Positions 1 through 43,900 of a stretch of 43,900 bases of DNA are shown here, piece by piece. The translations under genes and the position numbers were made by a program. The stretch lies in the NCBI GenBank assembly GCA_017438265.1, contig JAFRVZ010000056.1, positions 1 through 43,900 of the forward strand, read 5' to 3'. Position 1 is the first letter of the stretch; each line of letters starts with the position of its first letter. The notes under the pieces were generated by a model, which worked only from the letters and a program-made list of their open reading frames with translations, did no database searches and had not been told where the DNA came from. Source of the DNA: Bacteroidales bacterium. Lineage in GTDB: Bacteria > Bacteroidota > Bacteroidia > Bacteroidales > UBA932.

Positions 1-1049
1 CCCTTGGATTTCTCGGTGCCGATCTTGTTGAACCAGTCGGCGCCCTTGTTGATGATGACGGGGATGTTGGCGTAAGTCTCGACGTTGTTGACGTTGGTAG
101 GCTTCTCGAGGTAGCCGGACTGGGCCGGGAACGGGGGCTTGAAGGTCGGCTCGCCGCGCTTGCCTTCCATGGAGTGGATCAGCGCGGTCTCCTCGCCGCA
201 GACGAACGCGCCTGCGCCGTAGCGGAGCTCGATCTCGAAGTTGAAGCCGGTGCCGAGGATGTCCTTGCCGAGGAGGCCGTACTCTTCGGCCTGCTTGATC
301 GCGACCTGGAGACGGTGGATGGCAAGGGGATATTCGGCGCGGATATAGATGAGGCCCTTGTCGGCGCCGATGCAGTAGCCGCAGATCGCCATGGCCTCAA
401 GGATGGAGTGGGGGTCGCCCTCGAGGAGGGAACGGTCCATGAACGCACCCGGGTCGCCCTCATCGGCGTTGCAGACGACGTACTTCTGCTCGCCGACGCG
501 GCTCTTGGACGCGATCTCCCACTTCAGGCCGGTCGGGAAGCCGGCGCCGCCGCGACCGCGGAGGCCGGACTTCTTGATCTCTTCGATCACTTCGGCCGGG
601 GTCATTTCGGTAAGGCACTTGCCGAGGGCGGCATAGCCGTCGCGCGCGATGGATTCCTCGATGTTTTCAGGATCGATGAAACCGCAGTTGCGCAGGGCGA
701 TACGGACCTGCTTCTTGTAGAACTCCATGTGCTTGGAGTCGGAAACGCTCTGGTTGGTATCCGGGGCGACATAGAGGAGGCGCTGGACCTTGCGGCCCTT
801 GATGATGTGCTCCTCGATGATCTCCTTCGCGTCGGAAGGCTGGACCCGGGTATAGAAAGTATTGTCGGGAATGATCTTGACGATAGGTCCTCTTTCACAG
901 AAACCGAAGCAGCCGGTCACGACCACTTTCGCGAAATCGGTCAGATCGTGGGCCACGAGCTCCTTGTTGAGTTCAGCGATGATCTCGCGGCTGGCGGATG
1001 CGGAGCAACCTGTACCACCGCATACCAGGATATGCATTTTAACTGCCAT
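1..1049 (-). CDS. hydB: NADH-binding flavoprotein subunit of [FeFe]-hydrogenase (HydB/HndC type), 3' end outside window
   Basis: About 349 codons are visible and the gene runs off the left edge. The N-terminal domain is a thioredoxin-like [2Fe-2S] ferredoxin with cysteines at about residues 10, 15, 47 and 51 (CGGTGC and TGCFGFCE). A NuoF-type domain follows, with RGRGGAGFPTG, NADEGDPGAFMDR and GAGAFVCGEETAL, the FMN- and NADH-binding signatures. In this family the protein passes electrons between NAD(P)H, FMN and iron-sulfur clusters for a cytoplasmic [FeFe]-hydrogenase. The ferredoxin-NuoF fusion separates it from plain complex I NuoF. I chose the ATG at 1049 (MAVKMHIL); ATG 1037 is an in-frame alternative. 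It lies 21 bases after the HndB-like gene, so it is probably cotranscribed. The catalytic hydrogenase and the NuoE-like subunit are presumably beyond the edge, which I infer. HndC is an equally good name. Confidence 0.9.
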   Translation of the reverse strand, partial: MAVKMHILVCGGTGCSASASREIIAELNKELVAHDLTDFAKVVVTGCFGFCERGPIVKIIPDNTFYTRVQPSDAKEIIEEHIIKGRKVQRLLYVAPDTNQSVSDSKHMEFYKKQVRIALRNCGFIDPENIEESIARDGYAALGKCLTEMTPAEVIEEIKKSGLRGRGGAGFPTGLKWEIASKSRVGEQKYVVCNADEGDPGAFMDRSLLEGDPHSILEAMAICGYCIGADKGLIYIRAEYPLAIHRLQVAIKQAEEYGLLGKDILGTGFNFEIELRYGAGAFVCGEETALIHSMEGKRGEPTFKPPFPAQSGYLEKPTNVNNVETYANIPVIINKGADWFNKIGTEKSK

Positions 1050-1070
1050 CTTTCTTCAGGTGGTTAGGTT

Positions 1071-1460
1071 TTAGATTGATCTGTAGTTGGCAGGCAGGAT
1101 GCCCTCGATCAGTTCTCCTTCGATGATGTACTTCTCGATGATCTCCTTGGCGCGGGGGATCTTGACTTCACCGAAAACGACAGGGTCCTTGCCGGGGATG
1201 GTTACTTCGACGGTAGGCTCGGCGTAGCTGTAGCCCATGTCGCCGACCTGCATCACGAGCGCCTTGATCTGGCGTCTGTCGAGCTCGCTGATGAGATAGC
1301 TCATGGTTTCCTTTGCACCCGAGGCGATACCGCTGGTGGCCATTCCGACCTTGATTTGAATGATAGCCTCGGAGGAGTCGCTGTTCTCACGCATCGACAT
1401 CCTGCCTTGCATACCTTCCTTCATCTTGCGGAGATCCGCGAGATTCTTGATTTTATCCAT
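1071..1460 (-). CDS. HndB-like thioredoxin-fold protein lacking all cysteines
   Basis: This 129-residue protein has the layout of HndB, the small [2Fe-2S] ferredoxin-like subunit of NADP-reducing hydrogenases: a short N-terminal helical part (LADLRKMKEG), then a thioredoxin-like fold with VGMATSGIASGAKE, then a C-terminal EKYIIEGELIEG helix. The family normally has cysteines in the ATCGIAAGA loop and in a second CIGLC-like loop. Here they read ATSGIASGA and DMGYSYAEP, and no cysteine occurs anywhere, so it cannot hold a [2Fe-2S] cluster in the usual way. It is the first gene of the hydrogenase operon and is preceded by a strong AGGAGG ribosome-binding site 6 bases before the ATG. A structural or assembly role is inference. 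Assignment to the family is fairly safe from motif positions and context. Confidence 0.8.
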   Translation of the reverse strand: MDKIKNLADLRKMKEGMQGRMSMRENSDSSEAIIQIKVGMATSGIASGAKETMSYLISELDRRQIKALVMQVGDMGYSYAEPTVEVTIPGKDPVVFGEVKIPRAKEIIEKYIIEGELIEGILPANYRSI

Positions 1461-1466
1461 AGGTTT

Positions 1467-1472
1467 CCTCCT
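1467..1472 (-). promoter_or_regulatory. Strong Shine-Dalgarno of the hydrogenase operon
   Basis: On the minus strand the bases before the ATG at 1460 read AGGAGG-AAACCT-ATG, a full Shine-Dalgarno at good spacing. Most starts in this window have no such motif, as is usual in Bacteroidota, so it fixes this start and suggests high translation. Confidence 0.75.
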
Positions 1473-1475
1473 AAT

Positions 1476-1501
1476 TGTTTTGATAATATGTTTTGGTAAT
1501 A
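1476..1501. repeat. Tandem 13-bp direct repeat in the hydrogenase leader
   Basis: TGTTTTGATAATA (1476-1488) is followed at once by TGTTTTGGTAATA (1489-1501), two head-to-tail copies with one mismatch. They lie between the predicted -7 box (1525-1532) and the ribosome-binding site, so inside the 5' leader on the minus strand. An operator or RNA-binding site is possible but nothing here proves it. Confidence 0.7.
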
Positions 1502-1524
1502 ATATATGGTCAGTTAAAAGTTAC

Positions 1525-1555
1525 CAAAAATAATCATTTCCCTTTCAAATTCCAA
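1525..1555 (-). promoter_or_regulatory. Bacteroidota-type promoter of the hydrogenase operon
   Basis: On the minus strand TTG (1555-1553) is followed after 20 bases by TATTTTTG (1532-1525), an exact match to the TAnnTTTG -7 box at the standard distance from a -33 element. It sits about 65 bases upstream of the ATG at 1460. The -33 overlaps the end of the Gate-domain gene. Confidence 0.6.
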
Positions 1556-2705
1556 GGACGGCAGCGAAAAAAAGGAAGGTGAAATGGGCGATGATACCCG
1601 CGCAGAGGCCCGCGACCGCGTGGGCGCCGAGCGCCTTGGAGATGGCCTTCCGGTAGCCGAGGGTGTCGAGCATCGCCGTGTGGGTCGAAAGGAAGCCGCT
1701 CCAGCACATGCCGATGGCGGTGAAGACGGCGATCACATTGCCGTCCAGGATGCCTTCCGCGTGGAAGGTCGGGAGCAGGCCGAGCGAGGCGCCGACGGAG
1801 CCGAGCGCGGTCATCGGGAAGGCGATCAGGCGCATGTCTTCGAAGCCGAAGAGCCACTCGAAGACCCAGTGGATCTTGCCCGCGAGCCACGGGAGGATCG
1901 GCACGCCCTGGTTCGCCGCACCCGTGTAGCCTTCCGGACCGGCGCCGAAGGTCAGCAGGATCACGAGGGTCGTGATGATGAGCACGCCGGGGATGATGGC
2001 GAGGCCGAGGTCCACGCCGCTCTTGCCGCCGTCGAGGACCGCGTTGAGGAAGCGCATGAAGATGCCGTCCTTCTTCTCCTCCTCGACGCGTTCGGCGGGG
2101 GTGTCCTCCGCGATGTCGCGCTGGACCGGGGAATCGAGCTCGGGGAAGGTGCGCAGGCAGGAGCGCTGCATGATGCGGGTCGAGATGACGGAGCCGCAGA
2201 CGGCGCCGAACAGGCCGACGAACGCACCCCCGGCCTGGCCGAAGCTGACCATCGTGATGATGACGACGAGGCCCATGCCGAAGGCGGTGCCGAAGTTGGT
2301 CAGCGACAGGAGCTGGTATTTCCGGAAATACGACGAGAAGGTCTTGTCCTTGGCGAAGGCGATGATGGCGGGGTTGTCCGACAGGAAGGTCATCACGCCG
2401 CCCAGGGCCGCCACGCCCGGCAGGTTGTAGAGCGGCTTCATCAGCGGGCGGAGGATGCGTTCCAGGATCCGCACGACGCCGAACTCGGACATCAGTTTCG
2501 ACAGGGCGCCCGTCAGGACCGTGATGCCCATCAGGTAGAAGACCGTGTTGAGCAGCAGGTTGTGGGCCGTGTTCATGATGGTGTTGAGGAGGTTGCCGCT
2601 GCCCATCCGGGAGCCGAGGGCGACGAAGGAGGCGACGAGCAGGATCAGGAGCCCGAGGGCCTCGGCTGTGGAACGGTGGATCAGGGGTTTGCGGAAAGCG
2701 GCCAT
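1545..2705 (-). CDS. Gate (nucleoside-recognition) domain membrane protein
   Basis: A 386-residue polytopic membrane protein with about eight or more hydrophobic segments. The N-terminal half has a conserved amphipathic stretch (LMKPLYNLPGVAALGG) and FLSDNPAIIAFAKD; a charged cytoplasmic loop around residues 190-220 (VQRDIAEDTPAERVEEEKK) separates the halves. This arrangement matches proteins with Gate domains (Pfam PF07670), found in nucleoside transporters and spore-maturation proteins and also in uncharacterised families of anaerobes. The transported substrate, if any, is unknown. It has its own promoter (2728-2735) and is divergent from the alpha-glucan operon. It precedes the hydrogenase operon on the same strand, so read-through is possible. 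Confidence 0.7.
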   Translation of the reverse strand: MAAFRKPLIHRSTAEALGLLILLVASFVALGSRMGSGNLLNTIMNTAHNLLLNTVFYLMGITVLTGALSKLMSEFGVVRILERILRPLMKPLYNLPGVAALGGVMTFLSDNPAIIAFAKDKTFSSYFRKYQLLSLTNFGTAFGMGLVVIITMVSFGQAGGAFVGLFGAVCGSVISTRIMQRSCLRTFPELDSPVQRDIAEDTPAERVEEEKKDGIFMRFLNAVLDGGKSGVDLGLAIIPGVLIITTLVILLTFGAGPEGYTGAANQGVPILPWLAGKIHWVFEWLFGFEDMRLIAFPMTALGSVGASLGLLPTFHAEGILDGNVIAVFTAIGMCWSGFLSTHTAMLDTLGYRKAISKALGAHAVAGLCAGIIAHFTFLFFAAVLGI

Positions 2706-2727
2706 TGTCGTTCGGTTTTGCTGACCG

Positions 2728-2735
2728 CAAATTTA
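2728..2735 (-). promoter_or_regulatory. -7 box for the Gate-domain gene
   Basis: The minus strand reads TAAATTTG, an exact TAnnTTTG match, 23 bases before the ATG at 2705. No convincing -33 element was found at 19-21 bases. The divergent strand has a near match, TATTTTTA, at 2771-2778, which may serve the alpha-glucan operon. Confidence 0.5.
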
Positions 2736-2797
2736 CGATACTTTTCGAACATACTTTATAAATAATTCCTTATTTTTAGGGTATCAAACGTACTGAA

Positions 2798-4132
2798 ATG
2801 AAACCTGCCAAACTGTCTTTCTGGCAAATGTGGAACCTCAGCTTCGGCTTCTTCGGCGTCCAGATTGCCTACGCGCTCCAGAGCGCGAACATCAGCCGCA
2901 TTTTCGCAACCCTCGGTGCGGATCCGCACCAGCTCAGCTTTTTCTGGATCCTCCCGCCCCTGATGGGCATGATCGTCCAGCCGCTGATCGGCAAGTACTC
3001 CGACCGGACCTGGTGCCGGATGGGACGCCGGAAGCCGTACCTGCTCGTCGGCGCGATCGTCGCCGTGCTGGTGATGGCCTTCCTGCCGAACGCCGGCAGC
3101 CTCAACTTCAGCCAGCGCCTGCTGCTCGGGCTGAACGGGGCGATGTGGTTCGGGCTCTTCTCGCTGATGCTGCTCGACACCTCGATCAACGTCGCGATGC
3201 AGCCGTTCAAGATGATGGTCGGTGATATGGTCGGCGAGGAGCAGAAGGCCGAGGCCTACTCGATCCAGTCCCTGCTCTGCAACGCCGGCAGCCTCGTAGG
3301 CTACCTCTTCCCCATCTTCTTCACCTGGATCGGCATCGCCAACACCGCCCCGAAGGGTGTGATCCCGCCTTCCGTGGTCTGGAGCTTCTACTGCGGCGCC
3401 CTGATCCTGATCCTCTGCGTCCTGTACACCTTCATGAAGGTCAAGGAGATGGATCCGCAGGAGTATGCCGAATTCCACGGCATCGACCCCGCGAAGCAGG
3501 CCGAGGAAGAAAAAGAGAAGCCGGGCCTCTTCAAGCTCCTGCTGAAGGCCCCGAAGACGTTCTGGACCGTCGGCCTCGTGCAGTTCTTCTGCTGGGCGGC
3601 GTTCATGTATATGTGGACCTACTCGAACGGCGCCGTCGCCGCCAACTGCTGGGGCACGACCGACCCGGCCTCCGAAGGCTACCAGGCCGCCGGCAACTGG
3701 GTGGGCGTGATCTTCGCCGTCCAGGCCGTGGGTTCCATCCTCTGGGCCATCGTGCTGCCGAAATTCAAATCCCTGAAGCTGGCCTATGTGGTCAGCCTCC
3801 TGCTGGGCGCCGCGGGCTTCATCTCCGTCGCCTTCGTCCATAACCAGTACCTGCTCTTCGTCTCGTACTTCCTGATCGGCGCCGCCTGGGCCGCGATGCT
3901 CGCACTGCCGTTCACGCTGCTGACCAACGCCCTGAGCGGCTCCCACATGGGCAGCTACCTCGGCCTCTTCAACTGCACCATCTGCCTGCCGCAGATCGTC
4001 GCGGCGGCCCTCGGCGGCGTCGTCCTGAAGCTCGTCGGCGGCGTCCAGGCCCATATGCTCGTCATCGCCGGCGTGCTGCTCGTCCTCGGCTGCTTCGCCG
4101 TCGCCCTCGTCGAAGAAAAGAAAAAGAAATAG
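2798..4132 (+). CDS. SLC45/GPH-type MFS sugar:proton symporter (maltose/maltooligosaccharide)
   Basis: A 444-residue transporter with about twelve membrane segments. The start MKPAKLSFWQMWNLSFGFFG and the loop GKYSDRTWCRMGRRKPYLLVGA are typical of the SLC45/GPH branch of the major facilitator superfamily; the DRxxxRxGRRKP loop between helices 2 and 3 is the MFS signature. A central charged loop (EEEKEKPGLFKLLLKAPKTFW, about residues 230-250) separates the halves. In Bacteroidota these genes commonly lie beside GH13 and GH77 genes and are taken as inner-membrane maltose or maltooligosaccharide importers. It is the first gene of a tight operon, 4 bases before the first GH13 gene. The substrate is inferred from this context. 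Confidence 0.85.
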   Translation: MKPAKLSFWQMWNLSFGFFGVQIAYALQSANISRIFATLGADPHQLSFFWILPPLMGMIVQPLIGKYSDRTWCRMGRRKPYLLVGAIVAVLVMAFLPNAGSLNFSQRLLLGLNGAMWFGLFSLMLLDTSINVAMQPFKMMVGDMVGEEQKAEAYSIQSLLCNAGSLVGYLFPIFFTWIGIANTAPKGVIPPSVVWSFYCGALILILCVLYTFMKVKEMDPQEYAEFHGIDPAKQAEEEKEKPGLFKLLLKAPKTFWTVGLVQFFCWAAFMYMWTYSNGAVAANCWGTTDPASEGYQAAGNWVGVIFAVQAVGSILWAIVLPKFKSLKLAYVVSLLLGAAGFISVAFVHNQYLLFVSYFLIGAAWAAMLALPFTLLTNALSGSHMGSYLGLFNCTICLPQIVAAALGGVVLKLVGGVQAHMLVIAGVLLVLGCFAVALVEEKKKK

Positions 4133-4136
4133 CCCC

Positions 4137-5471
4137 ATGAAAAGATTCATTTTCCTCGCCGCGGCCCTCGTGGCCCTCGCCCTCTCCTGCACAAAAACCG
4201 AGAGCGGCTATACCGTCCCCGACCCGCAGGACGTCGTGATGTACCAGATCAACCCGCGCGTCTTCGCCCCGAAGGATTCCTTCAAGGCCGTCGCGCAGCA
4301 CCTCGACTCCGTCAAGGCCCTCGGCGCCAACGTCGTCTGGTTCATGCCGGTCTGCGAAATCGGCCGCGACGCCAAGGCGAAAAGCTCGCCCTACTGCGTC
4401 AAGGACTACCGCGGCGTGAATCCGGAGTTCGGCACGGTCGAGGATTTCAAGAACACGATCGCCGAATGCCACCGGCGCGGGATGAGCGTCATCATGGACT
4501 GGGTCGCGAACCACAGCTCCTGGGACAACGCCTGGCTCGCCGAGCACCCGGAATGGTACACCCACAACGAGGACGGCGAGATCATCCACCCCGCCGGCAC
4601 CGACTGGGAAGACGTCGCCGACTTCAACTTCGACAACCCGGAGATGTGCCAGGCGATGATCGACGCGATGAAGTGGTGGGTGACCGAGATCGGCATCGAC
4701 GGTTTCCGCTGCGATGCGGCAGACTTCGTCCCCTTCGAATTCTGGAAGGACTGCGTCAGCCAGCTGCGCGCCATCCCCGGCCACAAGCTGCTCCTGCTCG
4801 CCGAAGGCCAGCGGAAGGACCATTTCGACGCCGGCTTCGAGATGAATTACGCCTGGAGCTACATGGAAGAGCTCCGCAGGGTCTATAACGGCAACCGCCG
4901 CAGCATGGGCGCCCCCGCCCGCGTGAGCGACCTCTTCGCGGCCGACGCCGAGGAATACGACGGCGTCCCCGCCGGCTGCGTGAAGCTGCGTTTCACGACC
5001 AACCACGACGAGTCGACAAAGATGTCCCCGATCCGGGAATTCCACGGCGAGCGCGGCTCGATGGCCGCTTTCGTGGCCGCGACCTTCATCCACGGCGGCA
5101 TGCTCGTCTATGACTCGCAGGAAGTCGGCTACCCCGGCACGATCAACTTCTTCCGTTTCGTTCCGGTCGACTGGCAGGCCAACTCCTCCCTGAACAAGGA
5201 ATACACCGACCTCATCGCCCTCTTCAAGGCCCATCCCGCGATCCGCAGGGGCGCGGTGACCCCGTTCCCGGACGACGACGTCCTCCTCTTCGAGCGCAGC
5301 TGCGAGGGCGACCGCATCCTGGTGGTCGACAACCTCCGCCAGGAGCGCAAGATTGTCCCGGTCCCGGCCGCCTGGGCCGGCAAGTCCGTGAAGGACCTGA
5401 TGAGCGGCAAGACCGTCGCGCTGGGCGAGAAGATCGCCGTCGATCCGTACCAGTACCTGATCCTGCAATAG
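4137..5471 (+). CDS. GH13 alpha-amylase-family lipoprotein
   Basis: This 444-residue glycoside hydrolase cleaves alpha-glucosidic bonds. A lipoprotein signal ends at Cys18 (LALSC), placing it in the periplasm or on the outer membrane. The GH13 barrel motifs are clear: VIMDWVANHSS (region I), GIDGFRCDAAD with nucleophile Asp193, LLLLAEGQ with acid/base Glu223, and TTNHDES with Asp291. The short linker with TDWEDVADFNFDNPEM is typical of small maltogenic or oligosaccharide-active GH13 enzymes. A C-terminal beta domain ends the protein at PYQYLIL. It is encoded 4 bases after the transporter and 1 base before the next GH13 gene. The subfamily and product pattern cannot be fixed by eye. Confidence 0.92.
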   Translation: MKRFIFLAAALVALALSCTKTESGYTVPDPQDVVMYQINPRVFAPKDSFKAVAQHLDSVKALGANVVWFMPVCEIGRDAKAKSSPYCVKDYRGVNPEFGTVEDFKNTIAECHRRGMSVIMDWVANHSSWDNAWLAEHPEWYTHNEDGEIIHPAGTDWEDVADFNFDNPEMCQAMIDAMKWWVTEIGIDGFRCDAADFVPFEFWKDCVSQLRAIPGHKLLLLAEGQRKDHFDAGFEMNYAWSYMEELRRVYNGNRRSMGAPARVSDLFAADAEEYDGVPAGCVKLRFTTNHDESTKMSPIREFHGERGSMAAFVAATFIHGGMLVYDSQEVGYPGTINFFRFVPVDWQANSSLNKEYTDLIALFKAHPAIRRGAVTPFPDDDVLLFERSCEGDRILVVDNLRQERKIVPVPAAWAGKSVKDLMSGKTVALGEKIAVDPYQYLILQ

Positions 5472-5472
5472 C

Positions 5473-7299
5473 ATGAAACGGCTGATGACCTGTCTGGCCG
5501 CGGGCCTGCTGCTGGCGGCCTGCGCGCCGAAGGCGACGGATGCCCCCCTGCAGCCGGAGCGCCTGGACACGCTCGAACCGCCCTGCTGGTGGGTCGGGAT
5601 GAAGACCCCGCTGCAGCTCCTGGTCCGGGGCGAAGGCATCGGCGCCTACGACGTCCGCATCGAAGGCGGCAAGGGGGTGAAGGTCGCCGCCGTCCACCCG
5701 GCGGAGAGCCCCAACTACCTGTTCGTGGATGTCAGCATCGCAAAAAATGCCGCCGCAGGCAGCTACAAGCTCGTTTTCAGCCGCGGCGAGGAGTGCTTCG
5801 CCGTGCCTTATGATCTCGCCGCCCGGAAAGCGGGCTCCGCGGACCGCCAGGGTTTCGGGAGCGCCGACGCGATCTACCTGATCATGCCGGACCGCTTCGC
5901 CAACGGCGACCCTTCGAATGACACCGTGGCCGGCATGCGGGAAGCGGCGGCCCCGGACGCCTTTTTCGGGCGCCACGGCGGGGACATCCGCGGCATCCGC
6001 GACCACCTCGGCTACATCGCCGACCTGGGCTTCACCGCGATCTGGAACACGCCCCTGCTGGAAGACGACCAGCCGCGGCAGTCCTACCACGGCTACGCCT
6101 GCACCGACTACTACCGCATCGACCCGCGCTTCGGCACCAACGAAGACTACCGGGACCTGGTGGAAGACGCCCACGCCCACGGCATCAAGATGATCATGGA
6201 CGTGGTCACGAACCACTGCGGGAGCCTCCACTGGTGGATGGCGGACCTGCCGTTCGCCGACTGGATCCACCAGTGGCCGTCCTATACCCAGTCGAATTAC
6301 ATCTTCTCGACGCTGAACGACCCGTACGCTTCGCAGCTCGACCGCACGCGGATGGAGGAAGGCTGGTTCGACCGCTCGATGGCGGACATGAACCTCGACA
6401 ACCCCTACCTGCTGCGGTATTTCCAGGACTGGGCCGTCTGGTGGACCGAGTGGGCCGGCCTGGACGGGTTCCGGGTCGACACCTATCCCTATAATGAAAA
6501 GGAGCCGATGTCACAGTGGTGCGCGGCGGTGCTCGCGGAGTACCCGAACCTCAACATCGTCGGCGAAGTCTGGTCAAACAACGTCCCCCAGGTCGCCTAC
6601 TGGCAGGCCGGCAACCCCAACAAGGACGGATTCAACTCCAACCTGCCGTCGATCATGGACTTCTGCCTGATGTCCGCGATCGGCAGCGGCATCGGTTCGG
6701 CGCGCGGAGACATCTCCCGGATCTATGATTCGGTCGCAAACGACCTGTACTTCCACGACCCGTCGAACATGATGATCTTCCCGGGCAACCACGACACGGA
6801 CCGCATCGGGGACGTGGTCGGGGAGGATCCGGCGAAGATGAAGCTGGTCATGGCGCTGATGGCGACGCTGCGCGGCTACCCGCAGATCTTCGCGGGCGAC
6901 GAGCTGATGGTCGTCTCGCGCGACCGCAGCCAGGGCCACGGCGGCCTCCGCGTCGAGTTCCCGGAGGACTGGGCGCAGGATCCCACGAAGCAGGCGCTCC
7001 ACGACTATTTCCGGACGCTGCTGCGCTGGCGGCAGACCTCCGCTGCCGTCCGGGAAGGCGCCACGCTCCATTTCAGCGGCCGCAACACCTACGCCTATTT
7101 CCGCTACACGGAGGACGAGGCGGTCTTCGTCTTCCTCAACAACAACGAGGCGCCGCGCGAGGTTCCCTGGGCGGACTACGCCGAGTTCACCGGCCGCCTG
7201 CAGGGGCCCGGGCGCAACGTCGTGACCGGGGAGCGCGTCGATTTCAGCGTGCCCCAAACCGTGGACGGAAAAGCCGCCCTTGTCGTAGAATTCAAATAA
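5473..7299 (+). CDS. susA: GH13 cyclomaltodextrinase/neopullulanase lipoprotein (SusA-like)
   Basis: A 608-residue enzyme with a lipobox cysteine at position 17 (LLLAAC). Residues about 30-125 form an N-terminal beta domain of the cyclomaltodextrinase type (PPCWWVGMKTPLQLLVRG), followed by the GH13 barrel (DAIYLIMPDRFANGDPSND, MIMDVVTNHCG). The catalytic residues are Asp336 in GLDGFRVDTYPY, Glu365 in NIVGEVWS and Asp441 in PGNHDTDR. SusA in Bacteroides is a periplasmic neopullulanase that degrades imported maltooligosaccharides. The motifs and the neighbouring genes agree, but cyclomaltodextrinase remains possible. It starts 1 base after the preceding stop codon, so translation is probably coupled. 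Confidence 0.9.
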   Translation: MKRLMTCLAAGLLLAACAPKATDAPLQPERLDTLEPPCWWVGMKTPLQLLVRGEGIGAYDVRIEGGKGVKVAAVHPAESPNYLFVDVSIAKNAAAGSYKLVFSRGEECFAVPYDLAARKAGSADRQGFGSADAIYLIMPDRFANGDPSNDTVAGMREAAAPDAFFGRHGGDIRGIRDHLGYIADLGFTAIWNTPLLEDDQPRQSYHGYACTDYYRIDPRFGTNEDYRDLVEDAHAHGIKMIMDVVTNHCGSLHWWMADLPFADWIHQWPSYTQSNYIFSTLNDPYASQLDRTRMEEGWFDRSMADMNLDNPYLLRYFQDWAVWWTEWAGLDGFRVDTYPYNEKEPMSQWCAAVLAEYPNLNIVGEVWSNNVPQVAYWQAGNPNKDGFNSNLPSIMDFCLMSAIGSGIGSARGDISRIYDSVANDLYFHDPSNMMIFPGNHDTDRIGDVVGEDPAKMKLVMALMATLRGYPQIFAGDELMVVSRDRSQGHGGLRVEFPEDWAQDPTKQALHDYFRTLLRWRQTSAAVREGATLHFSGRNTYAYFRYTEDEAVFVFLNNNEAPREVPWADYAEFTGRLQGPGRNVVTGERVDFSVPQTVDGKAALVVEFK

Positions 7300-7317
7300 A
7301 CAATCCCGATATCCACC

Positions 7318-9171
7318 ATGCAGATTACATTTCAGATTGAATACAGGACCGCGTGGGGCGAAAGCCTCGCACTCGTCCTGCAGGACAGGAAATACCCGAT
7401 GGCCTGGGGCGAAGGCGCCGTCTGGAGCGTCACCGTCAAGGACTGCCCCGCCGCCGCACTGAAGGACTATACCTACGTCGTAATGCGCGACGGGCTCATT
7501 GTCCGGACCGAATGGAAACACCACAGCGCGAAGTCCGCGAAGACCATCCGCGACGCCTGGATCGACTGCCCGATTCCGGGCTGCCCGTTCCCGCGCGCCC
7601 ACCAGGCCGCCATCTTCGACCGCCCGGGCTTCCGCGGCGCCGGCACTGCGATCCCGGTCTTCTCGCTGCGGACCCCGGACGACTTCGGCATCGGCGAGTT
7701 CCGCGACCTGCGGCCGCTGGTCGACTGGGCCGCCGAGACCGGCCAGTGCGTCCTCCAGCTGCTCCCGATCAACGACACGACCCGCAAGGGCGGCTGGGAG
7801 GATTCCTATCCGTACAGCCCCGTGTCCACGTTCGCCCTCCATCCCCTCTACATCCGCCTCCAGGACCTCGGCATCAAGGCCGACGCCGCCTTCAAGAAGC
7901 AGCAGGCCGCGCTGAACGCCCTGCCGGAGCTGGATTACCCGAAGGTCTTCAAGGCCAAGATGGCCTACCTGCGCCAGGCGTTCGAGGCGCGCGGCGCCAA
8001 GGACATGGCTTCCGCCGCCTTCCGGCGCTTCCTGAAAGAGAATGAATACTGGCTGGAGGAATATGCCGTCTTCTGCGCGAAACGCGACCGCTCGAAGCCG
8101 GAATTCTACCGCTGGGTCCAGTTCCACCTGGAGAAGCAGCTGCGCGAGGAAGTGGCGTACGCCCGCGCGAAAGGCGTCTTCCTGAAAGGCGACCTGCCGA
8201 TCGGCGTCAGCGCCGACAGCGCCGAGGCCTACTGGCATCCGGAGCTGTTCAACCTGGATTCCTCGACGGGCGCCCCGCCGGATTTCTTCAGCGCCGACGG
8301 CCAGAACTGGGGCTTCCCGACCTACAACTGGGAGGAGATGGCGAAGGATGACTTCGCCTGGTGGAAAGCGCGGCTGCGCAAGATGGCGCAGTTCTTCGAC
8401 GCGTTCCGCATCGACCACATCCTCGGCTTCTTCCGCATCTGGGAGATCCCCAAGGAGTATTCCAGCGGAATGATGGGCCATTTCAACCCGGCCCTCCCCT
8501 ATTCGCCGGAGGAAATCCACGACCTGCAGCTGCCGCTCGACGGCCTCTTCCACGAGGATCCGCGCCATCCGGGGATGTACCAGCCGCTGATCGCGCCGGC
8601 CTCGAAGGACCTGCCCGCCTGGCAGCAGGAGCGCTTCGGCGAACTCTACAACGACTTCTTCTACCACCGCCACGACGAATTCTGGCGCCGCAACGCGGAG
8701 CGGAAGCTGCCGGAGCTGCTCGGTGCGACCGGAATGCTCGCCTGCGGCGAAGACCTGGGAATGGTGCCGGACTGCGTGCCCGGCGTGATGGAACGGGAGG
8801 CGATCCTGTCGCTGCGGATGCGCGGGATGGACTGCGCAAACCCGCTGCGCTACCTGAGCGTCTGCGCGACCTCGAGCCACGATATGGAGACGCTGCGGAT
8901 GCAGTGTCCGGAAGACCCGGCGCCGGACCAGGTCCGGGAAATGCTCTGGGAGTTCCTCAGCGCCCCGTCGATGCTCGCGATCTTCCCGCTGCAGGACTGG
9001 CTGGCGCTGGACGGCGACGTCCGCAAGGCCGACCGCGAGGAGCGCATCAACCAGCCGGCGGACCCCCACCACCACTGGCGTTTCCGCATCCATATGGACC
9101 TGGGCCGCCTGCAGTCCTGCCACGCCCTGACGGAGCGCGTCACGAACCTCATCCGCTGCAGCAACCGCTAA
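7318..9171 (+). CDS. malQ: 4-alpha-glucanotransferase, GH77 with N-terminal CBM20-like domain
   Basis: The 617-residue protein has no signal peptide and should be cytoplasmic. It transfers glucan units between maltooligosaccharides. Residues about 1-95 look like a starch-binding CBM20 domain (QIEYRTAWGESLALV, YPMAWGEGAVWSVTV). The GH77 domain follows with IGEFRDLRPLVDWAA, the nucleophile region FDAFRIDH (Asp366), CGEDLG (Glu478) and SSHD (Asp522). MalQ/DPE2-type proteins in Bacteroides are usually near 890 residues with two CBM20 copies and an insertion inside the catalytic domain; this one is clearly shorter. It is fourth in the alpha-glucan operon and acts on sugars brought in by the SLC45 transporter. 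Confidence 0.92.
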   Translation: MQITFQIEYRTAWGESLALVLQDRKYPMAWGEGAVWSVTVKDCPAAALKDYTYVVMRDGLIVRTEWKHHSAKSAKTIRDAWIDCPIPGCPFPRAHQAAIFDRPGFRGAGTAIPVFSLRTPDDFGIGEFRDLRPLVDWAAETGQCVLQLLPINDTTRKGGWEDSYPYSPVSTFALHPLYIRLQDLGIKADAAFKKQQAALNALPELDYPKVFKAKMAYLRQAFEARGAKDMASAAFRRFLKENEYWLEEYAVFCAKRDRSKPEFYRWVQFHLEKQLREEVAYARAKGVFLKGDLPIGVSADSAEAYWHPELFNLDSSTGAPPDFFSADGQNWGFPTYNWEEMAKDDFAWWKARLRKMAQFFDAFRIDHILGFFRIWEIPKEYSSGMMGHFNPALPYSPEEIHDLQLPLDGLFHEDPRHPGMYQPLIAPASKDLPAWQQERFGELYNDFFYHRHDEFWRRNAERKLPELLGATGMLACGEDLGMVPDCVPGVMEREAILSLRMRGMDCANPLRYLSVCATSSHDMETLRMQCPEDPAPDQVREMLWEFLSAPSMLAIFPLQDWLALDGDVRKADREERINQPADPHHHWRFRIHMDLGRLQSCHALTERVTNLIRCSNR

Positions 9172-9182
9172 AGAATCCTACG

Positions 9183-11423
9183 ATGAAAAAACTGATGATA
9201 CTCACCGCAGTGTGTGCGCTGCTGGCTTCCTGCGGCCAGAAATGGCAGGAAAGCGACGGGGACGGCTACATGGTCGTGACCCAGAAGAACGGACAGACCC
9301 TGGGTTACAGCCCGGAATCCGGCGTACAGATCCTCACGAAGGGCGGCTACGCCTTCAAGGACCTGAACCGCAACGGGAAAGTCGACCCGTACGAGGACTG
9401 GCGGAAGGACCCGCTGGTCCGCGCGAAGGACCTCGCGTCCCAGCTCTCGATCGAGGAAATCGCCGGCATGATGCTCTACAGCGCCCACCAGGCCATCCGC
9501 GGCCCGGAAATCACCGACGCCCAGCGCAAATTCCTCGCGGAGGACAACGTGCGCGCCGTCCTGATGACCAGCGTCTCCTCCCCTGCCGACGCCGCCCGCT
9601 GGAACAACAACGTCCAGGCCTTCGTCGAAGGCAAGGGCCACGGCATCCCGGCCAACAATTCCTCCGACCCGCGCCACGGCGCGCAGGCCACGGCGGAGTT
9701 TGACGCCGGCAACGGCGGTACCATCTCGATGTGGCCCTCCTCGCTCGGCATGGCCGCGACCTTCGATCCGGCGCTCGTCGAGGAATTCGGCCGCATCGCC
9801 GCGCAGGAATACCGCGCGCTCGGCATCGCGACCGCCCTCTCCCCGCAGATCGACCTCGCCACGGAACCCCGCTGGAGCCGCTTCAACGGCACTTTCGGCG
9901 AGGATCCGGACCTCGACACCGACATGGCCCGCGCCTATGTGGACGGCTTCCAGACCTCCGAGGGCGACGCCGAAATCAAGGACGGCTGGGGCTACGACTC
10001 CGTCAACGCGATGATCAAGCACTGGCCCTCCGGCGGCCCGGAGGAAGGCGGCCGTGACGCCCACTACAGCTACGGCAAATACGCCGTCTATCCGGGCGGC
10101 AAGCTCGAAACCCACCTCCTCCCCTTCACCGAAGGCGCCTTCAAGCTCCGCGGCAAGACCGGCATGGCCTCCGCGGTGATGCCGTACTACACGATCTCCT
10201 GGGACCAGGATCCCTCCGGCGGCCAGGTCGGCAACAGCTACAGCAAATACATCATCACGGACCTGCTCCGCGACAAATACGGCTATGAAGGCGTCGTCTG
10301 CACCGACTGGGGCATCACCAACGACTACTTCCACGTCGAAGGATTCGAAGGCAAGTGCTGGGGCATGGAGACCCTCTCCGTCGCCGAGCGCCACTTCCGG
10401 GTCATCGAAGCCGGCGTGGACCAGTTCGGCGGCAACAACGACAAGGGCCCCGTCCTGGAGGGCTATCAGATGTGGGTTGACAAATACGGCGAAGCGAGCG
10501 CCCGCACCCGTTTCGAGGCGTCCGCCGTGCGCCTGCTGATGAACAGCTTCCGCACCGGCCTCTTCGAGAACCCCTACCTCGACCCGGCGGAGACGGCCGG
10601 CATCGTCGGCAAGCCCGAATTCATGGAGGCCGGCTACAAGGCCCAGCAGAAGTCCGTCGTCCTGCTGAAGAACCACGGAAAAGTGCTCCCCGCCGCCCGG
10701 AAACTGAAGGTCTATATCCCCCAGTACTATGTTCCCGGCCGTGCCGCGATGTTCGGCGGACAGGCCTCCGCGGGCCGCTGGGTCGACCCGGTCGACGAAG
10801 CGATGGTCAGCCGCTACTTCGAGAAAGTGAGCGACCCGCGCCAGGCGGACTTTGCCGTCGTCTTCATCAACGCGCCGGCCTCCGGCAGCGGCTATGACGT
10901 CGCCGACCGCGGGAAAGGCGGCAACGGCTACGTCCCGATCAGCCTTCAGTATGAGGACTATACGGCCGCCGATGCGCGCGAGACCAGCATCGCCGGCGGC
11001 GACCCGTACGAGGACTTCACGAACCGCAGCTACAAGGGCAAGACCGTCTCGACCTCGAACAAATCCCACATGCAGCTCGTCCGCGACACCCGCAAGGCGA
11101 TGGGCTCCAAGCCCGTCGTCACGGTCGTGAACATCTCCCGCCCGATGGTGATGCGCGAGATCGAGCCCTATGCCGACGCGATCCTGCTCTCCTTCGGCGT
11201 CCAGAACCAGGCCGTCCTGGACATCATCAGCGGTGCCGTCGAGCCCTCCGGCCTGCTCCCGATGCAGCTCCCGGCGGACATGAAGACCGTTGAAGAACAG
11301 TTCGAAGATGTTCCACGCGACATGCAGTGCCACGTCGACGCCGACGGCAACGCCTACGACTTCGCCTTCGGCCTGAACTGGTCCGGCCCGATCGACGACG
11401 CCCGCGTCCGGAAATACAAATAG
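9183..11423 (+). CDS. GH3 beta-glucosidase-family lipoprotein
   Basis: A 746-residue protein. I chose ATG 9183 because it gives a lipoprotein signal with Cys17 (ALLASC); the reading frame stays open upstream, but that part overlaps malQ. The GH3 barrel carries ATALSPQIDLATEPRWSR, RFNGTFGEDPDL and the nucleophile loop GVVCTDWGI (Asp375). The second alpha/beta domain begins near KSVVLLKN. A short dockerin-like line, FKDLNRNGKVDPYEDWR, near residues 57-73 resembles an EF-hand type calcium loop, common in this GH3 subgroup. GH3 enzymes cut beta-glucosides or related glycosides, which is unexpected at the end of an operon otherwise for alpha-glucans. Eleven bases separate it from malQ. Confidence 0.9.
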   Translation: MKKLMILTAVCALLASCGQKWQESDGDGYMVVTQKNGQTLGYSPESGVQILTKGGYAFKDLNRNGKVDPYEDWRKDPLVRAKDLASQLSIEEIAGMMLYSAHQAIRGPEITDAQRKFLAEDNVRAVLMTSVSSPADAARWNNNVQAFVEGKGHGIPANNSSDPRHGAQATAEFDAGNGGTISMWPSSLGMAATFDPALVEEFGRIAAQEYRALGIATALSPQIDLATEPRWSRFNGTFGEDPDLDTDMARAYVDGFQTSEGDAEIKDGWGYDSVNAMIKHWPSGGPEEGGRDAHYSYGKYAVYPGGKLETHLLPFTEGAFKLRGKTGMASAVMPYYTISWDQDPSGGQVGNSYSKYIITDLLRDKYGYEGVVCTDWGITNDYFHVEGFEGKCWGMETLSVAERHFRVIEAGVDQFGGNNDKGPVLEGYQMWVDKYGEASARTRFEASAVRLLMNSFRTGLFENPYLDPAETAGIVGKPEFMEAGYKAQQKSVVLLKNHGKVLPAARKLKVYIPQYYVPGRAAMFGGQASAGRWVDPVDEAMVSRYFEKVSDPRQADFAVVFINAPASGSGYDVADRGKGGNGYVPISLQYEDYTAADARETSIAGGDPYEDFTNRSYKGKTVSTSNKSHMQLVRDTRKAMGSKPVVTVVNISRPMVMREIEPYADAILLSFGVQNQAVLDIISGAVEPSGLLPMQLPADMKTVEEQFEDVPRDMQCHVDADGNAYDFAFGLNWSGPIDDARVRKYK

Positions 11424-11521
11424 TCCCGGCCCGCAACGGCGCAGATTGGCGAAATCCGCCTAGCTGGGGTGAGATTGGGACAGATGTGGCGAACCGGGAA
11501 GGGGTGTGGCGGGTGTTTTCC

Positions 11522-11529
11522 TATTTTTG
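11522..11529 (+). promoter_or_regulatory. -7 box for the dehydrogenase pair
   Basis: TATTTTTG matches TAnnTTTG exactly and lies 22 bases before the ATG at 11552, in the 128-base gap after the GH3 gene. No clear -33 element is seen. The rest of the gap holds no gene. Confidence 0.5.
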
Positions 11530-11551
11530 TGCGGCAAAATAACACGCAAGC

Positions 11552-12358
11552 ATGAAGATTGAGAACAACACCGTCCTGATTACCGGGGGATGCTCCGGCA
11601 TCGGGAAAATCATGGGCCGCATCTGCCTCGAGAAGGGCGCCCGCCGGCTCGTTATTTGGGATATCAACGAAGCAGCCATCGACGCGACCGTGAAGGAATT
11701 CTGCGCCCTGGGCGCCGTCAGCGGCTACCGGGCGGACATCTCCTCTCCGGAATCCGTCGACGCCGCCTGGCGCGCGACCCTCGCCGACTGCGGCGCCGTC
11801 GACATCCTGATCAACTGCGCCGGCATCATCACGAACAACAAGCGCTTCGCCGACCAGACGGACGCGGACATCAACCGCACGATTGACATCAACACCAAGG
11901 GTGCGATGTTCGTGACCCTGCGCGCCCTGAAGGAAATGAAAGCACGCGGCCGCGGCCACATCTGCAACATCACTTCCTCGGCTGGCATGCTTGCTCTGCC
12001 GAAAATGGCCCTCTACGCCTCCTCGAAGTGGGCGGCCATCGGCTGGTCGGAATCCCTCACGATCGAGCTCCAGCGCGAAAAGAGCCCCGTCCACGTAACC
12101 ACCATCGCCCCCTACTTCATCAACACGGGCATGTTCGACGGCATCCGCTCCTTCTTCAAGGTCCAGGAGCCCGAAAAGGTGGCCGCCAAATCCATCCGCG
12201 CCATCGAACGCAACAAGGAATACAAGGGCATCCCCTTCCCCGCCCACTTCATCCGCCTGATGCAGGGCCTCGTCCCCCAGCGCATCTTCAACTTCGTCTT
12301 CGGCGACATCTGCAAGCTCTACACCGTCATGGACCACTTCACCGGCAGAAAAAACTAA
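11552..12358 (+). CDS. Short-chain dehydrogenase/reductase
   Basis: A 268-residue Rossmann-fold oxidoreductase. It has TGGCSGIG (the TGxxxGxG cofactor loop), NCAG, and the catalytic Ser in ITSSAG with Tyr155 and Lys159 in YASSK. The acidic residue in VIWDINEAAID after the second strand suggests NAD(H) over NADP(H). The C-terminal hydrophobic region (FIRLMQGLVPQRIFNFVFGD) resembles membrane-associated SDRs acting on lipids, retinoids or steroids, although the substrate here is unknown. It is followed 4 bases later by an aldehyde dehydrogenase, so the two may perform successive oxidations of an alcohol to an acid; that pairing is inference. Confidence 0.88.
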   Translation: MKIENNTVLITGGCSGIGKIMGRICLEKGARRLVIWDINEAAIDATVKEFCALGAVSGYRADISSPESVDAAWRATLADCGAVDILINCAGIITNNKRFADQTDADINRTIDINTKGAMFVTLRALKEMKARGRGHICNITSSAGMLALPKMALYASSKWAAIGWSESLTIELQREKSPVHVTTIAPYFINTGMFDGIRSFFKVQEPEKVAAKSIRAIERNKEYKGIPFPAHFIRLMQGLVPQRIFNFVFGDICKLYTVMDHFTGRKN

Positions 12359-12362
12359 ACCT

Positions 12363-13745
12363 ATGGCTCTCCAGAATACCCCCTCCGCGCGAATTGCGGA
12401 ACTCCACGAAAAGCAGCGCGCCTTCTACGCGACCGGCGCAACCCGCCCCGTCGCCTGGCGCAAAGACATGCTCCGCCGTTTCGACGCAGGCCTCCGCCAA
12501 TGGGAGAAACCCCTCTGCGATGCGCTCTGGGAAGACCTCCACAAGTCCTATGAAGAGGCCTACATGACCGAAATCGGCCTCGTCTACGGCGAAATCCGCG
12601 ACGCGCTCAGACACGTCGCGAAATGGGCCCGCCGCCGCAGGAAGCCGACCCCGCCGGCCGTCCTCCCCTCCGCCAGCTACCTGATCCGCGAGCCGCTCGG
12701 CTGCACGCTGATCGTCTCCCCGTGGAACTATCCGGTCCAGCTGCTCCTCAACCCGCTGGTCGGTGCCCTCGCCGCCGGCTGCACGGCCATCCTGAAGCCC
12801 TCCCCCTACGTCCCCGCCGTCTCCGCGACCCTGGAGCAAATGGTCGCTGACACCTTCCCCGAGGAGGCCGTCGCCCTCGTCCAGGGCAACCGCGAAGTCA
12901 ACGCGCAGCTCTTCGACCTGCGCTGGGACCTCGTCTTCTTCACCGGCAGCCCGGCGCTCGGCAAGGCCGTGATGGCCGCCCAGGCGAAATACATGACCCC
13001 GCTCGTCCTCGAACTCGGCGGCAAGAGCCCCTGCATCGTGGACAAGGACGCGGACCTCAAAACTGCCGCCCGCCGCATCGCCTGGGGCAAATGCCTCAAC
13101 GCCGGCCAGACCTGCATCGCCCCGGACTACCTCTTCCTCCACGAAGACATCAGGGACGCCTTCATCGAGGCCTTCCGCGAGCAGCTCCGCCACCTCTACC
13201 CCAAGGGCACCCAGCACTCCTCCCACTATGTCCACATCGTCCGCGACGCGGCCTTCGAACGCCTCCAGGGCTACCTGAGCGAAGGCGTCATCGTCGCCGG
13301 CGGCCGCAGCGACCCGCAGACCCGCTGGATCGAGCCCACCCTCGTCACGGGCCTGCAGCCCGACGCGAAACTCCTCCGGGAAGAGATCTTCGGCCCCATC
13401 TTCCCGGTCCTGACCTTCACGGACCGCAGGGAAGTCACGGACTACGTCAACAGCCACGAAAAGCCCCTCGCCTTCTACTACTTCGGCAAGGGGTCGGACG
13501 GCTGGGACATCCTCGGAAAAACGACCTCCGGCGGCGCCTGCATCAACGACACCATCATGCACATCGCCAACAGCAAGGTCCCCTTCGGCGGCGTCGGCAA
13601 CTCCGGCATGGGCTCCTACCACTCGGAGCGCAGCTTCCTGGCCTTCAGCCACGAACGCGCCGTCATCCAGTCCCCCGCCCGCCTCGACCTCCCCTTCCGC
13701 TACATGCCCTACAAACTCTTCCCCCTGATCAAAAAACTCCTATGA
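12363..13745 (+). CDS. Aldehyde dehydrogenase (ALDH3-like)
   Basis: The 460-residue protein has the ALDH core: SPWNYPVQL, the cofactor-binding FFTGSPALGKAVM, the general base in LELGGKSP (Glu217) and the nucleophile in GQTCIAPD (Cys251), then EEIFGPIFPV. Its length and ending, with a basic hydrophobic tail (MPYKLFPLIKKLL), match the ALDH3 group that oxidises medium- and long-chain fatty aldehydes and may be membrane-associated. It shares an operon with the SDR upstream. The 3' end faces hpt-adk across a bidirectional terminator. Confidence 0.9.
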   Translation: MALQNTPSARIAELHEKQRAFYATGATRPVAWRKDMLRRFDAGLRQWEKPLCDALWEDLHKSYEEAYMTEIGLVYGEIRDALRHVAKWARRRRKPTPPAVLPSASYLIREPLGCTLIVSPWNYPVQLLLNPLVGALAAGCTAILKPSPYVPAVSATLEQMVADTFPEEAVALVQGNREVNAQLFDLRWDLVFFTGSPALGKAVMAAQAKYMTPLVLELGGKSPCIVDKDADLKTAARRIAWGKCLNAGQTCIAPDYLFLHEDIRDAFIEAFREQLRHLYPKGTQHSSHYVHIVRDAAFERLQGYLSEGVIVAGGRSDPQTRWIEPTLVTGLQPDAKLLREEIFGPIFPVLTFTDRREVTDYVNSHEKPLAFYYFGKGSDGWDILGKTTSGGACINDTIMHIANSKVPFGGVGNSGMGSYHSERSFLAFSHERAVIQSPARLDLPFRYMPYKLFPLIKKLL

Positions 13746-13789
13746 CCCCGGCGCCGTTTTTCGCATCTCACTGAATACCAGCGATATAC

Positions 13790-13824
13790 AAAAAGGACTT
13801 ATGCAAATTGCATAAGTCCTTTTT
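13790..13824. terminator. Bidirectional intrinsic terminator
   Basis: A perfect 15-base inverted repeat: AAAAAGGACTTATGC, loop AAATT, then GCATAAGTCCTTTTT. It has an A-tract on one side and a T-tract on the other and lies between two convergent units (aldehyde dehydrogenase and adk), so it can stop transcription from both directions. Confidence 0.9.
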
Positions 13825-13873
13825 GGAATGGGTTAAAAATCAAATGGATGTGAAAAACAGCTCGAGCGGGCGG

Positions 13874-14461
13874 CTAGAGGGTGTCCATGAGGGAGAAGAC
13901 GCGCTTGCGGACGACTTCGGGGCCGTCTTCGCCGAAGCCGCCGTCGCCGTCGATTTCGCGGTATTTGCCCTGGGCCTTGTAGAAGCCGATCAGGGGTTCG
14001 GTCTTTTCGTGGTAGGTCGCGATGCGGTGCTTGATGGTTTCATCGTTGGCGTCGTCGGCGCGGCCTTCGATCGCGGCGCGGTGCTTGATGCGCCAGGTGA
14101 TCAGGGAATCGGGGATCATCAGCGCGACCACGGCGGTCACGGCCTCACCCTTGCGCGCGAGCATCGCGTCGAGCGCCTCGGCCTGGGCCAGGGTCCGCGG
14201 GAAGCCGTCGAGCAGGAAGCCGTCGACACCCTTCACGCTCGAGAAGACGTTCTCGATCATCCCTTCCACGACTTCGTCGGGGACGAGCTGGCCGTCGTCG
14301 ATCAGGGACTTGGCCTTCAGGCCGAGTTCGGTCCCGGCGGCAATTTCGGCGCGGAGGAGTTCACCGGTCGAGATGTGCTTGAGGTTGTAGCGCTCTACCA
14401 TCGCGCTGGCCTGGGTGCCTTTGCCTGCACCGGGAGGGCCGAAGAGGATGAAATACTTCAT
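13874..14461 (-). CDS. adk: Adenylate kinase
   Basis: The 195-residue enzyme interconverts ATP + AMP and 2 ADP in the cytoplasm. The P-loop GPPGAGKGT is at residues 8-16. The AMP-binding segments STGELLR and GFLLDGFPRT and the lid residues GRADD and HRIATYHEKTEPL are present. There is no zinc-finger lid; it is the short-lid form, as in other Bacteroidota. It lies 17 bases after hpt on the same strand and probably shares its transcript. The pair is a usual nucleotide-metabolism neighbourhood. Confidence 0.97.
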   Translation of the reverse strand: MKYFILFGPPGAGKGTQASAMVERYNLKHISTGELLRAEIAAGTELGLKAKSLIDDGQLVPDEVVEGMIENVFSSVKGVDGFLLDGFPRTLAQAEALDAMLARKGEAVTAVVALMIPDSLITWRIKHRAAIEGRADDANDETIKHRIATYHEKTEPLIGFYKAQGKYREIDGDGGFGEDGPEVVRKRVFSLMDTL

Positions 14462-14478
14462 AATTATCTGATTTTAAA

Positions 14479-15024
14479 TTATTTGTCCAAAACGTAGATG
14501 TCCCGCAGCTCGCGGCCGCGCTCGTCGTAGTCAAGGCCGAAGCCGAGGATGAAGCGGTTCTCGATGCTGCGGCCGACGTAGTCGATCTTCAGGTCGGGGC
14601 ACTTGAAGGCTTCGGGCTTGAAGAGCATCGTGCAGATGCGGACGTCCTTCGCGTGCTTGTCCTTCAGCAGGTCGGTCAGGTAGAGCATCGTGCGACCGGT
14701 GTCGACGATGTCCTCGAGGATGATGACGCGGCGGCCTTCGACGCTGCCGGTCAGGCCGAGGGTCTCCTGGATCACGCCGGTCGAGTGCTCGCCGGAGTAG
14801 GACTTGATCTTGATGGACATCAGCTCGCAGGGGAAGGAAAGGCGCTTCATCACCTCGGAGGTGAACATCATCGCGCCGTTCAGGACGCAGAGGAGGATCG
14901 GGACGTCCTCTCCCCCGCCGTAATCGCGGTTCAGGCGCGCTGCAACGTTGTCAATGTCTTTCATCAGGTCTTCGTACTTGATGAAGGGAACGAAGGTCTT
15001 TCCGAATACTACTACTTTGTCCAT
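14479..15024 (-). CDS. hpt: Hypoxanthine phosphoribosyltransferase
   Basis: At 181 residues it has the usual length for the enzyme that salvages hypoxanthine or guanine to IMP or GMP with PRPP. The PRPP-binding motif VIILEDIVDTGRTM, the flexible loop IKSYSGEHSTG and the base-contact region IDYVGRSIENRFILGFGLD are all present. It is first in a two-gene unit with adk and is preceded by a -7 box at 15062-15069. Confidence 0.96.
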   Translation of the reverse strand: MDKVVVFGKTFVPFIKYEDLMKDIDNVAARLNRDYGGGEDVPILLCVLNGAMMFTSEVMKRLSFPCELMSIKIKSYSGEHSTGVIQETLGLTGSVEGRRVIILEDIVDTGRTMLYLTDLLKDKHAKDVRICTMLFKPEAFKCPDLKIDYVGRSIENRFILGFGLDYDERGRELRDIYVLDK

Positions 15025-15061
15025 GGGTTCCGTGTTATTCTCGCGTGGTGTTTTGTAATTC

Positions 15062-15069
15062 CAAATGTA
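15062..15069 (-). promoter_or_regulatory. -7 box for hpt-adk
   Basis: The minus strand reads TACATTTG, an exact TAnnTTTG match, 37 bases before the hpt ATG in the divergent gap with the HhH protein gene. No convincing -33 element was found. Confidence 0.5.
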
Positions 15070-15110
15070 CGAAATTATTCCTAAATTGCGGTTGACTTAA
15101 GCGATGAACT

Positions 15111-16670
15111 ATGAAACTCAAACGGATTTTCTGGGTGGGGCTGCTCGTGCCCGCCCTCGCCGGCGCCCAGCCGGCGGAAAGCGCCCTGCTGGCGCTGTCC
15201 GGGGCCTCCGCCCCGGAGGAACTCTCGGAAACGGAAATGGAACGCGCGGAGAGCCTCGGCGCCCGGCCGCTCCGCCTCAACACGGACCCGCGCAGCCGCC
15301 TGCTGGCGAGCGGGCTGCTGACGCCGTTCCAGGTCGCGTCACTGGAAGACTACCAGGCACGGCTCGGGGACGTGCGGTCCTGGGCGGAGCTGGCGCGCGT
15401 TGACGGCTTCACCCCGGAGGTCGTGGAGCGGATTCGTCCGTACGTGTCGCTGGACTCGCGGGCGGCGCCGGGGACCTCGTCGCGGACGCGGGAATGGAGC
15501 GCGGAAGCGCTGGTGCAGACCGCCGCCGGCGGAAAGACGGGGGCGAAGGTGCGCGCCGGGAGCGCCCGGGCCGCAGCGTCCCTGACCTGGCGCGACGGCC
15601 TCTCCGGGAACCTGACGCTCGAAGGGAAAGCCCGCCCCTGGCGCCTTGTCGTCGGGGATTATTACGCCCGTTTCGGGCAGGGACTGCTGCTCTGGAGCGG
15701 GTTCACGCTGTCCGGCTACGGGACGATCGAGGCGTTCGCCCGCCGGGGCGGCGGCATCGCCCCGACCTGGACTTTCCTGCCGGAGAGCGCGCGGCGCGGG
15801 GCGGCGCTGGACGCGACCTTCGGGCGATGGACGTTCAGCGCGCTCGGGGATCTGCGGGCGGGCGGCGCGGCGGCGCTGAATGTCTCCCGCCTGTCCCGCA
15901 GCGGCCAGGCGGGGCTCTCGCTGCTCCGCTCCGCGCAGGGCGGGCCGGCCGCGTCCGCCGACTTCCGCTTCTCCCGCCGCGGGACCGACTGGTTCGGGGA
16001 GACCTGCCTCGCGGCGGACGGCGGGCGCGCCGTCGCAGGCGCCATCCACCATTTCGACTACCAGGTCGAGCTGGCGGCGCGGGCGGCGGTGCAGCGGGAC
16101 CAGACCGGCGCGGCCCTGGGCTTCCGCCACAAAGCCCATTTCCTGAGCGCCGAATACGTCCGGAAGAAAGGCGTCACGACCGTGAAGCTGCGGACGCAGT
16201 CCGCCTTCGCTCCGGCGGAGGGCTGGAGCCTCGCGACGCGGGCCCAGCTGCGCTGGAAGCCGGCGGAGGCGGCGCCCTGGCGCGGCGAGGTCCGGGCGGA
16301 CCTCGTCCGGACCGCCGGCCCCTGGCAGGCCACGCTGCGCGCGGACGCCGTCCGCGGCCGGAAGACCGCGGGCCTCGCCTACGCCGAAGGCGGCTACAAG
16401 GAGGAGAAATACGCGTTCTACCTGCGCGGGACGCTGTTCCACGTCCGGGATTGGGACGACCGGATCTACTGCTACGAACGCGACGCGCCGGGCAACTTCA
16501 ACGTCCCGGCCTACTACGGCCGCGGCGCCGCGGTCGCCCTCACGGGCACCGTCCGGCGGGGCCGGTCGCGGCTCTGCCTGCGGGTCTCTGCCCTGCGGTC
16601 GGACCGGAAGGAGAAGTACGAGCTGAAACTACAGTACCGGTATGACTTTTTCCATCGCGATACCCCGTGA
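15111..16670 (+). CDS. Helix-hairpin-helix plus outer-membrane beta-barrel protein
   Basis: A 519-residue exported protein with a signal peptide ending about residue 20 (LAGA-QPA). Residues about 55-115 hold helix-hairpin-helix repeats of the ComEA type (LLASGLLTPFQVASLEDYQ, ARVDGFTPEVVERIRPYV). The rest alternates polar and hydrophobic residues with many short strands (YYARFGQGLLLWSGFTLSG) and ends in an aromatic-rich strand (LKLQYRYDFF), as expected of an outer-membrane barrel. Such HhH-barrel proteins occur widely in Bacteroidota and have no firm function; a link to DNA contact is only suggested by the HhH part. Its last 42 bases overlap the 3' end of murF on the other strand. Very GC-rich codons are used. 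Confidence 0.7.
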   Translation: MKLKRIFWVGLLVPALAGAQPAESALLALSGASAPEELSETEMERAESLGARPLRLNTDPRSRLLASGLLTPFQVASLEDYQARLGDVRSWAELARVDGFTPEVVERIRPYVSLDSRAAPGTSSRTREWSAEALVQTAAGGKTGAKVRAGSARAAASLTWRDGLSGNLTLEGKARPWRLVVGDYYARFGQGLLLWSGFTLSGYGTIEAFARRGGGIAPTWTFLPESARRGAALDATFGRWTFSALGDLRAGGAAALNVSRLSRSGQAGLSLLRSAQGGPAASADFRFSRRGTDWFGETCLAADGGRAVAGAIHHFDYQVELAARAAVQRDQTGAALGFRHKAHFLSAEYVRKKGVTTVKLRTQSAFAPAEGWSLATRAQLRWKPAEAAPWRGEVRADLVRTAGPWQATLRADAVRGRKTAGLAYAEGGYKEEKYAFYLRGTLFHVRDWDDRIYCYERDAPGNFNVPAYYGRGAAVALTGTVRRGRSRLCLRVSALRSDRKEKYELKLQYRYDFFHRDTP

Positions 16671-17915
16671 GCCCTTGACGAGGAGGGTCGCGCCGGAGAC
16701 CGGACGGGCCTTGAGCTCCTCCGCGAGGGCTTCGGAACTCGCGAAGGTCGGGAAACGCCCGTCCGCGACGGCGGCAAACTCGGCGCCGACGAGCCGTGCG
16801 TCCAGGCCCTCCGCCACGAGCATATCGACGATGCGGGCGTGCTCGGCGCGGGATTCCTCCCCGAGCTCCAGCATGTCACCGAGCAGCGCGATCTTCCCGG
16901 GCGCCTGGAGCTGCGCGAAGTTCCGCAGCGCGGCGGCCATGCTCGAAGGATTCGCGTTGTAGGCGTCCACGATCAGCGTGTTCCGCTCCGTGCGGACCCG
17001 CTGGGAGCGGTTGTTCGACGGGACATAGGCGGCGATCGCCGCGACCGCATCCGGCACCGGGACGCCGTAGTGGCGGGCAATGCAGAGCGCTGCCAGCACA
17101 TTGTCGGCGTTGTACGCCCCCACGAGGCTGGTCTGCAGCTTCAACCCCTCGTACTCCAGCGCGAGGAACGGATTCTCCGCATCCGCCGGCAGCAACTTGA
17201 CGCCGTCATATCCGACCCCGTACGGCACGATCGAAAGCCCGGCGCGCGCCGCGGCCATCTCCCGCAGGTCGGGGTTGTCCTCATTGAGGAACACGGTCCC
17301 CCCGTGCGCCGCCAGGTAGTCATACAGCTGACCCTTGGCGCGCTTGACGCCCTCGAAACTGCCGAAGCCCAGCAGGTGGGCCCGGCCGACGTTCGTAATG
17401 AGGCCGGCGTCCGGCTCGACGATACTGACGAGCTTCTCGATGTCGTCCGGATGGTTCGCACCCATCTCGATGACGGCGATCTCCGTCTCCGGGCGGATCT
17501 TCAGCAGGCTCAGCGGCACGCCGATGTCGTTGTTGAGGTTGCCCTCGGTCGCGCAGACCCGGAATCCGGCGGACAGGGCCGCGCGGATGAGTTCCTTGGT
17601 CGTCGTCTTGCCGTTCGTGCCGGTCAGGCCGATCACCGGGATCGAAAACTGGCGCCGGTGGTGGTTCGCCAGGGCCTTGAGCGCCTGGTAGGTGTCTTCC
17701 ACCTCGATGACGCGCGGATCCCCGCCGAGGCCGGCGTCGCGGGACGCGACCGCCCAGGCCGCCCCCGCTTCAAGCGCCTGCGGGACGAAGCGGTTGCCGT
17801 CGAAGTTCTCGCCCTTCAGGGCGACAAAAAGTTCCCCGCCCCGGACCGCACGGCTGTCCGTCGTGACGCGGCCGCCGCAGGCGAGGTATTTTTCATAGAT
17901 GAATGCGATATCCAT
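16629..17915 (-). CDS. murF: UDP-N-acetylmuramoyl-tripeptide--D-alanyl-D-alanine ligase
   Basis: The 428-residue cytoplasmic ligase adds D-Ala-D-Ala to the peptidoglycan precursor, using ATP. The N-terminal domain has TTDSRAVRGGELFVALKG, the UDP-binding part of MurF/MurE. The ATP loop GLTGTNGKTTT is at residues 96-106; NLNNDIGVPLSLL, IEMGANHPDDI and the C-terminal VDAYNANPSSMAAAL identify MurF rather than other Mur ligases. It is the last gene of tgt-lptG-dut-murF, 4 bases after dut. Finding murF away from a dcw cluster is not unusual in this phylum. Its 3' end overlaps the convergent barrel gene by 42 bases. Confidence 0.96.
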   Translation of the reverse strand: MDIAFIYEKYLACGGRVTTDSRAVRGGELFVALKGENFDGNRFVPQALEAGAAWAVASRDAGLGGDPRVIEVEDTYQALKALANHHRRQFSIPVIGLTGTNGKTTTKELIRAALSAGFRVCATEGNLNNDIGVPLSLLKIRPETEIAVIEMGANHPDDIEKLVSIVEPDAGLITNVGRAHLLGFGSFEGVKRAKGQLYDYLAAHGGTVFLNEDNPDLREMAAARAGLSIVPYGVGYDGVKLLPADAENPFLALEYEGLKLQTSLVGAYNADNVLAALCIARHYGVPVPDAVAAIAAYVPSNNRSQRVRTERNTLIVDAYNANPSSMAAALRNFAQLQAPGKIALLGDMLELGEESRAEHARIVDMLVAEGLDARLVGAEFAAVADGRFPTFASSEALAEELKARPVSGATLLVKGSRGIAMEKVIPVL

Positions 17916-17919
17916 AGGG

Positions 17920-18354
17920 TTACTGTTTTCCGGTGGAACCGAAGCCGCCGCTCCCCCGCTCCGTCTCGTCGAGGGCCTCGACCGGCTCGAACTGCGCGAC
18001 CTCGTGGCGGGCGAAGACCATCTGGGCGATGCGCTCGCCGGGCGCGATCTCGAAGGGTTCGGAGGAGAGGTTGACGAGGATCACGCGGATCTCGCCGCGG
18101 TAGTCGGCGTCGATCGTGCCGGGCGTGTTCAGGACCGTGACGCCGTGCTTGGCGGCGAGGCCGCTGCGCGGGCGCACCTGGCCTTCGAAGCCGGCCGGGA
18201 TGGCCATGTACAGGCCTGTCGGGACCATCGCGCGCTCGAGGGGGCGCAGGGTCAGCGGGGCCTCGATGTTCGCGCGCAGGTCCACGCCGGCGGAGAATTC
18301 GGTCGCGTAGGAAGGGACGTCCCAGCGGGAGCGGTTGACGATGCGGACTTTCAT
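17920..18354 (-). CDS. dut: dUTP diphosphatase
   Basis: A 144-residue trimeric dUTPase that converts dUTP to dUMP and keeps uracil out of DNA. The five family motifs are present in order: [38 protein letters not shown] and the glycine-rich C-terminal arm [11 protein letters not shown]. It stands between lptG-like (11 bases upstream) and murF (4 bases downstream) in one transcription unit. Confidence 0.97.
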
Positions 18355-18365
18355 GGGAAAGGGGT

Positions 18366-19460
18366 TTATTTCGGTGCAAGTTTATACAGGACGGCCGTCA
18401 CGATGGTGAACAGCACGTTCGGAATCCAGAGCGCGACCGTCGCGGACAGGCTGCCCGTGTAGACGAACATCTGGCTGAATTTCATGAAAAGGATGTAGGA
18501 GAAGCTGAGGCCGATGCCGATGGCGATGTTCCATCCGATGCCGCCGCGCCGCTTGCGGGACGACAGGGACACGCCCATGATCGTCAGGATGAAGGCGGAG
18601 AACGGCAGCGAGAAGCGGTTGTTCTTCTCGATCTGGGCGTACATCACGTTCGAGTCGCCGCGCATCTTCTGGGTCGCGATCAGCTGGTTCAGGGCCCTGT
18701 GGGGCAGGGTTTCGACGGTCTTCGAGTTGCGGTAGAAGTCGGCGATGTCGAGGTCGATCACGGTGTCGCGGACCGGGCCGCTGCGGACACGGTCCTGCAT
18801 CCCGTCGATGTAGTCGCGGATGAAGTACTGGCGGAGGGTCCAGGCGCCGGAGGTGCTGTCCCAGATCGCGGACTCGCAGGTCAGCTTGCTCTTGAGCTTG
18901 TTGTTCTCGACGCTCTCCAGGGTCAGCCGGTAGGCCGTGTTGTTCCACTGGCTGAAGGACTCGACATAGACGAACTGGCCGGGGGCGATCTGGTAGTGGA
19001 CGTCCTTGACGTAGGCGCTGCGCGTCTTGACGTACTGGTTCTCGAACGCGACGCGGTCGCGGTTGGCACGCGGGATGATGAAGAGGTTCAGGCCGAGGGA
19101 CAGGGCCGCGATGACCGCCGCCCCCGCGAGGTACGGGACCATCATCCGGTGGTAGCTGACGCCCGAGGAGAGGATGGCGATGATCTCGGAATTCGCCGCC
19201 ATCTTCGAGGTGAAGAAAATCACCGTGAGGAACACGAACAGCGGGCTGAACATGTTCATGAAGTACGGGACGAAGTTGACGTAGTAGTCGAAGACGATGG
19301 CGCGCAGCGGGGCCTGGTTCGTCACGAACTGCTCGATCTTCTCGCTGATGTCGAAGATGATCACGATCCCGATGATGAGCAGGATGGCGATGATGAAGGT
19401 CAGGATGAACTTCTTGAATATGTACTTGTCTATTTTCTTGACTTCCATCGTATCCTGCAT
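18366..19460 (-). CDS. lptG: LptF/LptG (YjgP/YjgQ) family LPS export permease
   Basis: A 364-residue inner-membrane protein with the YjgP/YjgQ pattern: N-terminal helices after a short basic start ([20 protein letters not shown]), a large periplasmic domain (about residues 130-265) and three closing helices ([21 protein letters not shown]). These permeases join LptB in the ATP-driven machine that moves lipopolysaccharide to the outer membrane. LptF and LptG cannot be told apart with certainty here. The first ATG (19460) follows the tgt stop codon directly; ATG 19448 (MEVKK), preceded by AGGA, is an equally good start and would remove four residues. Confidence 0.88.
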
Positions 19461-20591
19461 TTAAAGCCGCCGGGAGACCCGTTTTACCGCATCTTCCTTC
19501 CAGGCGGCGAAGTCGCCGGCCGCGATGTGGGCGCGGCTCTGCCGCACGAGGTCGAGGTAGAAGGCGAGGTTGTGCTCGCTCGCGATCATCGCGGCGAACA
19601 TCTCCCCGGCGACGAAAAGGTGCCTGAGGTAAGCCTTGGTATAGGTATGGTCAACAAAAGAGGTGCCGTCCGGGTCGAGTTCCGAGAAATCGTCCGCCCA
19701 GCGGGCGTTGCGCATGTTCATCACGCCGTTCCAGGTAAAGAGCATCCCGTTGCGGCCGTTGCGGGTCGGCATCACGCAGTCGAACATGTCCACGCCGCGC
19801 GCAATGCCCTCCAGCAGGTTTGCCGGCGTTCCGACGCCCATCAGGTAGCGCGGCCGGCCGGCGGGCAGCAGCGGGCAGACCAGCTCGAGCATCTCGTACA
19901 TCTTCTCCGTCGGCTCGCCGACGGCCAGGCCGCCGATCGCGTAGCCCTCCGCATCGAGGGAGACCGCGTGCTCCGCCGCCTGCCGGCGCAGGTCGGGATA
20001 GACGCAGCCCTGCAGGATCGGGAAGAAAGTCTGGTCGTAGCCGTAGAGCGGTTCCGTCTCGCGGAAACGCCGGGCGAAGCGTTCCAGCCAGCCCTGCGTC
20101 AGGCGCAGGGACTTCTCGGCGTACTTGTAGTCCGCGTCGCCGGGGCAGCACTCGTCGAGGGCCATCATGATGTCGGCGCCGATGATGCGCTGGGTGTCGA
20201 CGTTGTTCTCCGGGGTGAAGCAGTGCTTCGAGCCGTCGATGTGGCTGCGGAAGGTGCAGCCTTCCGGGGTGATTTTCCGGATCGGGGCGAGGGAGAAGAC
20301 CTGGAAGCCGCCGCTGTCCGTCAGGATCGGGCGGTCCCAGGACTCGAAGCGGTGGAGGCCGCCGGCCTGCCGCAGCAGGTCCAGCCCCGGCCGCAGATAG
20401 AGGTGGTACGTGTTTCCGAGGATGATTTCCGCCCGGACGTCCTCCTTCAGGTCCCTGTGGTAGACGCCCTTGACGGAGCCGACCGTCCCCACCGGCATGA
20501 AAACCGGGGTCCGGATCTCGCCGTGGGCCGTGGAAATGACTCCTGCACGGGCGGCGGAACCGGGATCGGTAGCGGTAAGGGCGAATTTCAT
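19461..20591 (-). CDS. tgt: Queuine tRNA-ribosyltransferase lacking zinc-binding cysteines
   Basis: The 376-residue enzyme exchanges guanine for a queuosine precursor at position 34 of GUN-anticodon tRNAs. Seen motifs are LTDSGGFQVFSL (base-binding Asp), ALDECCPG, GGLAVGEP and the nucleophile region VDMFDCVMPTRNGRNG. The family's zinc site CxCxxC in the segment before the YLxHL helix is replaced by LDPDGTSFVDHTYTKAYLRHL-like sequence with no cysteine, though the later His in EHNL remains. Catalytic residues are intact, so an active but zinc-free form is likely. It heads tgt-lptG-dut-murF and has an exact -7 box. Confidence 0.93.
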   Translation of the reverse strand: MKFALTATDPGSAARAGVISTAHGEIRTPVFMPVGTVGSVKGVYHRDLKEDVRAEIILGNTYHLYLRPGLDLLRQAGGLHRFESWDRPILTDSGGFQVFSLAPIRKITPEGCTFRSHIDGSKHCFTPENNVDTQRIIGADIMMALDECCPGDADYKYAEKSLRLTQGWLERFARRFRETEPLYGYDQTFFPILQGCVYPDLRRQAAEHAVSLDAEGYAIGGLAVGEPTEKMYEMLELVCPLLPAGRPRYLMGVGTPANLLEGIARGVDMFDCVMPTRNGRNGMLFTWNGVMNMRNARWADDFSELDPDGTSFVDHTYTKAYLRHLFVAGEMFAAMIASEHNLAFYLDLVRQSRAHIAAGDFAAWKEDAVKRVSRRL

Positions 20592-20612
20592 CGGTTACGG
20601 AATTATTGGCTT

Positions 20613-20650
20613 CAAAGATAGTGAAATCCGGGGAAAATCGCTTATTTTTG
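20613..20650. promoter_or_regulatory. Divergent promoter pair, tgt and MFS transporter
   Basis: The minus strand has TATCTTTG (20620-20613), 22 bases before the tgt ATG; the plus strand has TATTTTTG (20643-20650), 22 bases before ATG 20672. Both match TAnnTTTG exactly. The -33 elements are not clear on either side. Confidence 0.6.
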
Positions 20651-20671
20651 TCTCGGCTAAAACACGACCCT

Positions 20672-21952
20672 ATGAAGAATTCCCAACTCCGCCTCCGGCT
20701 GATCCTCCTCAATTTCCTCGAATTCGCCGTCTGGGGCGCCTATCTGACTTCCCTCGGCAGATACCTGGGCAACATCGGCCTCGGCAGCCAGATCAAGTGG
20801 TTCTTTGCGATGCAGGGCATCGTCTCGATCTTCATGCCGACCCTGATGGGCATCCTGGCGGACCGGCGCATCGAGGCGCAGAAGGTCCTCGCGCTCTGCC
20901 ACGCCTGCGCGGGCCTGTTCATGATCGGCGCCGGTGCCTACTGCAACGCCAACGCGGCGGGAATCGCCTTCGGGCCGCTGTTTACCCTCTACAGCCTCAG
21001 CATCGCCTTCTTCATGCCGACCATCGCCCTGAGCAACTCGGTCGCCTACAACGCCCTCGGGCGCGAAGGCCTCGACCCGGTCACGGAATTCCCCTCGATC
21101 CGTGTCTGGGGCACCGTCGGCTTCATCTGCAGCATGCTGCTGACGAACTTCCTCTCCTTCGGCGGCGTCCGGATGCAGGACTCCTATACCCAGCTCCTCG
21201 CGTCCGGCATCCTCTCCCTCGTGATGGCGGCCTATTCCCTGTCGATGCCGGCCTGCCCGGTCCGCAAGGAAGGCAAGGCCGCGTCCCTTGTCGAAGCCCT
21301 CGGCCTGAAGGCCTTCACCCTCTTCAAGAACGGCCAGTTCGCGATCTTCTTCATCTTCTCGATGCTCCTGGGCTCCGCCCTCCAGATCACGAACGGCTAC
21401 GCCAACACCTTCCTGGGCTCCTTCGGTGAGAATCCCGCCTTCGCCGACACCTTCGCCGTCAAGAACTCCAACGCCCTGCTGGCGATCTCCCAGGCCTCCG
21501 AGACCCTCTGCATCCTGCTGATCCCCTTCTTCATGAAGCGCTTCGGCATCAAGAAAGTGATGCTGATCGCGATGTTCGCCTGGGTCCTCCGCTTCGGCTT
21601 CTTCGGTCTCGGCGCCCCCGACATGCCCGGCGTGCTGCTCTTCATCCTGAGCTGCATCGTCTACGGCGTCGCCTTCGACTTCTTCAACATCTCCGGTTCC
21701 CTGTACGTCGACCAGAACGTCGGTCCCGACATCCGCTCCAGCGCGCAGGGCCTCTTCATGCTGATGACCAACGGCCTCGGCGCTTCGATCGGCACGCTCG
21801 CGGCCGGCGAGGTCGTGGACGCCGTCGTCTTCAACGCCGCGTCCCCGAGCTGGGCGAAGGCCTGGTACATCTTCGCCGCCTACGCGCTCGTGGTCGCCGT
21901 CCTCTTCATGATCCTGTTCAAGGACCCGCAGAAGCGGAAAGCGAATGCCTAG
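20672..21952 (+). CDS. MFS transporter, nucleoside:proton symporter type
   Basis: A 426-residue, twelve-helix transporter. The start MKNSQLRLRLILLNFLEFAV, with WGAYLTSLGRYL just after, closely follows the opening of the NupG/Nuc_H_symport family (LKLQLKILSFLQFCLWGSWL in type). PTLMGILADRRIEAQKVL is the loop 2-3 signature. Nucleoside import is the family role; some relatives carry other sugars, so substrate remains inferred. I rejected an upstream start that would add 22 residues, because it lies before the -7 box at 20643-20650. Its last 8 bases overlap the start of cutC. Confidence 0.85.
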   Translation: MKNSQLRLRLILLNFLEFAVWGAYLTSLGRYLGNIGLGSQIKWFFAMQGIVSIFMPTLMGILADRRIEAQKVLALCHACAGLFMIGAGAYCNANAAGIAFGPLFTLYSLSIAFFMPTIALSNSVAYNALGREGLDPVTEFPSIRVWGTVGFICSMLLTNFLSFGGVRMQDSYTQLLASGILSLVMAAYSLSMPACPVRKEGKAASLVEALGLKAFTLFKNGQFAIFFIFSMLLGSALQITNGYANTFLGSFGENPAFADTFAVKNSNALLAISQASETLCILLIPFFMKRFGIKKVMLIAMFAWVLRFGFFGLGAPDMPGVLLFILSCIVYGVAFDFFNISGSLYVDQNVGPDIRSSAQGLFMLMTNGLGASIGTLAAGEVVDAVVFNAASPSWAKAWYIFAAYALVVAVLFMILFKDPQKRKANA

Positions 21953-22589
21953 GTTCCTCGAAGCCTGCTGCACATCCCCGGAGGCCGCGCTCGCCGCACA
22001 GGCGGGCGGCGCCTCCCGCATCGAACTCTGCCGCGACCTCCCCTGCGGCGGCCTGACGCCCGCGGAAGCGGACATCCGCGCGGCCGTGGAGCGCTGCCGC
22101 ATCCCGGTCAACATCCTCGTCCGTCCGCGCCCGGGCGACTTTACCTACAGCGCGGCCGAAATTGCGGGAATGGTCCGTTCCATCGGCGTCTGCAAGGAGG
22201 CGGGCGCGAACGGCGTCGTGGTCGGCGCCCTCGACCGGCACGGCCGGGTCGACGGCGCGGCGATGCGGACGCTGATCGCCGCCGCACGGCCGCTGAGCGT
22301 GACCTTCCACCGCGCCTTCGACGTCTGCGCCGACCCGGCGGAGGCCCTCGAGGAACTCATCGCCCTCGGCTGCGACCGGCTGCTGACCTCCGGCCACGAA
22401 GCCGACGCCTACGCGGGACGCTTCCGCCTCGCGGAAATCGTCCGGCAGGCCGCCGGCCGGATCGTCATCCTGGCCGGCTGCGGTATCCGGGAATGGAATA
22501 TCGATGCAATCGCGGCGGCGTGCGGCGCGCCGGAGTATCACAGTTCGTCGATGACCCTCTTCAAGTCCTCCCCGAGCGAGGTATTGTAA
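21945..22589 (+). CDS. cutC: CutC-family protein, shortened at the C terminus
   Basis: The 214-residue TIM-barrel protein has the CutC line LEACCTSPEAALAAQAGGAS, RIELCRDLPCGGLTPA, PVNILVRPRPGDF and VTFHRAFDV. The family was linked to copper handling in E. coli, but its biochemical role is uncertain. Members are usually about 240-250 residues; this one ends soon after EYHSSS, where relatives continue with about 30-40 more residues. That point coincides with the 3' end of the convergent GH29-transglutaminase gene (52-base overlap), so the end has probably been lost or replaced. Its ATG overlaps the stop of the MFS gene, so translation is likely coupled. Confidence 0.85.
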   Translation: MPRFLEACCTSPEAALAAQAGGASRIELCRDLPCGGLTPAEADIRAAVERCRIPVNILVRPRPGDFTYSAAEIAGMVRSIGVCKEAGANGVVVGALDRHGRVDGAAMRTLIAAARPLSVTFHRAFDVCADPAEALEELIALGCDRLLTSGHEADAYAGRFRLAEIVRQAAGRIVILAGCGIREWNIDAIAAACGAPEYHSSSMTLFKSSPSEVL

Positions 22590-25500
22590 CCCTGGCTGAA
22601 ATAGACGATGCGCCCGAAACTGTCGCAGAGCGCGACGACGGGCAGCGTCGCGGCGTCGCTGTGACAGCCTTCCGCCAGCATCTTTGCAATCTTTCCGTCC
22701 GTATCCGTCCCGAAAATGGCGTTCTGCAGGCCCTTCGGACGGGCGTTTCCGGTAATGACGACCGGCCGGCCCCAGGCGTTCAGGTAATCCCGGACGGCCT
22801 CCAGCTGCCGGACGGCGTGGGACGTCGGCTCATCCTTTCCGCCCAGCGCGGCGACGAGGAAATAGCCCCGTCCCGTGCGCGAGAGGAGCGAGACCTCGGC
22901 GGTCTCTTTCTCCGGCAGGAAACGCTGCTCCGCGTCCATCGCGCCAATGACGGAGACGCCGCCGTGCGCCGTGCGCATCACGAGTTCGACCTCCGTCTCC
23001 TTTCCCGCTTCGACCGGGAAGAATTCCAGATGGGACAGGACGCTGCCGTTCGCCATCCGGGTCCCGGAGGTCAGCAGGTAATACCCTTCCTCCGCCTGCA
23101 GCGGGAAAAGCCGGCTGACGGTCCCCGAATAAGAGAGCAGACGGGCCGTCCCGTCCTCCACGCGGGAGAGCGTAAAATGACGTTCCGTCTCCGGATCGTC
23201 GAGGTACCGCACCGGCGTATAACGCACGCGGAGCGTGCCCTGCGGCAGGATGCGCTCGCCCGGCTCGCCGAAATACTCGTTGACCCAGACGCCGTTCTCG
23301 CGGTACTGCGTCCGGCCCGTGACCGGATCGATCCGCGCCTCGAACCCGAAGGTCCGGCAGAGCGCGACGAAGAAGATGCCGCGGGAGAGCCGGTCGGCCG
23401 CGCGGCCGGCCCAGACGGCCGCCGGCGGAATCCGCAGCTGCTGGGGATTGCCGGTCTCGTCCAGCCGGATGTGCTCCGTGACCCAGGCGGCAGCCTCCGC
23501 GGGGCTGCGCAGCCGCAGGCCGCGCCCGATCACCCCGAAATACGGCAGGAGCGCCTCGTTCTCGATCCGCGGCCCGTCGACGTACGGGCGGAATTCCGCC
23601 CCGCAGTGGGCCAGGGCGTCCTCCAGGACCGCCAAGGTCACATCCCCGCGGTCTTTTTCGGAGAGGGAGTTCAGGATCGCCCGGATCTTCGGCTCGGCGC
23701 CGGGATGGGCCCGGCGGATCTGCGCGACGGCCGGGTTCCCCCGGTCGCGGGACTCCCGGAGCGCATCCTCGGCCGCGAGGCGCCGGTCGTTCTCCGCAAT
23801 CTGCGCCGCGGTCGCCGCGGCCGGGAGCGGACGCTCCGCCGGCGGGACGATGTCGAAGTCCAGCGCAAAGCGCTCCCCGAAGCGGCGGTCCAGCACGAGC
23901 GTCACGGTCCCCTCCCCGGTCTTCGCGACGCCGAAGCGGTCGCCCTTGGAAGCCCAGGCGAGCAGGTCGCCGCAGCCGGTCCGCAGCGATGCCTCGCCGC
24001 CGCGGTCGCTCTTCACCCGCGAAACGGTATAGAACTCCGCATAGTTGTAGATCTTGAATTCGACGTCCGCGCCTTCGACCGGGCGGCCGTCGGTATCGAC
24101 GACCCGGACCCGGGACTCCCGGACCGGGACATAGTTGTCCGTCACGTTGATTTCCGTATAGGCGGCGGTCCGGCTGATGACCTCCTCCGGCCCGTCGTAA
24201 TCGCCGAAGGCCTTCGTGTGGAGCAGCAGCGCCCGGGAGACCGGGGCGTTAAACCAGGCCATGTCGAGGACCGGCGCCGGCTCGCACGCACCCATGAAAT
24301 GCCATTTCCCGTCCACGTAAGCCTCAACCCAGGCGTGGTTGTCGTCCGTGTGGGCCCAGCGCGGGGTATAGACCTGGCGCGCCGGGATGCCTGCGGCGCG
24401 CAGCGCGGCGACGGTCAGCACGGACTCCTCGCCGCAGCGGCCGAGGCCGCGCGCCATCGTCGCCGTCGGCGCCGAGGTCCGCGCGTCAGACGGCTGGTAC
24501 GTCGCCTGCTCGTGGCACCAGTGGTTGATTTCGAGGGCCGCCTCGGCGAGGCTCATCCCCCGGACCCGCGCACAGAGGGTATCCGCGTACAGCGTCCGGA
24601 AATCGTCGAGGTCCTCGTTGTTGACGCGCAGCGGCAGCACGAAATGGCGGAACTCCCGCTCCGGGATGTCCCAGCCCATCCGGTCGCGCACCTCGAGCGT
24701 CTTCCGGACATTCTCCGCCCAGTATTCCGGCGCATAGGTCTCCCGGTCCGCCAGCGACATGTTCTCGTACAGGAACTGGAAGGACTGCGCCTCGCGGGAA
24801 AGCTTCAGCCCCGCCGCCGGCACGAGCAGCCGGACGGCCACCAGCTCGTCCACATTCCCGTCGCACGGCACTTCGAGCAGGATCCCGTCGCCGACCGGCG
24901 TGAACGCGACCGGCGCGCCGCTCGGCAGGTGCGCGGCGGACTCGACGACCGTCTCGCTGACCGGCAGGAAGACGCGGTTCTCCTGCTTCAGGACATGGAC
25001 ATAGAGGGTATTCCCCCGCTGGGTCGTGACGCCCCAGTCAGCCGCCGGGACCGCGCCGGCCTGCGTCCCGTAGATGGACTCGCCGTAGCGGCGCATCCAC
25101 GCGCCCATCGCCTTGAAGCGCTCCAGCGCCTCGTCGGGGATCGTGCCGTCCGGGCGCGGGCCGATGTTCAGCAGCAGGTTCGCCCCCTTCGCGGCCGTAC
25201 GGACCAGGTAGCGGATCAGTTCGTCCGCGGACTTGTAATTCCGGTCAAGGATGTTGTAACCCCAGCTGCCGTTCATCGTCTGGCAGGTCTCGAGCGGCAG
25301 GCGCGAGATCTCCTGGCCGGACATCCCGTATTCGTTGTAGCCGGGGATGTCCCGTTCGAAAATCTGGATATCCTCGCCGGGGAACGGGAGCAGGTGGTGG
25401 TTGTTGCCGACGAGGCAGCCGGGCTGGAGGCGGTGGATCAGGGCGTACTGCTCATAAAGGTTCCAGCGCTCCGGCATCGCCTCCCGGTCGTGCGGCCAGT

Positions 25501-26143
25501 CCCAGACGCCGTCGAACCAGATCGCGCCGATCGGGCCGTAGCGGGTCAGCAGCTCCGTGAGCTGGTCGTTCATGAACTGCAGGTAGCGGTCCCAGTCGCC
25601 GTCCTGCCCGTCCGGACGCCCGAGCGCGCCGCCGGTCCGGCCGCGCGGCCAGAAGTCCGTCCGGCCCCAGTCGAGGTGGGAGTAGTAGAAATGGAGCTTG
25701 ATGCCGTGCCTGCGGCAGGCCTTCGCGAGCTCGGCGAGGACGTCCCGCCGGAACGGCGTCGCTTTCGCTACGTTGTAGCCGCTCGCCTTCGAATTCCACA
25801 TCGAGAAACCGTCGTGGTGGCGGGAGGTAATCGTGATGTACTTCGCCCCGGCGTCCTTGATCGCGCGCACCCAGGCGTCGGCGTCGAACTTCGACGGATC
25901 GAAGCCCGCCGCCAGGCGCCCGTATTCCAGATAATCCAGGTTCCGGTTGTTCATCACCCATTCGCCGTCCCCCAGCATCGAATAGATGCCCCAGTGGATA
26001 AACACGCCGAAGCGCTCCTCCTCAAAGGCCTCCCGCGCCGCGAGGTTCTCCTGCGAAGGCACATATCCCGGCTGCGCGCCCGCGCGCAGGCCCAATCCCA
26101 GCAATACCGCCGCCACCGCGGCCAGCCGCACAATCCTGTCCAT
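22538..26143 (-). CDS. GH29 alpha-L-fucosidase fused to transglutaminase-like protein
   Basis: A single 1201-residue exported protein with a signal peptide ending about residue 23 (no lipobox). Residues about 25-445 are a GH29 fucosidase: ERFGVFIHWGIYS, SRHHDGFSMW and GAIWFDGVWDW, whose Asp211 is the probable nucleophile, then a C-terminal beta domain. From about residue 455 (FLYENMSLADRETYAPEY) a second full protein begins, of the large Bacteroidota transglutaminase type: GRCGEES with Cys570, DDNHAWVEAYVDGKWH with His603, then GACEP where the usual third-residue Asp is not obvious. Later come an Ig-like part (VRVVDTDGRPVEGADVEFKI) and a thioredoxin-like end without CxxC. No frameshift or stop breaks the junction. 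It is probably periplasmic or extracellular. The substrate, a glycan with peptide or a glycoprotein, is inference. Confidence 0.85.
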   Translation of the reverse strand: MDRIVRLAAVAAVLLGLGLRAGAQPGYVPSQENLAAREAFEEERFGVFIHWGIYSMLGDGEWVMNNRNLDYLEYGRLAAGFDPSKFDADAWVRAIKDAGAKYITITSRHHDGFSMWNSKASGYNVAKATPFRRDVLAELAKACRRHGIKLHFYYSHLDWGRTDFWPRGRTGGALGRPDGQDGDWDRYLQFMNDQLTELLTRYGPIGAIWFDGVWDWPHDREAMPERWNLYEQYALIHRLQPGCLVGNNHHLLPFPGEDIQIFERDIPGYNEYGMSGQEISRLPLETCQTMNGSWGYNILDRNYKSADELIRYLVRTAAKGANLLLNIGPRPDGTIPDEALERFKAMGAWMRRYGESIYGTQAGAVPAADWGVTTQRGNTLYVHVLKQENRVFLPVSETVVESAAHLPSGAPVAFTPVGDGILLEVPCDGNVDELVAVRLLVPAAGLKLSREAQSFQFLYENMSLADRETYAPEYWAENVRKTLEVRDRMGWDIPEREFRHFVLPLRVNNEDLDDFRTLYADTLCARVRGMSLAEAALEINHWCHEQATYQPSDARTSAPTATMARGLGRCGEESVLTVAALRAAGIPARQVYTPRWAHTDDNHAWVEAYVDGKWHFMGACEPAPVLDMAWFNAPVSRALLLHTKAFGDYDGPEEVISRTAAYTEINVTDNYVPVRESRVRVVDTDGRPVEGADVEFKIYNYAEFYTVSRVKSDRGGEASLRTGCGDLLAWASKGDRFGVAKTGEGTVTLVLDRRFGERFALDFDIVPPAERPLPAAATAAQIAENDRRLAAEDALRESRDRGNPAVAQIRRAHPGAEPKIRAILNSLSEKDRGDVTLAVLEDALAHCGAEFRPYVDGPRIENEALLPYFGVIGRGLRLRSPAEAAAWVTEHIRLDETGNPQQLRIPPAAVWAGRAADRLSRGIFFVALCRTFGFEARIDPVTGRTQYRENGVWVNEYFGEPGERILPQGTLRVRYTPVRYLDDPETERHFTLSRVEDGTARLLSYSGTVSRLFPLQAEEGYYLLTSGTRMANGSVLSHLEFFPVEAGKETEVELVMRTAHGGVSVIGAMDAEQRFLPEKETAEVSLLSRTGRGYFLVAALGGKDEPTSHAVRQLEAVRDYLNAWGRPVVITGNARPKGLQNAIFGTDTDGKIAKMLAEGCHSDAATLPVVALCDSFGRIVYFSQGYNTSLGEDLKRVIDEL

Positions 26144-26209
26144 AGCAATCGGATTTACATTTCTGCTCCAAGATACGCATTTTTCGACAAAACTGTCGGT
26201 TAATTTACG

Positions 26210-26217
26210 TATCTTTG
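26210..26217 (+). promoter_or_regulatory. -7 box for the acyl-CoA synthetase
   Basis: TATCTTTG matches TAnnTTTG exactly, 30 bases before ATG 26248. On the opposite strand TATCTTGG (26175-26168) is a one-mismatch candidate for the GH29-transglutaminase gene. Confidence 0.5.
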
Positions 26218-26247
26218 CGCTCCGCCTTAATCCGAAACCGACTGCCG

Positions 26248-27882
26248 ATGAGACACCGATTCAAGACGCTCCTGGACTTATTCGAGTACGCCACCGCGAA
26301 ATACGCCAACCGCCCCGTTTCCGACTACGTGGACGGCGGCTGTGCCTATACCTATGCCGGTTTCCGCGAGAAATGCGAGCAGATTTCCGGAATGCTTTCG
26401 ACCTTCGGGATCTGCGAGACCGACAAGATCGCGATCCTGTCGGAGAACCAGCCGAACTGGGCCGTCGCGTTCTTCGCGACGACCGCCTACGGCCGGATCT
26501 CCGTCCCGATGCTGCCCGAACTCTCCCCCAACGAAGTCGAGAACATCCTCCAGCATTCCGACGCAAAAGTCCTGTTCGTCTCCCGGAAACAGCTGCCGAA
26601 AGTCAGCCCGGAGGCGATGGAGCGGATGTACCTCGTCATCGACCTCGCCGATTTCTCCCTGATCAAGACCGACGAGACGAAATACACCTGCGACGGCACG
26701 ATCAAGCACCCGGAGCCGATGGACATCGCCGCCATCATCTATACCTCCGGCACGACCGGCAACGCCAAGGGCGTGATGCTCAGCCACCGCAACTTCTGCG
26801 CGAACGTCCTCGAGTCCTGGTACGCCCACAAAGTCTACCGCAAGGACGTCTTCCTGTCGATCCTCCCCCTCGCCCATACCTACGAGATGAGCATCGGAAT
26901 GATCTACCCCTTCGCCGTCGGCGCCGCCGTCTATTACATCCAGAAGCCCCCGACCCCGACGGTCCTGATGTCGGCCCTGCGGCAGGTCCGCCCGACCGCG
27001 ATGCTCTCCGTCCCGCTGATCATCGAGAAAGTCATCAAGAACAAGGTCCTCCCGACCATCCGCGGCAGCCGCTTCCTGAGCTACCTCGACGAGCACTTCC
27101 CGCTGCTGCTCCACTGGCTTGTGGGCGGCAAGCTGATGAAGCAGTTCGGCGGCCGGATCCGTTTCTTCGGCATCGGCGGCGCGAAACTGGACGTCGAGGT
27201 CGAGCGTTTCCTGAAGAAATGCCGTTTCCCGTATGCGATCGGCTACGGCCTGACGGAGACGGCCCCGCTGATCTGCGACGCCGGCCCGAAGAAGACCCAC
27301 ATCGGCTCGACCGGCACGTCCTCCTACGAGGTCAGCGTCCGCCTCGCGGATGCGGACCCGGAGACCGGCATCGGCGAGCTCCAGGTCAAGGGCCCGAACG
27401 TGATGCTCGGCTACTACAAGGACTACCAGCGGACGCAGGCCGTGATGACCCCGGACGGATGGCTCCGCACGGGCGACCTCGCGAAGATGGACAAGAAGGG
27501 CCGTGTCTATATCCAGGGCCGCTCAGGCAACGTGATCATCGGCGCCTCCGGCGAGAACATCTACCCCGAGGAGATCGAGAGCGTGATCAACAACATCAGC
27601 GACGTGAACGAGTCGCTCGTCGTCAGCCGCGCCGGCCAGCTGGTCGCCCTCGTCCAGTTCAACGACGACAAGATCAACTGGGACCTCGAAGGACAGGACC
27701 GCTTCATCGAAACGCTCGAGCAGAAGAAGCAGGAGATCATGGATTACGTCAACTCCAAGGTCAGCAGCTTCCTGCGGATCAAGGACGTGGAAATCATGAA
27801 GGAGCCCTTCAACAAGACCGCGACCCACAAGATCCGGCGTTTCCTTTACCAGGACAAGGACGGAAAAAAGAAGAAAGAATAA
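26248..27882 (+). CDS. AMP-binding long-chain acyl-CoA synthetase
   Basis: The 544-residue ligase activates fatty acids to acyl-AMP and then acyl-CoA. It has the P-loop YTSGTTGNAKGVMLSH, the A5 motif IGYGLTETAP, GWLRTGDLAKMDKKGRVYI and the terminal lysine region FNKTATHKIRRFLY. This is the FadD/AAS-like group common in Bacteroidota. I chose ATG 26248 because the upstream TTG overlaps the -7 box. The protein ends in a lysine-rich tail (DGKKKKE). It converges on an acyltransferase gene 28 bases away, possibly a user of its product, although that is only suggested by proximity. Confidence 0.92.
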   Translation: MRHRFKTLLDLFEYATAKYANRPVSDYVDGGCAYTYAGFREKCEQISGMLSTFGICETDKIAILSENQPNWAVAFFATTAYGRISVPMLPELSPNEVENILQHSDAKVLFVSRKQLPKVSPEAMERMYLVIDLADFSLIKTDETKYTCDGTIKHPEPMDIAAIIYTSGTTGNAKGVMLSHRNFCANVLESWYAHKVYRKDVFLSILPLAHTYEMSIGMIYPFAVGAAVYYIQKPPTPTVLMSALRQVRPTAMLSVPLIIEKVIKNKVLPTIRGSRFLSYLDEHFPLLLHWLVGGKLMKQFGGRIRFFGIGGAKLDVEVERFLKKCRFPYAIGYGLTETAPLICDAGPKKTHIGSTGTSSYEVSVRLADADPETGIGELQVKGPNVMLGYYKDYQRTQAVMTPDGWLRTGDLAKMDKKGRVYIQGRSGNVIIGASGENIYPEEIESVINNISDVNESLVVSRAGQLVALVQFNDDKINWDLEGQDRFIETLEQKKQEIMDYVNSKVSSFLRIKDVEIMKEPFNKTATHKIRRFLYQDKDGKKKKE

Positions 27883-27910
27883 AGAGGAACAGTGCGATCA
27901 GCATAACGGC

Positions 27911-29257
27911 TCAGATTGCGAAATACGGTTGAAACAGGCCGACCTTTGCCCAGCGCATCGGCCGGTTTTTTTCTGCCTCCCCGGGCGCGCAGGAGGGCTT
28001 CAGGTGCTCCACGGCGGCCTCCAGCCCCAGCGAGGCCATCTGCCGGAGGAACGCGTCCTCGAAGTCCCGCTCCGCGATGCGGCGCGAGAAGTGGAGGTTC
28101 AGGCGGCCGCCATAGCTCAGGCAGGCGACGGAGCCGGAGCGCTGGCGCGTGCGGCCGAGCATGAAATCGACGTCGCGGACGTGCGCGGCCATCGCCTCCG
28201 GGAGCACGATGTTCCCGAGGTTGGAGAGGACCTGCGAGCAGTAGTTCTCCCCTTTCAGCCGGTTGATGATGTTGATGGCGGGGCGCTTGATGAAGATGGG
28301 GAGGCAGCGGATGGCGAGGTTGTCTTCCAGCGCGACGTTGGCCGCGATGCGGGTCGTGAGGCGGCGGGCGTTCACGAAAAGGCGCTTCTGCTGCTTCACC
28401 TCCGCGAGGATCTCCGGGAAGGTCATGGGGCCGTTGGCGACGTCGGTGCCGACGTGGACGTAGGAGGAGAAATTGCGGAGCGTGGCGCTGCCGAAAATGG
28501 GCCGCAGGTTGACGGGAATCTCGAGCTTGAGGCTCGCGCGCTTGCGGGGGCGCGGATCCGCTTCACGCACCTGCTGGAGGGAATGGATCATCACGGCGGC
28601 GAGGAATTCCGTGACCGTGACGCCGAAAGCTTCCGCCCGGGCGCGGACGGCCGCGGAGGGGAAACTCATCTTGATGTCGTTGAGCTCGCTCCGGCCGAGG
28701 ACGGTGCCGCGCACGTGGTAGGCGCGCTGCTCCCGGTCGAGGCTGCCCCGCATGCCGGAGAAGGCGTCGAAGCTGTCCTCCAGCTCCGCGGCCTGTGGCT
28801 CCTGCGCCGTGTCGAGGATCCACTTCCCGGCAGGGATGTCGCTGCCGTAGCGGAGCTTCAGGTATTCGGCGGTCAGGGTCAGCAGGAAGGTCATTCCCCC
28901 GGTACCGTCCGTGAGGACATGGAACATGTCGAGGGTGATGCGGTTCCCGCCGGCGCCGACCTTGAACATATAGCCGCCGTTGCGGCGGAAGTTGAAGGGA
29001 CGGTGGGCCGGGACCGGTCCGGACACGGGCGCGTTCTCCAGGCGGCGCAGGAACCACCAGAAGACGCCCTTGTCGAGCGTATAGCACAGACCCGGAAAAC
29101 GCCTTGCCGTCGTCTGCAGCGCCGCATTGAGCAGGGTGGAATTGACCGGCTCGTCGAGCGCGACGGCCATCCGGTAAAGGGTCGCATATTTCCTGGTCTT
29201 GCAGGAGGGGTATATGATGGACGCATTGTCCAGTCGGATCCATTCGGGAGCTTTCAT
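27911..29257 (-). CDS. CAT-superfamily acyltransferase (WS/DGAT or alcohol acetyltransferase-like)
   Basis: A 448-residue protein of the chloramphenicol-acetyltransferase/condensation fold. The catalytic motif HVLTDGTGG (HxxxDG) lies near residue 115, preceded by NRITLDMF; the second half has LKLEIPVNLRP and NFSSYVHVGTD, typical of the DFGWG side of such enzymes. There is no signal peptide. Wax-ester synthases, alcohol O-acetyltransferases and polyketide-associated acyltransferases share this fold, so the acceptor is unknown. I chose ATG 29257 (MKAPEWIRLD): upstream in-frame codons extend to 29416 but run through the promoter region shared with the LytTR gene. A minus-strand -7 box TACCTTTG lies at 29292-29285. 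Confidence 0.75.
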   Translation of the reverse strand: MKAPEWIRLDNASIIYPSCKTRKYATLYRMAVALDEPVNSTLLNAALQTTARRFPGLCYTLDKGVFWWFLRRLENAPVSGPVPAHRPFNFRRNGGYMFKVGAGGNRITLDMFHVLTDGTGGMTFLLTLTAEYLKLRYGSDIPAGKWILDTAQEPQAAELEDSFDAFSGMRGSLDREQRAYHVRGTVLGRSELNDIKMSFPSAAVRARAEAFGVTVTEFLAAVMIHSLQQVREADPRPRKRASLKLEIPVNLRPIFGSATLRNFSSYVHVGTDVANGPMTFPEILAEVKQQKRLFVNARRLTTRIAANVALEDNLAIRCLPIFIKRPAINIINRLKGENYCSQVLSNLGNIVLPEAMAAHVRDVDFMLGRTRQRSGSVACLSYGGRLNLHFSRRIAERDFEDAFLRQMASLGLEAAVEHLKPSCAPGEAEKNRPMRWAKVGLFQPYFAI

Positions 29258-29284
29258 CACAGTTCGGTTTTCAGTTTTCGGAAG

Positions 29285-29292
29285 CAAAGGTA
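29285..29292 (-). promoter_or_regulatory. -7 box for the acyltransferase
   Basis: The minus strand reads TACCTTTG, an exact TAnnTTTG match, 27 bases before ATG 29257. A TTG lies 24 bases further upstream, longer than the usual spacing, so the -33 element is unsure. Confidence 0.45.
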
Positions 29293-29340
29293 GCGCGGGG
29301 CTGCACGGCGCGGAAGCAATCGCCACCAGAGAGGCCTCTA

Positions 29341-29435
29341 TGTGATAAAAAGCCGGTTTTTGTGACGAAACCCTTGGGATATTGTGACAAAATCGGAAAA
29401 GTATTATATTTGTCACAACGAAAAATGTGACTAAA
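29341..29435. promoter_or_regulatory. Phased TGTGAY repeats, candidate operator
   Basis: Four direct copies of TGTGAY-NAAA occur: TGTGATAAAA (29341), TGTGACGAAA (29361), TGTGACAAAA (29383) and TGTGACTAAA (29426). The steps are 20, 22 and 43 bases, about two, two and four helical turns. One inverted copy, GTCACA, lies at 29412-29417. The copy at 29383 overlaps the -33 TTG. LytTR proteins are known to bind 9-bp direct repeats about 21 bases apart, so control by the adjacent LytTR protein is a reasonable inference. Confidence 0.6.
29382..29412 (+). promoter_or_regulatory. Bacteroidota-type promoter of the LytTR-polymerase operon
   Basis: TTG (29382-29384), a 20-base spacer, then TATATTTG (29405-29412), an exact TAnnTTTG. 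It is 27 bases before ATG 29440 and embedded in the TGTGAY repeats. Confidence 0.7.
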
Positions 29436-29439
29436 ACCG

Positions 29440-30252
29440 ATGGGAACCTACCTGAAGTCCTATAAGCGCTTCTTCCCGAACCTGATCTATGTGCTCGTGA
29501 TGATGGCGTGCTTCCTGGTCTGCGCGATGATGTACGAACCGCGCCCGATGCAGGAGATCCTCCACGCCGGCGAAGCGGCGCTGGGGAAAGAAAACCTGTT
29601 CTACTTCAACGTCTCGATCCTGGAAGCCATCATCCTCGTGGTCCTGACCCTCACGCGCCTGGTTTTCTACCTGATGCGGAACCGGCTCGACATGAACCTG
29701 CTGAACTACAGCGTCTGGTGTGTCCTGGAAATCGTGGCCATTTCCGTCTTCGGCGCCCTCTACCTGGCGCTGATGGACAAGGGCGGATACTTCCCCTTCC
29801 TGGCCAAGACCCTCTACGCAATGCTCGCCGTGCTGCTGATCCCGGTCGCCATCATGACCCTGGTCTCGGTCTTCAAGGAAGCCGCGACCGCCGAACCGGC
29901 GGACGAAGGAGCCCGGCTCAAGTTCTACGACAGCCGCCACCAGCTGAAGTTCATCACCTCCGCCGCCTCCATCCTCTATATCGAGGCCAACGAGAACTAC
30001 ATCATCATCCACTACCAGGAGAACGGGATCGAGAAACAGTTCCAGATCCGGAATTCGATGAAGAACATCGAGCCGCTCTGCGAGCGCGCGGGCTTCGTGC
30101 GCACGCACCGCAGCTACATCGTGAATCCAGTCCACATCCGGATGGTCCGCAAGGACGTGAACGGACTCTATTTCGCCGACCTCGGCACCGAGAAGAAGGA
30201 CGGCATCCCCGTCTCGAAGAAATACTACGACAACGTGACCGCCGCCCTGTAG
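29440..30252 (+). CDS. Four-helix membrane-bound LytTR transcriptional regulator
   Basis: The 270-residue protein has four predicted membrane helices (about residues 13-33, 57-78, 88-110 and 119-143), then a linker, then a LytTR DNA-binding domain from about residue 165: FITSAASILYIEANENYIIIHY, FVRTHRSYIVNPVHIRMV and IPVSKKYY. There is no receiver domain and no kinase; the membrane part probably senses a signal or interacts with a membrane partner. Such one-component LytTR proteins are common in Bacteroidota. Its stop TAG overlaps the GTG start of the polymerase gene (TAGTG), so the two are translationally coupled. Phased TGTGAY repeats in its own promoter suggest self-regulation. Confidence 0.9.
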   Translation: MGTYLKSYKRFFPNLIYVLVMMACFLVCAMMYEPRPMQEILHAGEAALGKENLFYFNVSILEAIILVVLTLTRLVFYLMRNRLDMNLLNYSVWCVLEIVAISVFGALYLALMDKGGYFPFLAKTLYAMLAVLLIPVAIMTLVSVFKEAATAEPADEGARLKFYDSRHQLKFITSAASILYIEANENYIIIHYQENGIEKQFQIRNSMKNIEPLCERAGFVRTHRSYIVNPVHIRMVRKDVNGLYFADLGTEKKDGIPVSKKYYDNVTAAL

Positions 30253-31649
30253 TGGAGAACCGGACCTACCTCGCCATCGACTTGAAGTCCTTTTATGCGT
30301 CCGTGGAGTGCGTGGACCGCGGACTGGACCCGCTGCAGGCCTATCTGGTCGTCGCCGACGCCAGCCGGACGGAGAAGACCATCTGCCTGGCGGTCTCCCC
30401 CGCGCTGAAAGCGTTCGGCATCGGCGGGCGGGCGCGCCTTTTCGAGGTCGTGCAGCGCGTGAAGGAGATCAACCGGGGCCGCCGCGAGCCCCTCGAATAC
30501 ATCACCGCGCCGCCGCGGATGGCCCGCTACATGGAGGTCAGCCGCCAAATCTACGACATCTACCTGAAATACATCTCCGCAGATGACATCCACGTCTACT
30601 CCGTCGACGAAGTCTTCATCGACGCGACCGACTACCTGCGGCTCTACCGCTGCGACGCCCACACGCTGACGATGCGCCTGATCCGGGACATCCTCGCGAC
30701 GACCGGCATCACGGCCACGGCCGGCATCGGGACGAACCTGTACCTCGCCAAGGTGGCGATGGACATCGTCGCGAAGCACAGCGCGCCGGACAAGGACGGC
30801 GTCCGGGTCTCCCGGATCGACGAAATGGACTACCGCCGGCTCCTCTGGGACCACACGCCCATCACGGACTTCTGGCGCATCGGCCACGGGACGGCGCGCC
30901 GGCTCGAGCAGGCCGGCATCCGGACGATGGGCGAAATCGCCCGCTGCTCCCTGGAACCCGCCTGGGAGGAATTCTTCTACAAGTCCTTCGGCGTGGCCGC
31001 GGAGCTGCTGATCGACCACGCCTGGGGCTGGGAGCCCTGCACGATGGCGGACATCAAGCGGTACCGGCCTGCGAGCAGCAGCCTGAGTTCCGGCCAGGTC
31101 CTGGCCGAGCCCTACAGCTGCGCCAAGGGGCGCATCATCGTCCGGGAAATGGTCGAACTGCTGGTCCTGGACCTCGTGGAGAAACGGCTGCTCGCGGACC
31201 AGATCGTGCTGGACATCCACTACGACACGACGAACGTGACCGACCCGGAGCGGAGGAAACGCTACAAGGGCCCCGTCGTCAAGGACTGGTACGGGCGGCC
31301 GGCCCCCAAACCGGCCCACGGTTCCCGGAATTTCGGCCGCAAGACCTCGTCGACGGCCCTGATCGCGGAGGCTGCGATGGAACTCTTCGACGCCGTGGCG
31401 GACAAGGACCTGCTCATCCGCCGCCTCAACGTCACCCTCTGCAACGTCGTCCCGGAAGACCTGGCGGAGGGCCGCCAGATGGACCTGTTCACCGACGAGG
31501 CGGCACTGGAGCGGGAACGCCGGCAGCAGGAGACCATCCTGGAAATCCGCCGGAGATTCGGCAAGAACGCCATCCTGAAGGGCGTCAACTTCGAAGAGGG
31601 GGCGACGACCATCGAACGCAACAAACAGATCGGAGGGCACAAGGCATAA
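30252..31649 (+). CDS. Y-family DNA polymerase, UmuC/DinB-like
   Basis: A 465-residue translesion polymerase. The GTG start at 30252 overlaps the upstream stop (TAGTG) and gives [19 protein letters not shown]; the frame is open further upstream, but that part lies inside the LytTR gene. Catalytic acidic residues are in [12 protein letters not shown] and [31 protein letters not shown] is the conserved palm/fingers motif. Thumb and little-finger parts follow, and QMDLF at about residues 409-413 fits a sliding-clamp binding motif. The length and composition resemble the UmuC/YqjW-like group of Gram-positives and gut anaerobes rather than short DinB. Its place behind a membrane LytTR regulator is unusual. 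Confidence 0.9.
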
Positions 31650-31651
31650 CG

Positions 31652-31840
31652 ATGGACGACATCCTGAAAAAATACGGGGACATCCTCTCGCTCCCCCACC
31701 ACCGTTCCAAGACCCACCCGCCGATGAGCCGGGCGGACCGGGCGGCGCAGTTCGCGCCTTTCGCCGCCCTCACGGGCTACGGGGACCTGATCCACGAGAC
31801 CGCGGAGCGGAAAGCCCGCGAGGAAGACGCTACTCGTTAG
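31652..31840 (+). CDS. Small YolD-like protein
   Basis: A 62-residue protein beginning 2 bases after the polymerase stop codon. It contains [19 protein letters not shown], a line I associate with small proteins encoded beside UmuC-like polymerases in Firmicutes and related to YolD, a family sometimes described as a functional counterpart of UmuD. It has no membrane segment or cysteine. A role as a polymerase accessory is inferred from this pairing. Its last 11 bases overlap the convergent transporter gene. Confidence 0.75.
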
Positions 31841-32822
31841 TCGCCTTCCCGGCGTCCAGTTCCAGGCGCCGGCGGTACAGCTGCCAGCTGTTGAAGGCGT
31901 TGTGCCAGATCGTATAGAAGCCGCCCGCTACGGAAACCACCGGGTCCATGAAGGTATAAGCCATCCAGATCGAAAAGACCGTATTCTTCTGCCCCAGCGC
32001 CTGTCCCGCGCTGATGCGGCAGCCGTAACGGGAGCCGATGCGCTTGCCGGCCCAGAACTGCAGGACGCAGCAGAGCAGGGACGCGGCGGCGATTTCCAGC
32101 AGGATCCAGGCGCGCTGACCGCTGCCGACCAGGGCGCGGACGCTCATCAGGATCGCCAGCGTCAGGGACACGGACCACAGATAGAACGGCAGGTCCGTGT
32201 AGCGGATCAGCAGGGCGTGAAGCCGCGGGAAGAGGTAGCGGACGATCCATGCCAGCAGGCAGGGCAGGATCAGCAGCGGGAACACCTTCGCGAGGATCCG
32301 CGAGAAGGCGTTCAGGAAGGAAAGGCCCGCCATGGGGTGGATCAGCGGGACGACGAGCGGGACGAGCAGCGCGACCAGCAGGTTGATCAGGACCGTATAG
32401 GTCACCACGCCGGCCATGTTGCCGCCCAGCTTCCCCGTCACGACGGCACAGGCCGTCGCCGTCGGGCATATCATGCAGAGCATCGCCGACTCCAGTCCGA
32501 TGCGCAGTCCGGCATCCGGCCGTGCGATCAGCACGCCGGCCAACCCGGCGAACGACAGGCACTGGATCAGCAGCAGCCAGGCCATCCAGCGGTGGGGTTT
32601 CATCTGCTGCGGCTCGATCCGGCAGTAACTCAGGAACAGCATCAGGAAGAGCAGGACCGGCTGGACGGTCTTGCAGATCCGCTCCAGCGCCGGCCCCGCA
32701 GGATGCAGCGCAGGAATCCAGTGGTAGACCAGATAAGCCAGGGCGCCTGTCACCATCGCGATGACCAGCATCCAGTCCCGGAAGAATTTCCCGAAGGAAT
32801 AGCGGCGGGTTGTCTCTTTCAT
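31830..32822 (-). CDS. Bile acid:sodium symporter-family membrane protein
   Basis: A 330-residue protein with about nine to ten hydrophobic segments. The [19 protein letters not shown] stretch (residues about 118-136) and the later [19 protein letters not shown] resemble the crossover motifs of BASS-family transporters (Pfam SBF). I chose ATG 32822 ([12 protein letters not shown]); an upstream in-frame ATG would start inside the terminator hairpin. The substrate is unknown; family members move bile acids, keto acids or sulfonates with sodium. The start codon lies in the U-tract of the hairpin behind the TIM-barrel gene, so expression may depend on read-through. Confidence 0.72.
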
Positions 32823-32854
32823 AGAAAAGGAGGCCGGTCCACCGGGCCGGCCTC
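32823..32854 (-). terminator. Terminator-like hairpin after the TIM-barrel gene
   Basis: Inverted repeat with arms 32830-32840 (GAGGCCGGTCC) and 32844-32854 (GGGCCGGCCTC), one G-T pair and a 3-base loop. On the minus strand it is followed by CTTTTCTATG, a short U-tract that also contains the start codon of the symporter gene. It can act as a terminator or attenuator between the two genes. Confidence 0.7.
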
Positions 32855-32876
32855 GCATCAATCATCAAAAATACGA

Positions 32877-33863
32877 TTATACGAAGGAAGCCTTCGACAG
32901 GTACTTCGCGCTCTCGCAGACGGCGTCGAACTGGGTATAACCCTTCTTGGAGCCGTTCTCGACCTCGACGAACCAGCCGTCGATACCGATGTCGTAACCG
33001 GCCTTGAAGATGTTCGGGAAGTTCATCATACCGGAATCGCCGATGATCCAGCGGTCCTTGATGTGGAGGAGGCGGAAGCGCTTCGGGTTGTTGCGGAGCC
33101 ACTCGCAGGGATCCTGCTGGCCCATCACGGCCCAGTAAACGTCCAGTTCGAAGAAGACCTTGTCCGGATCGGTGTTGTCGAGGAAGAGCTGCTCGATATA
33201 CTCGCCGCGGGCGCGCATGCGGGCCATCGGGTCGTTCGAGGCGGGAGTCTCTTCGCCGGCCTTCGGGACGCGGACGAACTCATTGCTGTGGTTGTGGTAG
33301 CCCCACTTGATGCCTACGTTGTTGCAGATCTCACCGGCACGGTTGAAGACCTCGCAGACAACCTTCGCATCCTCGTCGTTCTTGATCGACGGCAGGGACG
33401 GCTGGACCATGTACTTGATACCGATCGAAGCGTGGAGGTCGGCGGCCTTCTTCCAGAACTCGTCGAACTGGGCGAAGTTCTCGGACTTGTACTCACGGAT
33501 CGACGGGGACAGGTGGGAGCTGAGGATCTTGATGCCGGCATCGTCGCAGGCCTTCTTGTAGTCGGCCGCCTTGATGGTCACGGCTCCGTCACGTCCACCG
33601 GCGCCGAATCCGGCGGCCTGCTCGTTGTAGCCGAAGAGCTCGAACTCGTTGTAACCGGCGGCGGCCAGGCGCTTCAGGCCGTTCGGAAGGTCTTTCAGCA
33701 GCTCGACGCCGAGGGAATAGGTCTGGAGGCCGATACGCTTGCCGGACGCGGGGGCGGCGGCAGCGAGCGGGGAAGCCTTGCCGGAAGCAAGGGCACTAGG
33801 AGTAACCAGCGCACCGGCGGTAACGACGGAGGCGGTCTTGAGGAATTGTCTTCTGCTTGTCAT
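32877..33863 (-). CDS. Tat-exported sugar phosphate isomerase/epimerase-like TIM barrel
   Basis: The 328-residue protein starts with a twin-arginine signal (MTSRRQFLKTASVVTAGAL), so it is folded in the cytoplasm and exported. The mature part is a xylose-isomerase-like barrel: RIGLQTYSLGVELLKDLPNG, NEFELFGYNEQA, IKILSSHLSPS, KWGYHNHSNEF, VFFELDVYWAVM and LLHIKDRW, with the usual His/Glu/Asp metal ligands. In Bacteroidota such exported isomerases appear with Gfo/Idh/MocA oxidoreductases in glycoside 3-oxidation loci; the window's Tat-exported oxidoreductase (39799-41103) makes this attractive but unproven. It has its own strong promoter. Confidence 0.85.
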   Translation of the reverse strand: MTSRRQFLKTASVVTAGALVTPSALASGKASPLAAAAPASGKRIGLQTYSLGVELLKDLPNGLKRLAAAGYNEFELFGYNEQAAGFGAGGRDGAVTIKAADYKKACDDAGIKILSSHLSPSIREYKSENFAQFDEFWKKAADLHASIGIKYMVQPSLPSIKNDEDAKVVCEVFNRAGEICNNVGIKWGYHNHSNEFVRVPKAGEETPASNDPMARMRARGEYIEQLFLDNTDPDKVFFELDVYWAVMGQQDPCEWLRNNPKRFRLLHIKDRWIIGDSGMMNFPNIFKAGYDIGIDGWFVEVENGSKKGYTQFDAVCESAKYLSKASFV

Positions 33864-33888
33864 GATACGTTATGGGTTAGTGTTAAAA

Positions 33889-33918
33889 ATAGTCACAAAA
33901 CTGATTGTAACAAATATA
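33889..33918 (-). promoter_or_regulatory. Promoter-proximal motif shared with the LytTR operon
   Basis: On the minus strand TATATTTG is followed by TTACAA, seven bases, then TGTGACTA. The LytTR promoter has TATATTTG, TCACAA, seven bases, TGTGACTA. Both form GTYACA-N8-TGTGAC just downstream of the -7 box. Same spacing in both suggests one regulator. Confidence 0.55.
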
Positions 33919-33941
33919 AGGCATTCCCTCAAAAAAACCAA
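33911..33941 (-). promoter_or_regulatory. Bacteroidota-type promoter of the TIM-barrel gene
   Basis: On the minus strand TTG (33941-33939), a 20-base spacer, then TATATTTG (33918-33911), an exact -7 box at the ideal distance. It is 47 bases before ATG 33863. Confidence 0.7.
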
Positions 33942-33942
33942 G

Positions 33943-34707
33943 CTATTCCACCGCTATTTCATCCCAGCCAACCACCTCGACGCCGAAATCCAGCGAAATG
34001 AGCGTCAGCGCGAGGGTGATGTCCGCCAAATCCGGCGCCGTCCAGTCATATCCCGCCGCCGCCATCGCCTTCCCGAGCGGAAGCGTGTGGTCCAGTTCCC
34101 CGCCGGTCAGTACCTGCAGTTCCAGCGAGTCGTCCCGCTGCCGCGGCGCGAGGAAGCGGAACACCCGGTCCTCCACCGGCTCCAGGGCGCACGCGAAAGT
34201 CCCCTCCACCGGCGCAAGCCGGGCCAGGTCCAGCCCGCAGACATTCCCGGAGGCGAACAGCTGCAGCCCCTCCGCCGTGGGGAGGTATTCCCGCAGGTCC
34301 AGCGTCACGGCGGCGTACTGCTTGTGCAGCCCGATCCGGGAGGTCGCCTCCTCCCCCGTCGCGTCCAGCGGCGCGGCGCCGGCGTAGAGCGGGTCCGACG
34401 GCAGTCCCGCCGGGATACGCGCGACGGTCCCCTCCAGCCGCCCCGTCGAGAGTCCGGAATACGCATACGAATCCCAGAGCCCCTTCGGGATCTCGCAGTC
34501 GTCCGCCCGGAGGAGCGCGCCGGCGGAGAAGCGTTCCTCGAGGACGGGCTCCGCGCCGCCGACCGCATAGGTCACCGGCGCCTTCTCCTGCCGCCCGTCC
34601 TCGATCAGGACGGACAGCCGGCAGGGGCAGCCCGCCCGGTCCTCCTTGACGGTGCAGGAGACCAGGCCGCCTGCCAGCAGCAGGCTAATGAGCGATTTCT
34701 TCCACAT
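33943..34707 (-). CDS. FimB/Mfa2-type fimbrial lipoprotein
   Basis: A 254-residue lipoprotein with Cys18 (GGLVSC), then TVKEDRAGCPCRLSV, a line typical of the FimB/Mfa2 group, whose members anchor and cap fimbriae at the outer membrane in Bacteroidales. The rest is a beta-rich sandwich with no other clear motif. I chose ATG 34707 (MWKKSL) because it places the signal correctly; ATG 34722 adds five residues. It overlaps the end of the preceding fimbrial gene and is the last of the operon. Confidence 0.65.
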   Translation of the reverse strand: MWKKSLISLLLAGGLVSCTVKEDRAGCPCRLSVLIEDGRQEKAPVTYAVGGAEPVLEERFSAGALLRADDCEIPKGLWDSYAYSGLSTGRLEGTVARIPAGLPSDPLYAGAAPLDATGEEATSRIGLHKQYAAVTLDLREYLPTAEGLQLFASGNVCGLDLARLAPVEGTFACALEPVEDRVFRFLAPRQRDDSLELQVLTGGELDHTLPLGKAMAAAGYDWTAPDLADITLALTLISLDFGVEVVGWDEIAVE

Positions 34708-35737
34708 AGGCAGGTTCCTCAAGCGTAAAGTGTCCTTTCATTTCCCCCGTCTGCATGTCGTAGCTCTCCACCCGGGCCCGGGCCGCGGCGCGCAGCTCGC
34801 GCGAGGCGTAGGCCGGACTGTAGTCGTAGGGCGGCATATAGACGGTCAGGCGGGGGATCCGGTACAGGGTGTTCGCGTCGAGCGGCGGCAGCAGGAAGGA
34901 GATGAAGTGGTAGCAGTCGTGCTGCAGGTAGTGGTTGTTCCCGAGGTCTTCCGTCCGTTGTCCGTTGATCAGGAGCACCAGCCGGGTCCGCCGGCTCTTT
35001 TCCGTTTCGTGGTTCGGATAGGTATAGACCGCGGCGGGACCGTAATAATAGTACGTCCGGCCGTCCAGAATCCGCGTCGTCCAGTACATGTTGTGCATAT
35101 ACCTGTAGCCGATGTGCATGGCCGCCGTATGGTCCACGAAGCCGCCCGGCGTCCCTTCGTCCAGTGCGTAGGGCCAGTCCGCGGAGCCCGTGTAGATCTG
35201 CATGCTGTTGATCTGGTGGGCGTCGTCGGTCGTGTTCCCGCACCCCCGGAAATAGCCGTAGATCTCCTCCACGAGGATTTTCGCGGCGATGCGGCGCACG
35301 GGGATCACGATCGGGCCGGGCGCGGTGACGGTCGTATCGACGTGTCCGACCATCACCATCCGCGAGGGCGTGTTGTCCGTGATCGAGGAGCGCATCTGAA
35401 GCAGCTGCGACTTGGTCTTGACGGCGGAGAAGTCCCCGGGCGCGTTCACCAGCGCGTAGATGGAGACCGGCTTGCGCGCCAGGACTTCCACGCAGCCCAG
35501 GTCCGTCGTCGCGGAATCATAGCTGTCGGAGAGCTGTTCCCGGGGATCGAAGACAAAGATCTTCACGTTGTCCACGGTCTCGTCCGCATCCGCCCGCGTA
35601 TGGAGCGCTCCCGTTTCCAGGGATATTTCCATCCGGACCGTATCGGGCCGGACGGGTTCCTCCGCCGGCAGTCCCGCGGAGCTGCAGGAGCCCAGGAGGA
35701 CGGCCGGCAGGAGGAAGAGGATCCATCCGCTGCGCAT
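34685..35737 (-). CDS. Fimbrillin-like lipoprotein (Mfa-like)
   Basis: A 350-residue lipoprotein (lipobox LLGSC, Cys18). After the signal it has VRMEISLETGALHTRADADE, VKIFVFDPREQL and VYALVNAPGDF-like sequence (SIYALVNAPGDF), the N-terminal beta-sandwich pattern of FimA/Mfa1-family pilins, in which an arginine-rich site before the first strand (here near ALHTRAD) is cut during assembly. It is probably an accessory or shaft subunit. It lies 4 bases after the next pilin gene and overlaps the FimB/Mfa2-type gene by about 23 bases. Confidence 0.72.
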   Translation of the reverse strand: MRSGWILFLLPAVLLGSCSSAGLPAEEPVRPDTVRMEISLETGALHTRADADETVDNVKIFVFDPREQLSDSYDSATTDLGCVEVLARKPVSIYALVNAPGDFSAVKTKSQLLQMRSSITDNTPSRMVMVGHVDTTVTAPGPIVIPVRRIAAKILVEEIYGYFRGCGNTTDDAHQINSMQIYTGSADWPYALDEGTPGGFVDHTAAMHIGYRYMHNMYWTTRILDGRTYYYYGPAAVYTYPNHETEKSRRTRLVLLINGQRTEDLGNNHYLQHDCYHFISFLLPPLDANTLYRIPRLTVYMPPYDYSPAYASRELRAAARARVESYDMQTGEMKGHFTLEEPAYVEEIAH

Positions 35738-35741
35738 AGTT

Positions 35742-36722
35742 TCAGATGGTGGTCCCTTCCGTCAGGGCGACATTCGTCCAGCCGGTCACGGTCACGCTGA
35801 ACGAGCAGTCCAGGAAAGACACCGGGACGTCCGGGCTGGACGAACCCGGGCGGGTGATGCTGACCTCGTCGATATTGTAGGACTTGTTGCTTTCCAGTGC
35901 GGGAAGGGTGATGGGATAATAGAAGGTGTCGCTTCCGAGCTGCGCCTCGATGACGAGGCGCGTGTGGCGCGCGCTCCAGGACGTCGCCTCGGAGTCGGCG
36001 GACGTCGGATTTGGCCACGCATAGAAGGTGTGGACGGTGCTGTACTTGGTCCCGGAACTGACGGTCGCGTCCGGGCTGTCGAGGGTCATCGCCGACTGCT
36101 CGGCGTCGTGTTTCATCTTGTTGAACCAGACGGTCGGCGTATAGGAGCCCCCGCCGTACTTGCAGTCGCCGGCCACGTTGACCAGGTAGATCCGCTTGAC
36201 CTTGAACGTCAGGGCCTGCAGGGCCGCGGAAGTAAAGTTCTTCTTGATCGAGGAGACCACGACGCGGGCGCCGAGGCGGGAGACCGGGATGCTGACGGTC
36301 TTGTTCGCGGCGGAGAGCTCCACCGTCTTGGTGCCGACCATCTCCATCGAGGTGACGCTCGAGTTGGCCATCAGGGACGTCGTTGCGAGCAGGGCCGTCT
36401 TCGTCGTGACCGTGTGGAGGTCGGGGCCGTTGGCGATGACGACGATGTTGCGGGAGCCCGGCGTACATTCGAGGCTGACGGACGAGGTCGCCGAGGAGCC
36501 GTAGACGTCCAGGTTGTCGCCGAGGAAGACGAAGACCTGCAGGCTGTTGATCTTCGCGTCATTGGTTGTAGTCGCCTTGGTCGCGGCGTCGTAGACGGAG
36601 AAGGTGACCGTGCAGGGCTGCGTGTCCTGCGGCGCGGGCGCCGGGGCGGATTCGATCTTGTTGCAGGATGCCGCGAAAAGGAGGGCGCCGGCGGCGAGGG
36701 CGCACAGGGAGAAGTTCTTCAT
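35742..36722 (-). CDS. FimA-family fimbrial subunit lipoprotein
   Basis: The 326-residue protein has a lipobox at Cys20 (LLFAASC). The mature part shows CTVTFSVYDAATKATTTNDA, INSLQVFVFLGDNLDVYGSS, NIVVIANGPDLHTV and, late, VTVTGWTNV, the pattern of FimA/Mfa1 fimbrillins; the conserved Lys/Arg site near ATKATT could be the assembly cleavage point. It is the most shaft-like of the three fimbrial genes. It follows the OmpA-like gene by 18 bases. Confidence 0.78.
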   Translation of the reverse strand: MKNFSLCALAAGALLFAASCNKIESAPAPAPQDTQPCTVTFSVYDAATKATTTNDAKINSLQVFVFLGDNLDVYGSSATSSVSLECTPGSRNIVVIANGPDLHTVTTKTALLATTSLMANSSVTSMEMVGTKTVELSAANKTVSIPVSRLGARVVVSSIKKNFTSAALQALTFKVKRIYLVNVAGDCKYGGGSYTPTVWFNKMKHDAEQSAMTLDSPDATVSSGTKYSTVHTFYAWPNPTSADSEATSWSARHTRLVIEAQLGSDTFYYPITLPALESNKSYNIDEVSITRPGSSSPDVPVSFLDCSFSVTVTGWTNVALTEGTTI

Positions 36723-36740
36723 GGTGATTTCGGGTTTCAG

Positions 36741-38681
36741 TTATTCTTTGTTCAGTCCGTAGGCCTTGATCAGCGCGGATATTTCGGGATCCAGGTTCCC
36801 GCGGTGGACGAAGGCGGGGTTCAGGCGGCACGAATTGAGGTAGTGCTCGACCGCCTCCGCATCCTTCCCCAGGCGGGAATAGAGGATGGCGAACATGTAT
36901 TCGACCTTGTCGCTGCGTTCCAGGCGCTGGAGGATGTCCATCGCGGAGGCGTTGTAATCGAGGGCGCACAGGGCCACGGCGGCGTTGAAATCGCCGTAGG
37001 GGCGCAGGATCGCGGCGGCGGTCCGGTAGTCGCGGTCGAGGATGGAGCGGACGCCGCGCATGTAGGCGGTGTCCAGGACGGTCGTATGGACCGTGTCCTT
37101 GACCATCCCTTTCCGGTGGAGGAAGAAATCGAAGCGGACGGTGCGCAGGCGGGGATAGACCTCCGCCAGGAGGTGGGGGTAATACGCCCGGCTGCGCAGG
37201 CCCGCCTCGCGGCGGTCCGGGTTTTCCTCGCGCATCCAGCGCGCGATGTCCTCCCGGTCCGCCTCCGAGAGGGCCGGGTCCTGCGCGACCAGGGAGCGGA
37301 ACATCGTCCAGTTCTCCGGCTCGGAGCGGGAGATGAAATGGATGTCCTGCAGGGGGGCCGCGGCGCCCCGGTCCTCCGTTCCCAGCCCGAGGGCCATTCC
37401 CCCGTACAGGCGCAGGGAATCGCGGTAGGAAGCGATGTAGCGCTGGAAATAGCGGGAGACGGACTCGCTGCGCCCGCGCGAGAGGCGGGTGTTGTAGCCA
37501 TACTCCCCTTCCGGCGAGCAGGAGGCCGTGACGGTGATCGAATCCATGTCGAATTCCTCGTTGTCCAGCAGGGCGGCGAGGTGGCGCTTGATCCGCGCGA
37601 TTTCCCCGCCGTTCCCGCCGAAGCCCGCGTCCACCTCGGCGCTCGCGACCTTGAAATCGATCCGGCAGACCGCATCCGAGCGCACCTGGCGCTCGACGAT
37701 GCGGGTCATGTAGCGAAGGCGCTCGTCCGCAAACGCGCTCAGGGAGCTGATGTAAAAGGTCAGCGGCTCCCCTTCCGGGATGCGGTACAGGCGGGCTTCC
37801 TGTGACCAGATGTCGCCCTGCAGGCTGATTTCGACACTCTTCATCTGCGGCTGCGTGTTCACCGTCTGGAGGTATTCATAGATGAAATCCCCGTCCGGCG
37901 AGGTGATGACCGTGTCGAGCCGCAGGCCCTCGGTCACGAGGGGCGCCTTGACATAGCGGGCGAACATCCGCTCCCGGGATTCGAGCTTCCGCAGGTTCGC
38001 GCGGACGCGGGCCCGGTTGGTGTAATGGAGCACGGCATCCTGCTCCGTCACGCCGTACAAGGAGGCGAACTCCGCGTCGGAGACGCGCGACGTATCCCCC
38101 TTCAGGCGGTACAGCTGCGGGAGGTTCCGCTCCAGGAAGATCTCCAGCTCCCGTTCCCGCAGGAACAGGGAGGAGTCGCGCATGATGGAGCGCAGGAAGC
38201 GTTCATACTGCTCGTAGCCCCGCAGCTGCGCCTTCCGGTACGCGCTCCCGGAGATGATGATGGAATCCAGCGGCGTGCGCTCGCCCGCGAGGATCATCTC
38301 CGGGCGCAGGCGGAGCTGCCAGCGGGAATCCTGCATCCGCGCGGGCACGATGACCTGGAAGCGGAGGTCCACCTTTCCGTGGCGCTCGGCGACGTTGCGG
38401 AAGCGCGCGGTCACATACGCCGCGTCGATCACGTCCGTCGCCACCATCTCCCCGTCCTCGTCCCGGGTCGCGCGCATGATCAGCAGCTCCCGTCCTTCGT
38501 CGTCGTGGACGACGAGGGTGTCGCGCCGGGGCGTGTCCAGGGACAGCTCCTGCGGGGTTTCTTCCTGCGGCAGGGTCAGCAGCGTGCCGACGGGTTCGCT
38601 GCGCAGGGCGCGGATGCGCTTCTGCGTCCCGCAGGACGCGACGGCGAGGACCAGCGCGAGGAGAAGGAACGGGCGTTTCAT
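36741..38681 (-). CDS. OmpA-like lipoprotein with TPR-like C terminus
   Basis: A 646-residue lipoprotein (lipobox AVASC, Cys17). Residues about 105-170 have a beta-rich part (KVDLRFQVIVPARMQDSRWQ) and YRKAQLRGYEQYERFL. An OmpA-type domain is at about 335-420: VTASCSPEGEYGYNTRLS followed by GRSESVSRYF, the peptidoglycan-binding pattern. Residues about 545-646 look like TPR repeats (DRDYRTAAAILRPYGDFN, FAILYSRLGKDAEAVEHYLN). OmpA-type proteins are common partners of fimbrial operons in Bacteroidales and may anchor the fimbria to the cell wall. It is 11 bases after ssb and heads the fimbrial set. Confidence 0.75.
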   Translation of the reverse strand: MKRPFLLLALVLAVASCGTQKRIRALRSEPVGTLLTLPQEETPQELSLDTPRRDTLVVHDDEGRELLIMRATRDEDGEMVATDVIDAAYVTARFRNVAERHGKVDLRFQVIVPARMQDSRWQLRLRPEMILAGERTPLDSIIISGSAYRKAQLRGYEQYERFLRSIMRDSSLFLRERELEIFLERNLPQLYRLKGDTSRVSDAEFASLYGVTEQDAVLHYTNRARVRANLRKLESRERMFARYVKAPLVTEGLRLDTVITSPDGDFIYEYLQTVNTQPQMKSVEISLQGDIWSQEARLYRIPEGEPLTFYISSLSAFADERLRYMTRIVERQVRSDAVCRIDFKVASAEVDAGFGGNGGEIARIKRHLAALLDNEEFDMDSITVTASCSPEGEYGYNTRLSRGRSESVSRYFQRYIASYRDSLRLYGGMALGLGTEDRGAAAPLQDIHFISRSEPENWTMFRSLVAQDPALSEADREDIARWMREENPDRREAGLRSRAYYPHLLAEVYPRLRTVRFDFFLHRKGMVKDTVHTTVLDTAYMRGVRSILDRDYRTAAAILRPYGDFNAAVALCALDYNASAMDILQRLERSDKVEYMFAILYSRLGKDAEAVEHYLNSCRLNPAFVHRGNLDPEISALIKAYGLNKE

Positions 38682-38692
38682 CGCGGACGGGA

Positions 38693-39040
38693 TTAAAAGT
38701 CGTTCTGGGGCTGGTCGAGGTCTTCGAGGAGTTCCACCTTGGTGGCGAGCACCTCGAAGGTATCCCTTTCCTGGCCGTCCTTGTCCGTGTAGTTCTGGGC
38801 CCGCAGGCGTCCGATGACGTGGACTTTCGTCCCTTTCCGGATCAGGTCCGGGTCCACGATGTCGCGGCCCTCCCAGGCGCTGACGTTGTGCCAGGTCGTC
38901 TCGATGACGGGCATGCCGTCCCGGTCCTTGTAGGCATAGTTGGTCGCGACGGAAAAGCGCGCGACCTTCCGGGAATTGAAAACCTGGACGCGGGAGAATC
39001 CCACGTTCCCGCGCAGTTCGAGCTTGTTCAGTTGTTCCAT
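38693..39040 (-). CDS. ssb: Single-stranded DNA-binding protein (short Bacteroidota type)
   Basis: A 115-residue OB-fold protein: LELRGNVGFSRVQVF, KVARFSVATNYAYKD, ETTWHNVSAWEGRD and GTKVHVIGRLRAQNYTDKDG. It has almost no linker and ends DQPQNDF, not the acidic DDDIPF-like tip of standard SSB, so contacts with partner proteins may differ. It binds single-stranded DNA in replication, repair or uptake. I chose ATG 39040; the frame is open upstream but those codons have no coding character. It is 11 bases before the OmpA-like gene and probably cotranscribed with the fimbrial operon. Confidence 0.9.
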   Translation of the reverse strand: MEQLNKLELRGNVGFSRVQVFNSRKVARFSVATNYAYKDRDGMPVIETTWHNVSAWEGRDIVDPDLIRKGTKVHVIGRLRAQNYTDKDGQERDTFEVLATKVELLEDLDQPQNDF

Positions 39041-39355
39041 AGTTCGATGTTTAAGCGTTATACAATTCTCCGCTCCATCCGGTCTTCCCGGAGGCGGAGC
39101 CATCGCAAAGGAAGGGAAAAGCCGCCGGGCGACGTGCAGACCGAAAAAAAGAAAACCGGGAAATACACGTATTTTTCGAATCAGGCAGGTTTCCCGCCGT
39201 CCGGGATGCCCGTTTCCTTCGGAGGCGAGGAAATGTTTGCGTCCCGGCCGGATTCTTTTCGACGGCGGCAAACTTATCTTTCTCGGTATTCTTTTTTTCG
39301 GTCCTTGGAATCCTCGGACGGCCTTCGCATCTTCACCTGCAAGGTTAAAAAAAGG
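39041..39355. other. Divergent intergenic region, ssb and zinc-ribbon gene
   Basis: About 315 bases without a supported gene. It holds no exact TAnnTTTG box; the nearest match on the plus strand is TATCTTTC near 39274. Several GC-rich stretches could form hairpins, for example around CCGGAGGCGG, but none is convincing as a terminator or riboswitch. Confidence 0.5.
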
Positions 39356-39361
39356 ATGGCT

Positions 39362-39745
39362 ATGGAATACAAACTGGATGAAAAGGCGCTGGCAGGGACC
39401 TGTCTGGAATGCGGGGCGGCGCTTCCCTACGGGCGGCAGGACCGGAAATTCTGCTGCAGCAAATGCAAGAACGACTACAACAACCGCCGGGTCCGGGTCT
39501 CCCGCGCGACCCACCGCCGGGTCCAGGGCGCCCTGGAGAAAAACTACGAACTGCTGGCGCGGCTCTGCCGGGCGCGGATCAGTTCCCTGATGCTCTCGGA
39601 GGCGATCATGCTGGGATTCAACCCGGAGTACGCGACCGGCCACCGGAGAATCGGCGGCCGGGAGGAATACAGCTGCTTTGAAATCAAATACTGTCTTTCC
39701 GCCAACAGGATTTACAATATCACGAACCAATCGAAAATAATTTAG
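39362..39745 (+). CDS. Zinc-ribbon hypothetical protein
   Basis: A 127-residue protein. It starts MEYKLDEKAL and contains two cysteine pairs, CLECG and FCCSKCKNDYNNR, a zinc ribbon resembling those in small DNA- or RNA-binding proteins. A basic helix follows (RVRVSRATHRRVQGALEKNY) and then a second helical part (SLMLSEAIMLGFNPEYATG). I prefer ATG 39362 because AAAGGA lies 5 bases before it; ATG 39356 adds two residues. It is divergent from ssb. I do not recognise the family's function; a regulator or nucleic-acid binding role is only suggested by the ribbon and basic helix. Confidence 0.6.
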   Translation: MEYKLDEKALAGTCLECGAALPYGRQDRKFCCSKCKNDYNNRRVRVSRATHRRVQGALEKNYELLARLCRARISSLMLSEAIMLGFNPEYATGHRRIGGREEYSCFEIKYCLSANRIYNITNQSKII

Positions 39746-39753
39746 TATCTTTG
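39746..39753 (+). promoter_or_regulatory. -7 box for the Gfo/Idh/MocA gene
   Basis: TATCTTTG, an exact TAnnTTTG match, starts 1 base after the zinc-ribbon stop codon and 45 bases before ATG 39799. No clear -33 element was seen. Confidence 0.55.
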
Positions 39754-39798
39754 TGTATATGCGATTTTGGAAAAACTAACCAACAAATTCATATCACA

Positions 39799-41103
39799 AT
39801 GGACGAAAGCAGAAGATCGTTTTTGAAAAAGACAGGCGTCGGAATCGCCGCCGCGACCATCCTCCCGCGGAAAGTCTTCGGCAAGATGGGCGGCCCGAAC
39901 GATTTCATCGCGCCGAGCGACCAGCTGACCAAGGGCATCATCGGCACCGGCGGCATCGGCAGGTCCTCCTACCATTTCACCTCCGACAGTTCCTGCAGGC
40001 TCGTGGCATTGTGCGACGTTGACCAGCAGCACCTCCAGGGCGCCGTCGACCAGGCCGCACAGCGCGGATTCGGAACCATGGCGACCTACCACGACTGGCG
40101 GGAGCTCATCCACGACCCGAATGTGGACGTCGTCCACATCGCGACCCCGCCCCACTGGCACGCCATCATGGCCTGCGAGGCCGCCCGCGCCGGCAAGGAT
40201 ATCTGGTGCGAGAAGCCGATGACCCGCACGATCGGGGAAGGCAAGCGCGTGATGGAGGCCGTCAAGCGCAACGGCCGCGTCTTCCGGCTCAATACCTGGT
40301 TCCGCTTCAAGGATACCTTCTACGGCCTCGGAACGACCGTCGAGCCGCTGAAGAAGCTCGTGGACAGCGGCCTGCTCGGATGGCCGCTGACCGTCCGCAT
40401 CTCCGGCGCGACCGGTTTCGCCTGGAAGTTCTACTGGGTCGGCAAGACGGACCTGATCCCGGAGCCGGTCCCGTCCTATTTCGACTACGACATGTGGCTC
40501 GGTCCCGCCCCCTACAAGCCGTACAACCCCCACCGCTGCCACCAGACCTTCCGCGGCTACTGGGACTACGACGGCGGCGGCCTCGGCGACATGGGCCAGC
40601 ACTACATCGACCCGGTCCAGTACATCCTGGGCAAGGACGATGAATTCCCCGTCAAGGTGGAAATCGACGCCCCCCAGCAGCACCCGGACGCCATCGGCAC
40701 CTGGCGCAGCATCACCTACACCTACGCGGACGGCTGCAAGATCATCCTCGAAGGCGAAGGCGCCGAATCCCCCGGCAACGTCCCCTACATCGAAGGCCCG
40801 AACGGCAGGGTCTACAAGGGCTTCCAGTGCACCATCCCGAACGTGATGGACGTCATCAACTCCCTCCCGGACCCGGCCCCGCAGAACACCGACTTCATCG
40901 ACTGCATCCGGACCCGCAAGAACTTCGCCCTGAACGAGGTCAACGGCTTCCACAGCGCGACCATCGTGAACATGGGCGTCTGCGCCCTGCGCCTCGGCCG
41001 CAACCTGGAATTCAACCCCGCGACCCAGCGCTTCGTGAACGACGACGCCGCGAACCTGCTCATCGACCAGCCGATGCGCAACCATTGGGACAAATACCTT
41101 TAA
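39799..41103 (+). CDS. Tat-exported Gfo/Idh/MocA-family oxidoreductase
   Basis: The 434-residue protein begins with a twin-arginine signal (ESRRSFLKKTGVGIAAATIL), so it works in the periplasm with a cofactor bound before export. The Rossmann part has GIIGTGGIGRSSYHF, LVALCDVDQQHL, HIATPPHWHAIMACEAARAG and the family's conserved lysine in WCEKPMTRT. A C-terminal beta domain has DMWLGPAPYKPYNPHRCHQT and GGLGDMGQHYIDPVQ. Family members oxidise or reduce sugars, often at C3, or act as redox-neutral glycosidases; NAD(H) is the usual cofactor. I chose ATG 39799 because it starts the Tat signal. The HEAT-repeat gene follows 12 bases later. Confidence 0.9.
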   Translation: MDESRRSFLKKTGVGIAAATILPRKVFGKMGGPNDFIAPSDQLTKGIIGTGGIGRSSYHFTSDSSCRLVALCDVDQQHLQGAVDQAAQRGFGTMATYHDWRELIHDPNVDVVHIATPPHWHAIMACEAARAGKDIWCEKPMTRTIGEGKRVMEAVKRNGRVFRLNTWFRFKDTFYGLGTTVEPLKKLVDSGLLGWPLTVRISGATGFAWKFYWVGKTDLIPEPVPSYFDYDMWLGPAPYKPYNPHRCHQTFRGYWDYDGGGLGDMGQHYIDPVQYILGKDDEFPVKVEIDAPQQHPDAIGTWRSITYTYADGCKIILEGEGAESPGNVPYIEGPNGRVYKGFQCTIPNVMDVINSLPDPAPQNTDFIDCIRTRKNFALNEVNGFHSATIVNMGVCALRLGRNLEFNPATQRFVNDDAANLLIDQPMRNHWDKYL

Positions 41104-41115
41104 TCGCTTACGGAA

Positions 41116-42798
41116 ATGAAAAGACTCGCTTATATCCTTCTGACCTTTGTCGTATCGCTCCCGCTCGCCTTCGCGCAGCCGGGCGCCGACGTCCAGAGAA
41201 TCCTGTCGCAGATGCCGGTCCAGACCTCCGCGGAGCTCAACGCCGCCGTGACGCAGCTCGCCCAGGCCGCCCCCGGCTCCGTCCTGACCCTCGCCGCGAT
41301 GCTCCAGAGCGCCGACAAGGGCGCCAACAGCCCGGCGGAATACGCGCTGAGCGCGCTTGCCAACTTCGCCTCCGACAAGACCGCTGAAATCAACCTGCGG
41401 AACGCCGTCAAGACCGGCTTCCGGCAGGCCGTCGCCGCTACGGCGGATCCGACGAACAAGCAGTTCCTCCAAGCCCAGCTCCGCCTCCTCTCCCCCGAAA
41501 AGGAAAGGGTTCCGATCTATAAGTCCAAGAACGACAAGAAGGTGGAGAAGCTCTGGAAGAAAGCCAACCCGGTCGGCGTCGTAAAGGCGCTGAAGTCCGA
41601 CGACCCGGCCTACCGCGTGACCGCCCTGCGGACCGCGGACGCCTTCGCCGGCCCGGTCTTCTACCGCCAGCTCGAAGCCGCCTACCCGACCCTCTCCGAG
41701 GACGCGAAGGCGGAAATCATCTACTGGCTCGGCCTCCACAAGGCCGACTCCGAAGCCGATTTCATCCTGAGCCAGCTTGACGCGCCCGGCCAGACCGGCC
41801 TGAACGCCGTCGAGGCGGCCGGCAAGATCGGCGGTGCCGCAGCGGCGGAGCAGCTCGTCTCGATGCTGAACGGTCCCCGCGCCGAAGCCGCCTACGCCGC
41901 GCTGCAGCGCTTCAACGGCGATGTCCGCGGAACGCTGAAAAACGCGTTCAAGGACGCCTCCGGCCAGGATCTGATCCCGCTGATGAAACTCGCCGCCGAG
42001 CGCCGCATCTACGCGCTCGCCCCGGATATCCTGAAGCTTGCCGAATCGCAGGACGCCGCAGTGGCCTCCGCCGCCCGGAACGCGCTCGCCGGCGTCGTCC
42101 GCTCCGACCAGGCGGGCCAGCTCGCGAAGATGCTCGACGGCGCGGATGAAGCTGCCGTGAAGCCCCTCCAGGCCGCCTTTGCGCGGGCCCTCGCAAAATC
42201 CGGCGCCCCGGAGCGCTACGCGCTGATCAACACCTACCTCGGCGCCGCGAAGAACAAGGACCGCTTCTATCCCGCCCTCGCCGACACGGACACGGAGAAC
42301 GCCGTGAAGGACCTCGCCGCCGCCTATGAAAACGGCAGCAAGAGCGCCCTCGACGCCCTGATGTCGATGTCCAACGCCGCGGCCGCGCCGCTCCTCCTCA
42401 AGGAAGGCGGCAAGGGCAACGCCGCCGCCCTGACCAAGGCCCTCGACCTCGTCGCCGCCTCCCGCCAGCCCGATGGCCAGAAGCTCGCCCAGTACGTCGA
42501 GGCCGCCGGCCTGACGAAGGACAGCAAGACCCTCGTCTCGATCGTGAACAAGTTCGCCGCGATCCCGACCCCGGAGAGCTTCGACGCGATCGTCCCCTAC
42601 CTGGACAACGCTGACAAGAGCATCGCGTACGCCGCCGCGAACGCCGCCGCCGGTGTCGCGCAGAAGTGCGCCGCCCAGATCGACAAGGCCAGGATCCGCA
42701 CGGCCCTCACCAAGGCCTCCGCGATCCTCGCCGCGACCGGCGACGCCGATGACGGCTACGCCGTCGACGCCATCCGCCAGTTCCTCAGCACCCTCTGA
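41116..42798 (+). CDS. Exported HEAT-repeat protein
   Basis: A 560-residue alpha-solenoid protein with a signal peptide (about residues 1-20, LPLAFA-QPG). HEAT-type helix pairs repeat through most of the length (for example AAGKIGGAAAAEQLVSML, AARNALAGVVRSDQAGQL, AANAAAGVAQKC), rich in Ala. In Bacteroidota such HEAT regions are often joined to a C-terminal DUF1080 (3-keto-disaccharide hydrolase) domain next to Gfo/Idh/MocA genes. Here only the HEAT part exists and the frame ends cleanly at TGA, so this is either a natural short form or one that lost the hydrolase. It probably acts as a binding scaffold, and it is cotranscribed with the oxidoreductase. Confidence 0.78.
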   Translation: MKRLAYILLTFVVSLPLAFAQPGADVQRILSQMPVQTSAELNAAVTQLAQAAPGSVLTLAAMLQSADKGANSPAEYALSALANFASDKTAEINLRNAVKTGFRQAVAATADPTNKQFLQAQLRLLSPEKERVPIYKSKNDKKVEKLWKKANPVGVVKALKSDDPAYRVTALRTADAFAGPVFYRQLEAAYPTLSEDAKAEIIYWLGLHKADSEADFILSQLDAPGQTGLNAVEAAGKIGGAAAAEQLVSMLNGPRAEAAYAALQRFNGDVRGTLKNAFKDASGQDLIPLMKLAAERRIYALAPDILKLAESQDAAVASAARNALAGVVRSDQAGQLAKMLDGADEAAVKPLQAAFARALAKSGAPERYALINTYLGAAKNKDRFYPALADTDTENAVKDLAAAYENGSKSALDALMSMSNAAAAPLLLKEGGKGNAAALTKALDLVAASRQPDGQKLAQYVEAAGLTKDSKTLVSIVNKFAAIPTPESFDAIVPYLDNADKSIAYAAANAAAGVAQKCAAQIDKARIRTALTKASAILAATGDADDGYAVDAIRQFLSTL

Positions 42799-42808
42799 TC
42801 CGCTCCCC

Positions 42809-42911
42809 CTGTCATTCCGAGCGAAGCGAAGGAGTCTATTCGCAGAAAAAGCAATTTTCCTGAGATATCCCGAAAAAGGGCTACTCAGAAAAATTGCTTT
42901 TTCCGCTTCTC
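42809..42911. repeat. REP/MITE-like palindromic element, copy 1
   Basis: It begins CTGTCATTCCGAGCGAAGCG, continues to TCTATTCGC and then a palindrome with 19-base arms at 42846-42864 and 42884-42902 (AAAAAGCAATTTT-C-CTGAG against its complement, one mismatch). The central part has CCC and GGG. A nearly identical copy lies at 43611-43713. Confidence 0.85.
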
Positions 42912-42930
42912 CATCGTCGTGCCCGACCCG

Positions 42931-42996
42931 CTGTCATTCCGAGCGCAGCTTCCTGTCATTCCGAGCGAAGCTTCCTGTCATTCCGAGCGAAGCGAA
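42931..42996. repeat. Three tandem 22-bp copies of the CTGTCATTCCGAGCG unit
   Basis: Head-to-tail units start at 42931, 42953 and 42975, each CTGTCATTCCGAGCG followed by CAGCTTC, AAGCTTC and AAGCGAAGG. The exact 22-base period and the shared head with the 103-base elements show they belong to one repeat family. Confidence 0.85.
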
Positions 42997-43162
42997 GGAA
43001 TCTATAGCAGTATCGCGACAAAGTGGCAGGGGGAGGTGACAGAATGTCCATTTTGACGGGGTGGTCCCGGGTTTGCAATTTCAGATAGCGGCCCCGCAAG
43101 GGACCCCGGGAATAAGGCCTTGCAGTACAGCCCGAAACCGGAACCTTTAAAGACGTAGAATT

Positions 43163-43594
43163 ATGTTACCTGTCAGAAGAACCACGAACACCTGGCTGCC
43201 TGAGATTTTCAACGATTTCTTCGACAATAGCTGGATGGAAAGACCGACCTACACCGCTCCGGCCATCAATGTACTTGAAAACGACAAAGCCTACGAGGTG
43301 GAAATCGCCGCCCCGGGCCACACGAAGGACGACTTCCACGTCCATATCGACGAAGAGAACAACCTCTGCATAGAGATGGAGAAGAAAGCCGAAAACAAAG
43401 AAGACAAACACCACGGCCGCTACCTCCGCCGCGAATTCTCCTATGAGAAATTCCAGCAGATGCTCCTGCTCCCCGACGATGTCGATGCGGAAAAGATTGA
43501 AGCCAAAGTCGAGCACGGCGTCCTGACCGTCCATCTCCCCAAACTCGAGAAGGTCGAAAAGCCCAGCCCCGTCAAACAGATTGCCGTCCAGTAA
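43163..43594 (+). CDS. Hsp20/alpha-crystallin small heat-shock protein
   Basis: The 143-residue chaperone holds unfolded proteins without ATP. The alpha-crystallin domain spans about residues 35-130: PAINVLENDKAYEVEIAAPG, FHVHIDEENNLCIEME, YLRREFSYEKFQQMLLLP and VEHGVLTVHLPKLE. The C-terminal tail, PVKQIAVQ, carries an I-x-V motif used for oligomer assembly. The gene stands alone between two copies of the palindromic repeat, 252 bases after copy 1 and 17 bases before copy 2. Confidence 0.95.
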   Translation: MLPVRRTTNTWLPEIFNDFFDNSWMERPTYTAPAINVLENDKAYEVEIAAPGHTKDDFHVHIDEENNLCIEMEKKAENKEDKHHGRYLRREFSYEKFQQMLLLPDDVDAEKIEAKVEHGVLTVHLPKLEKVEKPSPVKQIAVQ

Positions 43595-43610
43595 TCCTCC
43601 CTCCGCCTCC

Positions 43611-43713
43611 CTGTCATTCCGAGCGCAGCGAAGGAATCTATTCGCGGAAAAAGCAATTTTCCTGAGATATCCCGAAAAAGGGCTACTCAGAAAAATTGCT
43701 TTTTCCGCTTCTC
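43611..43713. repeat. REP/MITE-like palindromic element, copy 2
   Basis: It starts CTGTCATTCCGAGCGCAGCG and repeats copy 1 almost base for base, including arms at 43648-43666 and 43686-43704. It lies just after the hsp20 stop codon, in the same orientation as copy 1. Confidence 0.85.
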
Positions 43714-43900
43714 TTTGCCATTCCTCTTCCCCTCTACGCATTTGCACCCCCACTTGCTCCCTCAAGCACTCTCCAGAGCCTCCGCCCCCGCTAGCGGCAG
43801 ACGCCCGAGCAGGGCAGGCATAACGAGCGGAGCGGGAGGTATTGTTTTTCGGAAACCTGTGGCCGCCCACGGCCGCATGAGTGGGAGGGGCCCGCAAGCA
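43714..43900. other. Unassigned sequence at the right edge
   Basis: About 190 bases with no supported gene. It is pyrimidine-rich at first, then GC-rich with GAGCGGAGCGGGAGG, which recalls the repeat head nearby. I see no RNA gene or start of a protein. Confidence 0.4.

Follow-up and report, generated by a model that had tools for sequence, protein, structure and literature searches.

Among the described systems closest to the locus analyzed here are the YqjW-YqjX and UvrX-YolD pairs of the B. subtilis type, which the consulted parts of two reports present as a putative mutasome (PMC6511836; PMC12926913). An arm-only variant of YolD is already described in the second of these (PMC12926913). 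In Bacteroidetes, a non-canonical LexA SOS regulon controls error-prone polymerases, and Bacteroidales are reported to lack both known groups of Bacteroidetes SOS repressors, according to the excerpts of the report at hand (PMC8565304). LytTR proteins with transmembrane segments are found in LRS-like Bacteroides operons which, in the available part of their description, carry 11-bp repeats that lie 11 bp apart and 11 bp upstream of the promoter (PMC6193735).

The window, i.e., the whole stretch of DNA analyzed here, is a contig of 43,900 nucleotides (C30) from an 88% complete assembly with 75 contigs and a total of 1.74 Mb. It contains a LytTR regulator gene followed by a Y-family polymerase gene and a small YolD-type gene. 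As in the UvrX/YqjW-YolD mutasome, the YolD-family gene lies directly 3' of the polymerase. Unlike that system, as far as the consulted parts describe it, the window has a Bacteroidota host, no LexA control that we could find, an arm-only subunit and an operon led by LytTR (PMC6511836; PMC12926913). In Pol V (UmuDC), too, a small partner gene accompanies an error-prone polymerase of the Y family, but the polymerase of the window has no S24/UmuD partner. With the LRS-like operons as outlined in their available description (PMC6193735), the window shares several transmembrane segments in its LytTR protein, direct repeats of 11 bp at a spacing of 11 bp, one repeat whose end lies 11 bp before a putative -33 element, and a TAnnTTTG sequence at -7. 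It differs from them in having extra repeat copies over the -33 and -7 elements and adjoining the start codon. In contrast to LRS, the LytTR-polymerase-YolD operon has no separate membrane inhibitor gene, and its cargo is a polymerase. The locus bears on the control of error-prone synthesis in Bacteroidales, an order without a known LexA.

Results

The LytTR gene (29440..30252, + strand) encodes 270 aa, with four hydrophobic segments (residues 11-29, 58-76, 94-112 and 127-145) followed by a LytTR DNA-binding domain (Pfam LytTR, E 3.5e-17, residues 174-269). Four segments were scored in 46 of 53 LytTR homologs, window included, three in six and five in one. The LytTR stop shares 1 nt with the GTG start of the next gene (TAGTG), an intact ORF of 465 aa (30252..31649, + strand) encoding a Y-family DNA polymerase of the UvrX/YqjW type with Pfam matches to IMS (2.5e-27), IMS_C (5.2e-10) and IMS_HHH (7.2e-6). 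Residues D10, D119 and E120, which we take to be the catalytic carboxylates, are invariant in an alignment of 12 sequences. A QMDLF stretch was also seen in the polymerase sequence, together with a conserved C-terminal tail, the part in which mutasome polymerases of this type would be expected to have a RecA-NT-like motif and a clamp motif. The third ORF (31652..31840, + strand, 62 aa) begins 2 nt past the polymerase stop (TAA cg ATG). The three-gene run is flanked by a divergent acyltransferase-like gene (27911..29257, - strand, 448 aa), which is kept in relatives and has a weak Pfam AATase match under the cut-off (E 0.029), and by a gene for a protein of the bile-acid-symporter family. An earlier sequence-only reading had described a four-helix LytTR regulator and a Y-family polymerase whose GTG overlaps the LytTR stop, and the domain matches and ORF coordinates bear this out. 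It had also stated that the genes run without gaps, which is nearly correct, given the 2 nt in front of the small ORF.

The 62-aa protein has no Pfam or NCBIfam match at E 0.001. Longer relatives can be aligned to it, and some of these match Pfam YolD under the cut-off, which agrees with its proposed YolD-like nature; PF08863 was matched by three of the nine proteins scanned, at 24.7, 16.3 and 13.6 bits, all below the 27.5-bit cut-off. A YolD-type ORF adjoins the polymerase in 106 of 111 scored loci and overlaps it in 84 of these 106. By length, 72 of the ORFs have at most 75 aa, four are intermediate (76-88 aa) and 30 have at least 132 aa. The protein of the window is of the short, arm-only type, without the C-terminal barrel. 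No remnant of the SH3-like barrel was found at E 0.01 behind the 76 short or intermediate loci, window included (one at 0.031), in a search that recovered all 30 long loci as a control. As the arm-only variant has already been described, in the part of the source cited above, it is a known kind of protein. What is new here is the repeated switching between arm-only and full-length YolD inside one genus, with at least 15 changes on the polymerase tree whose direction is not readable.

The region 5' of the LytTR gene contains five TGTGAC-like elements and a TAnnTTTG box, on which the sequence-only reading was silent and both of which are kept in orthologs. Four of the elements are direct. The operator-like repeat ATGTGATAAAA (29340..29350, + strand) is kept in LytTR orthologs, the next, TTGTGACGAAA (29360..29370, + strand), ends 11 nt 5' of the putative -33 element, and the third, TTGTGACAAAA (29382..29392, + strand), lies 11 nt past the preceding repeat and overlaps this element (29382-29385). 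A fourth direct copy, ATGTGACTAAA (29425..29435, + strand), adjoins the start codon. The candidate -7 box of the LytTR promoter, TATATTTG (29405..29412, + strand), is overlapped by the inverted copy TTTGTCACAA (29409..29418, - strand), which is complementary to 29382-29391 at 10 of 10 positions. The divergent gene has its own TAnnTTTG -7 box candidate, TACCTTTG (29285..29292, - strand).

At least one forward and at least one inverted TGTGAC are present in all 30 LytTR orthologs (at least 44% identity), compared with 0.03-0.10 per region in shuffles, and most copies hold their distance to the start codon, near -94, -74, -52, -23 and -9. The TAnnTTTG box lies 29-35 nt before the LytTR start in 26 of the 30 orthologs and is missing from its usual place in four close ones (L004, L112, L113 and L115). 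Since just 6 of 22 homologs under 44% identity have both forward and inverted TGTGAC, the TTGTGAC array is a property of the close LytTR family. Within the 1.74-Mb assembly the paired-repeat pattern occurs once, at the LytTR promoter (control 0). Judging from this conserved arrangement, the LytTR regulator most likely controls its own promoter, presumably by binding the array, and perhaps the divergent acyltransferase-like gene is also controlled through it.

Of 32 orthologs, 29 have an acyltransferase homolog divergent to LytTR, at a distance of 173-203 nt between the match ends. Two of the remaining three have no acyltransferase match in the flank, and one has a weak match at 609 nt. In 13 of the 32 orthologs, the next gene called 3' of LytTR shares its strand and lies at most 40 nt away; it is further away in nine, convergent in nine and uncalled in one. 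In five of the 32, a patatin-Omp85 homolog lies 2-4 nt 3' of LytTR, and a second family without a Pfam match occurs in the flank of 17, which we suspect from its N-terminus to be a secreted or outer-membrane protein. Neither family was found in the window, and a distant patatin-Omp85 relative is present elsewhere in the assembly as two pieces with 36 and 48% identity. From the acyltransferase-like and patatin-Omp85 neighbours in relatives, we reasonably infer, and no more than that, an envelope or lipid role of the regulator.

The polymerase-YolD pair is a mobile cassette that either has a -7 box to itself or directly follows some unrelated gene. The polymerase is present at E 1e-40 or better in 111 of 300 genomes of the genus. 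The other loci examined number 111 (110 from genus genomes and one, G039, from another family), and one locus whose polymerase lacks its N-terminus (L207) was left out of the context counts. Upstream genes were called by a GC-frame heuristic, and six loci have no callable upstream gene. The polymerase lies within 40 nt behind a same-strand gene in 38 of 111 loci, window included, and overlaps with the upstream gene measure 4 nt in eight and 1 nt in five of these abutting loci. The 37 abutting partners other than LytTR match 51 Pfam families, none of them in more than two members (25 of the 51 are listed). Ten selected partners include GNAT, YitT, alanine-racemase-like, 4-alpha-glucanotransferase, RecX, DinB-like, ABC-F-like, RecQ-like and glycosyltransferase genes, and one of the ten has no Pfam match.

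A TAnnTTTG box is present within 60 nt upstream of the polymerase in just 2 of the 38 abutting loci, whereas 47 of the 67 other loci with a called neighbour have one (shuffles 1-4%). The share is 22 of 27 for divergent neighbours with a gap above 40 nt, 5 of 9 for divergent neighbours with a small gap and 2 of 6 for loci without a called neighbour; it is 20 of 31 for same-strand neighbours more than 40 nt away, a class in which some calls resemble antisense ORFs. The abutting and other contexts switch at least 27 times on the polymerase tree (FastTree, 109 rows). Relatives of the polymerase occur in 88 records of phages and 1788 of plasmids; among the long matches listed, the best have 57.5-58.4% identity, and one plasmid record falls in the 60-80% band.

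The sequence-only reading had assumed that error-prone polymerases are normally under LexA/SOS control. This premise does not carry over simply, as the known Bacteroidetes repressors are reported absent from Bacteroidales in the excerpts of the source (PMC8565304). The 88% complete assembly of the window gave no match to the S24 peptidase domain (PF00717) or to the DNA-binding domain of LexA (PF01726), each of which was found in 10 of 14 control genomes. Because of this completeness, a repressor gene could be missing from the assembly. Across the genus, PF00717 matches 72 of 101 genomes, 67 of them over the cut-off, and PF01726 matches 6 of 61, three of them over the cut-off by less than 1.5 bits. 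None of five SOS-type motifs, three from the cited part of PMC8565304 and two further ones, was found in 29258-29440. Although the window belongs to the same phylum as the non-canonical LexA regulon, neither palindrome of that system is present in this interval. For 49 polymerases with their own promoter, a search for a hidden SOS dyad gave at best 5 of 49 against 0.07 expected, and this excess of 4.9 does not clearly stand out from the largest value in 30 shuffles (4.7). A dyad scan of this kind recovered GTGA/GTCA dyads in 27-28 of 30 LytTR promoters.

The cassette and strong S24 genes (E 1e-10 or better) rarely co-occur. Among 101 genus genomes (G000-G036 and G061-G124, coverage inferred from the listing), the polymerase occurs in 42 and a strong S24 match in 52: seven have both, 35 the polymerase only, 45 S24 only and 14 neither (Fisher p 2e-9, uncorrected for shared ancestry). 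The strong S24 genes, many of them near UmuC-like matches, are mostly found in sister species without the cassette, and taking them as UmuD rests on these nearby matches, compared by eye in part of the genomes.

Regulator and polymerase are not kept together in the relatives examined. A LytTR gene adjoins the polymerase in 1 of 111 scored loci, which is the window itself (tblastn, E below 1e-4). With a purpose-built LytTR-domain HMM, no LytTR domain was detected in the fetched flanks of 193 other polymerase loci, comprising the 111 other loci, two plasmid loci and 80 named contigs (the best 80 of 591 confirmed), eight of which duplicate contigs among the 111 and leave 185 distinct loci. These flanks extend mostly up to 1.5 kb, to about 6 kb for 13 loci and to 3 kb for the 80 named ones; among the 110 scored other loci, 13 have less than 1.4 kb of upstream flank and five less than 0.5 kb. 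The HMM found all 52 of its own training loci and, when the set was split in two, every held-out locus of both halves (all 25 and all 29, together 54 of 54). Conversely, no polymerase was found in the flanks of 54 LytTR loci; where LytTR places were compared by coordinate, this was done among the matches listed, down to about E 1.5e-40. Such a neighbourhood survey had been named beforehand as the check on the pairing, with a lack of conservation in relatives as a refuting outcome; this outcome was obtained, and we rejected a conserved LytTR-polymerase pair.

On the polymerase tree, the window has G298 as its sister (support 92, not starred), and this genome carries its polymerase and its LytTR ortholog on separate contigs. 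There, the polymerase shares 4 nt with a 4-alpha-glucanotransferase gene, and the LytTR gene is divergent to an acyltransferase gene. In four grouped relatives, the polymerase lies 43-70 nt behind a homolog (45-47% identity) of the acyltransferase-like gene of the window, and LytTR was not found in longer stretches around these four loci. The plasmid record CP033372 was considered as a second LytTR-polymerase pair and rejected: its entry 'LytTR family transcriptional regulator' is the polymerase homolog itself, and we read this as a mislabel because Pfam gives Y-family domains and one weak DUF3127 match for the ORF, and no LytTR. Among the titles and abstract openings searched, no earlier report of the arrangement was found, and it is known from one genome, a fragmented assembly.

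Discussion

We consider it likely that two independently conserved modules became adjacent in this genome, and that the cassette level follows the LytTR promoter through an incidental link rather than an evolved switch. The relatives examined keep LytTR and polymerase apart, which argues for a one-off promoter capture. The first module would be a membrane-anchored LytTR regulator acting on its own promoter through the TTGTGAC array, and the second a mobile UvrX/YqjW-type polymerase-YolD cassette that would owe its expression to a -7 box of its own or to an unrelated gene directly upstream. Behind LytTR and without a visible promoter of its own, the cassette would be expressed by read-through combined with stop-start coupling at TAGTG, and it presumably arrived after the LytTR-acyltransferase pair. 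Because of the 1-nt overlap, the lack of TAnnTTTG in the LytTR ORF and the conserved promoter and repeats upstream, the polymerase is probably co-transcribed and co-translated with the LytTR gene in this genome. Through the operon, polymerase levels probably track the LytTR promoter here, in a single genome, and the coupling of polymerase and regulator that had been proposed holds to this extent, but not as a dedicated switch.

The polymerase might instead have a cryptic promoter within the LytTR gene or answer to an unknown regulator, leaving the LytTR promoter irrelevant to it. Such local control would fit the -7 box seen just upstream of the polymerase in 47 of 67 relatives whose called neighbour does not abut it, as well as the single GGA-N5-TCC match at 30198, inside the LytTR ORF. 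This motif is found within 120 nt upstream in 6 of 37 abutting relatives and in 3 of 49 relatives with their own promoter (1.2 expected). However, the LytTR ORF contains no TAnnTTTG, and abutting loci have the box in just two cases out of 38, so we regard this explanation as unlikely. A polymerase with its own promoter and a LexA box, which had been named as the alternative that would overturn the proposed coupling, was likewise not found: apart from the match at 30198, there is neither a TAnnTTTG in the LytTR ORF nor an SOS motif in 29258-29440.

The sequence-only reading had proposed that a membrane sensor directly controls mutagenic repair, i.e., that LytTR senses the membrane state and raises the polymerase as an evolved response. 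In favour of such a switch are the operon structure with its 1-nt overlap, the promoter with conserved repeats and an assembly in which no S24/LexA-type domain was found, and the LytTR family does adjoin an acyltransferase-like gene and, in 5 of 32 orthologs, a patatin-Omp85 gene. Against this, the pairing is missing from all relatives examined (0 of 193 and 0 of 54), and elsewhere the polymerase trails, by overlaps of a similar sort, a wide variety of unrelated genes. We therefore hold an envelope-to-mutagenesis switch shaped by selection to be possible but unsupported, and quite improbable. That the junction is an artefact of assembly or binning is highly improbable: the assembly is fragmented into 75 contigs, the junction is unique and GC is about 0.57-0.59 over the LytTR gene against 0.67 over the polymerase, but the two intact ORFs share an exact 1-nt stop/start overlap inside a 43.9-kb contig, the flanking acyltransferase gene fits the conserved LytTR neighbourhood, and other genes of the contig also reach a GC of 0.65-0.67.

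Promoter capture by a mobile cassette also suggests a testable answer to how error-prone synthesis is controlled in this order. Our survey points to a polymerase-YolD cassette with a bare -7 promoter or a promoter borrowed from a neighbour, and with no shared operator detected. We find this broader pattern, in which the cassette has no detectable SOS operator and often takes over a neighbour's promoter in an order that lacks a known LexA, more interesting than the proposed switch. Because the LytTR promoter looks regulated in its own right, the window stands out as a clear candidate for such borrowing. More speculatively, and with a rather low probability in our view, cassettes without dedicated damage control in an order without a known SOS repressor may take their regulation from the promoter at the landing site, which here would be that of an autoregulated envelope or lipid sensor and would make mutagenic synthesis envelope-responsive. 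As a separate observation, the polymerase sites may not be random: DinB-like, RecX and RecQ-like genes are among the abutting partners, and the four relatives described above have the polymerase behind an acyltransferase homolog without LytTR.

In the distant LytTR homologs L013, L018, L022 and L024, the repeat core is GGGAC and the inverted copy GTCCC, with L018 retaining one GTGAC. A residue basis for the two cores was sought by comparing the DNA-binding domains of 34 and 6 sequences and was dropped, since the 26 columns that differ are too unspecific. The repeat array, with its natural GTGAC and GGGAC cores, is a ready target for binding studies of the membrane LytTR class.

The YolD-type partners of the polymerase fall into distinct length classes. 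The length set covered the relatives' loci L062-L074, L088-L111 and L136-L209 together with the window's own ORF (31652-31840), and the sizes of the 106 partners were bimodally distributed, with 72 short forms (arm-only, at most 75 aa), 4 intermediate (76-88 aa) and 30 long (at least 132 aa, with a C-terminal SH3-like barrel). Counted on the polymerase tree, the partner switched between short and long at least 15 times, and a search downstream of the short forms gave no clear barrel remnant.

At four loci from related genomes (L136, L142, L147 and L174; longer stretches, L296-L299), an acyltransferase-like gene lies 43-70 nt upstream of the polymerase on the same strand. These homologs share 45-47% identity with the window's acyltransferase-like gene (27911-29257, minus strand), and no LytTR gene was found near the polymerase at the four loci.

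In the survey of 101 genomes of the window's genus, strong S24 genes (PF00717 match at E 1e-10 or better) and the polymerase-YolD pair seldom occurred in one genome (7 of 101). One of these seven, G012, has an in-frame stop within the UmuC-like match adjoining its S24 match.

A Y-family polymerase on a Limosilactobacillus plasmid (L210:4995-6515, CP033372.1) is named "LytTR family transcriptional regulator", and "DNA methylase" is the name on 14 of the 15 polymerase homologs among the matches listed; both look like label errors.

In the promoters of four LytTR homologs (L013, L018, L022 and L024), GGGAC and inverted GTCCC replace the usual GTGAC/GTCAC core of the putative operator, and these variants look like operator specificity evolving together with the regulator.
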